Shown here: positions 1 to 64,000 of the stretch, piece after piece
Layout: each line of letters starts with the position of its first letter
Numbering within the stretch: position 1 is the first letter of the stretch
Source: Bacteroidota bacterium
Lineage (GTDB): Bacteria > Bacteroidota > Bacteroidia > 2-12-FULL-35-15
Length of the DNA stretch: 64,000 bases
Assembly: GCA_947449315.1 (NCBI GenBank)
Contig: CANFRC010000003.1
Coordinates: 62,001-126,000, forward strand
Reading direction: 5' to 3'
The notes under the pieces: model-generated
The model's database searches: none
What the model saw: only the letters and a program-made list of their open reading frames with translations
Told to the model about the DNA's origin: nothing
Made by a program: the position numbers and the translations under genes

Positions 1-261
1 TACATTTGCAGCACCACAAACAATATTCAATAATGTTCCTGTTCCTATGTCAACAGTTGTGATATTTAAACGATCAGCATCCGGATGTTTTTCTTTTGTT
101 TTGACTTCGCCGATAACCATTCCCACTAATCCGCCTTTCACAGTTTCAAACTTTTCTATACTCTCCACTTCCAATCCGCAATCTGTTAATAATATGCCAA
201 CCTGTTCAACAGAAAGATCTGTTTGAACATACTCTTTAAGCCAATTATATGATATTTTCAT
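1..261 (-). CDS. pheT: Phenylalanine--tRNA ligase beta subunit, N-terminal part (cut by window edge)
   Basis: The 87 visible codons are the N-terminus of PheT; the frame is open to base 1, so the gene continues outside the window. The opening MKISYNWLKEY (residues 1-11) is the typical bacterial PheT start, and HPDADRL (59-65) belongs to the EMAP/OB-fold tRNA-binding domain that begins near residue 40. PheT pairs with PheS in the cytoplasm to charge tRNA-Phe; the beta subunit binds tRNA and edits Tyr-tRNA. The start is the ATG at 261. A TAnnTTTG-type -7 box (TATTTTTG, minus strand, 290-297) lies about 30 nt upstream, without a well-spaced -33 element. The gene is divergent from the MutS-like gene. 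Confidence 0.93.
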   Translation of the reverse strand, partial: MKISYNWLKEYVQTDLSVEQVGILLTDCGLEVESIEKFETVKGGLVGMVIGEVKTKEKHPDADRLNITTVDIGTGTLLNIVCGAANV

Positions 262-357
262 TTTTAATAAATTATCTTTTGAATAACTACAAAAATAGGA
301 AATAAATCGGAGCAAAACCAGTGAAAAAGTAGAGTATTTGATGCTTCCGAACAAACA

Positions 358-563
358 AAATTTAACCACATAGATTCATAGTTAAGCTGTGTTTTCAGGC
401 TATACAATCGAAAGTAAATCTGCCTATCGGCAGACAGGGAAAAATAAAATTTCTCAGATAGCGTTCGCTCCTATTTGAAGCTTTAGCTTCAAACCTATGT
501 GAAACTATCCAAACTCTAACAAACAACTCCTATTTAAAGCTATGTTTCTATGTGGTTAAATTT
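358..563. repeat. Inverted-repeat-bounded non-coding element (MITE/REP-like)
   Basis: The region between pheT and the MutS-like gene has no ORF. It is bounded by inverted repeats: the arm at 361-381 (beginning TTTAACCACATAG) matches the reverse complement of 540-560 at 19 of 21 positions, and the match extends three bases outward. Inside lie a small GC-rich hairpin at 419-434 (TCTGCC / GGCAGA) and a second short inverted segment near 516-527 and 532-540. I see no transposase. The form suggests a small non-autonomous dispersed element or the remnant of one, but only one copy is visible here. Confidence 0.55.
419..434. repeat. GC-rich 6-bp palindrome with 4-nt loop
   Basis: TCTGCC at 419-424 pairs with GGCAGA at 429-434 around TATC. 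It is GC-rich against an AT-rich background and resembles the palindrome at 2534-2550. No T-tract follows, so it is not an intrinsic terminator. Confidence 0.5.
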
Positions 564-610
564 CAACAAGCAAACTACTCGAATTACAATATTACGTAGC
601 TTTGCTTTCT

Positions 611-2404
611 ATGAACGACTTATCAGCATATTATTCCAATAAGATTTCCGAGTATAACATTCAGATCTCAGAACAAAATAAAAAATTCAACACCATTTTT
701 TATTCGCGTTCCTTTTTATTCATCTTAACCATCGTTCTTGCTCTTTTCTTCTACAAAACAAATCCAACTATTTCTCTTGCAGTAATTCCCATTACCGTCA
801 TTATTTTTCTGTATTTATTACATCTGGAGATCCGTTTAAAACGCAAAACGGAATTTCTTAAGAACCTGATCTTTGTGAATCAAATAGAAATACAATTATT
901 AAATAAGAATTTTCAAAATATAAATGAAGGAAATGAATTTATTGACAAGCAACATAACTTCCTGTCGGACTTAGATATTTTTGGAAGAAGATCAATCTTC
1001 CAACTATTAAACAGGACAGCAACATTTACTGGCAGAACAAAACTGGCGCAATGGCTCACCTACCCATTTCTGGAGAAGGAACAAATAAATAAACGCCAGA
1101 CTGCAATTAAAGACCTGGAAAAGAAAACAGAATGGAATCTCCATTTTATTGCACTGGGAATAGAAAACAAAGAAAAGCCAAACGACAAAGAGATCATCAA
1201 TAATTGGTTACAAGAAGAAAACAATTTTACTTCAACTCCACTAAAAATAGCTGGAATAGTACTTCCGACTATTACTATTACTGCATTAGCATTCTATAGC
1301 TTCGGAATAATAGGTATCTCCTATTTCAATTATCTTTTTCTTTTTCAATTAATAATCATTGGCAGTCAAACCAAAAAGATCAATAAGATTCATGATAGCT
1401 TAAGCAGGAGATTTGATTCTATTGAAAAATACAGACTTTTGATAACAGCAATTGAATCAGAAAAATTCAGTTCTACCGAACTAATTGAATTGCAGAACGG
1501 TCTGAAAAGCTTAGAAACGAACGCTAGCAGCCACATCAAAAACTTGAAGGGCTATACCGATAAACTGGATGCAAGAATGAATATTGTTATTGCTGTTTTG
1601 TTAAACGGGATTTTTCTTTGGGATATCAACATCATGCAACGGATCGAGAAATGGAGAAGTAACCATAAGAATGATTTTATTAAATGGATAGATGTGATTG
1701 GTGAATTTGATGCATACATCAGTTTAGCGCTCTATGCGCATAATAATCCGAATTACGCATATCCAGAAGTGGAGACAAATACATTCACCATTGAAGCCAA
1801 CAATATTGGTCATCCGTTAATCAATGAATCTAATCTTGTAAAAAACAACTATCATATTTCCGGTTTACTGAAAGTAGATCTGTTGACAGGAGCAAACATG
1901 GCTGGCAAAAGCACCTTTTTAAGAACGATTGGAGTCAACCTCACCCTCGCAATGATAGGCGCACCTGTATGTGCGAGCAAATTCAAATTCTCTCCAATAC
2001 TTTTATTTACAAGCCTGAGAACAAATGATTCTTTACAAGAAAATGAATCCTTTTTTTACGCGGAATTAAAACGTTTGCATTTATTAATTCAACAATATGA
2101 AGAAGGAAAGCAAGTTTTCTTTTTATTGGATGAAATCTTAAAAGGCACCAACAGCAAAGACCAACATGCAGGTTCAGAAGCCCTGATCAAAAAAATATTA
2201 AAATTGAATGGAGTTGGAATTGTTGCTACACATGATGTGGAGCTTTCCAAACTAATGAATGAATTCCCTAATAGCGTTCGTAATCTTTGTTTCGAGATCA
2301 CCATCAAAGACGATAAATTAAACTTCGATTATACATTATCGGAAGGCGTTTGTTCTACGATGAATGCATCCTTCCTGATGAAAAAAATGGGAATTGTAGA
2401 TTAA
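611..2404 (+). CDS. Membrane-anchored MutS-like DNA mismatch repair family ATPase
   Basis: This 597-residue protein carries the MutS domain V ATPase at its C-terminus: Walker A in TGANMAGKSTF (about residues 425-435) and Walker B FFLLDEI (about 503-509), followed by the MutS-type GTNSKDQ segment and a THD motif. It lacks the MutS mismatch-recognition N-terminus. Instead there are hydrophobic segments near residues 31-48 and 54-72, and a further hydrophobic stretch around 205-245. Such short membrane MutS-like proteins are common in Bacteroidota; their substrate is unclear. I chose the ATG at 611 over the in-frame TTG at 602. A TAGCTTTG -7-like box sits at 597-604, so the leader may be very short. 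Convergent with tex. Confidence 0.8.
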   Translation: MNDLSAYYSNKISEYNIQISEQNKKFNTIFYSRSFLFILTIVLALFFYKTNPTISLAVIPITVIIFLYLLHLEIRLKRKTEFLKNLIFVNQIEIQLLNKNFQNINEGNEFIDKQHNFLSDLDIFGRRSIFQLLNRTATFTGRTKLAQWLTYPFLEKEQINKRQTAIKDLEKKTEWNLHFIALGIENKEKPNDKEIINNWLQEENNFTSTPLKIAGIVLPTITITALAFYSFGIIGISYFNYLFLFQLIIIGSQTKKINKIHDSLSRRFDSIEKYRLLITAIESEKFSSTELIELQNGLKSLETNASSHIKNLKGYTDKLDARMNIVIAVLLNGIFLWDINIMQRIEKWRSNHKNDFIKWIDVIGEFDAYISLALYAHNNPNYAYPEVETNTFTIEANNIGHPLINESNLVKNNYHISGLLKVDLLTGANMAGKSTFLRTIGVNLTLAMIGAPVCASKFKFSPILLFTSLRTNDSLQENESFFYAELKRLHLLIQQYEEGKQVFFLLDEILKGTNSKDQHAGSEALIKKILKLNGVGIVATHDVELSKLMNEFPNSVRNLCFEITIKDDKLNFDYTLSEGVCSTMNASFLMKKMGIVD

Positions 2405-2466
2405 TAAACTCTTTCTTTCGGAGCGTCAATGTGAGTGCAAGCAATGATGTGTCAATAAAATTATTT

Positions 2467-4758
2467 CTACTTAAACTTGTCCTTCAACGCAGCCAATTGA
2501 GAAGCAAAATCATTTGCAGGCTCTTCCACTTTTCCTGCCTTGCCGGCAGGCGAGCCTTTTTTGTTAGTATTGTTTGATGATGGTTTAGAAGAACTTGTTG
2601 TTTGTGGAACAATATTGTCTTTCATCGACAAAGCAATACGCTTTCTTTGCACATCCACTTCTGTTACTGTTACCATCACTTGCTGTTGTACTTTCACAAC
2701 TGAATTCGGATCTGAAACAAATGTATTTGACAACTGCGAAACATGGACCAATCCATCTTGATGAACACCAATATCCACAAAAGCTCCAAAGTTGGTTACA
2801 TTGGTTACTATTCCTGGTAGTTTCATTCCAATGCGAAGATCCTTCATTTCATGCACACTATCATCAAACTTAAATACTTCAAATGATTTACGAGGATCTC
2901 TTCCAGGTTTATCTAACTCATTCATGATATCTGTCAAGGTTGGCAACCCCACTTTTTCTGTCACATATTTTTGCAACGAAATTTGTTTTCTGAATTCTTT
3001 CTCCGACATCAACTGCTCAACTGTACAATTCAGGTCTGCGGCCATTTTTTCTACGATCACATAACTTTCGGGATGCACTGCACTTTTATCTAAGGGATTT
3101 TTTCCTTTAGCAATCCTTAAAAATCCTGCTGCTTGCTCATAGGCTTTATCACCCATACGCGGTACTTTCAATAATTCTTTTCTCGATTTAAAAGGGCCGT
3201 TTTCATTTCTATAGGCCACAATGTTTCTTGCTAACACAGCACCTAATCCAGAAACGTAGGTCAATAGTTCTTTACTAGCTGTGTTCACTTCTACACCCAC
3301 TTTATTTACGCAACTTTCTACCACTTCATCCAATTTCTTTTTCAATTCATATTGATCCACATCATGTTGATATTGTCCCACACCAATTGATTTTGCGTCG
3401 ATCTTCACCAATTCCGCCAATGGATCAGCCAATCTTCTTCCAATGGACACAGCTCCTCGAACCGTAATATCTTTATCGGGAAATTCTTCTCGGGCAACAT
3501 CAGAAGCAGAATAAATGGATGCACCACTTTCATTCACCATGATGATGTTGATGTCTTTCGGAAGTTCTTCGATGCTTCTAACAAATGTTTCCGTTTCTCT
3601 TCCAGCTGTACCGTTTCCGATAGCGATTGCTTCTAAATTATGTTTTGCGCAGAAAGCAAGGATCACTTGTTTGGTTTGAAATATTTTATTTTGTTCATGC
3701 GGATAGATCACCGTATCTTCTAATAATTTCCCTTGTTTGTCCAACGCCACCACTTTACAACCGGTTCTAAATCCAGGATCTATCGCCAAGATTGCTTTTT
3801 GTCCGAGTGGTGATGCCAACATCAACTCACGCAAATTATCCGCAAATACCTGTATCGCTTTTTCATCTGCCAACTCTTTTGTCATCATCCGCATTTCACT
3901 TTCAATAGATGATTGCATCATTCGGTTGTATGCATCATCAATCGCTAATCGCACTTGTGCAGATGTTGAATTGTTTGTCTTCACAAATTGATTCACCAAA
4001 ATATCAATGGCCTCTTCTTCAGGCGGAGCAATGTGAATACTTAACACTTCTTCACTTTCTCCTCTACGAATAGCCAATAAACGATGCGAAGGACAACCCA
4101 TTAAATTTTCTTCCCAATCAAAATAATCTTTGAATTTTTCTCCTGCTTCTTCTTTCCCTCTCAATACTTTACTTTTTACTGTTGCAGAACGTTTAAATAA
4201 ATGACGGATCTTGTCACGCGCTTCTGCTGTTTCGTTGATCCATTCTGCAATAATATCTCTCGCTCCGGAAAGCGCTTCATCGACAGATGTTGCACTAACT
4301 GTTGTTGAATCATCCGCAGCAATATATTTTCCTGCCTCTGCTTCTACATCGAATTTTCCTTGTTCGAAAATCATTTGCGCTAAAGGCTCCAACCCTTTTT
4401 CGCGTGCAATGGTTGCTCTTGTTCTCCGTTTCGGTTTATATGGCAGATAAATATCCTCTAAAGCCGATACTGTTTCTGCAGCTCTCAATTGAGCTATTAA
4501 TTCTGGCGTTAATTTACCTTGGCTTTCAATCGACTCCATAATAACATCTCTTCTTTTCTCCAACGCCCTTAATCGTTCAATCTCATCGCGCACATTCGCC
4601 ACTTGCACCTCATCCAAACTACCTGTCATCTCTTTACGATAGCGACTAATGAATGGAATTGTTGCTCCTTCATCTAACAAGGATACTGTTGCATCAACTT
4701 GTTTTTCGTCTATGTTTAGTTTTAATGCTATCTTTTTAAAAAAGTGTTTTTCTGACAT
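2467..4758 (-). CDS. tex: Tex family S1 RNA-binding transcription accessory protein
   Basis: The full-length Tex homologue has 763 residues. Domain order follows the family: helical Tex N-terminal region (1-about 190), a YqgF/RNase H-like domain with AIDPGFRTGCKV near residues 320-335, a helix-hairpin-helix region near 490-560 (SGLGAVLARNIV), and an S1 RNA-binding domain near 640-715 (FGAFVDIGVHQDGLVHVS). Tex binds nucleic acid in the cytoplasm and affects transcription in several bacteria. The last 45 residues are a low-complexity Ser/Asn/Lys/Pro linker, and the DNA there includes a GC-rich palindrome. Start is the ATG at 4758; no clear terminator separates it from the convergent MutS-like gene. 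Confidence 0.95.
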   Translation of the reverse strand: MSEKHFFKKIALKLNIDEKQVDATVSLLDEGATIPFISRYRKEMTGSLDEVQVANVRDEIERLRALEKRRDVIMESIESQGKLTPELIAQLRAAETVSALEDIYLPYKPKRRTRATIAREKGLEPLAQMIFEQGKFDVEAEAGKYIAADDSTTVSATSVDEALSGARDIIAEWINETAEARDKIRHLFKRSATVKSKVLRGKEEAGEKFKDYFDWEENLMGCPSHRLLAIRRGESEEVLSIHIAPPEEEAIDILVNQFVKTNNSTSAQVRLAIDDAYNRMMQSSIESEMRMMTKELADEKAIQVFADNLRELMLASPLGQKAILAIDPGFRTGCKVVALDKQGKLLEDTVIYPHEQNKIFQTKQVILAFCAKHNLEAIAIGNGTAGRETETFVRSIEELPKDINIIMVNESGASIYSASDVAREEFPDKDITVRGAVSIGRRLADPLAELVKIDAKSIGVGQYQHDVDQYELKKKLDEVVESCVNKVGVEVNTASKELLTYVSGLGAVLARNIVAYRNENGPFKSRKELLKVPRMGDKAYEQAAGFLRIAKGKNPLDKSAVHPESYVIVEKMAADLNCTVEQLMSEKEFRKQISLQKYVTEKVGLPTLTDIMNELDKPGRDPRKSFEVFKFDDSVHEMKDLRIGMKLPGIVTNVTNFGAFVDIGVHQDGLVHVSQLSNTFVSDPNSVVKVQQQVMVTVTEVDVQRKRIALSMKDNIVPQTTSSSKPSSNNTNKKGSPAGKAGKVEEPANDFASQLAALKDKFK
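2534..2550. repeat. GC-rich palindrome inside the tex tail
   Basis: CCTGCC (2534-2539) pairs with GGCAGG (2545-2550). The element is in frame and encodes a Pro-Ala-Gly-Lys-Ala part of the Tex tail. It stands out from the AT-rich surroundings and resembles the hairpin at 419-434. Confidence 0.5.
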
Positions 4759-4951
4759 GATAGGACCTGCTTATATTTTGATTGTTACCTACAAATATAA
4801 TTATCATAAAATGCTATATCTTATAATGTTTTCAACAGCTACAAGCGTTTTGTTGAAAAATAAAATAGCTAATTTGAAATAAGGGAGTTTGAAAAAGAGA
4901 GCGCGCTGATTTGATTTTTTTAGGACGCCTACAAAATTAAATAAATAACAA

Positions 4952-7063
4952 TTAAGATATCCTGCTCCAATTGGTCTTGTTACTATTCATCATCGAGAAC
5001 TGATAGGCTATATTAGTATTTTCGGGATGCTCCAGATTCACATCTTCCGATAATAATTCAATAACCATATTTCTTGCTGTATGCAAGATCTGAGCATCTT
5101 TTGCTAGATCAGCTATATTGAGATCTAAGACGCCACTCTGCATCGTTCCGGCCATATCGCCAGGCCCTCGTAATTTCAGATCGACATCTGCTATTTCAAA
5201 ACCATCATTCGTTCTGCACATGGTATCCATTCGTAACTTTCCATCACTACTTAATTTGTGAGAGGTCATCAAAATGCAATACGATTGATCGGCTCCTCTA
5301 CCAACTCTTCCGCGCAATTGATGCAACTGTGATAAACCGAAACGCTCAGCACTTTCAATGATCATCACACTCGCATTCGGAACATTCACACCAACTTCAA
5401 TTACCGTTGTCGCCACCATAATCTGCGTTTCACCGCTTACAAATCGTTGCATCTCAAACTCTTTGGCATCCGATTTCATTTGACCGTGAACAATACTCAC
5501 TTGAAATTGGGGCTGAGGAAAAGCTCTTACGATGCTTTCATAACCATCCATCAAATCTTTGTAATCCATCTTTTCAGATTCTTTGATCAATGGATACACA
5601 ATATAAATTTGTCGTCCCATAGCAATTTGCTCTCGCATAAAACCAAATACTCTGTCGCGATGTGCATCAAAACGATGACTCGTTTGAATTGGCTTTCTTC
5701 CCGGAGGCAACTCATCGATCACACTCACATCCAGATCGCCATATAAGGTCATGGCTAATGTGCGAGGTATTGGTGTTGCACTCATAATAAGCACATGCGG
5801 TGGTTGCGTATTCTTTGCCCACATCTTTGCTCGCTGCGCAACTCCGAAACGATGTTGCTCATCAATCACTACCAAACCTAAATTTTTAAATTGCACCACA
5901 TCTTCAAACAATGCATGTGTTCCGATCAGAATCTGCATTTCTCCATTTTGTAATTTCTCATGCAAGATTCTTCGTTCTTTTGTTTTTTTAGATCCTGTCA
6001 ATAATCCGACATGAATATTCAATGGTTTCAGCAATTCAGCAATTGTTTCATAATGCTGATTCGCTAAAATTTCGGTTGGTGCCATCAAACATGCTTGAAA
6101 ACCGTTATCCAAAGCGATCAACATATTCATTAATGCCACCAATGTTTTTCCGCTACCAACATCTCCCTGCAACAAACGATTCATTTGTTTCCCGCTTCCC
6201 ATATCCAAACGGATCTCTTTGATCACCCGTTTCTGAGCACCTGTCAACTCAAATGGCAAATGATGATTATAAAAATTATTGAAATAATCGCCCACCTTCT
6301 GAAAAACAAATCCTCGGTATGTCTTTTCACGCAAGCCTTTTTGCTTCAACAACTTCAATTGAATAAAAAACAATTCCTCGAATTTTAATCTGAACTCCGC
6401 CTTTCGAAGCATTTCAGGATTCTGAGGAAAATGAATCTGACGGATCGCATCTTCCTTCGACATTAACTGATAGCGGTCGATGATTGTTTTAGAAAGCGTT
6501 TCAGGAATATTATTTTTTATAAGTAACACCAACGCCTTTTGCAGTTTAGCAATACCTTTTGTATCTAGACTTCTTAATTTTAATCTATCGGTACTGTTAT
6601 AAACGGCTTGTAATGCTGGTGCAAGTGTTGTATTTTCTTCACTTACCAATTCAATTTCAGGATGAGCAATATTAAACTTTCCGTTAAATGCGCTCGGCTT
6701 TCCAAATACAACATATTCATTCGTGAGGTGTGGTTTTATTTTTTCACCTATCCATTTTGCTCCTTGAAACCAGACCAACTCTAACTTACCTGTTTCATCC
6801 ACAAACGTTGCAACAAAACGTTGCGCACGTTTTACGCCGATCATTTCAGTATGGATGATCTTGCCACGCAACTGAACATAAGGCAAGTCTCCCGTGATCT
6901 CTTTTACTTTATAAAATTTTGTACGATCAACATATCGAAAAGGATAATAGGTAAGCAGATCGGAATACTTGAAAATATGCAATTCCTTTTTGAGCAATTC
7001 AGCCCTTTGGGGACCAACGCTTTTAAGATATTCTATTGGTGTATTTAAAAAATTGTTCGACAT
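4952..7063 (-). CDS. recG: ATP-dependent DNA helicase RecG
   Basis: RecG (703 residues) regresses stalled replication forks and migrates branched DNA. An N-terminal wedge/OB region (about 1-250) precedes a superfamily 2 helicase core: Walker A GDVGSGKT (about 297-304), DEQHRFG (about 398-404), motif III SATPIPRTLAM (about 427-437), and the C-terminal helicase domain with the LRGRVGRG motif and QSYCILM. Length matches the family. Start is ATG 7063. The same-strand tex gene follows after 193 bp, which contains a TATATTTG -7-like box (4792-4799) before tex, so the two are probably not strictly co-transcribed. Confidence 0.96.
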   Translation of the reverse strand: MSNNFLNTPIEYLKSVGPQRAELLKKELHIFKYSDLLTYYPFRYVDRTKFYKVKEITGDLPYVQLRGKIIHTEMIGVKRAQRFVATFVDETGKLELVWFQGAKWIGEKIKPHLTNEYVVFGKPSAFNGKFNIAHPEIELVSEENTTLAPALQAVYNSTDRLKLRSLDTKGIAKLQKALVLLIKNNIPETLSKTIIDRYQLMSKEDAIRQIHFPQNPEMLRKAEFRLKFEELFFIQLKLLKQKGLREKTYRGFVFQKVGDYFNNFYNHHLPFELTGAQKRVIKEIRLDMGSGKQMNRLLQGDVGSGKTLVALMNMLIALDNGFQACLMAPTEILANQHYETIAELLKPLNIHVGLLTGSKKTKERRILHEKLQNGEMQILIGTHALFEDVVQFKNLGLVVIDEQHRFGVAQRAKMWAKNTQPPHVLIMSATPIPRTLAMTLYGDLDVSVIDELPPGRKPIQTSHRFDAHRDRVFGFMREQIAMGRQIYIVYPLIKESEKMDYKDLMDGYESIVRAFPQPQFQVSIVHGQMKSDAKEFEMQRFVSGETQIMVATTVIEVGVNVPNASVMIIESAERFGLSQLHQLRGRVGRGADQSYCILMTSHKLSSDGKLRMDTMCRTNDGFEIADVDLKLRGPGDMAGTMQSGVLDLNIADLAKDAQILHTARNMVIELLSEDVNLEHPENTNIAYQFSMMNSNKTNWSRIS

Positions 7064-7090
7064 ATTTCTATGCGAATTTACTCATAAAAT

Positions 7091-7120
7091 TAAAAACGTC
7101 CCCCATATTGGAAGACGTTT
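7091..7120 (-). terminator. Intrinsic terminator of the Spy-like gene
   Basis: Arms AAACGTC / GACGTTT with additional C/G pairs form a hairpin, followed on the minus strand by TTTTTA. It lies between the stop of the Spy-like gene and the start of recG. Confidence 0.75.
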
Positions 7121-7135
7121 AAATGTTTTAACAAC

Positions 7136-7549
7136 TTATTTTTGATCGGGAGCGGGTGGCGTTGAAGGAGGAGCACTTCCATTTGGAGGCGCAGGAGGTC
7201 GTTGTCCTTTTTTTTGTTCACGCTTTTTTTTCATCTCAGCTTTCTCCTGCTCATACTTTTTATATTGATCTGCTGTCAAAATTAATTTGAAATCAGTATC
7301 CACTTTATCTCTTAGTGTTTTACCTTCTTTTATTTTAGCATCTCTTTCTTGTGCTCTCTTTAATACAATCGCCTTCACCTTTGTTTGCTGTTCGGGAGTT
7401 AATGCTAACTCCTTCGTCATTCTTTTTGTGATCATTTCCGCCCGCTCTTCCGGACTTTTTTTCGGGCCTCTTCCCTCTGGCGGTCCTTGTGCCAGGATAT
7501 TTGATGAAGCTATCGCAACAGCAAACAAAATCGATACTATTTTTTTCAT
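7136..7549 (-). CDS. Small Spy-like/DUF4890-type periplasmic protein
   Basis: This is a 137-residue exported protein: signal peptide at residues 1-20 (MKKIVSILFAVAIASSNILA), then a charged, helical Lys/Glu-rich region with LTPEQQTKVKAI (about 49-60), the kind of LTxxQ motif seen in Spy/CpxP-like chaperones, and a Pro-rich tail. I start at ATG 7549 because the upstream in-frame ATG at 7594 would place 15 residues before the signal peptide. By family it may act as a periplasmic chaperone or stress protein; that is inference. It is divergent from the flavoprotein gene and has its own terminator. Confidence 0.7.
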   Translation of the reverse strand: MKKIVSILFAVAIASSNILAQGPPEGRGPKKSPEERAEMITKRMTKELALTPEQQTKVKAIVLKRAQERDAKIKEGKTLRDKVDTDFKLILTADQYKKYEQEKAEMKKKREQKKGQRPPAPPNGSAPPSTPPAPDQK

Positions 7550-7665
7550 GTTCTTAATTTTATTATTTGGAGGTGTGACTAACATAAATTGCAAAGGTTT
7601 AACCAGTTTATAAAATACCTCATGTGCTTGTCAATAGGAGAGAAAGAATAATTACTTTTACTTTA

Positions 7666-8856
7666 ATGAAAAAATCTATTGCAATAATTGGTGGTGGATC
7701 GGCAGCTTTAATGCTGGCTGCTCAACTTGATGAAAACAAATTCAATGTTACCATTTATGAAAAAAATGTTGCGCTTGGAAGAAAATTTCTAGTAGCTGGT
7801 GATGGGGGATTCAACTTAACTCATTCTGAAGAAACAAAATCGTTTATTTCAAAATATACTCCCACTACTTTTTTTGAAAACATAATTTCAAACTTTACAA
7901 ATACAGACCTTCAAAACTGGCTCAAAGAGATAGGAATAGAGACATTTACAGGTTCGAGCAAGCGAATTTTCCCTGTGAATGGAATAAAGCCTATTGATGT
8001 GCTCAATGCCATTTTAATTGTGTTAAAGAAGAAGAATGTAATTTTTAATACAAATCATGAATGGAAAGGTTGGGATAATGACGAATTGGTGTTTAAAAAC
8101 AACAACACGACACTGAAAGTAAGACCTGACATAACTGTCTTTGCCTTAGGTGGCGCTAGCTGGAAAGTAACTGGATCTGACGGTTTCTGGACAAACCATT
8201 TCTCTGAAAAAGGAATTGAAACCATTCCTTTTCAATCATCCAATTGTGCGTATGAAATAAAATGGCAGGAAGAATTTATTAAAATGACAGAAGGCAAATC
8301 ATTGAAAAACATTTCTATCTCTTGCGATCACAAAAACAAAAAAGGTGAGGTGGTTATTACAAAATTTGGAATAGAAGGTGGTGCAGTATACGCGCTCAGC
8401 CCTCAGATAAGGAAACACCTGCAAGCTAATGAAGAAGCGCAATTATACATTGATTTAAAACCGCATCTTACCTACGAACAAATAAGGGATAAATTCTCTT
8501 CCCGTGGAAACCGTTCCATCAAAAAACTGCTGATCGACCGTTTAAGTTTTGATGATGTGCACATTGAATTATTAAAAACACTTCTTACCAAAGATGAATT
8601 TACTGACTTAGAATTGCTGGCTAGGAAAATAAAAAAACTTCCGATTACCATCTCATCAATGGCTCCTATAGATGAAGCTATTTCAACAGTTGGCGGGATT
8701 CCTTTAACAGAAATTGATACCAACTTCCAATTAAAAAAAATGCAGCGCAACTATGTTATTGGTGAAATGCTAGATTGGGATGCACCAACAGGTGGATACC
8801 TGCTGCAAGGATGTTTTAGTATGGGGCATTCACTCGCACAAAAACTCAACGAATAA
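7666..8856 (+). CDS. BaiN/HI0933-type NAD(P)/FAD-dependent oxidoreductase
   Basis: The 396-residue flavoprotein has an N-terminal Rossmann dinucleotide-binding motif IIGGGSAALMLA (residues 6-17), an acidic residue at the end of beta-2 (YEKN), the GRKFLVAGDGGFNLTH segment typical of the HI0933/BaiN family, and a C-terminal FAD-contacting block near MLDWDAPTGGYLLQGC. Its length and ending fit the TIGR03862-type subgroup. The physiological substrate is unknown. I chose ATG 7666 rather than TTG/ATG codons upstream because the Rossmann fold begins four residues later. A bidirectional terminator follows. Confidence 0.85.
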   Translation: MKKSIAIIGGGSAALMLAAQLDENKFNVTIYEKNVALGRKFLVAGDGGFNLTHSEETKSFISKYTPTTFFENIISNFTNTDLQNWLKEIGIETFTGSSKRIFPVNGIKPIDVLNAILIVLKKKNVIFNTNHEWKGWDNDELVFKNNNTTLKVRPDITVFALGGASWKVTGSDGFWTNHFSEKGIETIPFQSSNCAYEIKWQEEFIKMTEGKSLKNISISCDHKNKKGEVVITKFGIEGGAVYALSPQIRKHLQANEEAQLYIDLKPHLTYEQIRDKFSSRGNRSIKKLLIDRLSFDDVHIELLKTLLTKDEFTDLELLARKIKKLPITISSMAPIDEAISTVGGIPLTEIDTNFQLKKMQRNYVIGEMLDWDAPTGGYLLQGCFSMGHSLAQKLNE

Positions 8857-8931
8857 TTCTCTTAGATAAACTAGATTAACAATGACGATAATAGACGGAA
8901 AAGATTTCATACCAACTCTCTCATGATGTAT

Positions 8932-8964
8932 AAAAAAAGTCCCGCAGATTGCGGGACTTTTTTT
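8932..8964. terminator. Bidirectional intrinsic terminator
   Basis: Perfect 8-bp GC-rich stem AGTCCCGC / GCGGGACT with a 5-nt loop, flanked by an A-run on the left and a T-run on the right. It serves the converging flavoprotein gene and pdhC. Confidence 0.92.
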
Positions 8965-8995
8965 ATTTTCTATGGCGTTTTGTGTTTCAAGTTCC

Positions 8996-10597
8996 TTAAA
9001 TGCTACTTGCGCCTAACATCAATACAGGATTTTCGATACTGTGTTTCAAGGTTTGCAAAAAGGCAGAACCTAACGCACCGTCAACAACTCTATGATCGCA
9101 TGACAAGGTAACTTTCATAATGTTTCCTGGAACAACTTGCCCATTTTTAACAACAGGTGTTTGTTTGATTCCTCCTACTGCTAAAATACACGCATCAGGA
9201 GGATTAATGATTGCTGTAAATTCTTCGATACCAAACATACCCAAATTAGAAATGGTAAATGTATTTCCTTCCCAATCGCTTGGTTGTAATTTTTTATCTT
9301 TTGCTTTCGCTGCAAATGTGCGCACTTCTGTTCCGATCTGTGTTAAGGTTTTACCATCAGCAAAACGAACCACAGGAACTAACAAGCCATCTTCTACAGC
9401 AACTGCTACTCCAATATGAATATGATTATTGTAACGAATACGATCGCCTAACCAGGATGAATTTACTTTTGGATGTTTGCGCAAACTAGCCGCAACTGCT
9501 TTTATTACAAGATCATTAAATGATATTTTAGTCCCGGCAACTGAATTAATAGCTTCGCGTGCTTTTATCGCTTCGTCCATATCTATTTCCATTGTTAAAT
9601 AGAAATGAGGTGCAGAAAATTTACTTTCCGCTAAACGCTTTGCAATAACTTTGCGCATCTGAGAAACAGGTTCTTCTGTAAAACTTTCAACACCAACAAA
9701 AGCTGGCACTAACGAACCATTCGATTTAAAATTATCAATGTCACGTTTGATAATACGCCCATTATCACCACTGCCTCTTAAGGCGGAAACGCTAATCCCT
9801 TTATCCTCTGCTAACTTTTTTGCTAGTGGAGAAATTTTCATTCGATCACCGTTATTTGTTGCTAAAGACTGCGCGTTATTTATCGAATTTGTTTTCGGTT
9901 CTGATTGTTGAGCAACAACTTCTACTTTTTTCTCTTCTACTTTAGGAACAGAAGCCCCATTTTTCTCTGCTTCAATAATTGCTGAAACATCTTCTCCACC
10001 TTTTCCTAAGATCGCTAAAATAGAATCTACAGGAGCGCCCTTTCCTTCTTGCACTCCAATATAAAGTATAACTCCATTTTGAAAGGACTCAAATTCCATC
10101 GTTGCTTTATCCGTTTGGATATCAGCAAGCAACTCACCTGACTTCACCTTATCTCCAACTTTTTTATGCCATTTTGCAACAACACCATCTGTCATGGTAT
10201 CACTTAATTTCGGCATACGCACAACCTGAACAGACTCCGGAATTTTCACTGCAGTAACAGGAGTTGACATTGTTTCTTTATTCACTTCACTTTTTATTTC
10301 TTCTTTGGCAGCAGCATTTTGTTTCGCTTCTCCAGCGAGTAATGCAGAAATATCTTCTCCATCTTTTCCTAAGATCGCAAGTATAGACTCAACAGGTGCA
10401 CCCTTTCCTTCTTGAACACCAATGTGTAACAATACACCGTTTTGAAAGGATTCAAACTCCATCGTAGCTTTATCTGTTTCGATATCTGCTAGCAACTCAC
10501 CTGATTTAACTTTATCACCTACTTTTTTATGCCATTTTGCAACAACACCATCCGTCATGGTATCACTTAGTTTGGGCATTCGGACTATTTCAGCCAT
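8996..10597 (-). CDS. pdhC: Pyruvate dehydrogenase E2, dihydrolipoamide acetyltransferase, with two lipoyl domains
   Basis: This 533-residue E2 transfers acetyl groups to CoA in the pyruvate dehydrogenase complex. It has two nearly identical lipoyl domains (about residues 1-82 and 125-207), each with the lipoylated lysine in ETDKATME or QTDKATME. A peripheral subunit-binding domain follows (about 252-290, ISPLAKKLAEDKGI), then the catalytic domain ending with the active-site motif SCDHRVVDGA. Low-complexity linkers separate the domains. It lies 42 bp downstream of pdhA in a probable operon. No E1 beta gene is adjacent, so pdhB must be elsewhere. Confidence 0.95.
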   Translation of the reverse strand: MAEIVRMPKLSDTMTDGVVAKWHKKVGDKVKSGELLADIETDKATMEFESFQNGVLLHIGVQEGKGAPVESILAILGKDGEDISALLAGEAKQNAAAKEEIKSEVNKETMSTPVTAVKIPESVQVVRMPKLSDTMTDGVVAKWHKKVGDKVKSGELLADIQTDKATMEFESFQNGVILYIGVQEGKGAPVDSILAILGKGGEDVSAIIEAEKNGASVPKVEEKKVEVVAQQSEPKTNSINNAQSLATNNGDRMKISPLAKKLAEDKGISVSALRGSGDNGRIIKRDIDNFKSNGSLVPAFVGVESFTEEPVSQMRKVIAKRLAESKFSAPHFYLTMEIDMDEAIKAREAINSVAGTKISFNDLVIKAVAASLRKHPKVNSSWLGDRIRYNNHIHIGVAVAVEDGLLVPVVRFADGKTLTQIGTEVRTFAAKAKDKKLQPSDWEGNTFTISNLGMFGIEEFTAIINPPDACILAVGGIKQTPVVKNGQVVPGNIMKVTLSCDHRVVDGALGSAFLQTLKHSIENPVLMLGASSI

Positions 10598-10639
10598 ATT
10601 ATTTTTTTAGGATTTTAAGATTTAGGATTTCTTGAATTG

Positions 10640-11686
10640 TTATTCGATAATGAATGGATAATCTTCCTGAACATACACATCTTTGAATAATTCGTCAGCT
10701 GCTGGATAAGGCGATTCTTCACCAAACTTTACAGATTCCGCAACGATGTCTTCCACTTTTTGCTCTGCTGCTTCTATCTGCGCATCCGTCATCCATTTAT
10801 TCACTTTGATAGTTGCCAACACTTTTTCGATAGGATCTTGTGCTTGGTACTCTTTTACTTCATCTTTTGTTCTATAGGTTTGTGCATCACTCATCGAGTG
10901 CCCTTTGTATCGGTATGTTTTCATTTCCAATAATGTAGGGCCATCGCCTTTACGGGCTCTAGCAACAGCCTCTTCAATTGCTTCATGAACCGCTTCACAA
11001 GTCATTCCATCAACTGCTTTTGAAGGCATCTCGTAGGACAAACCCAACTTCCATAAATCATGAACATTGGAGGTTCGTTCAACAGATGTACCCATAGCAT
11101 AATTGTTATTTTCAATAATAAAAATAACCGGCAATTTCCATAACATCGCCATATTGAACGCTTCATGCAATGCACCTTGACGCACAGCGCCATCGCCCAT
11201 ATAACAAAGCGTTACATTATCATTCCCGTTATATTTATCCGCAAAAGCAATGCCCGCTCCTAATGGAATTTGACCTCCAACAATACCATGCCCTCCAAAG
11301 AAATTAAATTCTTTAGAAAAAATATGCATAGATCCTCCTTTGCCTTTTGAACAACCGGTAACCTTTGCCATCATTTCGGCCATAATGTATTTAGGGTGTA
11401 AACCACGACCAATTGGATGTGCGTGATCTCGATACGCAGTGATAACACGGTCTTCTCTTCTTAACACAGATTCAGATCCTGCAACCAAAGCTTCTTGCCC
11501 AATATAAAGATGGCAAAACCCTCTTATTTTTTGTTGAATATATAATTGACCTGTTTTCTCTTCGAATTTACGCATCAGCAACATTGATTCAAACCATTTG
11601 ATATAGGTTTCTTTGCTGAACTTGGTGGTTGATTTTGTTTCTGCCACTTTTGTTGGTGTTTTTGTTTTACTTACTACTTTTTCCAT
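10640..11686 (-). CDS. pdhA: Pyruvate dehydrogenase E1 component subunit alpha
   Basis: E1 alpha (348 residues) decarboxylates pyruvate with thiamine diphosphate. The ThDP motif is visible as GDGAVRQGALHEAFNMA followed by IIENNNYAMGT, and the phosphorylation-loop region YRYKGHSMSD is conserved. The first 20 residues are a Lys/Thr-rich extension. Start is ATG 11686. It is followed by pdhC and preceded by cdd on the same strand, the arrangement often found beside porV-porU in Bacteroidota. Function requires the E1 beta subunit, not in this window. Confidence 0.96.
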   Translation of the reverse strand: MEKVVSKTKTPTKVAETKSTTKFSKETYIKWFESMLLMRKFEEKTGQLYIQQKIRGFCHLYIGQEALVAGSESVLRREDRVITAYRDHAHPIGRGLHPKYIMAEMMAKVTGCSKGKGGSMHIFSKEFNFFGGHGIVGGQIPLGAGIAFADKYNGNDNVTLCYMGDGAVRQGALHEAFNMAMLWKLPVIFIIENNNYAMGTSVERTSNVHDLWKLGLSYEMPSKAVDGMTCEAVHEAIEEAVARARKGDGPTLLEMKTYRYKGHSMSDAQTYRTKDEVKEYQAQDPIEKVLATIKVNKWMTDAQIEAAEQKVEDIVAESVKFGEESPYPAADELFKDVYVQEDYPFIIE

Positions 11687-11742
11687 AGTCTGTGATTTGT
11701 GTAAGATTACAAATTTAACAATAATAATTCAAATCCTAAACC

Positions 11743-12234
11743 TTATGCTTTTTTAAGTTGTTCTGCTTTAAACATAAATGGCAGAAGGTCTGCAATACTG
11801 TCCATTACACGTATTTTTCCCGTTTCACCAGCCAATATTGTCCGAATCACCGAATGGTGCATCATTTCATACTCCGACATGGCCTGACGACAAGCACCAC
11901 AAGGCGAAAGAGGCTCATCCACATGAAACGATTTCGACTTACACGTGACGGCAATTGTTTTGATCGCGACATTGGGATATTGCGCTCCCGCAGCATAAAT
12001 AGCAACGCGTTCAGCACACAGTCCGCTTGGATAGGCTACATTTTCCTGATTATTGCCACTTACAACAACTCCATTCTCCAATAATAAAGCGGCACCTACA
12101 TAAAAATTAGAATAAGGAGCATAGGCGAGATCACTTGCTTCCCGCGCTTTTTGAAGTAATTCCTGATCGATACTGCTCAACTCACTCTCAGACTCATACT
12201 CAGTATATGATATTTTCAATTCCAATTTTTTCAT
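11743..12234 (-). CDS. cdd: Cytidine deaminase
   Basis: This 163-residue enzyme deaminates cytidine and deoxycytidine to uridine and deoxyuridine for pyrimidine salvage. The zinc and catalytic residues are in CAERVAIYAAG (Cys-Ala-Glu) and PCGACRQ, with YSNFYVGAALL upstream as in the homotetrameric family. About 30 residues precede the usual start of the catalytic domain. Start is ATG 12234. A TACATTTG -7-like box lies at 12255-12262 on the minus strand but without a well-spaced -33 element. Probably the first gene of the cdd-pdhA-pdhC cluster. Confidence 0.94.
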   Translation of the reverse strand: MKKLELKISYTEYESESELSSIDQELLQKAREASDLAYAPYSNFYVGAALLLENGVVVSGNNQENVAYPSGLCAERVAIYAAGAQYPNVAIKTIAVTCKSKSFHVDEPLSPCGACRQAMSEYEMMHHSVIRTILAGETGKIRVMDSIADLLPFMFKAEQLKKA

Positions 12235-12545
12235 ACCAGTGAATTAATTACGAACAAATGTAAGAGTTTTCAGGCAATAAAAGCTTCTCAATTAGATTTG
12301 ACTAATCAGACACTTTTTTTGATCGTTATCGCAAGTTTTAATAATTAATATCGTCAAAACGGATATATTAAAGTAATCTGTATTGATCAGAGTAACAGAA
12401 TAAAACTAGTTCATTCAAAAGTTAATTATAAGTTTGAATAGCAGAATTTATTAATTAACTTTGTTGATATTGCAATAACAAAAAAAATTAAAATGTTACA
12501 TACTTAGTGTTAACATTTTATTAATTATTCTTTAATGAAAAACAG
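12235..12545. other. 311-bp AT-rich intergenic region between cdd and the VTC operon
   Basis: There is no ORF of note. It holds divergent promoters: the -7-like box for cdd (12255-12262, minus) and a full-consensus plus-strand promoter (12434-12463). Three contiguous 11-mers starting TTAAC or TTAAT lie at 12510-12542, immediately before the first ATG, but they are downstream of the promoter. Confidence 0.6.
12434..12463 (+). promoter_or_regulatory. Bacteroidota-type promoter of the VTC operon
   Basis: TTG at 12434-12436 is followed after exactly 19 nt by TAACTTTG (12456-12463), a perfect match to the TAnnTTTG -7 consensus. Transcription would start near 12468, giving a leader of about 75-80 nt before the ATG at 12546. 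Confidence 0.75.
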
Positions 12546-12947
12546 ATGAAACGACTATTCGCAATTTTAATACTGACAACTCTTATCGCCACTACTTCTT
12601 GTAAAAAATCGGCAGGCCAAGGAGGGAACTCTACAATTAAAGGAAATGTATGGGGACAAAATTGGAATAGCAGTTTTACAATTATGTCAGGGGAAGGTCC
12701 TGCAAAAGATCAAGATGTCTATATTATCTATGGTGATGAAACAAGCTATGGCGATAAAATATCTACCTCTCCAGATGGATCATTTACATTTCAATACTTG
12801 CGCCCTGGCAAATACAAAATATATTCTTATTCAAAAACGCTTGCAACAGCAACCAACCCAAATGGGATCATTGAAGTTGTGGTTGATACAGAAATAACCA
12901 AGAAAAAACAAACTATTGATGTTGGCAAATTACAGGTGAATATCTAA
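12546..12947 (+). CDS. Small lipoprotein with a carboxypeptidase-regulatory/SdrD-B-like beta fold
   Basis: The 133-residue protein starts with a lipoprotein signal: a hydrophobic segment and ATTSC with the acylated Cys at residue 19. The mature part contains a short beta-rich domain with SPDGSFTFQYLRPGKYKIYS (about residues 76-95), the pattern of CarboxypepD_reg or prealbumin-like modules, followed by a Lys/Thr-rich strand. No enzyme motif is visible. It is the first gene of an operon with a VTC polymerase, so a role at the cell envelope in that system is likely but not shown. Confidence 0.65.
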   Translation: MKRLFAILILTTLIATTSCKKSAGQGGNSTIKGNVWGQNWNSSFTIMSGEGPAKDQDVYIIYGDETSYGDKISTSPDGSFTFQYLRPGKYKIYSYSKTLATATNPNGIIEVVVDTEITKKKQTIDVGKLQVNI

Positions 12948-12957
12948 TTGTTATAAT

Positions 12958-13530
12958 ATGAGAACGAAAGCAATCTTAATTCTTTTTATGCAGTTATGTT
13001 TGATCACTATTGTATCGGCACAAAGTAAAAAAGAAATAAAAAAATTTAAAATAAAGTCCGTTACCATTTCAGCAACAGATGTAAATGCCGATGGTAACGA
13101 AAAGACCCGAAACGACTCTTACCAAAAATTTGATTCCAACGGAGAAGTAATTGAAGATGTTGAATACAACAAAGACGGCACATTTAAAAAGAAAGAGTCT
13201 AGAAAATTCAATAAAAATTCTGATCCAATAGAAGAAATAATATTTGATGAAAAAGCAGATGTAAAAAAGAAAACCGTTACTGAATACAACGTAAACAATG
13301 ACAAAACGGTAGAAACAATATATGATAGCAAGGGTAAAGTTTTAGAAAAGACTATGTTTGTTTACAATGCTAAAGGAGAAAAAACTGTTGAGATCACAAG
13401 TGACGAAAAAGGCAATACAACAAAAAAAATGCTATATGCCTATGATAAAAACAGTATGAAAATAGAAAGAAAAACATTTGACTCTAAAGGCACTTTAATT
13501 TCCATTAGAAAATACACTTATCAATACTAA
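12958..13530 (+). CDS. Secreted Lys-rich repeat protein of the VTC operon (unknown function)
   Basis: I do not recognise a named family. The 190-residue product has a signal peptide (residues 1-21, ending VSAQ) and then about six degenerate repeats of 18-22 residues, with a YD/SKGK turn followed by a KKxxxYxYN-type strand (for example YDSKGKVLEKTMFVYN). These resemble the beta-strand repeats of YD/RHS-like or MORN-like secreted proteins. The mature region is rich in Lys (and Glu/Asp). It starts 10 bp after the lipoprotein gene and ends 3 bp before the polymerase gene, so it is surely co-transcribed. A basic extracytoplasmic protein next to a polyphosphate synthase could bind polyanions; that is speculation. 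Confidence 0.6.
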   Translation: MRTKAILILFMQLCLITIVSAQSKKEIKKFKIKSVTISATDVNADGNEKTRNDSYQKFDSNGEVIEDVEYNKDGTFKKKESRKFNKNSDPIEEIIFDEKADVKKKTVTEYNVNNDKTVETIYDSKGKVLEKTMFVYNAKGEKTVEITSDEKGNTTKKMLYAYDKNSMKIERKTFDSKGTLISIRKYTYQY

Positions 13531-13533
13531 ACC

Positions 13534-14298
13534 TTGCAAGACTTAAATGCTATATTAAGATCATTCGAGCCAATCACATTGCAAGATATGGATAGTGTAA
13601 AATTAATGGACAGAACAGATACAAAATTTGTTTTCGCACTCGCTCAATTACCTGAGATGCTGGAGCAACTGAAAAATGATTACTGCGTGTTGGATGTAAA
13701 CGGAAACAGGATCAGCAGATACGAATCACTTTATTTTGACACCAAAAACTTTGATCTATATCACAGCCACCACAGAGGAAAACCCAGCAGATTTAAAGTA
13801 CGATTTAGAAAATATGTTGAATCAGAATTAAATTTCTTTGAAGTTAAATTTAAAAATAATAAAGGCCGAACCACCAAAGACCGAGTAAAACAGCATCAGA
13901 TCGACGGATCGATCAGAGATAATGCGGAAACACTTTTAAACGACAAAACACCTTTACGCTCCGATAAGCTTGAGGCAAAAATCTGGGTTAATTATTCCAG
14001 AATAACTTTTGTAAACAAACATTCGCCTGAACGCGTTACGATAGATATTGATTTAACGTTCAAAACGGATGATCAAAAAAAAACAATAGATAATTTAGTA
14101 ATTGCAGAGGTAAAACAAGACAAAGCTTTTGTTTCGGCATTTATCAAATTAATGAAGAAAAGTCACATACGGGAAGGATCAATAAGCAAATATTGTTATG
14201 GCGTAATTAGCATATTCAGCAAAATAAAACATAACAATTTCAAACCAAACTTAATTTTAATAAAAAAAATACTTTATGGTACTATTGCAGGAACTTAA
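13534..14298 (+). CDS. VTC-domain polyphosphate polymerase-like protein (TTG start)
   Basis: This 254-residue protein has the features of the VTC/triphosphate tunnel metalloenzyme fold: RTDTKFVF (about residues 26-33), SLYFDTKNF (about 69-77), the basic strand RFKVRFRKY (about 88-96), FEVKFKNNKGR (about 104-114), a TIDIDL strand (about 171-176), IAEVKQ, and terminal SKYCYG. In yeast Vtc4 the equivalent basic and acidic residues line the tunnel that polymerises ATP gamma-phosphate into polyphosphate. The start must be TTG 13534: an in-frame stop lies at 13528-13530 and the next ATG would remove the first 18 residues. The 3' end overlaps the DUF4956 gene by 23 bp, which indicates coupling. Confidence 0.82.
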   Translation: MQDLNAILRSFEPITLQDMDSVKLMDRTDTKFVFALAQLPEMLEQLKNDYCVLDVNGNRISRYESLYFDTKNFDLYHSHHRGKPSRFKVRFRKYVESELNFFEVKFKNNKGRTTKDRVKQHQIDGSIRDNAETLLNDKTPLRSDKLEAKIWVNYSRITFVNKHSPERVTIDIDLTFKTDDQKKTIDNLVIAEVKQDKAFVSAFIKLMKKSHIREGSISKYCYGVISIFSKIKHNNFKPNLILIKKILYGTIAGT

Positions 14299-14923
14299 CA
14301 CAGAAGAAAATGTTGCAACAGGATTTGCTTTATTTGAAAAACTAGGCGCAAAATTTTTCATGCGTTTGCTCATCGATTTCTTATCGGTATTTATTCTGAT
14401 CCGCTTAATTTACTTTCCTGTTTATAAAAACAGAGAGAACTTTTTCACATTGTTTATTTTCAATTTGATCATCTTCCTGATAACTTTTATTTTGAACAAG
14501 TCAGACATGAGCATGGGAGCAGCATTTGGGCTATTTGCTGTTTTCTCGATGTTAAAATACAGAACAGAAGGTATCAGTACAAAAGACATGACCTATATGT
14601 TTCTTGTAATTGCAATGGGTCTGATAACGGCCTTAAGCAAGGGAAGCTGGCTGGAATTATCTTTTATTAACGGTATTATTTTAATTTTCACATTTGCATT
14701 GGAAACCACCATCTTAATGAAAAAAGAAGTTTCTAAAACAATTCAATATGAAAACATTGAAATGATAAAACCTGAATTTCGACACGAATTATATGCTGAT
14801 CTTGAAAACAGAATGGGAATTAAAATTAATCGTATCGTTATTGGGAAAATTGATTTCTTAAAAGACACTGCAATTATTAGAGTTTATTACTATGAACCAA
14901 AAAGTTCAATAGAAGCATTTTAA
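14276..14923 (+). CDS. DUF4956 integral membrane protein
   Basis: The 215-residue protein has about four predicted membrane segments (near residues 31-48, 58-73, 82-95 with the GAAFGLFAVFSMLKYRTEGI motif, and 105-145) and a cytosolic C-terminal domain of about 65 residues. The LFAVFSMLKYRTE motif is typical of DUF4956. In many bacteria DUF4956 genes sit beside VTC-domain polymerase genes, as here, where the two overlap by 23 bp. The likely role is the membrane channel or anchor of a polyphosphate-synthesising complex, analogous to the membrane part of eukaryotic VTC; this has not been shown from sequence. Confidence 0.8.
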   Translation: MVLLQELNTEENVATGFALFEKLGAKFFMRLLIDFLSVFILIRLIYFPVYKNRENFFTLFIFNLIIFLITFILNKSDMSMGAAFGLFAVFSMLKYRTEGISTKDMTYMFLVIAMGLITALSKGSWLELSFINGIILIFTFALETTILMKKEVSKTIQYENIEMIKPEFRHELYADLENRMGIKINRIVIGKIDFLKDTAIIRVYYYEPKSSIEAF

Positions 14924-14949
14924 ACTCAAAAATAATTCTAAATAAAAAG

Positions 14950-15630
14950 ATGAAAAAAATTGCCCTGTTATTTTTTATTGCTTTTATCACAACCCATTCA
15001 ATCGCTCAAACAAGCAATGATGCTGGTTTATGGGCAACATTCAACATAGACAAAAAACTGAGTAAGAAAATTGGCGTATTTATTTCTGAAGAATATCGAG
15101 CAAGAGAAAATTTTACATGCAACAATTTATTGTATACTGATCTAGGTGTTTCTTTCAAACCTCTTGATTTTTTAAAAGTTTCATTGGCATACCGATGCAT
15201 TGAAAAATTTCAGTTAGACAAAACCATCAGCTTTCGTCATCGCGGAATGCTTGATATTACTTTAAAGAAAAAGTTTGGCGCCTTTGGACTTTCTTACCGT
15301 CAACGTATTCAAGCGGAAGTTAGAAATGTTTATTCGAGTGACAATGGTAGTTTACCTGAATGGTATTCACGAAATAAATTTGAAGTGAAGTACGATCTAA
15401 ACAAACCAATAACACCCTATTTAGCTGCAGAATTCCGCTACCAGATTAACAATCCAAGATCTGCTGAATCAGATAACACCTGGCACCGAGACCGTTATTT
15501 TGTGGGACTTGATTATAAAAGAAACGACAAAAACGCTTTCGGATTATACTATATGATCCAACGAGAATACAATGTATCTTCACCTCAGGATCTTTTTATT
15601 TTAGGAGTAGAATATAGCTTATCCTTATAA
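14950..15630 (+). CDS. DUF2490 outer-membrane beta-barrel-like protein
   Basis: This 226-residue protein has a signal peptide (1-19, ending SIAQ) followed by alternating amphipathic strands typical of DUF2490 outer-membrane proteins. Examples are LWATFNIDKKLSKKIGVFIS, the repeated RxRQRIQ / FRYQIN pattern and a C-terminal strand ending in Leu. It is the last gene of the VTC operon, starting 26 bp after DUF4956. Its stop lies one base from the stop of the converging ispF gene, with no terminator between them. Its place suggests an outer-membrane partner for the polymerase system, but no direct link is visible. Confidence 0.7.
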   Translation: MKKIALLFFIAFITTHSIAQTSNDAGLWATFNIDKKLSKKIGVFISEEYRARENFTCNNLLYTDLGVSFKPLDFLKVSLAYRCIEKFQLDKTISFRHRGMLDITLKKKFGAFGLSYRQRIQAEVRNVYSSDNGSLPEWYSRNKFEVKYDLNKPITPYLAAEFRYQINNPRSAESDNTWHRDRYFVGLDYKRNDKNAFGLYYMIQREYNVSSPQDLFILGVEYSLSL

Positions 15631-15631
15631 A

Positions 15632-16108
15632 TTATTTCTGGATCAAAGCAACAGCATAGGCGCATACACCTTCTTCTCTTCCAACATACCCCATTTGTTC
15701 ATTTGTGGTGGCTTTAATTGCAATATCATTCACCTCTACATTTAAAATAGCAGCAAGTGTTTTTTTCATATCAACGATATGCGGGTTTATTTTGGGTTGC
15801 TCAAGAACCAATGTACAATCAATATTACCAATCGAATAACCTTCTTGTATTAAAAGATCATTCACGCGGGTCAATAAAATCTTACTATCGATACCCTTAA
15901 ATTCTGACGAAGTATCAGGAAAATGAAAGCCAATATCTCTCATTCCGGAAGCACCGAGCAATGCATCGCAGATAGCATGTATCAGCACATCGGCATCCGA
16001 ATGCCCCACAGCACCTTTTGAATGCGATAATTTTATTCCGCCCAACCAAAGTTCTTTGCCTGCTTTTAGTTGATGAACATCAAAGCCAAATCCTACTCTT
16101 ACTTTCAT
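15632..16108 (-). CDS. ispF: 2-C-methyl-D-erythritol 2,4-cyclodiphosphate synthase
   Basis: IspF (158 residues) makes MEcPP in the non-mevalonate isoprenoid pathway. The metal-binding residues are in FGFDVHQL (Asp and His) and HSDADVLIHAICDALLGA; DIGFHFPDT and the C-terminal KATTNEQMGYVGREEG complete the active site at the trimer interface. Length is normal. Start is ATG 16108. It lies downstream of porV but is separated by an intrinsic terminator, so it probably has its own promoter. Confidence 0.97.
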   Translation of the reverse strand: MKVRVGFGFDVHQLKAGKELWLGGIKLSHSKGAVGHSDADVLIHAICDALLGASGMRDIGFHFPDTSSEFKGIDSKILLTRVNDLLIQEGYSIGNIDCTLVLEQPKINPHIVDMKKTLAAILNVEVNDIAIKATTNEQMGYVGREEGVCAYAVALIQK

Positions 16109-16129
16109 ATTTTTTTGTTTGATCGATTA

Positions 16130-16170
16130 TAAAAAAACACCCACATTCAAAATAGATTATGAATGTGGGC
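16130..16170 (-). terminator. Intrinsic terminator of porU-porV
   Basis: A 10-bp stem CCCACATTCA / TGAATGTGGG with a T-rich tail (TGTTTTTTTA) on the minus strand, between porV and ispF. Confidence 0.85.
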
Positions 16171-16193
16171 ATTTACAATTTTCTCAGTATTTA

Positions 16194-17453
16194 TTATTCA
16201 GTTTTTTTATCTTCTTCATTATTTTGAGCTTTAAAAGCATCAAAGTCAAACGTTAACGTAAATCTCAATGTATTAGAAAGCGGATTAGGCTGTTGCGTTG
16301 GAATAAGATATGCGAAATCTAATCCGAATACATTGTACTTCACTCCTGCACCTAAAGTAAAGAACTGACGATTTCCTTTGGTTGGATGCTCATAAAAATA
16401 TCCGGCACGGATTGCAAATAAATGATTGTACCAATATTCCATTCCCAAAGAATAATTTATTTCTCGTAACTCTTCTTTACTACCACCAGGTGCATCGTTG
16501 AAAGAACCAAAGATCCCTTCTGCAATACCTCTGTTGGGATCTTTTCCAGCAGCAATCACCGGATCACCGTTTGCGTCTCTTACTACAGCACCATTTGTTG
16601 GGTCTATTTTATAAACAGGAGGTGTGGGAACTAATAATTTATTTACGTCGCCCAATATTGAAATAGAATTGTAATCGTCTAGGCTGACATTTAAAGATCC
16701 GCCTAAGCGCAAATTGATTGGAATAAAATCCGAGTTCCCAGAACCATTTCTGTCCGAATAGGTCATTTTATTACCAATATTTGAGATGTTTATTCCTGCA
16801 GCAACGATTGCTTTTTTATCGCCAAGTTTTACTTTCTCTTTTTTGTATAAAGCTGAAATATCAACAGCGATTGCGCGACCAGGTCTTGTTTGAGCGCTTC
16901 CTACTAAAGCACCACCTGTTAAGTTAGAATTAATGAACCTTACAGCACCTCCAACAGAAAAATTATCGGACAATTTCGTTCCATACGCCACATCAATGGC
17001 AAATTCATTTGGTCTGAATTGCCCTGTAGTAACTCCATTGGCATCCGTAAAAGTGATATCTCCTAAAGAAAAATAGCGAAGAGAAGCGGCAATAGTTCCT
17101 TTCTTCTTAAGCTTGTAATAACCCGTTAAATAGGCTAAGTTAATATCGGGCACAAGCTTTCTTAACCAAGGAGTATAAGACACACCAATCGCCATTTTCT
17201 TTTCTGCGAAGCCTAATTTTGAAGGGTTCCAGTGTATTGCATTTACATCATTTAATGATGCACAACCGGCATCACCCATACCACCGGAGCGGGAATCAGG
17301 AGTAATTAACAAGAAAGGAACTGCGGTAGTTATTGTATTTAACTGATCGGCAATCGTTTTGTAATTTGTTGTTTGCCCTTCAAGCTCTGTCTCAACTATA
17401 ACAGCGAAAGCAAGTAATAGTAAACTTTTGCTATATGCTCTGATATCTATCAT
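16194..17453 (-). CDS. porV: Type IX secretion system outer-membrane protein PorV (LptO)
   Basis: PorV (419 residues) is an outer-membrane beta-barrel of the FadL superfamily that collects T9SS cargo and delivers it to the PorU sortase. Visible features are an N-terminal export signal, the region FLLITPDSRSGGMGDAGCAS and AIHWNPSKLGF near residues 48-83, both characteristic of PorV, and a C-terminal strand ending TLTFDFDAF. A cytoplasm-like acidic tail of about 10 residues follows. It starts 31 bp after porU on the same strand, the conserved porU-porV order, and ends at a strong terminator. Confidence 0.94.
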   Translation of the reverse strand: MIDIRAYSKSLLLLAFAVIVETELEGQTTNYKTIADQLNTITTAVPFLLITPDSRSGGMGDAGCASLNDVNAIHWNPSKLGFAEKKMAIGVSYTPWLRKLVPDINLAYLTGYYKLKKKGTIAASLRYFSLGDITFTDANGVTTGQFRPNEFAIDVAYGTKLSDNFSVGGAVRFINSNLTGGALVGSAQTRPGRAIAVDISALYKKEKVKLGDKKAIVAAGINISNIGNKMTYSDRNGSGNSDFIPINLRLGGSLNVSLDDYNSISILGDVNKLLVPTPPVYKIDPTNGAVVRDANGDPVIAAGKDPNRGIAEGIFGSFNDAPGGSKEELREINYSLGMEYWYNHLFAIRAGYFYEHPTKGNRQFFTLGAGVKYNVFGLDFAYLIPTQQPNPLSNTLRFTLTFDFDAFKAQNNEEDKKTE

Positions 17454-17484
17454 TCTTTTTAATTTGGGGTTGCTAATGTACTAA

Positions 17485-20400
17485 TTAATTTAAAATTACG
17501 AGTTTTTCATATTTCTCAGCAGTTGCGCCTTCACTCGTCTTTACCTTTATCCTATAAATATAAACGCCTTTGCCTATTTTATCACCAAAATCATCTCGGC
17601 CATCCCACTCAATCGGATCCGAACGAAACCCTTCTGTATGAACATATTCATCAATGTTTTTTACCAACTTTCCACTTACTGTAAATATCTGAACCTGCAC
17701 ATCTAAAACCTGACAACATTGATTTTGTTCAAAATAAAACTGTGTTTTTGTTGTGAACGGATTGGGATAATTCAAAACATGACTCAATGCTAATTCTGCT
17801 GATTTTGCCACGATGAACTCCGTATAGGTTTGATTGGAATTGTTATATACATCCCAAACCTTCAAATTTAAAGTATGTTTGCCTTCACTCAAAGAAGAAA
17901 AAGGGTAACGAATGCTTCCACTCTTATAACTATTTAAATCTGCTTGATAATAATCGTTTAGCACAATGGAGTTTTCGGTATTTGCATCTAACACAGCCGT
18001 AATATCGTGTCCGATACCATTTCCTACAGTGTTCACACCGTGCTCATCTTTCAATGTTGCATACAAATCAGGGTTTTCGTCTGTCAATCCGCCAAACACA
18101 AATTTAGAATCGTTCATATACAAATTAACGGATGGACCGGAATTGTCGACCAATGCAGTATCGTTTGAACCACCTATAATCACTTTTTCATAATAACCAT
18201 TTGCATCTTGGCTACCATTCTCTGCATAATAGCTGATCCTTCCTATTCCATATTGATAGGCAATATCTTTGGGTACCACAAATGAAAATTTAAAAAACCC
18301 ATTCGAAACTGATGCTTTTCCTTTGTATAGAATATTTTTTTGCAAGGTAAACGTATATGGAGGACTAGCTGCACCATCATTAGAAAGTGTGGTAACATTT
18401 TGCTTTTTATCATATACAGTGGGATAAATAATGCCATTGTAGTTATTCAAAACAGCAGCACTTTTATTTCGAACATATCCACTAATAGTAACCAAAGAAA
18501 GCGCTTTTAGTGTATCTGAACTTGCAGATGAAACAGGAAGAGCATTAACCGTATCGGTTGAAATGTCATATGAAGGATAAACCAATGTCAGTGCTGGATC
18601 ACCCAACAAAGTAAAGTTCCTGCTGTTTGTTGAATTTCCGCCTGGCTGATTTTTAATATAAGAAAACAAATCACCTAAACGAGGCATTTTCCCGGCAATA
18701 GGCGTAAATGCTGCTTCGTAAAAATCTTTATTTAAAGTGAAATTCCCAGAAGCAAAAACCAATCTGACAGTTGTAAATAATCCGATACCGCCACCATTCG
18801 GATTTAATAAAACCAATTCACCTGCAGATGTTCTTTCCGGATCATCGAACCGACTGAATTCACAAGTTGCCGTAAAAAATAAAGGAAGATTATTACTATT
18901 GTTCCAGGAATTGATATCAGAAACTTCAAGTATCCGCTCATGCGCCAAACCTACTTCACCGCCATGCCCTGTATAATTCATAATCAGACACCCCTTCTCA
19001 ACACGCTTATTGATAGCGTCAGTTACAGTAGGATACCGATTTCCTCCTGGTGTAGCTTCCTGTGGATATGCATCTAAATATATTTTATCGACATTGTAAT
19101 CGTTATAAGACGTGTCAACAATCGTTGCTAACTTGTTTGCATCTGATATGTGAAGGTCTCCGTCTTCATCATCACCAATAAAACAGACCATATTTCTCCA
19201 ATCACCGAAAGGAGAATTCGAAACAAGACTAGAGCAGCCACTATTAGTGGTAGCAGTTGATACGCCTGTTTTCATATAATTAAAAATTTTATTCACAACA
19301 CCAACAGCCTCTTCTTTTGTCTTTACAGGAAAACGCCCAATGCCAACATCTACAGCATCTATACTTGGAATCATTATGCCTTCAGAATTATCTAAACACC
19401 CATAAAAATCATCTGAAACGAACGAGTTTGTTAAAATAGAAGAATTGTACGATTGGTAGGTAGGTATAAAATTGGTATTACTACTGAATCGTTTTTTATT
19501 ATCATACGATCCATCTCCGAATAATAATAAATATTTAGGTAGTTCCGTTGAGGAAACTGCTTTATCATAAAACATTTTCACAAAGTCTCGAATAGCTGAA
19601 ACATCTTGAGCTCCTGAAGAAAACTCATTGTAAATTTGCTGAGGTGTAACAACCACTGTTGATAGCGTGTCGGCACTTTCGTGATATGCTGCTAATTGCA
19701 TCGCTTCCTCATAAAAATCGGGATACGCAACAATTATTAAATCTTTATTCGACAATGAATGCAAATTTTGATTCGCCACAGTACCTGATATTGCGGGCGT
19801 AAAGAAGGATGTGCCATCAAAAGCAACAAACTCTCTTAAAACATCAGCGGGCAATGTAAACTGTGAAATTGTTCCAGCAGAAGTCAACGCTTGAAGAGAT
19901 GCGTTTGCAGGATCTGTAACATCCCATACCTGAATAGGTACAGATCTTGTAATTGAATATTGCGAAACATTTCCAGCACCCAAAGATTGCGCGTCTCTGA
20001 ACGCCATTTGATTCCCAGTCATTATTAATTGTCGCCTTACATTCACATCAATATAATCAAGCCATGCAACAGCATCAGGAGTTGACTTCGTTACATTCAC
20101 ACTCAGATTTGGACTAGAAGGGTTAAACGAAAAACAACCATATCCCGATATTGCATAATCGCTATAGGAATCTCCAGGCGTTGGAAAAATTGAAATAGCT
20201 GTACTTCCAGATTGACAGGCAACAGAATAATTTGCCGCACTTGTAATATCACGAGAAGCAATATTGGTCCCAATTTTTACAGGAGAAGATCCGTCAATAT
20301 TAGGGAAAGAAAAAGTAAAACTATAGGAAGCTATATTATCAAAATATTCACCATACCATTTTCTTCCTGATTTTATAAAATTAATGTTGTCATTTTCATG

Positions 20401-21375
20401 AAAAGCGTAATCGTCGAAAGTAGAAACACTATTTGTTACCGACAGCAATGAAGAAGCCTGATTTTGTATACGCTTGCCTGCACCCAAATCAGTAGTAATA
20501 AAATAGTACGATGAATCAGAATATAAATTCAAGGTGTGAGTAAATTTAGTGCAAGCAGTTGTATCATACGCCCAAGTATTCGGACCTTTTCCGTAAAACA
20601 AAAAGTAATCGGAAGCATCAAAAACACCGTCACTGTTTAAATCCTGAAATGAAATTGCATTTTCGACAAGATCGTCTTTTCTGGGTGCCGAATTCAATTC
20701 AGGCAACATTCCGCCTCCGTTTCCATAAACCCTAACATTTGAAGGATTTAAAGTAGACAGATCATAACCAAGATTTTGAAAAAAAGAATATGATAATTTA
20801 TAAACCCCATCCGTTGCTAGAGCTATTTTGTACCAATTACCTGTTTGAAGAACAGAATTTAGAGCATACGATCGATGCGTTGTGGAAGAAACCCTTTCAG
20901 AAGCTGTTGCAACCGTTTTTAAATCAAAGGAAACTAATTTCTCAAAAACTCCAGATAGTGGATTTTTTCTTACAGGAATAAATGACACCAACCCGAATTT
21001 CTTTTTTTTGGAAATAGAAATCGTAGACGCTATTTTTATTTCACTCGGAACTTTTGAAGGGTTTTTCAAAACTGCAATCTCCTGAGCAGATAATGGCAGA
21101 AAAACAGTATTAACCAAACTTGTTGTAAAACGCTCATCATTCTGACCAAGCTCAACCTTTTGAATAAACCTAGGCAAAAAACCGTCTTCGAATTCAAATT
21201 GCGCTCCTGTAAAATTCAAAAATTTCTGAGTCTCGTCAACAGAAGGTTTTACTTCACCAGGCTGTAGCCAAGAAATAGTATATGTAGGGGGATTTTGCCT
21301 AGTCCCTTCTTTGTTTTGCGCAAATAGGTATGGATTAAAAAGGAAAAAGAAGGCAAAGACGAAAGAAACACGCAT
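17485..21375 (-). CDS. porU: Type IX secretion system sortase PorU
   Basis: PorU (1296 residues) is the cell-surface C25-family peptidase that removes C-terminal sorting domains and attaches cargo to A-LPS. A signal peptide is at 1-19. The gingipain-type catalytic residues appear in NYTGHGGEVGLAHE (His) and FTATCEFSRFDDP (Cys), near residues 800-850. The C-terminus has a sorting-type domain with NYPNPFT, IFTVSGKLV and GKGVYIYRIKV, which PorU retains. Length fits the Bacteroidota family. Start is ATG 21375; a TAAATTTG -7-like box lies at 21396-21403 on the minus strand. Co-transcribed with porV. Confidence 0.95.
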   Translation of the reverse strand: MRVSFVFAFFFLFNPYLFAQNKEGTRQNPPTYTISWLQPGEVKPSVDETQKFLNFTGAQFEFEDGFLPRFIQKVELGQNDERFTTSLVNTVFLPLSAQEIAVLKNPSKVPSEIKIASTISISKKKKFGLVSFIPVRKNPLSGVFEKLVSFDLKTVATASERVSSTTHRSYALNSVLQTGNWYKIALATDGVYKLSYSFFQNLGYDLSTLNPSNVRVYGNGGGMLPELNSAPRKDDLVENAISFQDLNSDGVFDASDYFLFYGKGPNTWAYDTTACTKFTHTLNLYSDSSYYFITTDLGAGKRIQNQASSLLSVTNSVSTFDDYAFHENDNINFIKSGRKWYGEYFDNIASYSFTFSFPNIDGSSPVKIGTNIASRDITSAANYSVACQSGSTAISIFPTPGDSYSDYAISGYGCFSFNPSSPNLSVNVTKSTPDAVAWLDYIDVNVRRQLIMTGNQMAFRDAQSLGAGNVSQYSITRSVPIQVWDVTDPANASLQALTSAGTISQFTLPADVLREFVAFDGTSFFTPAISGTVANQNLHSLSNKDLIIVAYPDFYEEAMQLAAYHESADTLSTVVVTPQQIYNEFSSGAQDVSAIRDFVKMFYDKAVSSTELPKYLLLFGDGSYDNKKRFSSNTNFIPTYQSYNSSILTNSFVSDDFYGCLDNSEGIMIPSIDAVDVGIGRFPVKTKEEAVGVVNKIFNYMKTGVSTATTNSGCSSLVSNSPFGDWRNMVCFIGDDEDGDLHISDANKLATIVDTSYNDYNVDKIYLDAYPQEATPGGNRYPTVTDAINKRVEKGCLIMNYTGHGGEVGLAHERILEVSDINSWNNSNNLPLFFTATCEFSRFDDPERTSAGELVLLNPNGGGIGLFTTVRLVFASGNFTLNKDFYEAAFTPIAGKMPRLGDLFSYIKNQPGGNSTNSRNFTLLGDPALTLVYPSYDISTDTVNALPVSSASSDTLKALSLVTISGYVRNKSAAVLNNYNGIIYPTVYDKKQNVTTLSNDGAASPPYTFTLQKNILYKGKASVSNGFFKFSFVVPKDIAYQYGIGRISYYAENGSQDANGYYEKVIIGGSNDTALVDNSGPSVNLYMNDSKFVFGGLTDENPDLYATLKDEHGVNTVGNGIGHDITAVLDANTENSIVLNDYYQADLNSYKSGSIRYPFSSLSEGKHTLNLKVWDVYNNSNQTYTEFIVAKSAELALSHVLNYPNPFTTKTQFYFEQNQCCQVLDVQVQIFTVSGKLVKNIDEYVHTEGFRSDPIEWDGRDDFGDKIGKGVYIYRIKVKTSEGATAEKYEKLVILN

Positions 21376-21425
21376 AGAATTAATCGATTAGATTTCAAAT
21401 TTAGTTAAAAGTGAGCATTTAAATG

Positions 21426-21456
21426 TTGTAAGTAAAGATTTTTTTACATAAATTTG
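21426..21456 (+). promoter_or_regulatory. Bacteroidota-type promoter of porP/sprF-gldJ
   Basis: TTG (21426-21428), 20-nt spacer, TAAATTTG (21449-21456). It predicts a leader of about 135 nt before the porP/sprF start at 21597. It lies back to back with the -7-like box of porU. Confidence 0.6.
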
Positions 21457-21596
21457 TATATCGTATGATTCGTATTCCGGCTAGCTAACGGATTTTTTGA
21501 AGGATTATTGCCTCTAAAAATAAAAATAATGCTTCCTGAATGAAACATTTGTCGATATTTTATGTATAATTGTGTTCAATTAAGATCGGAATAATT

Positions 21597-22553
21597 ATGT
21601 TAAAACGTATTGTTTTAATTTTATTAGTAGTATTTTCACTTGGATCGAGCGAAAAATTATTCGCTCAAGACCCTGAGTTTACTCAATTCTACGCCAACCC
21701 CCTCTATCTCAACCCTGCTTTTGCTGGTTCAGCTCGTTGTCCGAGAATTTGCTTGAATTACCGTAATCAATGGCCAAACATTTCTGGAACCTATATTACC
21801 TATTCTGCATCTTACGATCAACATTTTGATAAATTGGCTGGTGGGTTAGGTCTTTTGGTTACAAATGACAAAGCTGGTCAAGGGACTTTAACAACGACCA
21901 ATGCTTCTGCATTGTATTCTTACCAGTTAAACATTAGTAGAGAATTCTCTATGAAATTTGGTTTCCAGGCTACTTACTTTCAAAAGAGTATAGATTGGAG
22001 CAAATTGACTTTCGGTGATATGATTGATGAACGAAGAGGATTCGTTTATGACACAAAAGAATTAACTGCACTTTCAAAAAAATCAAATATCGATATTTCA
22101 GCAGGTATCTTAGGATATAGCAAACGATATTTCTTTGGTGCTGCTTTTCACCATTTAACTCAGCCTGATGAAGGATTTATTGGGGTAAGTAAACTTCCTA
22201 TGAAGATTACTGCTCATGCCGGAGCTGTATTACCTATAGGTGATAAAGGAAACGAAATCTTCATTTCACCCAATGTCCTGTATCAAAGACAACAAGATTT
22301 CCAACAGCTTAACTTAGGTTTATATGTTGTAAGAGGCGCTATTGTTGGGGGGTTATGGTATCGTAACCAAGATTCATTTATTGCATTGATCGGTTTCCAG
22401 CAGCACTTCTTTAAGGTTGGTTACAGCTATGACTTAACCGTTTCTAAACTTACTAATGCAACCGCTGGTTCGCATGAAATCTCCTTTTCATTGCAATTCG
22501 AGTGCAGACCTAAAAAGAAAAAATTCAGAACAGTTAACTGTCCATCATTCTAA
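21597..22553 (+). CDS. PorP/SprF family type IX secretion outer-membrane protein
   Basis: This 318-residue protein belongs to the PorP/SprF family. After the signal peptide it has the diagnostic start DPEFTQFYANPLYLNPAFAG followed by CPRICLNYRNQWP, then a beta-barrel with a C-terminal strand HEISFSLQF and a short Lys-rich tail. PorP contributes to the T9SS outer-membrane complex with PorK/GldK; SprF paralogues serve particular cargo such as SprB. I start at ATG 21597, since the ORF extension to 21570 adds nine residues before the signal peptide. gldJ follows after 82 bp on the same strand. No SprE/PorE-like gene is adjacent. Confidence 0.9.
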   Translation: MLKRIVLILLVVFSLGSSEKLFAQDPEFTQFYANPLYLNPAFAGSARCPRICLNYRNQWPNISGTYITYSASYDQHFDKLAGGLGLLVTNDKAGQGTLTTTNASALYSYQLNISREFSMKFGFQATYFQKSIDWSKLTFGDMIDERRGFVYDTKELTALSKKSNIDISAGILGYSKRYFFGAAFHHLTQPDEGFIGVSKLPMKITAHAGAVLPIGDKGNEIFISPNVLYQRQQDFQQLNLGLYVVRGAIVGGLWYRNQDSFIALIGFQQHFFKVGYSYDLTVSKLTNATAGSHEISFSLQFECRPKKKKFRTVNCPSF

Positions 22554-22635
22554 AAATAATTTATTCATACAATTAAAAACCTAAAACATAGTTTTTATTA
22601 GGAATAGTGATATAATACAAACCAAAACGAGAACA

Positions 22636-24183
22636 ATGAAAAAAGTATCAAGCAAACTAATCGCGATAGCAGGAATTATAACCTTAGCTTCTTCTTGTAG
22701 CAAAGAGAGATCTCCTGTTACAGCTTGGGAATATAACGAACCTAAGAACGGGGGTTTTGAAGTTGGTCCATACGAAGAACAAGAAACAGGACCAGGATTG
22801 ATTTTGGTTGAAGGGGGTACATTTACAATGGGAAGAGCTGAACAAGATGTTACGTATGATTGGAATTCAATTCCGAGAAGGGTTTCTGTATCTTCTTTCT
22901 ATATGGATCAAACGGAGGTTCGTAATTTAGATTACTTAGAATATTTACATTGGACCTCTCGTGTATTTTCTGCAAACTTTTATGATGTTGTAAAAAAGGC
23001 GATGCCCGATACTTTAGTTTGGCGCGACCGTTTGGCATACAATGAGCCATATGTGGAGTATTATTTACGTCACCCTTCTTACAGAGATTACCCTGTTGTA
23101 GGTGTTAACTGGTTACAAGCATCAGACTTTTGTGCTTGGAGAACTGACCGTGTAAATGAATTCATCTTAGTTCGTGAAGGAATTGTTGATTATGCTCCTA
23201 CTCCAACTGAAAATGACTATTTCAATACTGACCAATACCTTGCAGGTAAATGGACAGGAACTGTAAAAAACCCTATCCCAAACTTAGATCCTAATGGTGG
23301 TGACCGTTTAGTTCGAATGGAAGATGGTATCTTTTTACCTCGTTACAGACTACCGACAGAAGCTGAGTGGGAATATGCTGCTTACGGCTTGATTGGTAAT
23401 ACTATTGGTGAACGTATCACAGACAGAAGATTGTATCCTTGGAATGGTCACGGCACACGTAATCCTGATGATCAATATTTAGGTCAGATGTTGGCGAACT
23501 ACCAAAGAAGTAATGGTGATATGATGGGTAATGCTGGAAGACTTAATGATGCCGGGGATATCACAACTCCTGTATTTTCTTATTGGCCAAATGACTTCGG
23601 TTTGTATAATATGGCTGGTAACGTTTCTGAGTGGGTCATGGATGTATACCGTCCTCTTTCTCCAGAAGATAAATCGGACTTCCGTCCTTTCCGTGGAAAT
23701 GTATTCAAAACACAATTACGTGACCCTGCTGATAACAATGCTATCATGATCGATGACACTATCAGATATGATGCTGATAGTAATATTATTAGTATGCCTG
23801 GTCAAGTTCGTTGGAGAGATGTAAGTATTGCAATTCCAGATGACAACCTAGATGAAAGAAGAAACTATAAATACGCTGATAACATCAACTATTTAGATGG
23901 TGATGTTCAATCACAGGCAGTTGGATTAAACGGTGGCACTTGGACAGAAAATTACGATCCTGCAAGTGGAAAACCTGAATCAAGTGGAATGTACGAATAT
24001 GGTAACACTTCTATGATCAACGATAAGGCTCGTGTTTATAAAGGTGGTTCTTGGAAAGACCGTGCATATTGGATGGTTCCGGGAACAAGAAGATTTCTTG
24101 ACCAACGTCAGTCAACAGCATGGATTGGTTTCCGTTGTGCTATGACTCGTGTTGGTAGTCCAGAAGGCCTAGGCGCTAGATAA
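22636..24183 (+). CDS. gldJ: Gliding motility/T9SS lipoprotein GldJ
   Basis: GldJ (515 residues) is an outer-membrane lipoprotein needed for gliding and for stability of GldK in flavobacteria. The lipobox LASSC puts the acyl Cys at residue 21. A formylglycine-generating-enzyme/SUMF1-type domain follows, with LVEGGTFTMGR (about 57-67), LPTEAEWEYAAYG (about 239-251), YNMAGNVSEWVMD (about 319-331) and the C-terminal YKGGSWKDRAYW and WIGFRCAM. The sulfatase-activating cysteines of true FGE are absent, as expected for Gld proteins. Its place beside porU-porV and the lack of gldLMN next to it favour GldJ over the paralogue GldK. Confidence 0.9.
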   Translation: MKKVSSKLIAIAGIITLASSCSKERSPVTAWEYNEPKNGGFEVGPYEEQETGPGLILVEGGTFTMGRAEQDVTYDWNSIPRRVSVSSFYMDQTEVRNLDYLEYLHWTSRVFSANFYDVVKKAMPDTLVWRDRLAYNEPYVEYYLRHPSYRDYPVVGVNWLQASDFCAWRTDRVNEFILVREGIVDYAPTPTENDYFNTDQYLAGKWTGTVKNPIPNLDPNGGDRLVRMEDGIFLPRYRLPTEAEWEYAAYGLIGNTIGERITDRRLYPWNGHGTRNPDDQYLGQMLANYQRSNGDMMGNAGRLNDAGDITTPVFSYWPNDFGLYNMAGNVSEWVMDVYRPLSPEDKSDFRPFRGNVFKTQLRDPADNNAIMIDDTIRYDADSNIISMPGQVRWRDVSIAIPDDNLDERRNYKYADNINYLDGDVQSQAVGLNGGTWTENYDPASGKPESSGMYEYGNTSMINDKARVYKGGSWKDRAYWMVPGTRRFLDQRQSTAWIGFRCAMTRVGSPEGLGAR

Positions 24184-24203
24184 TAAGACCTCTATATTTT
24201 TAT

Positions 24204-24242
24204 ACAAAAAAACGTCACGCAAATTGCGTGACGTTTTTTTTG
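24204..24242. terminator. Bidirectional intrinsic terminator after gldJ/korB
   Basis: Perfect stem ACGTCACGC / GCGTGACGT (24212-24220 / 24226-24234) flanked by A- and T-runs. Its core CGTCACGCAA...TTGCGTGACG recurs in the terminator at 47650-47686. Confidence 0.93.
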
Positions 24243-24270
24243 TATAAGATGCATTCCACCTGTTTCTAAA

Positions 24271-25290
24271 TTAGATGGTCCATGTGTTTTTGCCCTTGAT
24301 CAAATCATCCAAATTTCCTTTCCCCTTGCTTTCAATTGCTTCTGTAATTTGCGCATTCAATTCATCTTCATAACAGAATCTTTCTTCTTGATAAAAAACT
24401 CCGAAAGGACGAGGCAATGCATGTTCATTGGATGGAATATCAAAAAATCGAACCAAAATATTTGCCTTTACCTGATCTTTTTCATCATGAATCCAAAGAT
24501 CATTAGCAGAAACATCTGACAGATTAACGACCGTTGGCTTAAATCCATCTAGTTTAATTCCTTTATCCGCATTTTCACCGAAGACCAATGGTTTACCATT
24601 CTCAACCATCAATGTATTTAATTTCTTCGTTCCTTTTTCAGTAAACACTTCAAAAGCACCATCATTAAACACATTACAATTCTGGTAGATCTCTAGCATA
24701 GAAGTGCCTTTATGCCCATTAGCACGCTTTAATATTTCACGTAAGTGAATAGGGTCGCGGTCCATGGAGCGTGCAACAAAAGTAGAATCTGCTCCTAAAC
24801 ACAATGCAAGAGGGTTAAATGGATGATCAACAGAACCAACTGGTGTGGACTTCGCCACTTTTCCTACTGGTGAAGTTGGGGAATATTGACCTTTTGTTAA
24901 TCCGTAAATTTCATTATTGAACATCAACACATTTACATTAAAATTTCTGCGCAATAAATGAATCAAATGATTTCCACCAATCGATAATGCATCACCATCA
25001 CCGGTAACGATCCAAACACTAAGATCGGGTCGGGTGGCTTTTAATCCACTAGCAATAGCGGTAGCACGACCATGAATGCTATGCATCCCGAACGTTTCCA
25101 TATAATAAGGAAAACGGGAAGAGCAACCAATGCCAGAAACAAAAACAATTTGTTCACGAGGAATGCCAAGCTCTGGCATTACGGTTTGAACTTGTTTTAG
25201 GATCGAATAGTCTCCGCAGCCAGGGCACCAACGTACTTCCTGATCGGTTACAAAATCTTTAGGGGTTAATTTTATTTCGGCTGTTTCCAT
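24271..25290 (-). CDS. korB: 2-oxoacid:ferredoxin oxidoreductase, beta subunit
   Basis: The 339-residue subunit binds thiamine diphosphate: the motif is [20 protein letters not shown] with [27 protein letters not shown] near residues 21-31 holds two of the cysteines for the single [4Fe-4S] cluster, with Cys further along (SGIGCSSRF and [10 protein letters not shown]). With KorA it converts 2-oxoglutarate or another 2-oxoacid to its acyl-CoA while reducing ferredoxin. Its ATG overlaps the korA stop by one base (TAATG), so translation is probably coupled. Substrate choice (2-oxoglutarate rather than pyruvate) is inferred from the family. Confidence 0.93.
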
Positions 25291-27137
25291 TATTTTAACA
25301 TCTCCACAATTTTATTTTTTAACTCTTGTGATGTAAAAGGCATTCCTTGTATTTTATTTAATCCTTTAGCGTCAACAAAAAATTTATCTCTGATCACTTT
25401 TATCAATTGACCGTTATTGATTTCGGGGATCAATACTTTATCAAAGCTTTTCAGGATATCGCCTAAATTCTTTGGAAAAGGATTTAGGTATTTCACGTGA
25501 GCATGAGAAACATCATACCCTTCTTCAATGGCTTCTTTTATTGCAGTTTTAATTGAACCATAAGTGGAACCCCAGCCCAAGACCAACAACTTCCCTTTTT
25601 CCTTTCCATTATCAATCACTTGTAATGGAATATAATTAGCGATGTTATCCACTTTTTCCTGACGCAATTTAACCATCAATTCGTGATTGTCAGGATCATA
25701 TGAAATATTCCCCGTTTCATTTTCTTTCTCAATCCCTCCTATTCTATGCTCCAATCCTTTTGTTCCGGGGATGGCCCAGGGACGGGCCAATTTTTCGTTG
25801 CGTTTGTAAGGTAAAAATGCTTCGCCTTCTTTCAAATTATTTTTTGCAAAAGAAACTTTCAGCTCTGGTAAATCAGCTGCAGATGGGAATTTCCAAGGTT
25901 CTGCACCGTTGGCAATATAACCATCTGTCAAAAGGAAAACAGGAGTCATAAACTCTAAAGCTAAGCGACACGCTTCAAAAGCACCGTAAAAACAGTCAGA
26001 AGGGTTGTATGCAGCAATAACAGGAACGGGTGATTCACCATTTCTTCCATATAAGGCTTGTAGAAGATCGGCTTGTTCTGTTTTAGTAGGTAAACCAGTA
26101 CTTGGGCCACCGCGTTGCACATTTACAATAACAAGCGGCAATTCTAGCATCAATGCTAAACCGATTGCTTCACCTTTCAAAGCAATTCCTGGCCCTGATG
26201 AAGCAGTGATACCCAGTGAGCCACCAAATGATGCACCAATAGCAGATGTTATAGCGGCAATTTCATCTTCCGCCTGAAATGTTTTTACGCCAAAATTTTT
26301 ATGTTTTGACAATTCATGCAAAATATCGGATGCTGGAGTTATAGGATAGGTTCCATAAAATAATGGCAAGCCTGATTTTTCTGCAGCAGCAATCAAACCC
26401 AATGCTAAAGCCTGATTCCCCATTATGCTTCTATAGGTTCCTTTTGAAACAGGAGCCGGCTTCACTTCAAAACGATGCATTGGTGCTTCCACCGTATCGC
26501 CATAATTAAATCCCGCTTTTAATACCTTAATATTCGCATCAATTAATTCGGGACGTTTTTTGAATTGCTCTTTTAAAAATTCAATTGACTTGTCCAAAGA
26601 ACGATTGTACATCCAATAGATATAACCCAACACAAACATATTCTTCGAGCGATCCATCTCCTTTGTGCCAAGACCTGAATCAGCTAATGCAGTGCGTGTG
26701 ATCTTTGTAATATCGATTTCGTAAACTTTAAATTTTTCCAACGATCCATCCTTCAATGGATTTATTCCATCTGGGTATTTTGCGAGTTTTAAATTTTTAG
26801 GGTCAAAGCCATCTGTATTTGCAATGATAATTCCACCGGCTTTCAGCTGCTTCATATTTGCTTTCAAAGCAGCCGCATTCATAACAACCAATACATCACA
26901 TGCATCACCAGCTGTAAATATTTCAATACTTCCAAAATGCAATTGAAATCCTGAAACTCCCGCAATCGTTCCTTGCGGAGCGCGAATTTCGGCAGGAAAA
27001 TTAGGAAAGGTACTAATATCGTTACCATACAATGCAGCAGTCGTTGTAAACTGAGAGCCGGTCAATTGAATACCATCGCCTGAATCGCCTGCAAAGAGGA
27101 TGACTACATCTGTTTTTATTTCTGTTGTTAAACTCAT
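25290..27137 (-). CDS. korA: 2-oxoacid:ferredoxin oxidoreductase, fused gamma-alpha subunit
   Basis: This 615-residue protein fuses the gamma domain (about residues 1-190, with [16 protein letters not shown] and [20 protein letters not shown]) to the alpha domain ([65 protein letters not shown]). That is the usual layout in Bacteroidota KorA. I start at ATG 27137 rather than the TTG/ATG 42 bases upstream because the family begins with a short hydrophilic stretch before [11 protein letters not shown] candidate leader with its own promoter, a short ORF and an intrinsic terminator ends 64 nt upstream. A TAACTTTG -7-like box at 27189-27196 could give korA a private promoter. Confidence 0.93.
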
Positions 27138-27200
27138 ATTATTTAAAATCAAGAACCTCAAAGATTGATAAAGGTTCAAACTGTTTTACAAAGTTAATTT

Positions 27201-27238
27201 AAAACAAAAAGGTTTTTCCATTAATGGAAAAACCTTTT
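27201..27238 (-). terminator. Intrinsic terminator upstream of korA (possible attenuator)
   Basis: Stem AAAGGTTTTTCCA / TGGAAAAACCTTT (27208-27220 / 27225-27237) with a TTAA loop, followed on the minus strand by TTGTTTT. It lies between the 27-codon ORF and korA on the same strand. An A-run on the other side makes it partly bidirectional, but the nearest plus-strand gene starts further right. Confidence 0.8.
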
Positions 27239-27268
27239 AAATACGTAATGTTAATATATTTATAAAAA

Positions 27269-27352
27269 TCAATCCAAATAGGTGTTGAACATACAATACA
27301 TATAACAGCAAGATGTAATTATTTGTTTAGATTGATTCATTTTGTTTTTCAT
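27269..27352 (-). CDS. 27-residue Cys/Tyr/Met-rich short ORF (candidate leader peptide of korAB)
   Basis: This short ORF begins with MKNKMNQSK and contains SCCYMYCMF: three Cys, three Tyr and several Met in a short run, unlike the surrounding proteins. A full-consensus promoter ends 10 nt before its ATG, so the transcript would be almost leaderless. An intrinsic terminator follows 31 nt after its stop, and korA begins 64 nt past that. The arrangement is that of a transcription-attenuation leader whose translation could sense Cys or another amino acid. I see no strong alternative antiterminator pairing, so an independent small RNA or microprotein gene is equally possible. Function is unknown. 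Confidence 0.45.
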   Translation of the reverse strand: MKNKMNQSKQIITSCCYMYCMFNTYLD

Positions 27353-27362
27353 TTCTATGACA

Positions 27363-27392
27363 CAAATGTAAGGATAATTGTTTATCGGACAA
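27363..27392 (-). promoter_or_regulatory. Consensus promoter of the korAB leader transcript
   Basis: On the minus strand TTG (27390-27392), exactly 19 nt, then TACATTTG (27363-27370), matching TAnnTTTG. Transcription should begin near 27357, a few bases before the short ORF at 27352. Confidence 0.75.
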
Positions 27393-27508
27393 GTAAAAAT
27401 ACGAATGTCTAATAATTTCATTATTTTCGCTTTAGAGAAAGAGAGTGAAAAAAAACACATTAAAATTTAGTCTTTCCATTTCAAACACAAACGGATAAAT
27501 TACCATAC

Positions 27509-28741
27509 ATGAAAAAAATTGCAGTATTAATTATTCTTTGCTTTACCTTTACCAATCTCATTTTTGCAGGTGGATTTCAGGTTAATTTACAAGGCCAGAA
27601 ACAAACAGCGATGGGGCATGCAGGAACAGGCTTATGCCTGGATAATGCGAGCATATTATTTAATCCGGGAGCTGTTTCATTTTTAGATTCACTGAGAGGA
27701 CTATCCTTTGGAAGCAGTTTTATAATTCCGAGAACGACCTATTTGGATGCTCAAAGCAGATATGTTGCACACACAGAAAATCATACAGGTACCCCCTTTA
27801 CCATTTATGGAAATATCCGATTCAAAAAAGCTCCGAAATTAAGTGTGGCCTTAGGAGTATATACTCCTTTTGGCAGCAAGGTGCAATGGGCAGATGATTG
27901 GAAAGGTCAGTTTTTAATCCGTGAAATTGATCTAAAAACAATTTTTATTCAACCAACAATCTCCTACAAATTATCAAATAAGCTTGGTATTGGGTTAGGG
28001 TTTATTTATGCTACAGGCGATTTCAGTTTACGAAAAGGTGTACCTATCCAGGATTCGTTAGGAAATTATGGTGAAGGCAAACTCAATGGCAAAGCAAGTG
28101 GCTATGGATTTAATGCAGGGATTTACTTTAAAGCCACTGAAAAATTGTCGATCGGTATTGATTATCGTTCTCAGGTAAATGTATCTGTAAAAGGCGGCAG
28201 TGCAGATTTTGTTGTTGCTGATGCAGTAGCCAACTATTTTCCAAGCACCACCTTTTCAACCGAATTAAAACTCCCTCAATATGCTACTCTTGGCTTTGGA
28301 TATGTTTTAAATAGTAAATTAAAATTTGCTCTTGATGTTAATTATGTAGGATGGCAATCTTACGACTCTTTACTGATTGACTTTAAAGATAATACAGATA
28401 AATTAGCCGACATACACTCCGCAAGAATGTATAAACGTGCATTCATTTTCCGACTTGGAACTCAGTATAAACGAAATGACAAATGGACATTCAGAGCAGG
28501 GGCTTATTACGATATGACTCCGGTACAGTCCGGATACTTAACTCCGGAAACTCCGGATAGTGATAAAATAGGCATAACCACTGGAGTATCTTTTAATGTT
28601 ACAAAAAACTTTCATGTTGATGCGTCCTTGTTATATATTGAGGGCATGAAACGGACAGATACTAATATTGAAACTCAATTTACAGGAACCTACAAAACAA
28701 AAGCGGTAGTTCCAGGAGTAAGTATTGAATATATATTTTAG
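27509..28741 (+). CDS. OmpP1/FadL/TodX family outer-membrane transporter
   Basis: The 410-residue protein has a signal peptide (1-20, ending IFAG) and the FadL-family N-terminus GFQVNLQGQKQTAMGHAGTG, followed by LDNASILFNPGAVSFL (the equivalent of the NPA region). Conserved barrel blocks are YTPFGSKVQWADDWKGQF, KLNGKASGYGFNAGIYFKA and IGIDYRSQV, with a C-terminal strand ending in Phe (SIEYIF). Members move long-chain fatty acids or other hydrophobic compounds across the outer membrane. Start is ATG 27509. No terminator is evident before the next gene. Confidence 0.9.
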   Translation: MKKIAVLIILCFTFTNLIFAGGFQVNLQGQKQTAMGHAGTGLCLDNASILFNPGAVSFLDSLRGLSFGSSFIIPRTTYLDAQSRYVAHTENHTGTPFTIYGNIRFKKAPKLSVALGVYTPFGSKVQWADDWKGQFLIREIDLKTIFIQPTISYKLSNKLGIGLGFIYATGDFSLRKGVPIQDSLGNYGEGKLNGKASGYGFNAGIYFKATEKLSIGIDYRSQVNVSVKGGSADFVVADAVANYFPSTTFSTELKLPQYATLGFGYVLNSKLKFALDVNYVGWQSYDSLLIDFKDNTDKLADIHSARMYKRAFIFRLGTQYKRNDKWTFRAGAYYDMTPVQSGYLTPETPDSDKIGITTGVSFNVTKNFHVDASLLYIEGMKRTDTNIETQFTGTYKTKAVVPGVSIEYIF

Positions 28742-28847
28742 TTTTTACAACAAAATAACTTCATGTGATAAATAAAAAATTGCCAATACTTTTTTTATTC
28801 ACTTAGCTTTATTATCTTTAACAAAATCATAATCTAATATCATTCAA

Positions 28848-30173
28848 ATGAAAAAAACTTACTTATTATTTCTTGGAAGTGCTCTCCTTTTGCTTTCTTC
28901 CATTCAGCTGAGCGCGCAATGCGCAAACAATCGTTACCACGATTATATATTTCCATCAGCCCCATCCGTTACTTCGGATGTTGTTTACGGAAGTAATTTA
29001 AAATACAACAATACTACACAATCCTTAAAAATGGATATTTACCAACCAACTGGTCCAGGCGGAGGAGATACCTCTACAAGCCGAGCATTGGTGATTGTGT
29101 GTCACGGTGGAAGTTTTATAGGCGGAAGCAAAACTGGTACAGATGTAGTTCCTTTGTGTAAAGATTTTGCAAGATTGGGATATGTCGCGGCATCTATTGA
29201 ATACCGAATAGGTATGACCAATTTTCCTGTAGGGGCTCATACGGTAGATTCTTCTGATGCAGGAGCAGCTGTAATGCGTGCCGTGCATGATGGACGTGCA
29301 GCAGTTCGCTTTTTCAGAAAAAATGCTGCTGTTGGAGGCAACACATACAAGATTGACACAAACAAGATTTTCTTTGCAGGAGTTTCTGCAGGAGGCTTTG
29401 TAGCATTGCATATTGCGTATATGGATCTGCTAGCTGAATTTCCAAATTATGTTGATACGACAGGAGTTACAGTTGGAAGCACAACCGGACAACCAGGAAT
29501 GCATGGAGGATTAGAAGGTAACAGTGGAAATCCAGGTTACTCTTCAAAAGTGAATGCAATCATTAATATTTGCGGTGCACTAGGTGACACAGCATGGATG
29601 AGTCCTGGTGACACTCCCGTTTTAAGTTTTCATGGTACAAATGACAACACCGTTCCTTATGGTTCTGCACTGATCTATCTTGGTGGTGTTTACCCATTAT
29701 TAAAGGTTGATGGAAGTTCATCCGTTGCGGCGCAAGCAAATAATCTTGGAATTGTAAATTGCATGGAAAGATGGTACGGACAAGATCACGTTCCGGAAGT
29801 AGCTTCTGCTGTTTATTACGATTCTACTATTACAATTAGCCGCAATTTCTTAGAACATTTCACATGCGGCATCCCTCTTAATTGCAGCTATACAGCAACT
29901 CCATCTGTTGGCATCGATGACATTTCAGCGGAAGCTGATTTCAATATCTATCCCAACCCAACCTACAACAATGCAACAATAGACCTTTCTGCATTTAACG
30001 GCAAAGCGGTTGCTATTACCTTATATGATGCTTTAGGACGTCAGGTAAAAAATGTGGAGAACATAAAAAGCTATCAATACACACTCACCAGAGACAATTT
30101 AGTGAATGGTATTTATTTTATGAATATCACTGTTGAAGGAAGACAATACAGTAAGAAAATAATTTTCGAATAG
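28848..30173 (+). CDS. Secreted alpha/beta hydrolase (carboxylesterase-like) with T9SS type A sorting domain
   Basis: This 441-residue protein has a signal peptide (1-23, ending LSAQ) and an esterase/lipase domain. The oxyanion-hole motif VCHGGSFIGG, nucleophile FAGVSAGGFVALH (Ser in GxSxG), acid in HGTNDNTVPYG and His in GQDHVPEV form a complete triad. The last 80 residues are a T9SS type A sorting domain starting IYPNPTYNNA and ending NGIYFMNITVEGRQYSKK. It should be exported by the PorU/PorV system encoded 7 kb away. Substrate is not predictable. A bidirectional terminator follows. Confidence 0.87.
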   Translation: MKKTYLLFLGSALLLLSSIQLSAQCANNRYHDYIFPSAPSVTSDVVYGSNLKYNNTTQSLKMDIYQPTGPGGGDTSTSRALVIVCHGGSFIGGSKTGTDVVPLCKDFARLGYVAASIEYRIGMTNFPVGAHTVDSSDAGAAVMRAVHDGRAAVRFFRKNAAVGGNTYKIDTNKIFFAGVSAGGFVALHIAYMDLLAEFPNYVDTTGVTVGSTTGQPGMHGGLEGNSGNPGYSSKVNAIINICGALGDTAWMSPGDTPVLSFHGTNDNTVPYGSALIYLGGVYPLLKVDGSSSVAAQANNLGIVNCMERWYGQDHVPEVASAVYYDSTITISRNFLEHFTCGIPLNCSYTATPSVGIDDISAEADFNIYPNPTYNNATIDLSAFNGKAVAITLYDALGRQVKNVENIKSYQYTLTRDNLVNGIYFMNITVEGRQYSKKIIFE

Positions 30174-30206
30174 TACTTTTTTTATATTCGAAATATCAAA
30201 TCTATT

Positions 30207-30249
30207 CAAAACAAATCCCCGTTGCAGAAATGTAACGGGGATTTGTTTT
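30207..30249. terminator. Bidirectional intrinsic terminator
   Basis: Stem ACAAATCCCCGTT / AACGGGGATTTGT with A- and T-rich flanks, between the converging esterase and ldcA genes. Confidence 0.92.
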
Positions 30250-30262
30250 AATGTCCGATTTT

Positions 30263-31156
30263 CTAAATTAAAATAGTGGCAGCGTCATTCACTGACAATT
30301 CCATCTGCTTCCCTAAAATCAAAGCAAGATTTCTATCAATATGTCCGGCAGGAAAATTAAAACAAATGGGATACTTAAATTCTTTCACAGCTTCTAAAAT
30401 TATCTCTTCAGCCGTTTTACCAAAAGGGATTGCGTTGTCTTTCATATCTGTCATTCCGCCTATAACCAAACCAGCCAAATGATCTAATTTTCCGGAACGT
30501 TTTAAATGTATCATCATTCTATCTATATGATATAAATATTCATCCAGGTCTTCAAGGAATAAAATTTTTCCAGCTGTATCAATATCAGAAACGCTTCCAG
30601 ATAACGCATATAATAAAGAAAGGTTTCCTCCAACTAATTCGCCTTTCGCAAACCCTTTCCTATTTAATGAATGTGCTTGAACTTCATAATGCAAAGCCTC
30701 GCCAAACAGGGCTTTTCTGAGTGTTTCTGTAGACTCACTATTTTTATTAATATTCAATAGCATCTTTGCATGCAATGTTTGAATTCCCAATTGATGGATA
30801 TGAGAATGTAAAACAGTAACATCGCTGAAACCGATCATCCATTTGGGATGTTGTTTAAATTTTGTGAAATCAATTTTATCGATTATGCGCATTGTTCCGT
30901 AACCACCACGAGCACAAATAACCGCCTTTATTGATTCGTCATCAAACATCATTTGCAGGTCGTATGCACGCTCCGAATCAGAACCTGCATATTGATTTTC
31001 CTGGTTAAATAGGTTTGAACCCAAGACTACTTCCAGGCCCCAACCAGTAAGCAGTTCGATAGCAGGCTGCAGTTCATCTTTACTCACTTTTCGAGCAGAA
31101 GCAATAATGGCTATTTTATCGCCTTTAGTTAAAAAAGCTGGTTGTATTAAATTCAT
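30263..31156 (-). CDS. ldcA: LD-carboxypeptidase (peptidase S66)
   Basis: The 297-residue enzyme belongs to the S66 family, which removes the terminal D-Ala from murein tetrapeptides during peptidoglycan recycling. The likely catalytic residues are Ser in MIGFSDVTVLH (about residue 111), Glu in LFLEDLDEYLYH (about 201) and His in FPAGHIDRNL (about 276). The family block CARGGYGTMRI is present. No signal peptide is seen, as expected for a cytoplasmic enzyme. Start is ATG 31156; it is divergent from the truncated hemoglobin gene with only 52 bp between them. Confidence 0.92.
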   Translation of the reverse strand: MNLIQPAFLTKGDKIAIIASARKVSKDELQPAIELLTGWGLEVVLGSNLFNQENQYAGSDSERAYDLQMMFDDESIKAVICARGGYGTMRIIDKIDFTKFKQHPKWMIGFSDVTVLHSHIHQLGIQTLHAKMLLNINKNSESTETLRKALFGEALHYEVQAHSLNRKGFAKGELVGGNLSLLYALSGSVSDIDTAGKILFLEDLDEYLYHIDRMMIHLKRSGKLDHLAGLVIGGMTDMKDNAIPFGKTAEEIILEAVKEFKYPICFNFPAGHIDRNLALILGKQMELSVNDAATILI

Positions 31157-31208
31157 TTTTTATACTTTAATTATCACAAAAGTAATCGGATATTTGTAAA
31201 AAGTCACC

Positions 31209-31562
31209 ATGACAAAAAACGATATCCTTTCGCCTGCAGATGTAACAAAGCTACTAAAAACTTTTTATGATAAACTACTCGTTAGCTCTATTAAGCACCA
31301 TTTTATAAATTTGAATTTGGAGGCGCATTTACCACGTGTTGAAAGTTTTTGGAATGCTACTTTATTTCCTGATCATTCTTATGGTACCAATTTGATGGAA
31401 CAGCACATGCACTTACCATTAAAAAAGGATGATTTTAAGATCTGGCAGCGCCTATTATGGGAGAGTGCTGACGAGCATTTTTCTGGAGCAAACACTGAAA
31501 CAGTAAAAAACAGGGCCGCCAGCATCGCATATATTATGCAAAAGAAGTTACTCAAAGATTAA
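31209..31562 (+). CDS. Group III truncated hemoglobin
   Basis: This is a short globin of 117 residues. The segment LPRVESFWNATLF (about 37-49) and HMHLPLKKDDFKIW (about 65-78, containing the likely proximal His) match group III truncated hemoglobins, which bind O2, NO or CO through heme. Length is near the lower end of the group. It lies 48 bp before metG on the same strand and may share its transcript, though a TATTTTTG -7-like box at 31568-31575 could give metG its own start. Confidence 0.85.
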   Translation: MTKNDILSPADVTKLLKTFYDKLLVSSIKHHFINLNLEAHLPRVESFWNATLFPDHSYGTNLMEQHMHLPLKKDDFKIWQRLLWESADEHFSGANTETVKNRAASIAYIMQKKLLKD

Positions 31563-31610
31563 TTCGTATTTTTGTTTTGCCTGTTAGGCAGAACATTATT
31601 AATAGATTTT

Positions 31611-33644
31611 ATGAAATTTAAAAGACATACCGTTACCGCAGCACTACCATATGCAAATGGCCCTGTTCATATTGGGCATTTGGCTGGTTGTTACTTACCT
31701 GCTGATATATACGTTCGTTATTTGCGCTCCAAAGGAGAAGATGTAAAATTCATTTGCGGATCTGATGAACATGGAGTCCCTATTACTATCAAGGCAAAAA
31801 AAGAAGGCATTACACCGCAACAGGTCGTAGATAAATACCATAAAATGATGGGTGACGCATTCAAAGAATTCGGAGTATCATTTGATATTTATTCACGTAC
31901 ATCTTCAAAAACACATCACGAAACAGCTTCAGCGTTCTTTAAAACATTGTATGACAAAAAAGTATTTGTTGAAGAAGTGACGGAGCAATATTTTGATGAA
32001 AAAGCAAATCAGTTTTTAGCAGACAGATACATTGTAGGAACATGTCCGAAATGCAGCAACGAAAATGCATACGGAGATCAATGTGAAAAATGTGGAAGTA
32101 CATTAAACGCCACCGACCTTATTAACCCAAAATCGACGTTATCAGGTGAGAAGCCCGTTTTAAAAAACACAAAAAATTGGTTCTTGCCTTTGGATAAAAT
32201 GCAACCGCAAATTGAATCGTTCATTGATTCACATAAGGATTGGAAAACCAATGTTTATGGACAATGTAAAAGCTGGTTAAACGCAGGTTTGCAACCACGT
32301 GCAATGACACGCGACTTGGATTGGGGCGTAAAGGTTCCAGTGGAAGGTGCAGAAGGAAAAGTATTGTATGTTTGGTTTGATGCTCCTATCGGATATATTT
32401 CCGCAACAAAAGACTTAACAAAAGATTGGGAATTATATTGGAAAGATAAAGAAACAAAATTGGTCCACTTTATCGGAAAAGATAATATTGTCTTTCATTG
32501 TATCATTTTCCCTGCTATGTTGATGGCAGAAGGTTCTTTCATCTTACCAGAAAACGTACCAGCGAATGAATTTTTAAATTTAGAAGGAGATAAAATTTCA
32601 ACATCACGTAACTGGGCTGTTTGGTTGCATGAATACCTATTAGAGTTTAAGGACAAACAAGACGTTTTGCGTTACACATTGTGTGCAAATGCTCCTGAGA
32701 CAAAAGATAACGACTTTACTTGGAAAGATTTTCAAGCAAAAAACAACAATGAATTAGTTGCCATTCTTGGAAATTTCATCAATCGAACACTCGTATTGAC
32801 TCATAAATATTACGATGGGAAAGTGCCGGTTGCAGCAGAATACACAAAATCAGATATTTTATTACTAGAAGAAATAAGCAAATTCCCTGCAAAAATTGCT
32901 GCAAGCATTGAACACTATCGTTTCCGAGAGGCACTCGGTGAATTAATGAATCTTGCTCGCTTAGGAAATAAATATTTAGCGGACAATGAACCGTGGATAC
33001 TTATCAAAACAGATGAGAAAAGAGTACAGACGATCATGAATCTATCATTGCAAATCTCGGCGAACCTTTCCGTATTGATGGAACCATTCCTACCATTTAC
33101 ATCGGCAAAATTGGGCAATATGCTGAATTTAAACGCTGGATTTAAATGGAATGACGCAACACGTACCGACCTTTTATTAGCCGGCCATCAGATCAGTACT
33201 GCTGCTTTATTATTCGAAAAAGTAGAAGACGAAACAATTGTCGCACAAGTTCAAAAATTAGCAAATTCTAAAATGATGAATGAAGTGGAGAATACAGCCA
33301 TAGAACCAGCAAAACCTGAAACTTCATTTGATGATTTCAGCAAAATGGACATTCGTATTGGTACAATTATAGTAGCAGAAAAAGTCCCTAAAACGGATAA
33401 GCTCCTAAAACTTCTTATCGATACAGGTATTGACAAGAGAACTGTTGTTTCTGGTATAGCAGGTTCTTATAAACCGGAAGATATTATCGGACAACAAGTT
33501 TCAATTCTCGTGAATCTTGCTCCCAGAAAAATCAAAGGAATTGAAAGTCAAGGCATGATATTAATGGCGGAAAACAGTAAAGGGGAATTAAGTTTTGTAG
33601 CTCCTACCAGAGCTGATATGGAAAATGGCGGGGCAGTGAAGTAA
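31611..33644 (+). CDS. metG: Methionine--tRNA ligase with C-terminal tRNA-binding domain
   Basis: MetG (677 residues) charges tRNA-Met. The HIGH motif is in [13 protein letters not shown] (about residues 12-24), a zinc-binding knuckle is at [18 protein letters not shown], and the KMSKS loop reads DKISTSRNW. The anticodon-binding helical domain follows. The last 110 residues are an EMAP/Trbp111-like OB-fold ([34 protein letters not shown]). I start at ATG 31611, where [14 protein letters not shown] matches the family; the upstream in-frame ATG at 31572 would add 13 unlikely residues. Confidence 0.97.
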
Positions 33645-33719
33645 ATTTCTAAAAAAATCATATCTTTATAATTGCATTCAGGAATGTTTCTTGGGTGCAA
33701 TTTTTATTTCCTACTCATC

Positions 33720-35876
33720 ATGAAAAAAATCACGCTTTTTATTTTTGGATCGTTTGTTTTAGGGCACTTGAGCTCAGCACAAACAAAACTATTAACAATG
33801 GAAGAAGCTGTTGTAAAGCAGCGTTCGACACTTGCCCCTGCAAAACTAAAACAATTAATGTGGGTGAAAGGAAGTGATAACTATTCTTTTGTAACATCCA
33901 ACGAAACACAGGAAGTGTTAGTAACATCAGGTACGAAAAATAATTCGCTGACCACAATCGTATCATTATCAAAACTAAACGAAGCGCTTACAGAAGCCGG
34001 ACAAAAAACTATACAATCATTCCCTTCCATTCAATGGAAAAATGAAAAACAATTTACATTTGAAGCTGATTCAAAAAAGTTCAGTTACGATGCGGGGACA
34101 AAAAAGATTCATGTGGATGTAGTCCTTGACATGAATGAAGAGGCTGAAAATAAAGACGTTTCGGACAAAACAAATTACATTGCTTATACAGTTAATAACA
34201 ACCTCTTTATTTTCGATGGCAAAAACAATTTAATTGTTACCAACGATGCAGATGAAAATATTGTGAATGGGAAATCGGTTCACCGCGAAGAATTTGGAAT
34301 TGTAAAGGGTACCTTTTGGTCGCCAACCGGAAATCTGCTTGCTTTCTACAAAATGGATCAAACAATGGTTACTGATTACCCGATCATTGACTGGAGCGCT
34401 CGTCCGGCAAAGAACAACACGATTAAATATCCATTTGCAGGAGATAAAAGCCATGAAGTTACCGTTGGTATTTACAACGTAAACACTGGCAAAACTGTTT
34501 TCCTAAAAACAGGAGAACCAAAAGATCAATATCTGACAAACATAGCATGGAGCCCAGACGAACAACATGTATTTATTGCTGTTTTAAATCGTGATCAGAA
34601 TGACGTGAAATTAAATTCATACAATACTTTAACAGGTCTGTTTGAAAAAACTATTCTGGAAGAGAAAAATAACAAATATGTTCATCCGATGCACCCGATG
34701 GTATTTTTGACGAACAATCCAAATCAATTTATCTGGCAATCGGAACGCGATGGGTTCAACCATTTATATTTATATTCCATCGATGGGAAACTGATAACTC
34801 AATTAACAAAAGGAAATTGGATGGTAACCGACTTCGCTGGCTTTGATCAAAAATGTAAAACAGCATTTTATACTTCCACAACGGAAAGCGGCATCACAAG
34901 AAATTTTTACAGTGTTGATCTGAAAACAGGTGTATCAACTCGCATTACATCCGGTGATGGAACACATACAGGAATGCTATCATCGAACAAAAACTACATC
35001 ATCGATAATTTTCAAAGCACGACCACTCCAAGAGAAACTTCGATTTATTCAATAAATGGAAAAAAAATAAAAATAATAAAACAAGCAGAAAACCCATTGA
35101 AAGATTTTAAGCTTGGAGAGATGACATTATTAAAATTAAAAAGCGAAAATGGGGATGACTTATTTTGCAGAATCTATAAACCAATCGATTTCGATTCCAC
35201 AAAAAAGTATCCGGTGATAGATTATTTATATAATGGCCCAGGAGTGCAACTCATCAATAACACTTGGAATGGCGGTGGTGACCTATGGTTTCAATACATG
35301 GCTGAACATGGTTATGTGGTGTTCACAATGGATGGCAGAGGAAGTACCAATCGTGGGTTGGCCTTTGAGCAAGTTACCTTCCAGCACTTAGGAACAATAG
35401 AGATGAAAGACCAGATGGTAGGCGTCAACTATTTAAAAAGTTTAAAATATGTTGATGGAAATAGGATGGGATTATTTGGCTGGAGTTACGGTGGATTTAT
35501 GACAACAAGTATCATGACACGCTACCCTGATGTGTTTAAAGCTGCAGTGGCAGGCGGTCCGGTAATCGACTGGAGTTATTATGAAGTTATGTATACCGAA
35601 CGTTATATGGATACACCACAAACGAATCCGAAAGGATACGAAGAAGCAAAAGTATCGAACTATGTAAGTAATTTAAAAGGAAAATTACTGATCATTCATG
35701 GTGCACAAGACAATGTGGTTGTTTGGCAAAACAGCATTAATTTCATAAAAACGTGTGTTGATAAAGGAAAACAGGTAGATTATTTTGTTTATCCTGGACA
35801 TGAGCACAATGTATTGGGAAAAGACAGAGAACACCTTTACCAAAAAGTAACAGATTACTTCATGCAGAATTTATAG
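33720..35876 (+). CDS. Dipeptidyl peptidase IV-type S9 family peptidase
   Basis: This 718-residue exported serine peptidase has a signal peptide (1-19), an N-terminal beta-propeller of the DPPIV_N type (about 40-480, with the EEFGIVKGTFWSPTG and WMVTDFAGFD blades), and a C-terminal alpha/beta hydrolase domain. The catalytic Ser is in LFGWSYGGFM, Asp in IHGAQDNVV and His in YPGHEHNV, in the order Ser-Asp-His of family S9. Such enzymes cleave Xaa-Pro dipeptides from N-termini in the periplasm or at the cell surface. Start ATG 33720 directly precedes the signal peptide; upstream in-frame ATGs were rejected. No sorting domain is present. Confidence 0.94.
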   Translation: MKKITLFIFGSFVLGHLSSAQTKLLTMEEAVVKQRSTLAPAKLKQLMWVKGSDNYSFVTSNETQEVLVTSGTKNNSLTTIVSLSKLNEALTEAGQKTIQSFPSIQWKNEKQFTFEADSKKFSYDAGTKKIHVDVVLDMNEEAENKDVSDKTNYIAYTVNNNLFIFDGKNNLIVTNDADENIVNGKSVHREEFGIVKGTFWSPTGNLLAFYKMDQTMVTDYPIIDWSARPAKNNTIKYPFAGDKSHEVTVGIYNVNTGKTVFLKTGEPKDQYLTNIAWSPDEQHVFIAVLNRDQNDVKLNSYNTLTGLFEKTILEEKNNKYVHPMHPMVFLTNNPNQFIWQSERDGFNHLYLYSIDGKLITQLTKGNWMVTDFAGFDQKCKTAFYTSTTESGITRNFYSVDLKTGVSTRITSGDGTHTGMLSSNKNYIIDNFQSTTTPRETSIYSINGKKIKIIKQAENPLKDFKLGEMTLLKLKSENGDDLFCRIYKPIDFDSTKKYPVIDYLYNGPGVQLINNTWNGGGDLWFQYMAEHGYVVFTMDGRGSTNRGLAFEQVTFQHLGTIEMKDQMVGVNYLKSLKYVDGNRMGLFGWSYGGFMTTSIMTRYPDVFKAAVAGGPVIDWSYYEVMYTERYMDTPQTNPKGYEEAKVSNYVSNLKGKLLIIHGAQDNVVVWQNSINFIKTCVDKGKQVDYFVYPGHEHNVLGKDREHLYQKVTDYFMQNL

Positions 35877-35888
35877 GCGCTACTCAAT

Positions 35889-35929
35889 AAAAAAAAATGC
35901 ACAGCAAATAATTGCTGTGCATTTTTTTA
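35889..35929. terminator. Bidirectional intrinsic terminator
   Basis: Stem ATGCACAGCAA / TTGCTGTGCAT with long A- and T-runs; it separates the DPP IV gene from the minus-strand tRNA-Arg. Confidence 0.93.
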
Positions 35930-35931
35930 TG

Positions 35932-36003
35932 TGGCTCCGCTCAGAATCGAACTGAGATCAAAAGTTTAGGAAACTTCTATTCTATCCATTGAACTACGGT
36001 GCC
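35932..36003 (-). tRNA. tRNA-Arg (anticodon CCT) with an A4-A69 acceptor mismatch
   Basis: The 72-nt cloverleaf has D stem GTTC/GAAT, anticodon stem GAAGT/ACTTT around loop TTCCTAA (anticodon CCT, decoding AGG), T stem CTCAG/CTGAG with loop TTCGATT, and discriminator A. The acceptor arms GGCACCG and CGGAGCC pair at six of seven positions; position 4 is A opposite A69 (A4 is at 36000). CCA is not encoded. The mismatch is odd for an otherwise standard tRNA and deserves a read-level check. Confidence 0.9.
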
Positions 36004-36039
36004 AGTATGAAAATTAGTACCCATAGGTTAGAATTATGA

Positions 36040-36696
36040 TTATCCTGGAAGTCTGGCGATATTTTTTTCCATCATCGTTAATTGCTTCACAATCTCTTCC
36101 GATTTTGGTTTCAATGCTTTCGCTTTTCTGAAATACTCTTTCCCCACTTTATTTTGTTTTCGTTGGATTTCAATTGAACACAATTGAAGATACACAGCAG
36201 CCATACTTTCTTTATCAGGTATACCTGCCTTAACAGCATCTATCAATGTTAAACGAGCTTCTTTTGTTTTTCCTTGTTTCAACTGAATAAAACCTAATTG
36301 CATAAGATTTGTCCCCTGAACATCCCCCACAATAGATGACTTGGTTTTCAAACTTTTACGAATATTCGTTTCTGCCGTTGTCAAATCATCAGAGGCTAAG
36401 GAAAGATTACTTTGTAACATATAATACCCCGAACGAATTGGCTTTAATAACAAACGGGGGAATTTAATTTTTTTGATATATACCAGTGCTTGATCAACAT
36501 CGCCTTCCGACACCGCTTCCTGAACCAAACGCATTGTTCCCATCATAAAATAAAGAAGCAAAGAAATAAATGCCAAAATGTAACAGATCCATGCAGTGAT
36601 TAAGTCCTTATTCAGAATTTGAGACATAACACCCAAAACAATTAAAAGGATAATAATCGGCAAACGATATAAAATATATAAACGTAAAATTTTCAT
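36040..36696 (-). CDS. Membrane-anchored TPR-like protein of unknown function
   Basis: I do not recognise a named family. The 218-residue product has two hydrophobic segments (about 9-27 and 34-52), then an alpha-helical region (about 65-215) with TPR-like pairs, for example GDVDQALVYIKKI, QLGFIQLKQGKTKEARLTL and KVGKEYFRKAKALKPKSEE. The C-terminal domain should face the cytoplasm and mediate protein contacts. It is the last gene of a minus-strand group trmB-ATL-this gene, 69 bp after the ATL gene. Confidence 0.6.
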   Translation of the reverse strand: MKILRLYILYRLPIIILLIVLGVMSQILNKDLITAWICYILAFISLLLYFMMGTMRLVQEAVSEGDVDQALVYIKKIKFPRLLLKPIRSGYYMLQSNLSLASDDLTTAETNIRKSLKTKSSIVGDVQGTNLMQLGFIQLKQGKTKEARLTLIDAVKAGIPDKESMAAVYLQLCSIEIQRKQNKVGKEYFRKAKALKPKSEEIVKQLTMMEKNIARLPG

Positions 36697-36765
36697 AGGT
36701 AATTAATTTATTTTTATTGTTCAGGATGCAAAAATACCATAAAATAGGTTAAAGCGTATACTTTT

Positions 36766-37104
36766 TCACAATTCCAGCTCTTTCATTGGATCCCAGTAAT
36801 GTTGATCAAAGTTTTTTATCTTGTCTTTTACAACAATTACGCCCTCTTTCCCTAATAATTCTTCCATTAAAAAAGGAGTCGAAAAATGATGTTTCCCCGT
36901 TAATTCACCATTTCTATTGACCACCCGATGTGCTGGCACTTTTTTTTTCTGAGAATGAGACGCATTCATAGCCCAACCCACCATTCGCGAAGAACGCGCA
37001 GTGCCCAAATATTTGGCAATGGCACCATAACTGGTCACTCGTCCTTTCGGAATCAATCTAGCCACCTGAAAGACCATTTGAAAAAAATCTTCGTGTTTTT
37101 CCAT
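36766..37104 (-). CDS. Alkyltransferase-like (ATL) protein, MGMT family with Ala in place of catalytic Cys
   Basis: The 112-residue protein is homologous to the DNA-binding domain of O6-alkylguanine-DNA alkyltransferase: IPKGRVTSYGAIAKYLG (about 18-34), SSRMVGWAMNAS with the arginine finger (about 38-49), and VPAHRVVNRNGEL. In active MGMT the last motif is PCHR; here residue 58 is Ala, so it cannot accept alkyl groups. ATL proteins bind O6-alkylguanine and hand the lesion to nucleotide excision repair. The start is only 3 bp after the trmB stop, so the two are co-transcribed. Confidence 0.88.
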   Translation of the reverse strand: MEKHEDFFQMVFQVARLIPKGRVTSYGAIAKYLGTARSSRMVGWAMNASHSQKKKVPAHRVVNRNGELTGKHHFSTPFLMEELLGKEGVIVVKDKIKNFDQHYWDPMKELEL

Positions 37105-37107
37105 TTG

Positions 37108-37782
37108 TTAGGACACTCTAAACTTCAAATAACAGATCTTGAATCCTAGATCAGAAAATTTTTTCTCGTAATAGGTCTTGATAGATGTAAGTGCTTCATC
37201 ACGCTGTGAAGTGTCAGCATACAGGTCATTCGTACCATCTAACACCTCCAAGTTGTTTTCAGTAACTACTTCTCTGGTATACTCATAAAATGGCTCATTA
37301 TCCGTTTTCAAATGAACAACCCCTCCCTCTTTCAATATTTTCTGATAGCGCGTAATGAACATCATATTTGTTAAACGATTGCGGACACGCGTCTTTTGAG
37401 GTTGAGGATCCGGAAATGTGATCCAAATCTCATCCACCTCATTTTCTGCAAAACAGGTATCAATAAAATCTATGCGGGTGCGAATGAACGCAACATTATT
37501 CCTCTTTTCTTCAATAGCAGTCTTTGCGCCCGTCCAGATTCGGTTTCCTTTTATATCGACACCTATAAAATTTTTATCCGGGAAACGTCTTGCTAATCCA
37601 ACAGTATACTCCCCTTTTCCACAACCCAGTTCCAGCACAATGGGGTTATTATTTTTGAAATAATCGCTATTCCATTTGCCTTTCAGCGGCAATCCGCCAT
37701 CTCTTGCTTGCTCAAAAGAAAGAAAGAAACAATTATCAAAAGAAGAAACTTCAGCAAATTTTTTTAATTTTCTTTTAGCCAT
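37108..37782 (-). CDS. trmB: tRNA (guanine-N7-)-methyltransferase
   Basis: TrmB (224 residues) methylates G46 in tRNA variable loops using SAM. The SAM motif is LELGCGKGEYTVGLA (about 50-64), followed by FIGVDIKGNRIW and the substrate-binding WITFPDPQPQKTRVRNRLT (about 119-137); the C-terminal SIKTYYEKKF is typical. Start is ATG 37782. It leads a minus-strand group with the ATL and TPR-like genes, and is divergent from the glycosyltransferase gene (56 bp). Confidence 0.95.
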   Translation of the reverse strand: MAKRKLKKFAEVSSFDNCFFLSFEQARDGGLPLKGKWNSDYFKNNNPIVLELGCGKGEYTVGLARRFPDKNFIGVDIKGNRIWTGAKTAIEEKRNNVAFIRTRIDFIDTCFAENEVDEIWITFPDPQPQKTRVRNRLTNMMFITRYQKILKEGGVVHLKTDNEPFYEYTREVVTENNLEVLDGTNDLYADTSQRDEALTSIKTYYEKKFSDLGFKICYLKFRVS

Positions 37783-37838
37783 AAACTATAAACCAGTGCT
37801 TTGGTGTTTAATTATTATTTTTACAAAAATAAGCATTA

Positions 37839-38918
37839 ATGCAAAAGCATAAACGAATATTAATTTGTCCACTTGATTGGGGATTGGGACATGCCACACG
37901 ATGCATCCCTATTATTCGTTTATTGTTAAAAAAAAATGCCGAAGTTCTTGTTGCAGCTGATGCAGGGCCACTTGCCCTTTTGAAAAAAGAATTCCCAGCA
38001 CTTACATTCATACCGTTAGGCGGCTATAACATTACCTATCCAAAAATAGGATCAATGAATTTTAAGATGCTGTTATCCATTCCGAAAATTTTAACAGGGA
38101 TCAAAGAAGAACATTCTAAACTGGAACAAATTATAAACGATTATGCAATCGACATTGTTATTTCCGACAATCGTTATGGGTGTTGGAATAAAAAAGTGAA
38201 AAGCATTTTTATCACACATCAGCTGATGATAAAAGCGCCTTTTGGTGAACGCTTTTTGCACACCAAAATAGTAAACTATATCTCGCAGTACGATGAATGT
38301 TGGATCCCTGATGTTATTGAAGAAAACAACCTTTCTGGCGATCTATCCCACACATATGAATTACCGAAAAATACTTTTTTTGTTGGCAAATTATCACGGT
38401 TTCACCTCAGTCCCGATAGCGCTATCAATTCGAATAATTCATTGAGATATGATGTAATGGCAATCATTTCGGGGCCGGAACCACAACGCAGTATTTTTGA
38501 GAAATTGATCCTGAAACAATTAAAAGGATCTAATCTAAAAGCGCTCGTCGTTTTAGGAAAAGCGGCATCTGAAACAAAAACGGAAACAATAGATAAGATA
38601 ACGCTAACGCCTCATTTACAAAGCCAGGAAATGCAAGAAGCGATGTTGCAATCAAAAATTATTTTAGCCCGTTCCGGTTATTCAACAATCATGGATCTTG
38701 CAACATTAAATAAAAAAGCAATTTTTATTCCTACACCCGGACAAACGGAACAGGAATATTTAGCTGGATTAGTTATGAAAAAAGGGGTTGCATTTTCTCA
38801 ATCCCAAAATAAATTTGATCTGCCAAGTGCATTGAAAATGTCGGAAAATTATTCAGGGTTTAAGACTATTGAAAATGGGGATCAATTGGAAAAGAGGATT
38901 GATCTGCTCTTATCTTAA
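37839..38918 (+). CDS. GT28-like glycosyltransferase of unknown acceptor
   Basis: The 359-residue protein has the GT-B layout: an N-terminal LDWGLGHATRCIPIIRLLLK segment (about 12-31) resembling MurG/GT28 acceptor-binding loops, and a C-terminal donor domain with LARSGYSTIMDLATLNKKAIFIPTP and GQTEQEYLAG (about 276-310), similar to the GT28 C-terminal domain. No signal or membrane segment is evident. The acceptor is unknown. The gene ends exactly where the converging SDR gene ends (38918/38919). A related but diverged protein is encoded at 57409-58455. Confidence 0.7.
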   Translation: MQKHKRILICPLDWGLGHATRCIPIIRLLLKKNAEVLVAADAGPLALLKKEFPALTFIPLGGYNITYPKIGSMNFKMLLSIPKILTGIKEEHSKLEQIINDYAIDIVISDNRYGCWNKKVKSIFITHQLMIKAPFGERFLHTKIVNYISQYDECWIPDVIEENNLSGDLSHTYELPKNTFFVGKLSRFHLSPDSAINSNNSLRYDVMAIISGPEPQRSIFEKLILKQLKGSNLKALVVLGKAASETKTETIDKITLTPHLQSQEMQEAMLQSKIILARSGYSTIMDLATLNKKAIFIPTPGQTEQEYLAGLVMKKGVAFSQSQNKFDLPSALKMSENYSGFKTIENGDQLEKRIDLLLS

Positions 38919-39935
38919 TTACTTCCCGAGATCTTTCAAATAAAGATTACAGGTATCTTTTACAGATTGTTCAACTGAAATAAATTTAAAATCGGGGAAT
39001 ACGTTTAAAATTTTATCATTTGAAAAGTAGGAAATGCTATTTGCGGAGCGGGATGTTTCTTTTGTTATTAATGGAGGCATGCCGGTTAGCATTGTTTTAA
39101 TCTTTTCGGCTCTCCAGGCAAAACCTGATAAAAACTTACCCGCTTTTATACTTGGTAGGGGTTTACCAAAAGCTAAATGCATAATTTCAAAGTATTTTTT
39201 GAAGGATATATTTTCGGCGTTCAATAAATAGCGCTGATTGGAATAGTTGCTCTCCATCAACCTGATCATCAATTTTGAAACATCACGTACATCAACAAAT
39301 CCCATCACCCCCGATGAGTAAAATTTTAATCCTGTATAACCGCTGCTGAACATATTTGAACTACTTTGAGTCCAATTTCCGCCACCAATTATCAAAGAAG
39401 GATTTACAATAATGCAATTTAGTCCCTCTTCAGCAGCTCTCCACACTTCACGTTCAGCACCATATTTACTGATGGAATAATTCGAATTATCGGGCGATGA
39501 TTTCCAAAATGTTTCTTCAGAAGTTAGCTCCCCTTTCTTGGCACGACCAATAGCAGCAATGGAACTCACATGACAGAATTTTTTGACCCCTTTCTCTAAA
39601 GCAGCATTTACCATATTTGCTGTTCCAACAATATTCACCTTCATCATTTCCGCTTCATGTTTCTTTTCAAAAGAAACCATAGCTGCACAATGATATACTT
39701 CAGTAACACCATCCATCACTTCTAACAAAGAAAAAATATCCGACAGATCGGCATTTATCCATTCAATGTTTTTCAACAAGTTTTCTGAATCATTAGAATA
39801 ATAGGAAAAAACTTTCTTCAGATGGGAGACATCACTTGAATTACGTTTTAAAGCACGCACTTTTTTACCCGACCTAACTAAGTCGTATAATAAGTGTGTT
39901 CCCACCAGTCCTGTTCCACCTGTTACTAAAATCAT
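38919..39935 (-). CDS. NAD-dependent epimerase/dehydratase (extended SDR)
   Basis: This 338-residue extended short-chain dehydrogenase/reductase has the N-terminal GGTGLVGTHLL nucleotide-binding motif (residues 6-16), VYHCAAMVSF, catalytic Ser near CHVSSIAAIG and the YSISK (YxxxK) motif at about residues 154-158. Related proteins act on nucleotide sugars, dihydroflavonols or sterols; the substrate cannot be told. Start is ATG 39935. It is tail-to-tail with the glycosyltransferase with no spacer and divergent from tyrS. Confidence 0.85.
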   Translation of the reverse strand: MILVTGGTGLVGTHLLYDLVRSGKKVRALKRNSSDVSHLKKVFSYYSNDSENLLKNIEWINADLSDIFSLLEVMDGVTEVYHCAAMVSFEKKHEAEMMKVNIVGTANMVNAALEKGVKKFCHVSSIAAIGRAKKGELTSEETFWKSSPDNSNYSISKYGAEREVWRAAEEGLNCIIVNPSLIIGGGNWTQSSSNMFSSGYTGLKFYSSGVMGFVDVRDVSKLMIRLMESNYSNQRYLLNAENISFKKYFEIMHLAFGKPLPSIKAGKFLSGFAWRAEKIKTMLTGMPPLITKETSRSANSISYFSNDKILNVFPDFKFISVEQSVKDTCNLYLKDLGK

Positions 39936-39999
39936 GCTGTAAATTTACTCATTTAATTGTACCTATTTGTAGTATATTTGTCACAATAAAAGCAGTAAA

Positions 40000-41280
40000 A
40001 TGAAAACAAATTTTGTAGAAGAATTAAAATGGCGCGGAATGTTACAGGATATTATGCCTGGAACAGAAGATTTATTAAATAAAGAGCAAGTGACTGGATA
40101 TATCGGATTTGATCCTACTTCTGATTCATTAGGAATTGGGAATATGGTACAAATTATGACGCTTTTACATTTTCAACAAGCAGGACATAAACCAATGGCT
40201 TTGGTGGGTGGAGCAACAGGAATGGTTGGTGATCCTTCTGGAAAATCTGCAGAACGAAATTTATTGGATGAAACAACATTGAATCACAATATTGCTTGTC
40301 AGAAAAAACAATTAGAGAAATTTTTAGATTTTAATTGTGGTGCCAATTCTGCTGAGATCGTCAACAATTATGACTGGTTTAAAGGATTTAGTTTTTTAGA
40401 ATTTATCAGAGATGTGGGGAAACATATTTCTGTGAATTATATGATGGCAAAAGATTCGGTAAAAAATCGCTTGGAAAATGGAATGAGCTTTACAGAGTTC
40501 AGTTATCAATTGGTGCAAGGATACGATTTTTATTATTTGTGGAAAAACAAAGGAATAAAATTGCAAATGGGAGGTTCCGATCAATGGGGTAACATTGTAA
40601 CAGGGACAGAATTGATTCGAAGAAAAGGCAGTGGCGAAGCATTTGCATTGACAACACCTCTTATTAAAAAAGCTGACGGAACTAAATTTGGGAAAACAGA
40701 AGGTGGTAATGTGTGGCTAGATAAAAATAAAACTTCAGCTTATAAATTTTTTCAATTTTGGTTAAATGCAAGTGATGAAGATGCAAAAACATACATTCGC
40801 ATTTTCACCTTATTTTCGAAAGAAGATATTGAAAAATTAGAAACGGAACATGCTGCAGCTCCTCATTTACGTGCCTTACAAAAGGCTTTAGCAAAAGACA
40901 TCACGATTCGTGTTCACTCTGAAGACGATTACAATGCTGCAGTAGAAGCATCTCAAATTTTATTTAATGGAAGCATAGAAGACCTTGCAAGGCTTTCTGA
41001 AGAATTATTCTTAGATATTTTTGATGGCGTTCCTCAATTTGAAGTTTCAAGAATAGAAATCAACCATGGAGTTTCAATAATAGATTTCCTTGCTGAAAAA
41101 ACAGCAGTTTTTCCATCTAAAGGAGAAGCACGAAAAATGATTCAGGGAGGAGGAGTGGCTCTAAACAAAAATAAAATTGAAGATCTTGAATTGAAAATAA
41201 ATTCAGAACAATTGATCAATGATAAATATATGTTGATCCAAAAAGGAAAGAAAAATTATTTTGTAATCAAAGCAATTTAA
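40000..41280 (+). CDS. tyrS: Tyrosine--tRNA ligase (HIGH motif reads GIGN)
   Basis: TyrRS (426 residues) charges tRNA-Tyr. It has the class Ic catalytic domain with [40 protein letters not shown] and [14 protein letters not shown] (the KMSKS-type loop KFGKT), a helical anticodon domain and a C-terminal S4 RNA-binding domain ([19 protein letters not shown]). The HIGH signature is altered: residues 45-48 are Gly-Ile-Gly-Asn, so the first histidine, which contacts the transition state in studied TyrRS enzymes, is missing. All other motifs look intact. A TATATTTG -7-like box lies at 39973-39980. Confidence 0.95.
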
Positions 41281-41291
41281 GCGAACCGAAA

Positions 41292-42284
41292 TTACTGGAC
41301 TAACAAATTACAGCCTCTGATATCTGTATTGTCAAAACGACCTAGAACTTCAAAAGATCCATCAGGAAAGGTTTTCCCAAGATCCTGAGTAGCAATAAAA
41401 CTGCAAGAATTAATATTTGCCAGATCAATTATATTGATGCCTCCACTTCGAGTAGCAGGTAAAATGGAAAGTGGATCATTGGTATCTCTTATAATTACGT
41501 TCATCCATGGCGGGCATTTAAAAACACCTTTCCCTTTTGAATAGGCCTGTGATAATAGTTCGGTCATGCCATACTCGCTATGAATCACATCAACACCAAA
41601 GCCTTCACATAAAAGTGCATGCAATTCTTCTCTCACCATTTCTTTGCGTTTCCCTTTCATGCCTCCTGTTTCCATGACAATAGTTTTTTTCAACTGAAAT
41701 GTCTCCTTTTCTATCAGGTCAAGCAAGGCATAAGTGACACCCAATAAAATTGTCTTTTGATTTTTTGATTCGAGTTGTTTTATTTTCGAAATTAATTCAT
41801 CAGAATTATGAAGATAAAAACCGCTATCAGGATGTCTGCTTTTTTTGATCAGATCGTCTGCCATATATATTAAAGAAGACCCATCCCGTTCCAAATAGGA
41901 AGGCAACAAAGCTAAAATGCAGCACTCATCAATACTTCCATAAAATAATTCAAATGCTTTCTGATAACTCTGCTGATAAATAGAAAGATCTGCTACATAA
42001 TGCTTACTCTGGGCCATTCCTGAAGTACCACTGCTAGTAAATACTTCTTGAATATCTCTTTCAGAATATTTCTCGGAGATGACTGTATGACTTTTAAAGA
42101 ATTCTATCGGTAAAAAGGGGATTTGCTCTATCTCTGTAACATTGTTAGGAACGACACGAAGTCCGGAAAGGTATTTGGAGTAGACCTTATTCGTTTGGGC
42201 TTGAAAGTAAAACACGTCCAGCGCAACCTGCCTGAATTCGGCTGGGGAATTAATATTAAAAATACTGCTAACTAGAGGTTCCAA
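41292..42284 (-). CDS. LuxE-like acyl-protein synthetase (ANL-type)
   Basis: The 330-residue protein resembles LuxE acyl-protein synthetases, which adenylate fatty acids: the ATP-binding P-loop is VFTSSGTSGMAQSKHY (about 86-101), followed by LALLPSYLERDGSSLIYMAD, METGGMKGKRKEM and SEYGMTELLSQAYS (about 237-250), the ANL adenylation motif. It stands alone; there is no luxC- or luxD-like gene next to it. In Bacteroidota such genes may serve lipid or surface polysaccharide acylation; that is inference. Start is ATG 42284. Convergent with tyrS at 11 bp spacing. Confidence 0.8.
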   Translation of the reverse strand: MEPLVSSIFNINSPAEFRQVALDVFYFQAQTNKVYSKYLSGLRVVPNNVTEIEQIPFLPIEFFKSHTVISEKYSERDIQEVFTSSGTSGMAQSKHYVADLSIYQQSYQKAFELFYGSIDECCILALLPSYLERDGSSLIYMADDLIKKSRHPDSGFYLHNSDELISKIKQLESKNQKTILLGVTYALLDLIEKETFQLKKTIVMETGGMKGKRKEMVREELHALLCEGFGVDVIHSEYGMTELLSQAYSKGKGVFKCPPWMNVIIRDTNDPLSILPATRSGGINIIDLANINSCSFIATQDLGKTFPDGSFEVLGRFDNTDIRGCNLLVQ

Positions 42285-42376
42285 AGGCTATCGATGGCAA
42301 TATTATGCACTTTTATGCGTTTTAACATTGCTTTTAGCAAAATTAATTATTAATTTTATTATCACATTAAAAAGCC

Positions 42377-42871
42377 ATGAAGGATTTCAGATATATTTTA
42401 CTAATCGCTGTTGCCGGGATCTTTTTTTTACCTGCTTGTGTTAAGGAAAATCCATTTCCGCCAGAACCTGTGATAACATTCTCTGAATATATTAGTCACG
42501 GGCAAGATTCAGCAGATTGTCTGGTAGCATTTAAAGATGGTGATGGCGACATTGGAATTTTAAGCGCTGATACATCTTCTCCGAATGACTTGAAGATGAA
42601 ATACCTATACAAGGATATAGATGGCATTTTTAAGCCTTTTGATGCAATTGACACAACAGCAGTCATGGATACACTTTTTTATTCTTACAGAGTTCCAAAC
42701 TTAACTCCTGATGGGCAATACAAAGCATTAGACGGAGAAATTAGAGCAAAATTAAGGGCAGCACCAATTTATTATCCAGGACATCATACGGTGAAATTTG
42801 AGATTACATTAAGGGACAGGGCCGGTCATGTAAGTAATAAGGTTACAACAAATGAGATTGTGGTTCCATAA
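42377..42871 (+). CDS. Putative lipoprotein of unknown function
   Basis: This 164-residue protein begins with a lipoprotein signal and lipobox LPAC (Cys 21). The mature part has an acidic segment FKDGDGDIGILSADTSSPND (about 52-71), which looks like a calcium-binding-type Asp-rich loop, and a beta-rich C-terminal half ending in an Ig-like strand (HHTVKFEITLRDRAGHVSN). Similar DGDGDIG lipoproteins are widespread in Bacteroidota without known function. It is monocistronic and followed by a terminator. Confidence 0.7.
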   Translation: MKDFRYILLIAVAGIFFLPACVKENPFPPEPVITFSEYISHGQDSADCLVAFKDGDGDIGILSADTSSPNDLKMKYLYKDIDGIFKPFDAIDTTAVMDTLFYSYRVPNLTPDGQYKALDGEIRAKLRAAPIYYPGHHTVKFEITLRDRAGHVSNKVTTNEIVVP

Positions 42872-42888
42872 TCTTTTAAAAAACGCAC

Positions 42889-42927
42889 AAAAAAAAACGT
42901 TCTGGGATATGCAGAACGTTTTTTTTG
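42889..42927. terminator. Bidirectional intrinsic terminator
   Basis: Stem ACGTTCTG / CAGAACGT (42897-42904 / 42912-42919) with A- and T-runs on its two sides, between the lipoprotein gene and phoU. Confidence 0.92.
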
Positions 42928-42940
42928 TGAGTAAAATTAT

Positions 42941-43618
42941 TTACTCTTTGCTTTTATCTACTTTAGAACGATGTTTTAACACTTTGGCTTCGATATAAAA
43001 AATGATCTCTTCTGCCATGTTTTTTGCCTGATCTCCTACTCGTTCTAATTTACGGATAATAGACAACAGGTATAATGTTGCATCGATATTATCGGGGTGA
43101 TTGCGAATGTAATCTGCAATGATTGAATTTGCTTTTACATTGATATCATCTAACAATTCATCTTGTTGAAATACTTTCCTAGCCAATGAAGTGTCTTCTT
43201 TATCAAATGCTTCTAACACACATTCCATCATATTATTTGCAGCAGCGTACATTTCTACAACACGAGTGATCTCTAATAATTTTGTATCAAAGTTACTATC
43301 TACATTCAGCACAAACTTTGCAATACCTTCAACAATATCTCCTGTGCGTTCTAAATTGTTATTGATCTTTAATACAGCCAGCACAAAACGAAGATCGACA
43401 GCAACCGGATTGAACAAAGCAAAAATATTTTCACAATCACGATCCAATTTTAATTCATACGCATTTACACGTCTTTCACTTAAAATAACCTCGCGGGCCA
43501 AATCTTTATCTAGCTTCAACAAAGACTCTTTCCCTTTTGTAAGCTGTAAATTAACAAGCTGCCACATTTTTATTGTTTCGGCCTTTAATTGTTGTAATTC
43601 GATATCTAAATGACTCAT
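42941..43618 (-). CDS. phoU: Phosphate signalling protein PhoU
   Basis: PhoU (225 residues) is a cytoplasmic two-PhoU-domain helical protein that links Pst transporter state to PhoR/PhoB signalling and limits phosphate uptake. The repeated E/D-x3-D motifs are visible as VAVDLRFVLAVLKINNNLERTGDI (in two parts) and LLSIIRKLERVGDQAKNMAEE. The tail of 15 residues is Lys-rich. It is the last gene of the pstC-pstA-pstB-phoU order, 57 bp after pstB, and ends at a bidirectional terminator. Confidence 0.95.
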   Translation of the reverse strand: MSHLDIELQQLKAETIKMWQLVNLQLTKGKESLLKLDKDLAREVILSERRVNAYELKLDRDCENIFALFNPVAVDLRFVLAVLKINNNLERTGDIVEGIAKFVLNVDSNFDTKLLEITRVVEMYAAANNMMECVLEAFDKEDTSLARKVFQQDELLDDINVKANSIIADYIRNHPDNIDATLYLLSIIRKLERVGDQAKNMAEEIIFYIEAKVLKHRSKVDKSKE

Positions 43619-43675
43619 GTTAATTTGGAAATTTGAAAATGTAAAAAAATTTAAACTTATTGATTGTCATCAATT

Positions 43676-44428
43676 TTATCCGAATCTTCCTGTAATATAA
43701 TTTTGAGTTCGTTCTATTTTCGGATTTGTAAAGATAGTCTTTGTATTATCGTATTCAATTAATTCACCCATGTAGAAGAATGCTGTTGTATCACTTACAC
43801 GACCTGCTTGCTGCATATTATGCGTTACAATTACAATGGTGTATTTTGTTTTCAATTCATAGATCAACTCTTCTACTTTAGAGGTTGAAATTGGATCTAA
43901 CGCTGAAGTGGGTTCATCCATCAAAATAATAGATGGTTGAATTGCCAAAGCACGAGCGATGCATAATCGTTGTTGTTGACCTCCAGATAATTCAAACGCT
44001 GATTTTTTTAATTTATCTTTTACTTCATCCCACAATACAACCTGTTTGATAGATGTTTCAACACGCTCTTCAATAATTTTTTTATCCGAAATCCCATTTA
44101 CACGCAATCCGTATGCAACATTTTCAAATATCGTTTTTGGAAAAGGATTTGGTTTTTGAAAAACCATTCCCACCTTTTTTCTAAGGCTATCTACGTTTAC
44201 ACCTTTTGCATAAATATCGTCACCATCAATTAAGATCTGACCTGAAATTTTTGTATTGTCAATCAGATCATTCATACGATTGAACAATCGTAAATAGGTT
44301 GACTTACCACAACCTGATGGCCCGATCAAAGCTGTTACAGTATTTGGTTTAATGGCAATATTGATATTTTTTAAAGCTTGGGAGCTGCCATAAAAAAAGT
44401 CAACATTTTTGGATTCAATTTTATACAT
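43676..44428 (-). CDS. pstB: Phosphate ABC transporter ATP-binding protein PstB
   Basis: PstB (250 residues) powers phosphate import. Walker A is GPSGCGKST (about 36-44), the Q-loop is [13 protein letters not shown], the ABC signature [15 protein letters not shown] and Walker [14 protein letters not shown], followed by the switch His in VTHNMQQ. Length and motifs are standard for PstB. It starts one base after the pstA stop and belongs to the Pst operon driven from upstream of pstC. Confidence 0.97.
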
Positions 44429-44429
44429 C

Positions 44430-45314
44430 TTAGTTCATTTTTACTTTTTTACCGAAATATTTTCGCAATGCATTTGCTAGTAAATTGGCAATTAATACGA
44501 TTATAATAAGCACCAATGCTGTTCCATAAGCTATTGGACGAGACTCTTCAATATTTGTTCCGCTGGTAGAAATTACGTACAAGTGATAAGGTAAAGCCAT
44601 TGCCTGGTCAAAAATACTTGTGGGGAGCTTTGGTAAGAAATAAGCAGCAACAGTAAATAAGATAGGTGCTGTTTCTCCGGAAACACGACCAATAGAAAGA
44701 ATTAGTCCTGTGATTATATTTGGAAAAGCAATTGGCAAAACGACTTTTCGAGTGGTCTCCCATTTACTTGCTCCTAGTCCTAAACTAGCTTGACGAAAAG
44801 TATCCTCAACAGCTTTTAAAGATTCTTCCGTGGTGCGAATAACAACAGGCAATGCAAGTAAACCAAGTGTTAAAGAACCTGCAAGAATTGAATCTCCGAA
44901 GCCTAATTTATTTACAAATAAACTCATACCAAATAAACCAAAAACGATAGATGGTATACCTGCCAGATTATTTGTCATTTGTTTGATGATCTTTTTAATC
45001 AATCCAGCTTTCACATATTCATTCATATAAATTGCTGCCATCACTCCTATTGGGAAAGCAAACAACATACTTCCTGCTACTAAACATAATGTCCCAATTA
45101 TTGCCGGATAAATCCCTCCTTTGGTCATGCCTTCTTCCGGCATTTGAGAAATGAAATTCCAATTAATCACGGAAATACCTTTGATAACAATAAAAGAAAG
45201 GATAATAAATAAGATTGCCACAACAGAATAACTCAATATCCTAAATATCCAAAAAGCAATTGCTTGCTTGCGTTTTTTACTTTTCGCTAATTTATTTTCG
45301 TCTATAACATCCAT
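44430..45314 (-). CDS. pstA: Phosphate ABC transporter permease PstA
   Basis: PstA (294 residues) forms the transmembrane channel with PstC. It has about six hydrophobic segments and the EAA-type cytoplasmic loop [19 protein letters not shown]-like region (here [20 protein letters not shown]), with [10 protein letters not shown] and the [12 protein letters not shown] block typical of PstA. Its ATG overlaps the pstC stop by one base at 45314, and pstB follows after one base. Confidence 0.95.
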
Positions 45315-46522
45315 TAGTGTTTGTTATGCTTATTTCTGCTGGTAACAAATTCAACAGTAAGATTAATAAATAATGTGATCAAGAATAAGATACATCCCAA
45401 CGCAAACAAAGCTTTATAATGCAAGCCACCATTTGATGCTTCACCTAATTCTGCAGCAATGGTTGCAGGAATTGTACGAACGGGTTCTAAAATACTGTGA
45501 GGCATCACTGCAGCATTTCCTGTAACCATCAATACGGCCATTGTTTCACCAATTGCTCTTCCAATTCCTAAAATTGCTCCGGCTGTTATTCCTGAAATAG
45601 AATACGGTACAACTACTTTGTAAATCGTTTGCCATTTACTTGCTCCCAACGCTAAACTTGCTTCTTTCATAGCACGAGGTGTATTACGCATCGCATCCTC
45701 TGAAATAGTAATAATTGTAGGCAAAGCCATGATTCCTAAAATGATACTTCCTGCCAATCCGGTTTCTCCTACAGGTAAATTAAATGTTTTTTGAATAAGT
45801 GGCACAATGATTACTAATCCAAAGAATCCATAAACTACTGATGGAATACCTGCTAACAACTCAATCAACGGTTTCATAATCCTGCGAACATTATCTTTAG
45901 CAATCTCGCTCATATAAACGGCGGCAGCCAAGCCCAAAGGCAGTGCAAGCAAAATAGCTCCTAAACTCACCCATAAAGTTCCCATTATTAATGGCAAAAC
46001 TCCCAGCTGAGCAGAAGGTTGCGCGGTAGGAAGCCATTCTTTCCCGCCAAAAAATTCCGCTAATTTAATTTTATCAATTTCTAATTGTTTGCCTTTAAAA
46101 TCTTTTATCAAATATTTTTCAGGAAAAAATGCAATGATATTAGGTAGACTATCAACCAAACGATTGATACAATTAGGAAGACCTTCAAAATTTTCTCCTA
46201 TCTCATCATCTGAATAAAAATTGGAAATATCTTCCAGGCGAAATAAAACGATAGAATCTGGCTTTCCACCTACTTCATTCCAATGGGTAATTTTTTGATC
46301 ATAAATATTTTTGATCTCGGCCGACGTAATTTTCCTGATTGCATTATTTTTATTGATTGCAATAACATAGCCTTCTTCAACAGGTTTTTTATCAAAAACA
46401 CCTAGTCCTTCTTTGAATAAAAATATTACAATAAGAATAACCGTTAAACTAGTAACCGTTCCGCTCAACATCAGTAGACCTTCAATAAATTTCTCGGAAA
46501 ATTTCTTGTAAAATGTTTTCAA
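45314..46522 (-). CDS. pstC: Phosphate ABC transporter permease PstC with PstS-like periplasmic insert
   Basis: PstC (402 residues) is longer than the usual 300 or so. A first membrane helix (about 22-37) is followed by an extracytoplasmic stretch (about 51-140) that resembles part of PstS: residues 73-86 read IYDQKITHWNEVGG, against IYTGEITNWKDVGG at 141-154 in the neighbouring PstS1. The canonical permease follows from about residue 172, with the EAA loop EASLALGASKWQTIYKVV and the GRAIGETMAVLMVTG block. The insert may hold part of a binding-protein lobe next to the channel. A Pho-box-type operator lies upstream. Confidence 0.93.
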   Translation of the reverse strand: MKTFYKKFSEKFIEGLLMLSGTVTSLTVILIVIFLFKEGLGVFDKKPVEEGYVIAINKNNAIRKITSAEIKNIYDQKITHWNEVGGKPDSIVLFRLEDISNFYSDDEIGENFEGLPNCINRLVDSLPNIIAFFPEKYLIKDFKGKQLEIDKIKLAEFFGGKEWLPTAQPSAQLGVLPLIMGTLWVSLGAILLALPLGLAAAVYMSEIAKDNVRRIMKPLIELLAGIPSVVYGFFGLVIIVPLIQKTFNLPVGETGLAGSIILGIMALPTIITISEDAMRNTPRAMKEASLALGASKWQTIYKVVVPYSISGITAGAILGIGRAIGETMAVLMVTGNAAVMPHSILEPVRTIPATIAAELGEASNGGLHYKALFALGCILFLITLFINLTVEFVTSRNKHNKH

Positions 46523-46555
46523 ACTAGTTTATTCTTTAATAATTTTAATGAGTGA

Positions 46556-46563
46556 CAAAGTTA
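46556..46563 (-). promoter_or_regulatory. -7 box of the pstC promoter
   Basis: TAACTTTG on the minus strand matches TAnnTTTG. It lies 26 nt (15+11) downstream of the three-repeat operator and about 34 nt upstream of the pstC ATG. No -33 TTG at the normal distance is needed if an activator binds the repeats. Confidence 0.65.
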
Positions 46564-46589
46564 AAATGCAAGGCCTTTTGGGTGCCATA

Positions 46590-46622
46590 ATTAATGTTAA
46601 GGTTATGTTAACTTAATGTTAA
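46590..46622 (-). promoter_or_regulatory. Pho-box-like operator of pstCAB-phoU (three 11-bp repeats)
   Basis: Three contiguous 11-bp direct repeats on the minus strand, each beginning TTAACA (TTAACA-N5 three times). The periodicity is that of PhoB/PhoP boxes in other bacteria; TTAACA is also the Bacillus subtilis PhoP half-site. Assignment to the local PhoB-like regulator is inference. Confidence 0.75.
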
Positions 46623-46639
46623 CAAATAGGGTGACCAAA

Positions 46640-46680
46640 ACAAAAATGGCTGTGCTAATAAATACCTGAACAGCCATTAA
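46640..46680 (-). terminator. Intrinsic terminator of pstS1
   Basis: Stem AATGGCTGT / ACAGCCATT (46645-46653 / 46670-46678) followed on the minus strand by TTTTTGTTTTG. It separates pstS1 from the pstC promoter. Confidence 0.75.
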
Positions 46681-46698
46681 ATAAAGAGAATGCAAATA

Positions 46699-47568
46699 TT
46701 ATTTAAGAGGCACATAGCCTATTTCCGCAACAATTTTCTGTCCTTCATCTGAAAGAGCAAAATCAATAAAAGCTTTCACTTTAGATGCTGCACCTATTTC
46801 ATACATATAATATAAAGGACGGGAAATGGGATACGATTTATCTTTAGCGGCAGACACACTTGGTGCAACATAGGTTTTCCCTTGGTCATAAGATACCGAA
46901 AGTGATTTAACACCAATGCTTTCATACGCTAAACCCACATACCCTATTGCCCCTTTTGTTTGACTAACCGACTGAACAATTGCCCCAGTTGCTGGCATAC
47001 TCAAAACAGTTGTTGCATAATTTTTTTTACTTAGCACATGATCTTTAAAAAACTCATACGTTCCCGAGCTAGATTCCCGAGAATAGGCGACAATCTTTTC
47101 ATTTGCTCCTCCTACATCTTTCCAGTTAGTAATTTCTCCGGTATAAATTTTTTCTAATTGTTCACGAGTTAGTTGCATTACCTTATTTTCGGGATTTACA
47201 ATTACTGATAATGCATCAAATGCGATTGTTATTTGTTGAATATCCTTTTTTGCCTCAGTAAATTTTAATTTCTCGTCTGTTTTCAAATCACGGGAAGCCA
47301 TTGCTATATCAGTGGTTCCATCGGCAAGGGCTGTTATACCAACCCCAGAACCTCCACCAACAACAGTAATAGACGCAGTTGAATCTTTTTTCATAAAATC
47401 TTCCGCTTCCTTTTGACCTAGTGGCAAAACGGTATCACTCCCTTTTAAAGTAATAACGACTTTCTGCACTTGTTTGGTTTCTGCAGTTTCTTTTTTTTCG
47501 TTACCACAACTCATTAACCCTATAAGAGGAAACAGGAGAATGGTGATCATTTTTTGATTTAAACTCAT
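46699..47568 (-). CDS. pstS: Phosphate-binding lipoprotein PstS (copy 1)
   Basis: This 289-residue phosphate-binding protein is a lipoprotein: lipobox GLMSC with Cys at residue 21. The phosphate-binding blocks are LKGSDTVLPL (about 41-50), VVGGGSGVGITAL (about 69-81), IAMASRDLK (about 88-96) and YSRESSSGTYEFFKDHVL (about 162-179). A linker rich in Glu and Lys follows the lipobox. The paralogue pstS2 lies just upstream on the same strand. It has its own Pho-box operator (47614-47646) and its own terminator. Confidence 0.95.
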   Translation of the reverse strand: MSLNQKMITILLFPLIGLMSCGNEKKETAETKQVQKVVITLKGSDTVLPLGQKEAEDFMKKDSTASITVVGGGSGVGITALADGTTDIAMASRDLKTDEKLKFTEAKKDIQQITIAFDALSVIVNPENKVMQLTREQLEKIYTGEITNWKDVGGANEKIVAYSRESSSGTYEFFKDHVLSKKNYATTVLSMPATGAIVQSVSQTKGAIGYVGLAYESIGVKSLSVSYDQGKTYVAPSVSAAKDKSYPISRPLYYMYEIGAASKVKAFIDFALSDEGQKIVAEIGYVPLK

Positions 47569-47590
47569 TTTTTACATTTTTATATTTATG

Positions 47591-47598
47591 CAAAACTA
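47591..47598 (-). promoter_or_regulatory. -7 box of the pstS1 promoter
   Basis: TAGTTTTG on the minus strand matches TAnnTTTG and lies exactly 15 nt downstream of the pstS1 operator. Confidence 0.65.
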
Positions 47599-47613
47599 AA
47601 GTCCGCCTGTAAC

Positions 47614-47646
47614 AAAATGGTTAAAATGAGGTTATGATTGAGTTAA
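47614..47646 (-). promoter_or_regulatory. Pho-box-like operator of pstS1 (three 11-bp repeats)
   Basis: Three contiguous 11-mers on the minus strand beginning TTAAC, ATAAC and TTAAC. The end is exactly 15 nt from the -7 box. The left edge touches the T-tail of the pstS2 terminator. Confidence 0.72.
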
Positions 47647-47649
47647 TTA

Positions 47650-47686
47650 AAAAAAAGCGTCACGCAAAAATTGCGTGACGCTTTTA
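47650..47686 (-). terminator. Intrinsic terminator of pstS2
   Basis: Stem AAGCGTCACGCAA / TTGCGTGACGCTT (47655-47667 / 47671-47683) with a long T-run on the minus strand. It shares the core CGTCACGCAA...TTGCGTGACG with the gldJ/korB terminator. Confidence 0.9.
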
Positions 47687-47704
47687 AACTAAACGATACT
47701 GAAT

Positions 47705-48520
47705 TTATTTGGTTAATGGAACATATCCAACTTGTTCAACAATTTTCTGACCTTCAGCGGCTAGAATATAATCGATAAAGGGTTTTACTGATTTTTCAAC
47801 TGTTGTTAAATAGTAAAAATATAAAGGACGAACAACAGGATATGTTTTATCTTTTGCTGTTGCTAATGAAGGAGCAATATAGGTTTTACCTTTGTCATAC
47901 GAAACCTTCAAAGCTTTAACCTCTTTATCCATATATGCTAAACCAACATATCCAATAGCGCCTTTTGTTTGGCTAACCGACTGAACAATTGCACCAGTTG
48001 CAGGCATACTTAATACTGAAGAAGCATAATTCTTTTTGTTCATCACATGATCTTTGAAGAATTCAAATGTACCAGAACTAGATTCACGAGAATAAACAAC
48101 AATTTTCAGATCATCACCGCCTACATCTTTCCAATTATTGATCTTACCGGTATAGATCCCTTCTAATTGTTCACGTGTAAGTTGTGAAACCTTATTTCCA
48201 GGATTTACAATTACTGACAATGCATCATATGCGATAATTGTTTCCTTGTATGCTCTGCCGGCATCCTGCAATTTCATCTTCTCATCCATTTTAATTTTAC
48301 GAGACGACATTGCAATATCTGAAGTATTATCGACTAATGCAGCCAATCCTACTCCAGAACCACCACCTGTTACGGCAATTTTAGACATTTTATTGGTTTT
48401 CATGAAACTCTCTGCTTCTTTCTGAGCAAGAGGCAATACAGTATCACTACCTTTTAATTTTTGTGCAAAGCTAGTACTTGTATAAAGTGCTAATGCTAGC
48501 AAAATTGTTTTTGATTTCAT
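47705..48520 (-). CDS. pstS: Periplasmic phosphate-binding protein PstS (copy 2)
   Basis: This 271-residue paralogue of pstS1 has the same binding blocks: LKGSDTVLPLAQKEAESF (about 22-39), VTGGGSGVGLAALV, IAMSSRKIK and YSRESSSGTFEFFKDHVM. Unlike copy 1 it has a cleavable signal peptide (1-19, ending TSFAQ) and no lipobox, so it should be a soluble periplasmic protein. The two genes are very similar even at nucleotide level, as in the segment coding for PATGAIVQSVSQTKGAIGYV, which suggests a recent duplication. It has a weaker Pho-box-like operator and its own terminator. Confidence 0.95.
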   Translation of the reverse strand: MKSKTILLALALYTSTSFAQKLKGSDTVLPLAQKEAESFMKTNKMSKIAVTGGGSGVGLAALVDNTSDIAMSSRKIKMDEKMKLQDAGRAYKETIIAYDALSVIVNPGNKVSQLTREQLEGIYTGKINNWKDVGGDDLKIVVYSRESSSGTFEFFKDHVMNKKNYASSVLSMPATGAIVQSVSQTKGAIGYVGLAYMDKEVKALKVSYDKGKTYIAPSLATAKDKTYPVVRPLYFYYLTTVEKSVKPFIDYILAAEGQKIVEQVGYVPLTK

Positions 48521-48545
48521 TTTATTTTTTTAATTTTTTATTTCA

Positions 48546-48553
48546 CAAAGTTA
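48546..48553 (-). promoter_or_regulatory. -7 box of the pstS2 promoter
   Basis: TAACTTTG on the minus strand matches TAnnTTTG; it lies exactly 15 nt after the last repeat of the pstS2 operator and about 26 nt before the ATG. Confidence 0.65.
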
Positions 48554-48568
48554 ATTTTATGTAACGTC

Positions 48569-48601
48569 AACTGCGTTAATTAATCTTTGTTTTCTTGTTA
48601 T
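48569..48601 (-). promoter_or_regulatory. Degenerate Pho-box-like operator of pstS2
   Basis: On the minus strand, 11-mers in phase begin ATAAC, ACAAA and TTAAC; the outer two match the repeat, the middle one does not. The spacing to the -7 box is again 15 nt. Confidence 0.5.
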
Positions 48602-48636
48602 TTTTATTTTAACTATATATCAAATAAATACCACCA

Positions 48637-49974
48637 TTAAAATTTATACTGAAAACGCACGGTAAATACATTATCAGGAATATCTTTCCAGTAACCTTTA
48701 CTAGTAAGGTTCACACTTTTTTCATTTGTAACCATATCATAATAAAGTGTGATTTTTACATTATTATCCCATTTATAGTTATATCCGATTCCAAGAGTAG
48801 TGTATTTCAATTCTGTTTTAGTAAGCTGACCAGAATATGTTGCAGGAACACTTTTCCCTATTTGGTCTCCAGATACTTTTGTATTAGGATCATACCAATC
48901 GTATTTTACAACGATCTGATGTTTTGTTTGAAAAATATTTTGAATGTAATAAAAGTATGCACCATTAAAATTTCTAACATACGTATCAACTGTTCCCGGA
49001 TCGCTACCTGCACTTGTTGATGTTGAAGCAGTACCAGGTTGAACACCTTGAATATATTCAGCTTTAAGAGTAGTAATACCGAATGGGAAGTCGAACGACA
49101 CTTGAGCATCAGCACCCATATAGTTACGTCTTGCCATTTTCCCTGAAGGTTTTCCCAAAGAAGTATCTTTCATTATAAAACCGGTATTTCCATTTGATAG
49201 CACACCAACTTCATCGTATACTTTATTATTTCCTTGACGGATACCACCATCATAGTAAGAAACACCTATACCATATTTCACTTTTTCGGATTTTGATGCT
49301 TTACTAACAGATAAACGAGAAATGAAATCTTTTTGATAATCGAAATCACTACCCTTACCGTTTGTTCCATTGAAAACACCAGCTTCAAATTTCAGAAAAT
49401 TAAATTTTGAAGTTTTTGGCATTTGGAATGTCACCATTGCACCTAGGTCATTTTCATTCGGTAACAATGTTTGTGACATGCGTCCACGTTCTGGGGATTC
49501 CAAAGCACTTGAAGACTGAGGAGCCTCAAAACCAAAAGGAACATCAAAAATACCCATTTGCAAAGAAACCGCCTCTAACCAAGGTTCCGTAATTTTCACA
49601 TATGCCTCTTTCGTACGGATCTCTGTTTGATTTGCATCAAATTGCAATATATACTGCGTTAAACGATTATCATAATTGAATTTTATACGACCTCTTCTAA
49701 CTAAAAAACGCTTATCTACGTTTGTTGAGAAGTTACCACCTGCAAAAGATGGAACACCATTAGAATCTGCTACTTGAAATTGTGCCTGTATATAACCTGA
49801 CACTTTTAATTTTTTGAATGCTGCAAAGTCATCTTGCAATTTATGAATACTTCTTGCGATAGTATCAATTGGAGCTTCTTCTTGGGCATCTTGTGCCGAC
49901 AATTTAGTAAAGCTTAAACCTGTGAAGACAATTGTCGCCATCAGCGTTAATAAAAGGTTCTTTTTTAGTTTCAT
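48637..49974 (-). CDS. Phosphate-selective porin O/P-type outer-membrane protein
   Basis: The 445-residue protein has a signal peptide (1-27, ending LSAQ), a short coiled-coil-like segment (IDTIARSIHKLQDDFAAFK, about 36-54) and then a beta-barrel. The barrel contains KVSGYIQAQFQVADSNG, RFLVRRGRIKFNYDNRLTQYILQFDANQTE (in two parts) and FDVPFGFEAPQSSSALESPERGRM, which are characteristic of OprP/OprO-like porins. The last strand ends VRFQYKF with the C-terminal Phe. It should carry phosphate or polyphosphate across the outer membrane, matching the adjacent pst genes. A Pho-box operator with correct spacing lies upstream. Confidence 0.9.
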   Translation of the reverse strand: MKLKKNLLLTLMATIVFTGLSFTKLSAQDAQEEAPIDTIARSIHKLQDDFAAFKKLKVSGYIQAQFQVADSNGVPSFAGGNFSTNVDKRFLVRRGRIKFNYDNRLTQYILQFDANQTEIRTKEAYVKITEPWLEAVSLQMGIFDVPFGFEAPQSSSALESPERGRMSQTLLPNENDLGAMVTFQMPKTSKFNFLKFEAGVFNGTNGKGSDFDYQKDFISRLSVSKASKSEKVKYGIGVSYYDGGIRQGNNKVYDEVGVLSNGNTGFIMKDTSLGKPSGKMARRNYMGADAQVSFDFPFGITTLKAEYIQGVQPGTASTSTSAGSDPGTVDTYVRNFNGAYFYYIQNIFQTKHQIVVKYDWYDPNTKVSGDQIGKSVPATYSGQLTKTELKYTTLGIGYNYKWDNNVKITLYYDMVTNEKSVNLTSKGYWKDIPDNVFTVRFQYKF

Positions 49975-50011
49975 TGTAATTATGTGAAGGTTAATATAAC
50001 TTTAACTAAGG

Positions 50012-50019
50012 CAAAAGTA
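50012..50019 (-). promoter_or_regulatory. -7 box of the porin promoter
   Basis: TACTTTTG on the minus strand matches TAnnTTTG and lies exactly 15 nt downstream of the porin operator. Confidence 0.65.
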
Positions 50020-50034
50020 TTTCAGATATTAAAG

Positions 50035-50067
50035 CAAATTGTTACCTCAATGTTAAGATTATGTAAA
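50035..50067 (-). promoter_or_regulatory. Pho-box-like operator of the porin gene (three 11-bp repeats)
   Basis: Three contiguous 11-mers on the minus strand beginning TTTAC, TTAAC and GTAAC, each followed by A. Repeat length and 15-nt spacing to the -7 box equal those of pstS1. Confidence 0.72.
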
Positions 50068-50083
50068 CTTTTTAAAATAAAAA

Positions 50084-50117
50084 AAATAAAAAAACCGATG
50101 AAAAGATTCATCGGTTT
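50084..50117 (-). terminator. Intrinsic terminator of the carbonic anhydrase gene
   Basis: Stem AAACCGATGAA / TTCATCGGTTT (50092-50102 / 50107-50117) followed on the minus strand by a long T-rich run. Confidence 0.9.
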
Positions 50118-50136
50118 AAATAAAACATCAATATTA

Positions 50137-50784
50137 TTATAGGTCATATCTGAATATGGGTTCCAGATCACTGATTTCATCTACCATCACCTCCATGTCT
50201 TTAATCAGCCCATCATCAAAACCATATACCCACCCGTGCAATTGCAATTCCCTTCTTTGCCATGCTTGTTGAACAATTTTTGTTTTAGCAAGATTATGTA
50301 CTTGCTCTACAACATTTAATTCAACCAGCCTGTTCTCTCGAGCCTGAATATCTTTAATGGCATCCAGTTCTTTGGAGTTTTTTTGATAAACCTCTTTTAT
50401 ATTGCGTAACCAATTATTTGCAAAACCATTGTCCTTGTTGGACATAGCAAGGATCACCCCGCCACATCCATAATGCCCACATACGATTACATGTTTCACA
50501 TGCAAAACTTCAACAGCATAATACAATACGCTCAATAAATTCATATCGGTATGAACCACAACATTAGCAATGTTCCTATGAACAAATATTTCCCCCGATT
50601 TAGTACCTGTAATCTCATTTGCTGGAACACGACTATCCGAACAACCAATCCAAAGATATTCTGGATTTTGTCCAAGCGAAAGTCCTTTAAAATAATTTGG
50701 ATCCTTTTGCAATTTTTCTGCTGCCCATTTTTTATTCCCATGCAACAGCTTTTCATAGCTCCTGTTTATTTCATCTTTTTCCAT
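50137..50784 (-). CDS. Beta-class carbonic anhydrase
   Basis: This 215-residue zinc enzyme interconverts CO2 and bicarbonate. The zinc ligands are Cys in IGCSDSRVPANEI (about 47-59) and His and Cys in VCGHYGCGGVILA (about 100-112); the Asp-Arg dyad of CSDSR is intact, as is GEIFVHRNIANVV. Length is typical of bacterial beta enzymes. It is divergent from the PhoB-like regulator gene with 126 bp between them, and this spacer carries the regulator's Pho-box-like repeats. Confidence 0.95.
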   Translation of the reverse strand: MEKDEINRSYEKLLHGNKKWAAEKLQKDPNYFKGLSLGQNPEYLWIGCSDSRVPANEITGTKSGEIFVHRNIANVVVHTDMNLLSVLYYAVEVLHVKHVIVCGHYGCGGVILAMSNKDNGFANNWLRNIKEVYQKNSKELDAIKDIQARENRLVELNVVEQVHNLAKTKIVQQAWQRRELQLHGWVYGFDDGLIKDMEVMVDEISDLEPIFRYDL

Positions 50785-50834
50785 AGAGAATCGTTTTGAT
50801 TACAAATTTAACAAAATTATTATGAGGAGATTTC

Positions 50835-50867
50835 CTAAAGTAAAGTTAATCTTAACTTAATGTAAAA
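50835..50867 (+). promoter_or_regulatory. Pho-box-like repeats upstream of the response-regulator gene
   Basis: On the plus strand, three 11-mers in phase begin CTAAA, TTAAT and TTAAT; 15 nt later comes TACTTTAG (50883-50890), one base off TAnnTTTG. Weaker than at pstC, pstS1 and the porin, but the spacing is the same, which suggests autoregulation. Confidence 0.5.
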
Positions 50868-50910
50868 CAAGAATAGCAAAATTACTTTAGCAACTTATTA
50901 GAAAAAATAA

Positions 50911-51594
50911 ATGACCAACCCTAATTTAAAAATACTAATCATTGATACCGACACGGAACTGATTTCCACAGCAGAAACGGCTTTAAAGCAGGAAGGGTTT
51001 TCAGTAATTTCATCTAACAATTCGCGCGAAGCTATCACTATTGCAAAAAAAGAACTTCCAGAACTGGTGCTTTTGGATCTATTAATGCCCGAATTGGATG
51101 GAATTGACATTTGTATTGAATTACGTCACAATATTGAATTGGCAAATACATTGATTGTTTTCCATACCGAACGTAACGAAGATTATTCGCAAATAGCTGC
51201 TTTTAATGCAGGAGCGGATGATTACATCATTAAACCTGTGAAGCCTAGGGTTCTTGTCAGCAGACTGAAGGCACTTTTAAAAAGACATTCTAGCCATCAG
51301 ATAGAAGCTGATAAGATACCTATGACTGGCTTGTCTATTGACCGTGAGCGCTATTTGATATTTTTAGAAGGGGCTGAGATTGTATTGCCTCGAAAAGAAT
51401 TTGAATTGTTATCGCTCCTATCTACTGCTCCAAGAAAAGTATTTACTCGCAAGGAAATTTCCCAACTGATTTGGGGATATGAAATTTTCTCAAAAAACAG
51501 GACCATTGATGTTCATATCAGAAAATTAAGAGAAAAATTAGGCGATAAATATATTAAAACCATAAAAGGAATCGGATATAGCTTAGAGATATAA
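50911..51594 (+). CDS. PhoB/OmpR-family response regulator (orphan)
   Basis: The 227-residue regulator has an N-terminal receiver domain (about 6-120) and a C-terminal winged-helix DNA-binding domain (about 132-226; RTIDVHIRKLREKLG and IKGIGYSLEI). The phosphoacceptor is Asp 56 in LVLLDLLMP; the switch Thr 86 and Lys 108 are conserved. The acidic pair reads IDTD (Asp 12, Thr 13, Asp 14), so the second Asp of the usual DD pair is replaced. No histidine kinase gene is adjacent. Its place among pst genes and the Pho-box-like repeats in front suggest that it is the PhoB/PhoP of this organism; that is inference. Confidence 0.85.
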   Translation: MTNPNLKILIIDTDTELISTAETALKQEGFSVISSNNSREAITIAKKELPELVLLDLLMPELDGIDICIELRHNIELANTLIVFHTERNEDYSQIAAFNAGADDYIIKPVKPRVLVSRLKALLKRHSSHQIEADKIPMTGLSIDRERYLIFLEGAEIVLPRKEFELLSLLSTAPRKVFTRKEISQLIWGYEIFSKNRTIDVHIRKLREKLGDKYIKTIKGIGYSLEI

Positions 51595-51632
51595 AAAAAA
51601 TAGCCTTCAATAAATTGAAGGCTATTTTTTTA
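51593..51632. terminator. Bidirectional intrinsic terminator
   Basis: Perfect stem AATAGCCTTCAA / TTGAAGGCTATT (51599-51610 / 51615-51626) with A- and T-runs, between the regulator and the MORN-type gene. Confidence 0.93.
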
Positions 51633-51644
51633 TATGTCTCACGT

Positions 51645-52115
51645 TTAGATAGCACTAAAGGTTTTTTCACTTAACAATTTTCCATTCTCATCCCACATCG
51701 ACCATTTTCCAACTTTTTCCCCCATCGAATAAAACATTTCATACCTTTTCGTGCCTTTCTCATCCCATGTTAACCAAGTACCATCTTTCTTACCTGTAGC
51801 ATAAAAAGCTTCTGCTATTTTATTTCCTTTTTCACCCCAACGTAGCCATTGACCGTTTTTTTCATTACTCGCAAAAACACCTGTTTCCATTACATTCCCA
51901 TTTTCATAATAATAGGTAGCATTACCATTTAGCTTACCATCAACAATATCGCAGGTAGATTTAGTTTTGCCCTTTTCATAATAAGTTGAATAGGTTCCGG
52001 AATAAAGATTTCCGTTCAAACCGAAATAAATACCATCTTTCAAAATTATATCCTGAGCTGGTGCAACAGAAGCTATTGAAAAGCTTACTAGTAGCAAAAC
52101 AATTATTTTCTTCAT
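51645..52115 (-). CDS. Secreted MORN/YwqK-like repeat protein
   Basis: This 156-residue exported protein has a signal peptide (1-20, ending APAQ) and then about six tandem beta-hairpin repeats of some 20 residues of the YwqK/MORN antitoxin-like type, with the pattern G-x-W-x-x-W-[DG]-E-[KN]-G (for example GTWLTWDEKGTKRYEMFY). In this family the repeats form an elongated beta-sheet; no function is assigned. I start at ATG 52115 at the signal peptide rather than the ATG at 52151. Upstream is a set of 11-bp repeats like the Pho operators, listed separately. Confidence 0.7.
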   Translation of the reverse strand: MKKIIVLLLVSFSIASVAPAQDIILKDGIYFGLNGNLYSGTYSTYYEKGKTKSTCDIVDGKLNGNATYYYENGNVMETGVFASNEKNGQWLRWGEKGNKIAEAFYATGKKDGTWLTWDEKGTKRYEMFYSMGEKVGKWSMWDENGKLLSEKTFSAI

Positions 52116-52194
52116 AGCGTTATAGTTTAAGTTTGTATAAATTATACGCAAATTAAATCATAATTGTTTTAATAATTTGCTTACCGACCAATAA

Positions 52195-52227
52195 ATATTT
52201 TTTAATGTTAAGTTAATGTAAAATTAA
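52195..52227 (-). promoter_or_regulatory. Candidate Pho-box-like repeats upstream of the MORN-type gene
   Basis: Three 11-mers on the minus strand begin TTAAT, TTAAC and TTAAA; the first two share TTAA-N-TTTAACA-like sequence. No TAnnTTTG box stands at 15 or 26 nt, so this site is less certain than those of the pst genes. Confidence 0.4.
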
Positions 52228-52264
52228 CGTACGAAAGGCGTAAAATTTCGAGCCCTAAAATAAG

Positions 52265-52300
52265 AAAAGCCTTTGCATGTTGGTATGCAAAGGCCTATTA
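52265..52300 (-). terminator. Intrinsic terminator of the small secreted protein gene
   Basis: Stem GCCTTTGCAT / ATGCAAAGGC (52269-52278 / 52285-52294) followed on the minus strand by TTTTCTTATTTT. Confidence 0.8.
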
Positions 52301-52316
52301 CTGAACTTTAATAATT

Positions 52317-52640
52317 CTATTTCGACTCTAATTCAACGACGATTGTGTTGTATGAATATGGATCAATGTTAATTTTAGTGTCGTTATAGGAAATGGAAGT
52401 GACAGATGCTTCTGTTTTTGAACTTGGAACAATGGCTGAAAAATTACCATTCAAATCTGAAAAGATAATTTTATCATTGATTTTTATTTCTGCCCCTGCA
52501 ATTTCTTCGCCACTTTTTTTATCAATTATTTTACCTGAAATCAACTGAGAGGTTTCTTTTACCTTACCGTTACTAATATCTCCAGCAAGCGTGATGCTAG
52601 AAATAAAAACAAATGCAACTAGGAAAATATTCTTTATCAT
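52317..52640 (-). CDS. Small secreted carboxypeptidase-regulatory-like protein
   Basis: The 107-residue protein has a signal peptide (1-18, ending TLAG) and one beta-sandwich of the CarboxypepD_reg-like type: LISGKIIDKKSGEEIAGAEI (about 33-52), then FSDLNGNFSAIVP (about 60-72) and TINIDPYSYNTI-like strands (here DTKINIDPYSYNTIVVEL). It is the whole domain without any TonB receptor. I start at ATG 52640 before the signal peptide. Function unknown. Confidence 0.65.
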   Translation of the reverse strand: MIKNIFLVAFVFISSITLAGDISNGKVKETSQLISGKIIDKKSGEEIAGAEIKINDKIIFSDLNGNFSAIVPSSKTEASVTSISYNDTKINIDPYSYNTIVVELESK

Positions 52641-52751
52641 TTTTGTAATCTTATGAAGCAAACCTACAAAAGAAGAAGTCAGATGCTAGTAATCAAAAAT
52701 TTAAGGTTACATGAAGGATGTGTTAAGATTGTAAATTTTACATTAATAAAT

Positions 52752-52783
52752 CAAAAAAGCAGGACACGATTCCTGCTTTTTTA
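52752..52783. terminator. Bidirectional intrinsic terminator
   Basis: Stem AAAAAAGCAGGA / TCCTGCTTTTTT (52753-52764 / 52771-52782). It lies downstream of the 969-residue T9SS cargo gene (minus strand). Confidence 0.88.
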
Positions 52784-52812
52784 TCGTCGCGGATCCGATA
52801 CTACACAATATT

Positions 52813-55722
52813 TTAATCTTTCTCTATAATACGTAATACTTTTACTTCATTATTAATAGACACGTTTACAAAATAAATTCCCGATGAATAACCTAACTGC
52901 TTAGCACCAAAAGAAAAACTATGCTTTCCTGAAGTAAGATCAGAGCAAACGAGCGTTTTGATTTTTTCACCCAATACGGAATATACTTCAACTATTACTT
53001 TTGCATTTTCTGAAAGTACAATGTCTATAGATGTAGATTCACTATATGGATTTGGAAATACATTTATTATATTATTATTGGAAGCATCAGCAATTCCGGT
53101 TGTAGTGATGATAAGAGGAGCTGATGTGGATTCACATCCAAATGTATTTGAGACAACTACGGTATAGGTTCCATTGGCTGTTACAGTATAGTTTTGCGCT
53201 GTAGCTCCAGAAATTGCAACTCCATTCAAATACCATTGATAGGATGAAGCAGAAGTAGATGTTAACACAGCTCCAATTTGAGTGATGACGGGTGTAGAAG
53301 GAAGAGGATTAACTATTACTGATGTATTTGCAGATGTTGCACTACATGTTCCATTGCTCAAAAGAACAGTGTAATTTCCTGGAAGTAGCGCATTATAAGT
53401 GTTTGATGTTGCTCCGGCTATTATACTACCATTCAGTACCCACTGGTAAGAAGCACCTACAGATGACGTTAATAGTACTGAATCTCCTAAGCAAAACGAT
53501 GTTGTTCCGACCACTGATACAGTAGCGGAAGGCAATGGGTTGACAGTTAAATGTAATGTCACTATTGAATCGCAACCTGAGAATGCAGTATATAAATGTG
53601 TTGGAGTTGCGGATGAAATATAATTAGTTCCATGCCACATAAAATTATTACATGCAACAGCTGTTGTATCTCCTAAACTTGTTATACAAAGATCAATAGA
53701 ATTTAAATTATCTGATCTGAATTTTCTAAGGTTTAGGTCTGAAAATGATTTTGCTTCCATTCCATCTGCATAAAGAATTTCACTTCCTCCATCCGTAATA
53801 ACTTGTAAATCATTTAATGAAATATGACCGCCAGTATTTATTTGCATTACACCTTCCATATTCAAAACAGCATCTGCTGAAGTACTAACTAATATAGGTG
53901 CATCAGAAGGGTTACCTGTCCACTTAAAAATAGCGCTCGTGATAGGACTGCTACCTGAATTTCCTGCAACAATTACATACGTTCCATTAGACAATCTTGT
54001 CAAGTCTCGAAAGCCTCTACCACCAAGATCAAGTTCAATTGGAGTACCGAATACTGCAGCACTAGCAGGAGCACCCCCATTGAACCATGTTTCAAAATTA
54101 ATGATTGGCGCAATTACAGCTTTTGTTCTTGTTGCCATTGGAACCAAAGGCGCTCTCATACCAATATATAAAGTAGTATTATCTGGTGCGAAAACCATTC
54201 CTTCTGCTGCAAAACCGTTAACCGATTTTGAATCGACTCCAATAGCTGCACTTGAAGTGAAGTCATATCCGTTTGCATCTCCCCAGGAAATTAATTCAGC
54301 TTTCAAATTTCCATAATAACCAACAAAAGAAAAAGAAGTTGCAGCACCTACTCCAGAAGTTGTGGTAGCAAAAATACGATTACGATTAGGTTTATCACTA
54401 AAGGAAGGTGCCGAACCATTACTCATTGAGCCCAACCAGTAAACCCTGTTTGCATTTGCAACACTAACTGTTGCAGCTTCCAAATCAACTTCGGGTTTCA
54501 CAGGATCGGGTAAAGATAAATATGATGCATAATTAAAGGACGCGAGTGGCAATCCGGATGCGGATCTGGAATAAACATTCAGCACATCCAACTCATCATC
54601 ACCACTCATATAAAAATTATCATCCTGAGCAATTGCATCGGAAGCATCTGACATACCTGTATGCCAAAAAGTATTTACAGGTGTTGTAGATGCAATTGAA
54701 GCAGCGTAATATATAACATAAGAAGTAGATGCCGTTCCATCATTGACCGAAATAGTAATGTTAGAATAACCAACTGCAGCAGGTGTCATTTTCAAATTTC
54801 TTGATGCACCACTTCCTGTTAAAATTATATTTGCACTAGGAACAACAGTGGTATTAGCACTTACAGCGGTTAAAATTAAACTGCCCACAGGAGTTTCTAA
54901 ATCATTAATAGTAAAGTCAATTCCATATGTGCTAGCAGGATCTGAAGGATCACTGATTACACCGCTTATTCCTGCAGGACTAATTGGAGGAACTATTACC
55001 CCACCATCTAAATAATTGTTTGTCGTTGCAACGTTCATAACAATTGTTGGAAGGCTATTTACAATTAAAGAATTCCCTGAAACACTAAAATCATCAATTT
55101 TATAATTTGACGCAGTCCCTGTTCTGTTAAAAGTCCAACGTAAATATAACGTTGGTTGATTGTCTGCACCTGATGGAAGGGTTAAACCAGAACCTGATGC
55201 TAAGCCCCAACCGCCTGCTGTTGCTTCGGTATACGAAATAGGTGTATAAGTGCTACCATCTGAACTCCATTCGAAAGCATACGTTGCATTTGCATTATAC
55301 CCAGCTGAAGATTTTCTCATTCCAAAAGAAATAGTGATAGTATTATATCCTACTGTATTCGCTACAAATGTGGCAGTAGATATTCCAATTTGAGAAGAGG
55401 GTTCAGCTATTCCTGATGTGTTTGTAAAAGCTACTGAATTTCCTTCTCCTAAATAAGCACCACCTGAAACGCCAGCATAACCAGATGAAGTAGTATTTGT
55501 ACTAATATTCATATCTACTCCGGAAAATGTCCAACCTACTGGATTCACATTCGCTACAGTGCCAAAATTTGTAGCATATAATACTGTTTGTGCTTTTGAA
55601 AATAAAGTAAAATTTATACTAATAAATAATAATAGAACATATCGAATTTCAATTCCCCTCGATAAAGGCTTATTCTTATTCAAAATACGATTCAATACAA
55701 TTTCTGTACTTGATTTCTTCAT
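52813..55722 (-). CDS. Large T9SS-exported protein with jelly-roll, propeller-like and Ig-like modules
   Basis: This 969-residue protein has a long signal region (about 1-45, ending FSKAQ). Module order, by pattern: a jelly-roll/galactose-binding-like domain (about 46-225, ending NYKIDDFSVSG), a cadherin-like segment with DGTASTSYVIYYAAS (about 226-345), a region with propeller-like motifs (about 346-690; EGMVFAPDNTTLYIGMR), two Ig-like repeats with SYQWVLNGSIIAGATSN and SYQWYLNGVAISGATAQ (about 730-880), and a type A sorting domain beginning NVFPNPYSES. It should be secreted and anchored by the T9SS. No enzymatic residues were recognised. Confidence 0.85.
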   Translation of the reverse strand: MKKSSTEIVLNRILNKNKPLSRGIEIRYVLLLFISINFTLFSKAQTVLYATNFGTVANVNPVGWTFSGVDMNISTNTTSSGYAGVSGGAYLGEGNSVAFTNTSGIAEPSSQIGISTATFVANTVGYNTITISFGMRKSSAGYNANATYAFEWSSDGSTYTPISYTEATAGGWGLASGSGLTLPSGADNQPTLYLRWTFNRTGTASNYKIDDFSVSGNSLIVNSLPTIVMNVATTNNYLDGGVIVPPISPAGISGVISDPSDPASTYGIDFTINDLETPVGSLILTAVSANTTVVPSANIILTGSGASRNLKMTPAAVGYSNITISVNDGTASTSYVIYYAASIASTTPVNTFWHTGMSDASDAIAQDDNFYMSGDDELDVLNVYSRSASGLPLASFNYASYLSLPDPVKPEVDLEAATVSVANANRVYWLGSMSNGSAPSFSDKPNRNRIFATTTSGVGAATSFSFVGYYGNLKAELISWGDANGYDFTSSAAIGVDSKSVNGFAAEGMVFAPDNTTLYIGMRAPLVPMATRTKAVIAPIINFETWFNGGAPASAAVFGTPIELDLGGRGFRDLTRLSNGTYVIVAGNSGSSPITSAIFKWTGNPSDAPILVSTSADAVLNMEGVMQINTGGHISLNDLQVITDGGSEILYADGMEAKSFSDLNLRKFRSDNLNSIDLCITSLGDTTAVACNNFMWHGTNYISSATPTHLYTAFSGCDSIVTLHLTVNPLPSATVSVVGTTSFCLGDSVLLTSSVGASYQWVLNGSIIAGATSNTYNALLPGNYTVLLSNGTCSATSANTSVIVNPLPSTPVITQIGAVLTSTSASSYQWYLNGVAISGATAQNYTVTANGTYTVVVSNTFGCESTSAPLIITTTGIADASNNNIINVFPNPYSESTSIDIVLSENAKVIVEVYSVLGEKIKTLVCSDLTSGKHSFSFGAKQLGYSSGIYFVNVSINNEVKVLRIIEKD

Positions 55723-56057
55723 TTGTTGATACGATTTAGTTTACAACAAAAATGAAGCGAACATTTTATTTTAATGATAGTAGAATATTATTCAATGCTT
55801 ATGGATAAGCGAAAATTGTAAATTGAAAGAAACCCTGATGTATATAAAACGTTAGGTATGTTAATAAAAAAATTAAGGATATGTAAAAAGATTGAATGTG
55901 AAAGATTTTTTATTCTATTAAAAAAAGAAGAATTTATTGTTCAATAAATTATAAAAATCATTGCCTCTACATTATCATATTTTGAAGAGGTGTAACAAAA
56001 TATTTTAATTGAAAAAAACACGCATAAGTAACATATAGGATAAACTTTATTCAGCCT
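55723..56057. other. 335-bp AT-rich intergenic region
   Basis: No gene or terminator with a T-run was found. There is a short AT-only inverted repeat at 55931-55950 (AATTTATTG / CAATAAATT). It lies upstream of the 969-residue cargo gene and downstream of the GH1 gene, both on the minus strand. No promoter matching TTG-N19-TAnnTTTG was identified. Confidence 0.5.
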
Positions 56058-57395
56058 CTATTTATTATCCAAAAAGTTTTTATACCAATAACCTGATTTT
56101 TTAATCGTACGTTCTTGAGTTTTAAAATTGGTATGCACTATTCCAAAACGAGGATAAAAACCTTCTGCCCATTCGAAATTATCTAGCAAAGTCCAAACAA
56201 AATAACCTTCCACTTTGATACCATCATTTTTGGCCCTCAAAACTTCCCGAATATGATCCTTTAAATAATTTGCTCTTAACTCATCTTCAATTTTTCCATC
56301 AAAAAAAACATCATGAAAGGCTGCGCCATTTTCTGTGACAATTATTTTTTTTATCTGGGAATATTGGTCAAATTTTTTTAATGTCTGATACATCGCATCA
56401 GGATATACTTCCCAATTCATTAAGGTGATTGGCACATTCCGTTTATCTGCTTTAATTAATTTAGCCTGAAGCAGTGGAACAAAATAAGAATGGGTGACTA
56501 TTTCACGGGTGTAATTTTGAAGTCCTACAAAATCAAAATCAAAAGGTAATAATTTTTCATCATCAGGAAGAAAATAATCATAAATCCTATCTAATAATTT
56601 CAGATCATCTGTAGGATAACCCAAGCCTAAACTTGGTTCTATAAACAATCGATTAATTAGAGCATCTACTCTTTTAGTAGCCAATTTATCCTTTTCAGAA
56701 CTTGTATTTGGTTCGAGGTGTGAACAAGAAAATGTGGTTCCCACATTTGCATTTGGACAAATGCTTTTTAGAACTCTTGCTCCTAGTGATTGACAAAGAG
56801 CAGCATGATGAACTGCAGGAATAAAATTCTTCAAGCCTTTTCGTCCAGGTGCATGAATACCTAAAAAATATCCTGCACCAGTAAACACCATAGGCTCATT
56901 TAATATCATCCAATTATTTACTCTGTCACCAAATTTATTGGCACATACTTCAACGAAATCAGAAAACCAACTAACAACATCTCGGTTTGTCCAACCACCT
57001 TTATCTTCTATCATTTGCGGCAAGTCCCAATGATAAAGTGTTACCCATGGAGTTACTCCCAGCTCCATTGAATGATCAATCAGTCGGTCATAGAAATCAA
57101 CTCCTTTTTGATTTATTGTACCTATTCCACTTGGTAATATTCTTGGCCAAGAAAGTGAAAAACGAAAATTCGGAATATTTAAATACTTAATTAGTTTTAA
57201 ATCATCTTCATGGCGATTATAAAAATCACACGCGTGATTACCATTATGATTACCAAGAATTTTTTTATTTTGATTAGAAAACGTATCCCAAATAGAAAAA
57301 CCTTTGTCATCTATATTGTGGGCTCCTTCAATCTGATAAGCTGCCGTAGAAACGCCCCACTTGAATTCAGCTCCAAATTGTTTTTTATTAAACAT
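56058..57395 (-). CDS. Glycoside hydrolase family 1 (beta-glucosidase-like)
   Basis: The 445-residue GH1 enzyme has the N-terminal signature FKWGVSTAAYQIEGAHN (about 11-27), the acid/base Glu in MILNEPMVF (about 164-172) and the nucleophile Glu in IVTENGAAF (about 352-360); LLDNFEWAEGFYPRFG is the family C-terminal block. No signal peptide is seen, so it should act in the cytoplasm. The likely sugar is a beta-glucoside or beta-galactoside. It is the third gene of an operon with a metallophosphoesterase and a glycosyltransferase, 13 bp after the latter. Confidence 0.95.
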   Translation of the reverse strand: MFNKKQFGAEFKWGVSTAAYQIEGAHNIDDKGFSIWDTFSNQNKKILGNHNGNHACDFYNRHEDDLKLIKYLNIPNFRFSLSWPRILPSGIGTINQKGVDFYDRLIDHSMELGVTPWVTLYHWDLPQMIEDKGGWTNRDVVSWFSDFVEVCANKFGDRVNNWMILNEPMVFTGAGYFLGIHAPGRKGLKNFIPAVHHAALCQSLGARVLKSICPNANVGTTFSCSHLEPNTSSEKDKLATKRVDALINRLFIEPSLGLGYPTDDLKLLDRIYDYFLPDDEKLLPFDFDFVGLQNYTREIVTHSYFVPLLQAKLIKADKRNVPITLMNWEVYPDAMYQTLKKFDQYSQIKKIIVTENGAAFHDVFFDGKIEDELRANYLKDHIREVLRAKNDGIKVEGYFVWTLLDNFEWAEGFYPRFGIVHTNFKTQERTIKKSGYWYKNFLDNK

Positions 57396-57408
57396 CTATT
57401 TCAATCAC

Positions 57409-58455
57409 TTAAATGCGAACAGATGCTAATGATTCCTGCCATTCAAAATCTGGAATATATATCCTTTTTTTGTAATGATTCGCTATAACCATATTCACAA
57501 TCTGTTCTGTAGTGTCAGGATAATCTACAGAAACAACTTTCCCGTATTCCAACCAATCTTTAATTATGTGATGATATTTTTTTTTCAAACTTTTTATTAC
57601 AGGCACCCCCATTGCTTTTAAAGCTGCTGCATTACATTGTTGTTCAAACTGAGTCTTCATAGGAATAACCATCAACTTCTTTTTCAAAAACATTGCTTCA
57701 GCCGGTGTTTCAAAACCTGCACCACACAAAACACCTGCACTTGTTGCCATGCTTTTTAAAAACCTATCATTGTTAATTGGCTGTATTGTGATATTATCTT
57801 CTGTAATAATTTTCTTGTTGTGTTTACTGAAAACATCCCATTGAATAGATTTAAATTTTCTAAGATTTTTCAACAAACGTTCATCATCGTAGGCAGGCAA
57901 ATAAACAGTATAATGACGCTTGTTTTCAGGAGAAAGTTTCCTGACTTCCTGCCTGATTACTGGAGTAAAAATATTTTTATCAAAACTAGAAAAATGAAAT
58001 CCGTATTGAGCTGTGGAAGGGGCATAATATTTTAAAACCGATTTACCAAGGGGATCTTTTTTTTTAGGCTTAGGAGCATTTTTTGCCAACACAGCACTCT
58101 GGTGACTTAATGCTATGCACTGCAATCCCTTTTGTTTACAAGCCCAAGCTGTAACAGGTTCAAAATCATTAATTATCAAATCATACGCTTCTATAGGAAC
58201 CTTTTCAATATCCTTTAATAGCTCACGCATATCCATCTTTAAATAGGTACTTACTATATCTATCCCTCCTTTTTTCCCAAAAACAAAACTCAAACCTTTT
58301 AACCTGTACTTAATTTCATAGGGCAAACTTACATCTGCTTGAATCCCACTCACTAATATGTCTACCTCTCCTTTCTTTTGAAGAATAGGAATAATATCTC
58401 TTGCACGACTTAAATGACCATTTCCAGTACCTTGTATAGCGTATAATATTTTCAT
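57409..58455 (-). CDS. GT-B glycosyltransferase-like protein (MurG/GT28-like)
   Basis: This 348-residue protein begins MKILYAIQGTGNGHLSRARD, the glycine-rich loop that binds the acceptor in MurG-like GT-B enzymes, and has the C-terminal donor-type block CGAGFETPAEAMFLKKKLMVIP with MKTQFEQQCNAAALKAMGVP (about 238-280). No membrane segment is clear. Related proteins are annotated only as glycosyltransferases. It lies 12 bp after the metallophosphoesterase gene and 13 bp before the GH1 gene. It is related in layout to the enzyme at 37839-38918. Confidence 0.75.
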   Translation of the reverse strand: MKILYAIQGTGNGHLSRARDIIPILQKKGEVDILVSGIQADVSLPYEIKYRLKGLSFVFGKKGGIDIVSTYLKMDMRELLKDIEKVPIEAYDLIINDFEPVTAWACKQKGLQCIALSHQSAVLAKNAPKPKKKDPLGKSVLKYYAPSTAQYGFHFSSFDKNIFTPVIRQEVRKLSPENKRHYTVYLPAYDDERLLKNLRKFKSIQWDVFSKHNKKIITEDNITIQPINNDRFLKSMATSAGVLCGAGFETPAEAMFLKKKLMVIPMKTQFEQQCNAAALKAMGVPVIKSLKKKYHHIIKDWLEYGKVVSVDYPDTTEQIVNMVIANHYKKRIYIPDFEWQESLASVRI

Positions 58456-58467
58456 ATAAAAAATTTG

Positions 58468-59316
58468 TTAAGCACGCTTCATCAAATTAAACTCTTCTAC
58501 TAAATTCTCAAACAATTGAACTTTATTAGGTGTAGCATGATTTTTATGAGACAAGTCTATTGCTTGTGCAAATGCGTCTTCATGATATTTATATATGCTC
58601 CAATTACCTTCATTATATTCCAATGAAGTTAGGTTTTCAATCCAGTCTCCAGAATTCATATATGTGATAACACCTTTCCCATTTTTCATTTCTCTTATTT
58701 CGGGCTGATGAATATGACCACATATAACAAAATCATATTCGTTTGAAATGCCTATATCTGCAGCAGTCTGTTCAAAATCATTAATAAATTTTACTGCTCC
58801 TTTCACACTATTCTTTATTTTTTTAGACAGCGATATCTTTCCTCTCCCCATTTTTTGAGAGATAAAATTCACACCTCTGTTAATTAATATTAATGCATCG
58901 TAACCAATGGCCCCCAATTTCGCCAACCATTTTGCATGCTTCATTGTCACATCAAATACATCGCCATGAAAAATCCATGTTTTCTGTCCATCAATATTCA
59001 AAACAACTTTATTTACAATTTTCAGCGACCCCATTTTAAAACCAACAAAACGTCTTAACATTTCATCGTGGTTTCCTGTAACATAATACACTTTCACACC
59101 CTTGGCTATTAGCCCTGTAATATGCTTGATAACTTGCATGTGAGTAGCTGGCCAATAGCGTTTATTAAATTGCCAAATATCAATGATATCACCATTTAAT
59201 ATTAACATTTTTGGTTTAATACTTTTCAAATATTTCAACAATTCTTTCGCATGACACCCATACGTTCCTAGGTGAACATCCGAAATTACCACTAACTCTA
59301 CTTCTCTTTTCTTCAT
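58468..59316 (-). CDS. LpxH-like metallophosphoesterase
   Basis: The 282-residue protein has the calcineurin-like metal-binding motifs VISDVHLGT (Asp, His), ILNGDIIDIW (Gly-Asp), VTGNHDEMLRR (Gly-Asn-His-Asp) and CGHIHQPEIR (Gly-His-x-His), in the order of UDP-2,3-diacylglucosamine hydrolase-type enzymes. The real LpxH substrate is a lipid A precursor; related Bacteroidota enzymes are often called UDP-2,3-diacylglucosamine diphosphatase by homology only. First annotated gene of the operon with the glycosyltransferase and GH1 genes. Start is ATG 59316. Confidence 0.85.
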   Translation of the reverse strand: MKKREVELVVISDVHLGTYGCHAKELLKYLKSIKPKMLILNGDIIDIWQFNKRYWPATHMQVIKHITGLIAKGVKVYYVTGNHDEMLRRFVGFKMGSLKIVNKVVLNIDGQKTWIFHGDVFDVTMKHAKWLAKLGAIGYDALILINRGVNFISQKMGRGKISLSKKIKNSVKGAVKFINDFEQTAADIGISNEYDFVICGHIHQPEIREMKNGKGVITYMNSGDWIENLTSLEYNEGNWSIYKYHEDAFAQAIDLSHKNHATPNKVQLFENLVEEFNLMKRA

Positions 59317-59776
59317 TTTAATTACATATTAGATTACTAATGAATGCGCCTCCTTATTAATCTTATTTGATTTAAAAGGAGAATATAGTGCTGAGAGCTG
59401 TTTCATGAATAGCCGCAAGACAAGTGCATGAAACCAAAACAATATTGTTTTCATAGTTTTAAATATTTAGTAGTGAAACGTAAGGAATATATAGAGGGCT
59501 GAGTGACTGTAAAGCGTTTTGCTTTAAAAAGAAAATGAATTATGATAAATTCATATTTCATTAATTAAGAATTATAAGGATATTTAAATATTATCACAAG
59601 ACAAAATTAATCTTTCATTCTGATACTAGTTTTAACGAATGATTAAGGAATGATTAATAATTTATATGTAATATATATTAATAGGATTTAAGAAATCAAT
59701 CAACCAAAAAAGTAAAAAAAAATATTTACCTTTTCATGAAAATATTTTTTTAAAAGTTGTTCTAATTCTAAATTAA
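59317..59776. other. 460-bp AT-rich region upstream of the metallophosphoesterase operon
   Basis: No clear gene beyond the 41-codon ORF at 59329-59454 (minus). A perfect 8-bp inverted repeat GTTTCATG / CATGAAAC lies at 59400-59407 and 59427-59434 with a 19-nt loop. A TAATTTTG -7-like box is at 59602-59609 (minus) without a matching -33. The remainder is nearly all A/T. Confidence 0.5.
59329..59454 (-). CDS. 41-residue candidate small hydrophobic peptide
   Basis: An ATG-initiated minus-strand ORF ends 12 bp before the metallophosphoesterase start. Residues 1-16 (MKTILFWFHALVLRLF) are hydrophobic and aromatic, with a basic residue near each end, then a polar, Lys/Ser-rich tail. It could be a small membrane peptide or simply an open stretch in a leader. 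Nothing in the sequence proves expression. Confidence 0.25.
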   Translation of the reverse strand: MKTILFWFHALVLRLFMKQLSALYSPFKSNKINKEAHSLVI

Positions 59777-62425
59777 TTATTTTTTAACAACCTTTTTATT
59801 ATATACATAACCATCTGCCTTTAGTTTCAACATATAAATACCTTTCTGTAAAAAAGCAAGATCAATAGAAAGATTTCGATCAACACTTCTACTATCCGAA
59901 TAGACTAGCTGCCCGAATACGTTTACAATTTCAATATTAACACCCTTACTAGCTACTTTTTCAAACTCAACATTTATAATACCATTGGTTGGGTTAGGGA
60001 AAATATTAACTGAAGTTGTCTCAGAAAAATCAATCATAGAAACAGAAACAATAGCGGAATAAAAGAACGCTCCATTAAAATCAGTTTGCTTTAATCGATA
60101 ATAGGATACTCCAGATTCTGGCGTATGATCAATGATTGAGTAATTTAATAATTGTGAACTATTCCCAGCTCCATCGACTGTTTCAATTGGCTGAAAATTG
60201 ATCCCATCATTGCTTCTCTCTACAGTAAAAAAATCATTATTAGTTTCAGTTGCTGTTTGCCATTTTAAATCAACATCATTTTTTCCATTATTAACTGCCG
60301 TAAAACTAAGCAGGTTAATTGGCGTCGGTTGCGTTGAATTGATTAAGGCAAGTGTAAAAGGACTAAATGAATTCACAGCAGACAATGTTGTTACGCTGCC
60401 GGAACTTAAAGACCCACTAGTTGAGGAATTGCCTAAATCTTTCCATATTGGAGATGACAAATTCAAATCCCAATGTGCAACCACAACTTCTGCCATATTG
60501 GTTATATTAAGACTTCTGGAAGACTCCCAGCTAAGCCCTACACTTACATTTGATGACCCATTGGTTCTTTCCAAGTTCCAGTATTCACGATTACTTAATT
60601 GATTTATTGTTGCATCTTTCAGTGTACTGTCATAAGTTAGAAGAGGGTTAGTATTCATGTACTCAGCAGTAAAATGATCCGTTACCAACGAAGGAGCTGA
60701 AATAGAAATTGGTGCATATATCGCTCCCTTTCCAACAGGAAAAATAAAAGTTGAATTACCTATCTTTCTAACAGGACCGGATGCAAAACTACTATTGGAA
60801 GCTCCGGTTATACTTCCTGAAGAAGAAATGGTAAGTAAATTTATTGAAGTCGTTGACAACAAGCCCGAAGTAAAAGAAGCAACACCATCAACCTTCACAG
60901 CATTTGATAGTGTAACACCTGATGAATTGTTTATAGTGAAATTGTTAATCGTAGATGGCAAACCATCACCGGTAACTTGAGAGCTAGATCCTATATATTC
61001 ATAATTAGCAGCTGTACTATAAGAACGACAGGAGGTTTGAATATTTCCTGAAGAAGCAGAATTGGTAATTCCATTAACTGAACCTATTCGTAAAGTAGCG
61101 CCAGCTGAAAGAATAAATTTCATTCCATAAAGAGTATTAATACCACAATTCAATGTTGCTCCACTTCCTACAATAACAGAATCAGAGACCGTTACATTTC
61201 CCCCGAGTGTGAGCGTACCTGAATTTACTTTAATGGATTGGTAACTTCCTGCTGCTATTGTAGTATTCGAATTGACAGAAAGATTGCCTCTTGTGGGAGT
61301 AAAACAAATCCCTCCTAAAGCATAATTCGTTGCAGCAGTATAAATTAAAGCTGAGACTGCATTTATATTGCTTCCGCTGGAGGTGATGTTTGAGAGATAA
61401 GTAGCATTGTCAGTAAAGGAGTAAACTTTTGTAGGTCTTGCACCACTTGCCCCAACAGTGAAATACAAATCAATAGATCCGTTGCAATTTTTTCTTCCAG
61501 TAATTCCTCTTGGAAAATAAGATGCTAAGCCTTGAAGCTTACCTCTTGCAGTCCAGGTTACACCCTCATCGGATGAAGAGTATTTATATATCCCTGAATT
61601 TGCTGTGTTTATTCCATTGCCAGCCGCATAATAGAGAAGGTCGGGGGTGCCATTCCCATTCACATCAAAAAAAACATACGAATATGCATCATCCGTTCCT
61701 GCTGCTAATCCGCTTAAATTAGAAATGGTATTTCCTGTTGTTGTTGGCAAACCCGTTCCTACTTTCGATAAACTAAAGGCACCAGCCTGACTAGAAACAT
61801 ACAGCTGATTATTAAAAATGTTGACAACCCTTGTGTTTGTGATAGTAGTACTAACTGCAGCACCAGCCCCACCTGCTGTTCCTAGGGGAATATACCTAAC
61901 ACCACCAGTACTTCCTCCTGTACCAGACCCCCAAAATGAAGATCCATCAGATGTACATGCGGATCTTAAATTATTTTGGTAATACGCAAGACCAGATGTT
62001 CTTGAAAAATAAGTAGACGTATTTATTCCTCCTGCAGTATCAACACGTCCGATTGTTCCATTCCAAGTACCTGTTGATGCGACTGTAAGCGTCCCAATAG
62101 GAGCATCATACCCTGCACAAACCACATATCTGTAATCGGCTGATAACGTAACATCTCCTTCTGATACTGCTGTACCGCTTTGTGTTAATATTCGATTGGA
62201 TCCAGAAACTGCAGTTGGCAAATCCACCGTCTTCAACCCTACTGTAGAACCACCTGTTGTCATTTCAACCAATGTTACCTTCCATGCAGCACTGGTGACA
62301 GCTGCCGATCCATCTCCTACTCGACAGACAATTAAATTCCCCGCATTAAAATTTTGAGCAGATGCATTTAGAGTAAAAAAAAACGACAATAGCAGAATGA
62401 AGAATTCACTTTTAAAGGTTTTCAT
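59777..62425 (-). CDS. Large T9SS-exported protein with type A sorting domain
   Basis: This 882-residue exported protein has a signal peptide (1-23, ending NASAQ). The N-terminal half (about 24-370) is built of beta-rich segments with repeats like NLIVCRVGDGS, ADYRYVVCAGY and GGVRYIPLGTAGG. A region with stacked short strands (about 370-560; GNLSVNSNTTIAAGSYQSIKV, GGNVTVSDSVIVGSGATL) resembles the beta-helix-like filler of Bacteroidota surface proteins. A fibronectin-like segment LKWQTATETNNDFFTVERS (about 719-737) precedes the type A sorting domain (IFPNPTNGIINVEF to KGIYMLKLKADGYVYN). No active site was recognised. Confidence 0.85.
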   Translation of the reverse strand: MKTFKSEFFILLLSFFFTLNASAQNFNAGNLIVCRVGDGSAAVTSAAWKVTLVEMTTGGSTVGLKTVDLPTAVSGSNRILTQSGTAVSEGDVTLSADYRYVVCAGYDAPIGTLTVASTGTWNGTIGRVDTAGGINTSTYFSRTSGLAYYQNNLRSACTSDGSSFWGSGTGGSTGGVRYIPLGTAGGAGAAVSTTITNTRVVNIFNNQLYVSSQAGAFSLSKVGTGLPTTTGNTISNLSGLAAGTDDAYSYVFFDVNGNGTPDLLYYAAGNGINTANSGIYKYSSSDEGVTWTARGKLQGLASYFPRGITGRKNCNGSIDLYFTVGASGARPTKVYSFTDNATYLSNITSSGSNINAVSALIYTAATNYALGGICFTPTRGNLSVNSNTTIAAGSYQSIKVNSGTLTLGGNVTVSDSVIVGSGATLNCGINTLYGMKFILSAGATLRIGSVNGITNSASSGNIQTSCRSYSTAANYEYIGSSSQVTGDGLPSTINNFTINNSSGVTLSNAVKVDGVASFTSGLLSTTSINLLTISSSGSITGASNSSFASGPVRKIGNSTFIFPVGKGAIYAPISISAPSLVTDHFTAEYMNTNPLLTYDSTLKDATINQLSNREYWNLERTNGSSNVSVGLSWESSRSLNITNMAEVVVAHWDLNLSSPIWKDLGNSSTSGSLSSGSVTTLSAVNSFSPFTLALINSTQPTPINLLSFTAVNNGKNDVDLKWQTATETNNDFFTVERSNDGINFQPIETVDGAGNSSQLLNYSIIDHTPESGVSYYRLKQTDFNGAFFYSAIVSVSMIDFSETTSVNIFPNPTNGIINVEFEKVASKGVNIEIVNVFGQLVYSDSRSVDRNLSIDLAFLQKGIYMLKLKADGYVYNKKVVKK

Positions 62426-62620
62426 TTTTAGTATTTATAAAGTATACTTATTAAATAACTAGAAATTAAAAAGCGGTTTCAGATTATTTTTTCGAGTGAA
62501 AAAATTCTTGTAGGATGTTCGCCAATACTATAAAAAATCTTTTATAGTAATTTCTGAAACAAATGTAGGAGGGGTATATTATTGTAATTTTATTCTGATT
62601 TTAATAAATCATCATATTAA

Positions 62621-64000
62621 TTACCGTGTAAGTAAAACAAAACCTGTTTTATTGTAAACTTTATTGTCGAATCCTGTTGCCTTGATCACATAATAGTATG
62701 TTCCATCACTACATACTTTCCCTGCCTCCGTCCGCCCATCCCAGCCCATAGAAATGGAAGTCAACTCATTTACTTTCAAGCCCCATCTATCATATATAGC
62801 GCAATCAAAATCTTTTAATCCAGCACCTTTAACAAAAAACAAATCGTTATTACCATCATTGTTTGGTGAAAATACATTCGGTATAATTAGTACAGAAGGA
62901 TTTTCTAAAACAGTCACTTGAATGCTATATGTATCAGAACACCCATTCGAATTAGTAACTGTTAGCGTAACATTATAAACCCCTGGCGTTTGAAACGTAT
63001 TTGCAGGAGAAAAAGAATTACTTGTATTGCCATCACCAAATGTCCACGAATAAGTAATTGCATTTGACGAACTGGCATTCACAAAATTAACTGTTAATGG
63101 TCCGTTGCCTGAAAACGTATCACCGGTAAAAAATGCATTTACACTATCGGTCATTATCTGTAAAGAAGCGGTATCTGTTCCACAAGAATTAGTTACTACA
63201 ACAAAATAAGTTCCTGCATTGGAAACATTGATTGAATTCCCTGTCGCACCAGTTGACCAAATATAGGAGGAAGAACCTGTAGCATTTAACGTAACATTAT
63301 CTCCAACGCAAATAGTTGTAGGTCCACTTGCTGAAATTGTAGCTGCAGGGGGATTAATTGTTGTCACAATTATAGATGATGTATCGGTTCCACAACCATT
63401 TGTTGCAGAGAGGATATATGTTCCTGAGGTAAATGCAGTAATTGAAGGTGTAATTGCACCATTGCTCCACAAATACGAATCACCGCCAGATGCAGCAAGA
63501 ATAACAGAATCACCAGCGCAAATTGTTGTGCTTCCACTTGCTGTAATCGAAGCAGAAGGAATTGACAGAGCAGTAAAAGTCAATACACTAAATACAGTAT
63601 CGTGGCATGGAGTAATTGCACCAAAAGAAATTGTATACGTTCCAGGAGAAGCAGGAGTGTAGGTTGTTGTCAAAGAGTTAGAAGCTGAAAAAGTTCCGCT
63701 CCCCGCACTTTGCCAAACCAATCCTATAAAATTTCCAGTTGCTGTACCTGCTAAATTTATTGGTGAACCAACGCAACCTGAAATAACGGATCCTGCATCG
63801 GCAGTAATTGGAACAAAGGGAGCATTGCAACCATTATTAAGATATAATTGAACACCGGGCCATGAAAAATCAACGCGGTCACCATTGCCACCACTAATAC
63901 CTGTTAACAAAGAAACATCATATGTAGCAGTATCCGTGCAGCCCGTTGCTGTATTCGCTAATATGAAGGAACGAGTACTTGATGCTGAAGCCCAATTTTT
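62621..64000 (-). CDS. Large T9SS type B cargo protein with PKD domain (5' end outside window)
   Basis: The frame is open to base 64000, so the visible 460 codons are the C-terminal part of a longer gene. Before the TTG-like codon at 63910 the reading continues with ...NTATGCTDTATYDVS, so 63910 is not the start. The segment has several tandem Ig-like/HYR-type repeats, each with STICAGDSVILAASG or TTICVGDNVTLNATG and a YLWSNGA / YIWSTGA strand. A PKD domain follows (YSWTFGDGNTSNSFSPANTF, near codon 285 of the visible part). The C-terminal gliding-motility-type sorting domain contains NDLFFVKGAGLKDFDCAIYD. It should be secreted by the T9SS through the type B signal. Confidence 0.88.
   Translation of the reverse strand, partial: KNWASASSTRSFILANTATGCTDTATYDVSLLTGISGGNGDRVDFSWPGVQLYLNNGCNAPFVPITADAGSVISGCVGSPINLAGTATGNFIGLVWQSAGSGTFSASNSLTTTYTPASPGTYTISFGAITPCHDTVFSVLTFTALSIPSASITASGSTTICAGDSVILAASGGDSYLWSNGAITPSITAFTSGTYILSATNGCGTDTSSIIVTTINPPAATISASGPTTICVGDNVTLNATGSSSYIWSTGATGNSINVSNAGTYFVVVTNSCGTDTASLQIMTDSVNAFFTGDTFSGNGPLTVNFVNASSSNAITYSWTFGDGNTSNSFSPANTFQTPGVYNVTLTVTNSNGCSDTYSIQVTVLENPSVLIIPNVFSPNNDGNNDLFFVKGAGLKDFDCAIYDRWGLKVNELTSISMGWDGRTEAGKVCSDGTYYYVIKATGFDNKVYNKTGFVLLTR

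Follow-up and report, generated by a model that had tools for sequence, protein, structure and literature searches.

A probable cysteine-responsive transcription attenuator ahead of korAB in uncultured Bacteroidota

The region upstream of korAB in the Bacteroidota genome studied here is very likely a ribosome-mediated transcription attenuator that would read the level of charged tRNA-Cys, and in these Bacteroidota the output of korAB, a central carbon enzyme, probably rises when cysteine runs short. A leader-peptide attenuator had been suggested at this place in an original prediction made from the letters of the window, by which we mean the whole stretch of 64,000 nucleotides that was analysed. 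This suggestion is now supported by a conserved layout, an anti-terminator, and sister leaders in front of sulfur genes. Comparison of related genomes brings out a promoter, a Cys-rich ORF, a terminator, mutually exclusive complementarities and a linkage of these elements to korA, and likewise the sister leaders. KorAB is presumably an iron-sulfur enzyme that makes or uses reduced ferredoxin.

Table 1. Features of the korAB leader region (window coordinates)
Feature	Position	Strand	Basis
Promoter P1, Bacteroidota-type, TTG-N19-TACATTTG	27363..27392	(-)	sequence; box kept before korA in relatives
Leader ORF, 23 codons, MNQSKQIITSCCYMYCMFNTYLD	27269..27340	(-)	conserved start, in-frame indels, Cys content
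Possible segment 1 UGAAUCAAUCUAAAC; partner 27265-27279, on the other side of the Cys codons	27325..27339	(-)	p 0.01, this genome
Candidate anti-terminator 5' strand (UGGA uu GAUUUUU...), over the leader stop codon	27257..27276	(-)	duplex energy, shuffles
Segment GUAUUUAAAAGGUUUUUCCA, common to anti-terminator and terminator	27225..27244	(-)	near-invariant AAAAGGUUUUUCC core
Intrinsic terminator hairpin, 14-bp stem, loop TTAA	27207..27238	(-)	folding; relatives
Terminator T-tract TTTTTGTTTT	27201..27210	(-)	sequence
Second -7-like box TAACTTTG; may be a basal korA promoter (P2) lacking a good -33	27189..27196	(-)	sequence, relatives
korA, 2-oxoacid:acceptor (ferredoxin) oxidoreductase alpha subunit	25290..27137	(-)	PF01855, PF01558; TIGR03710 above cut-off
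korB, beta subunit	24271..25290	(-)	PF02775; best NCBIfam TIGR02177 PorB_KorB, slightly below cut-off

The features lie where the original prediction had placed them (Table 1). The perfect promoter described on the korA strand is present, with TTG at 27392-27390 and TACATTTG at 27370-27363 separated by N19 when the minus strand is read directly. The strong hairpin with a T-tail ahead of korA is confirmed by sequence and folding; its arms are 27238-27225 and 27220-27207, and the korA ATG lies at 27137. Across 16 korA leaders, 98.6% of the terminator cells are paired, and the same comparison reveals no covariation in a stem that is near-invariant. The leader transcript folds far more stably than its shuffles (z -4.6). 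When both strands of the 64-kb window were scanned for the succession of a promoter box, a short ORF containing at least three Cys and a perfect hairpin with T-tail, this was the single place found, and six Markov-simulated windows gave none. No Rfam covariance model matches the leader at gathering score. The sole match in the window is a tRNA gene elsewhere (35932-36003, minus strand).

The short ORF has two candidate starts, ATG 27352 (27 codons) and ATG 27340 (23 codons), which share a stop at 27271-27269 and the ending ...SCCYMYCMFNTYLD. The first ATG is particular to this genome and absent from relatives, in which the second is the conserved start. The leader is therefore taken to be 23 codons long, starting about 16 nt past the inferred transcript start near 27356. 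Thus, the Cys/Tyr-rich ORF originally proposed is real as a Cys-rich ORF, its conserved version having 23 rather than 27 codons, and the distance to the predicted transcript start is not the five or so bases first given. Over 16 korA leaders, Cys makes up 62 of 375 residues (16.5%). Met is also frequent (47/375), and the signal may for this reason be broader than cysteine, i.e. sulfur amino acids. The Cys motif reads CCYMYC here and CCNMCC, CCKCF, MCCKxxTCGxCF, MCPWKCC or CCMCCC in relatives, and one leader (L002) has two Cys codons only. In the genus alignment, gaps inside the ORF are of 3 or 6 nt only, whereas those outside it are of any size. With pN/pS values of 0.38 and 0.88 in two subclades, selection at the amino-acid level is weak, which is expected of a leader peptide yet is no proof of translation. 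Indels that keep the frame, and the clustering of Cys in one subclade (for example MCCKxxTCGxCF), could also be read as marks of a functional Cys-rich microprotein, binding metal or redox-active, that stands before korA by chance. We regard this as most improbable, since lineages differ in how many Cys they have (2 to 6) and in how these are spaced, the remaining sequence is free to change (pN/pS up to 0.88), the peptides are 20-26 residues long, and what is conserved around the stop codon is the RNA (GGATTGA) rather than the protein. Codon content that is held while the peptide sequence drifts looks instead like the leader-peptide mode of evolution.

The same arrangement is found beyond this genome. 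Searching 59 genomes with the korA protein yielded 30 upstream regions, the related records being MAGs of uncultured Bacteroidota. Counting this one, 12 genomes of the genus have the unit of promoter, Cys ORF and terminator before korA; in one of the genus elements (L008) a clear start codon is missing. In three genus loci (L013, L020 and L027), the promoter and the hairpin are kept before korA and the Cys ORF is lost; these could possibly serve as natural knock-outs for comparison. A covariance model built from 12 sequences was applied to the class (296 genomes) and, separately, to the orders of two hits, and the genus and order searches with the leader model covered an identical set of 36 genomes. 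Outside the genus, Cys leaders precede korA in L144, L145, L146 and L148 (the same as L084), with the peptides MNPSGLSVLMCPWKCCHNLIGRD (L144), MNKPVNRIRPCKEMCWCYPINRD (L084/L148), ...NMCCCMMCAVNSGRD (L146) and ...SKCCMCCCTLCSD (L145). These add three genera and two families, making four genera and three families in all. The model matches on the korA strand at 16 of 80 named korA loci, and a separate scan added few other Cys ORFs. Such a leader is lacking from most of the other regions upstream of korA (Sediminibacterium, Flavobacteriales, Chitinophagaceae and others). The comparison of korA upstream regions that was proposed together with the original prediction has thus revealed a short Cys ORF that is conserved both within the genus and in three genera outside it.

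A convincing anti-terminator had been missed at first; a candidate is present, and its position is conserved in all 16 elements. The segment GGAUUGAUUUUU, lying over the leader stop codon, pairs with the terminator 5´ arm AAAAGGUUUUUCC in 16/16 elements in about the same register, in the form GGA, a 2-nt internal loop and GAUUUU, with GGAUUGAYUUUU as the consensus of the stop segment. The helix is longer in L001, L003, L144, L145 and L084. In this genome, the duplex has an energy of -11.6 kcal/mol, is equalled by 1 of 300 shuffles (0.003), and is among the better-scoring ones; individual shuffle p values range from 0 to 0.08 over the 16 elements, to be read with the caveat that A/U-rich segments make some chance pairing easy. 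In all korA leaders folded, RNA that ends with the 5´ arm has the anti-terminator helix as its minimum-energy structure, and in 13 of 16 no other stretch of the transcript pairs better with the terminator arm than the segment over the stop codon (30-nt sliding window). With about -6 to -13 kcal/mol, this helix is less stable than the completed terminator (-14 to -17 kcal/mol). Covariation of the anti-terminator, sought in the 16 elements, was not found, as the terminator arm is constrained twice and nearly invariant. RNAalifold on the first genus alignment missed the helix because it competes with the terminator.

Other pairings in the leader were also considered. An anti-terminator formed by an untranslated 5´ GGAAAAC, seen in some genus members, was rejected, since it is absent from the second subclade and the stop segment is the better partner in 13/16. 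A stem between segment 1 and segment 2 as a conserved feature was likewise set aside, being significant in this genome only and not in other korA leaders. Between the Cys codons and the stop segment lies a small hairpin that covaries, with two-sided changes in five of six pairs, and none of 500 shuffles matches its paired cells, although relatedness of the sequences inflates these counts. It is poorly formed in this genome.

Attenuation at this locus would proceed as follows. RNA polymerase would initiate at P1, and the 23 codons of the leader would be read by a ribosome. If cysteine suffices, this ribosome would run on to the stop codon and lie over GGAUUGAUUUUU, so that the terminator hairpin can fold and the RNA is released about 150 nt from its start. 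When cysteine is short, the ribosome would stall at the Cys codons about 10 codons before the stop, and GGAUUGAUUUUU, remaining free, would pair with the terminator 5´ arm and allow transcription to continue into korAB. The anti-terminator and terminator pairings are predicted to be mutually exclusive, and a ribosome at the stop codon could mask the former, given the complementarity in 16/16 elements. That a ribosome masks the segment at the stop and leaves it free at the first Cys codons is what the size of the ribosome footprint would lead one to expect. Stalling, read-through and cysteine as the signal are what we infer from the arrangement of the sequence.

Of the 12 genus elements, 10 have TAnnTTTG past the terminator, frequently accompanied by a TTG within the terminator 3´ arm. 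The second -7-like box that had been suggested to feed korA directly is accordingly conserved within the genus; it is absent outside it, where no such box follows the terminator in L144, L145, L146 or L084. In the window's genus, the box may add basal or constitutive transcription of korA, and through it korA may escape control. In the three other genera, the hairpin has no second -7 box behind it, so that transcription of korA seems to require read-through. A conserved box past a strong terminator, together with a terminator-to-korA distance of about 20 to 260 nt, would also suit an independent terminated small RNA in this genus, possibly acting in trans, with korA transcribed from the second promoter. 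We find this unlikely, because the Cys codons, the stop position and the anti-terminator are all kept, none of which a plain small RNA needs, and because korA outside the genus lacks the TAnnTTTG box. The two readings are compatible and can coexist at the locus. A free small RNA or microprotein had originally been given equal weight with attenuation. Both now seem less likely, since the Cys cluster is kept while the peptide drifts and no second -7 box is found in three genera.

An attenuator that responds to cysteine is in keeping with the company of the korA leader. The same model found further Cys leaders in the genus, namely MKTINFHKKINSYSTMMCCMTCCI and relatives before cysC-cysD, and MNNNFTYTLTSSNSPMMCCMMCA and relatives before a siroheme nitrite/sulfite reductase or a homoserine dehydrogenase. 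Other families, too, have comparable leaders before cysC-cysD or the reductase (L147, L149, L150 and L151), the genes there having been recognised by eye from their likeness to those of the genus. Leaders with Cys codons, terminator and anti-terminator stand before cysC-cysD in L048, L049, L055, L057, L059 and L150 (near 1501-1680); in L057 the automatic terminator finder chose the wrong hairpin. Cys leaders before the siroheme nitrite/sulfite reductase are found in L056, L058, L062, L147, L149 and L151; the best matches of this reductase are to ferredoxin-type NirA families, below cut-off. Anti-terminators of the sister Cys leaders take the form GGAAAGNC:GNCTTTCC, and GGAAAGCC, GGAAAGAC or near variants directly follow the stop and are complementary to the next terminator arm. 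Some reductase leaders have a second Cys-rich short ORF in the gap between terminator and gene (MIQMYCCMCKNHRRKCCY in L151, ...MCMCCMNH... in L062). The Bacteroidota cysC-cysD leaders are apparently an undescribed cysteine attenuator of sulfate assimilation. His-rich leaders with terminators, MKNTTHIHHHHTCSKGKL and MNLIVFQHHYHHLFDQSR, were seen in the genus before hisG-like genes (by eye) in L051, L052 and L053 (near 1501-1652). On account of the sister Cys leaders and of the His-rich leaders before likely hisG, these bacteria seem to employ leader-peptide attenuation, the cysteine kind included, on a regular basis.

The genome of the window has cysC-cysD-cysN. Its own cysC leader (L152, contig C4), MSKYGAMVYCMIRYF, has lost most Cys codons and kept the anti-terminator, and the korA leader is therefore the better-kept Cys leader in this genome. 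No PF01077 sulfite reductase was found in the genome, and for this reason cysteine or reduced sulfur may be taken from outside. The degraded cysC leader, the missing reductase and the loss of the ORF in three genus loci could be taken to mean that the terminator and Cys ORF before korA are decayed or neutral remains, functionless now in this genome. This seems highly doubtful to us, as the korA leader here still has a perfect promoter, three Cys codons and a terminator of 14 bp, and its anti-terminator scores among the better ones. As for the choice of korAB as a target of cysteine attenuation, one possibility is co-regulation for ferredoxin supply where a siroheme reductase exists, which offers no explanation for the present genome. 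Alternatively, cysteine could serve as a proxy of Fe-S assembly.

Classical trp and his attenuators combine control codons, a stop over segment 2 and mutually exclusive 2:3 and 3:4 pairings, and attenuators usually act on amino-acid or tRNA-synthetase genes, not on a 2-oxoacid:ferredoxin oxidoreductase. The korA leader resembles trp and his in its control codons, the stop over segment 2 and the exclusive pairings. It differs in that a segment 1 pairing is well supported in this genome only, in having a covarying extra hairpin before the stop, and in its target outside amino-acid biosynthesis. In Rhodobacterales, the uORFC-8-2 motif before cysS has tandem conserved Cys codons and an intrinsic terminator, and tRNA-Cys attenuation has been proposed (PMC8632094). 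It shares with the korA leader a short upstream Cys ORF, an intrinsic terminator and proposed ribosome-mediated attenuation via charged tRNA-Cys, but belongs to Alphaproteobacteria, has cysteinyl-tRNA synthetase as target and carries the Cys codons within a stem (PMC8632094). Cysteine-responsive leader peptides of Actinobacteria, found before cysteine genes, have similar Cys runs near the stop of a short upstream ORF; there, no intrinsic terminator was found, attenuation is described as translational, and phylum and targets are other than those of the korA leader (PMC1262725). Polycysteine leaderless ORFs are mentioned for mycobacteria (Canestrari et al. 2020, as cited in PMC13236596). In Flavobacterium psychrophilum, leader-peptide attenuators are reported before amino-acid operons and are like the korA leader in phylum, promoter type and inferred general mechanism, and the passage on them names neither cysteine leaders nor a korAB target (PMC9723704). 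A link between korA and attenuation was not found in open PMC papers; within these, phylum and target appear undescribed, while the mechanism is classical.

We lean, by a little, towards the existence in several Bacteroidia lineages of a cysteine-starvation attenuator regulon that comprises sulfate activation, siroheme reductase, homoserine dehydrogenase and korAB, and that ties the supply of cysteine (or Fe-S) to the production of reduced ferredoxin and central carbon flow. If true, cysteine supply would be wired directly to ferredoxin-linked carbon metabolism in these organisms, and the sequence signature would allow the remaining members of the regulon to be located.
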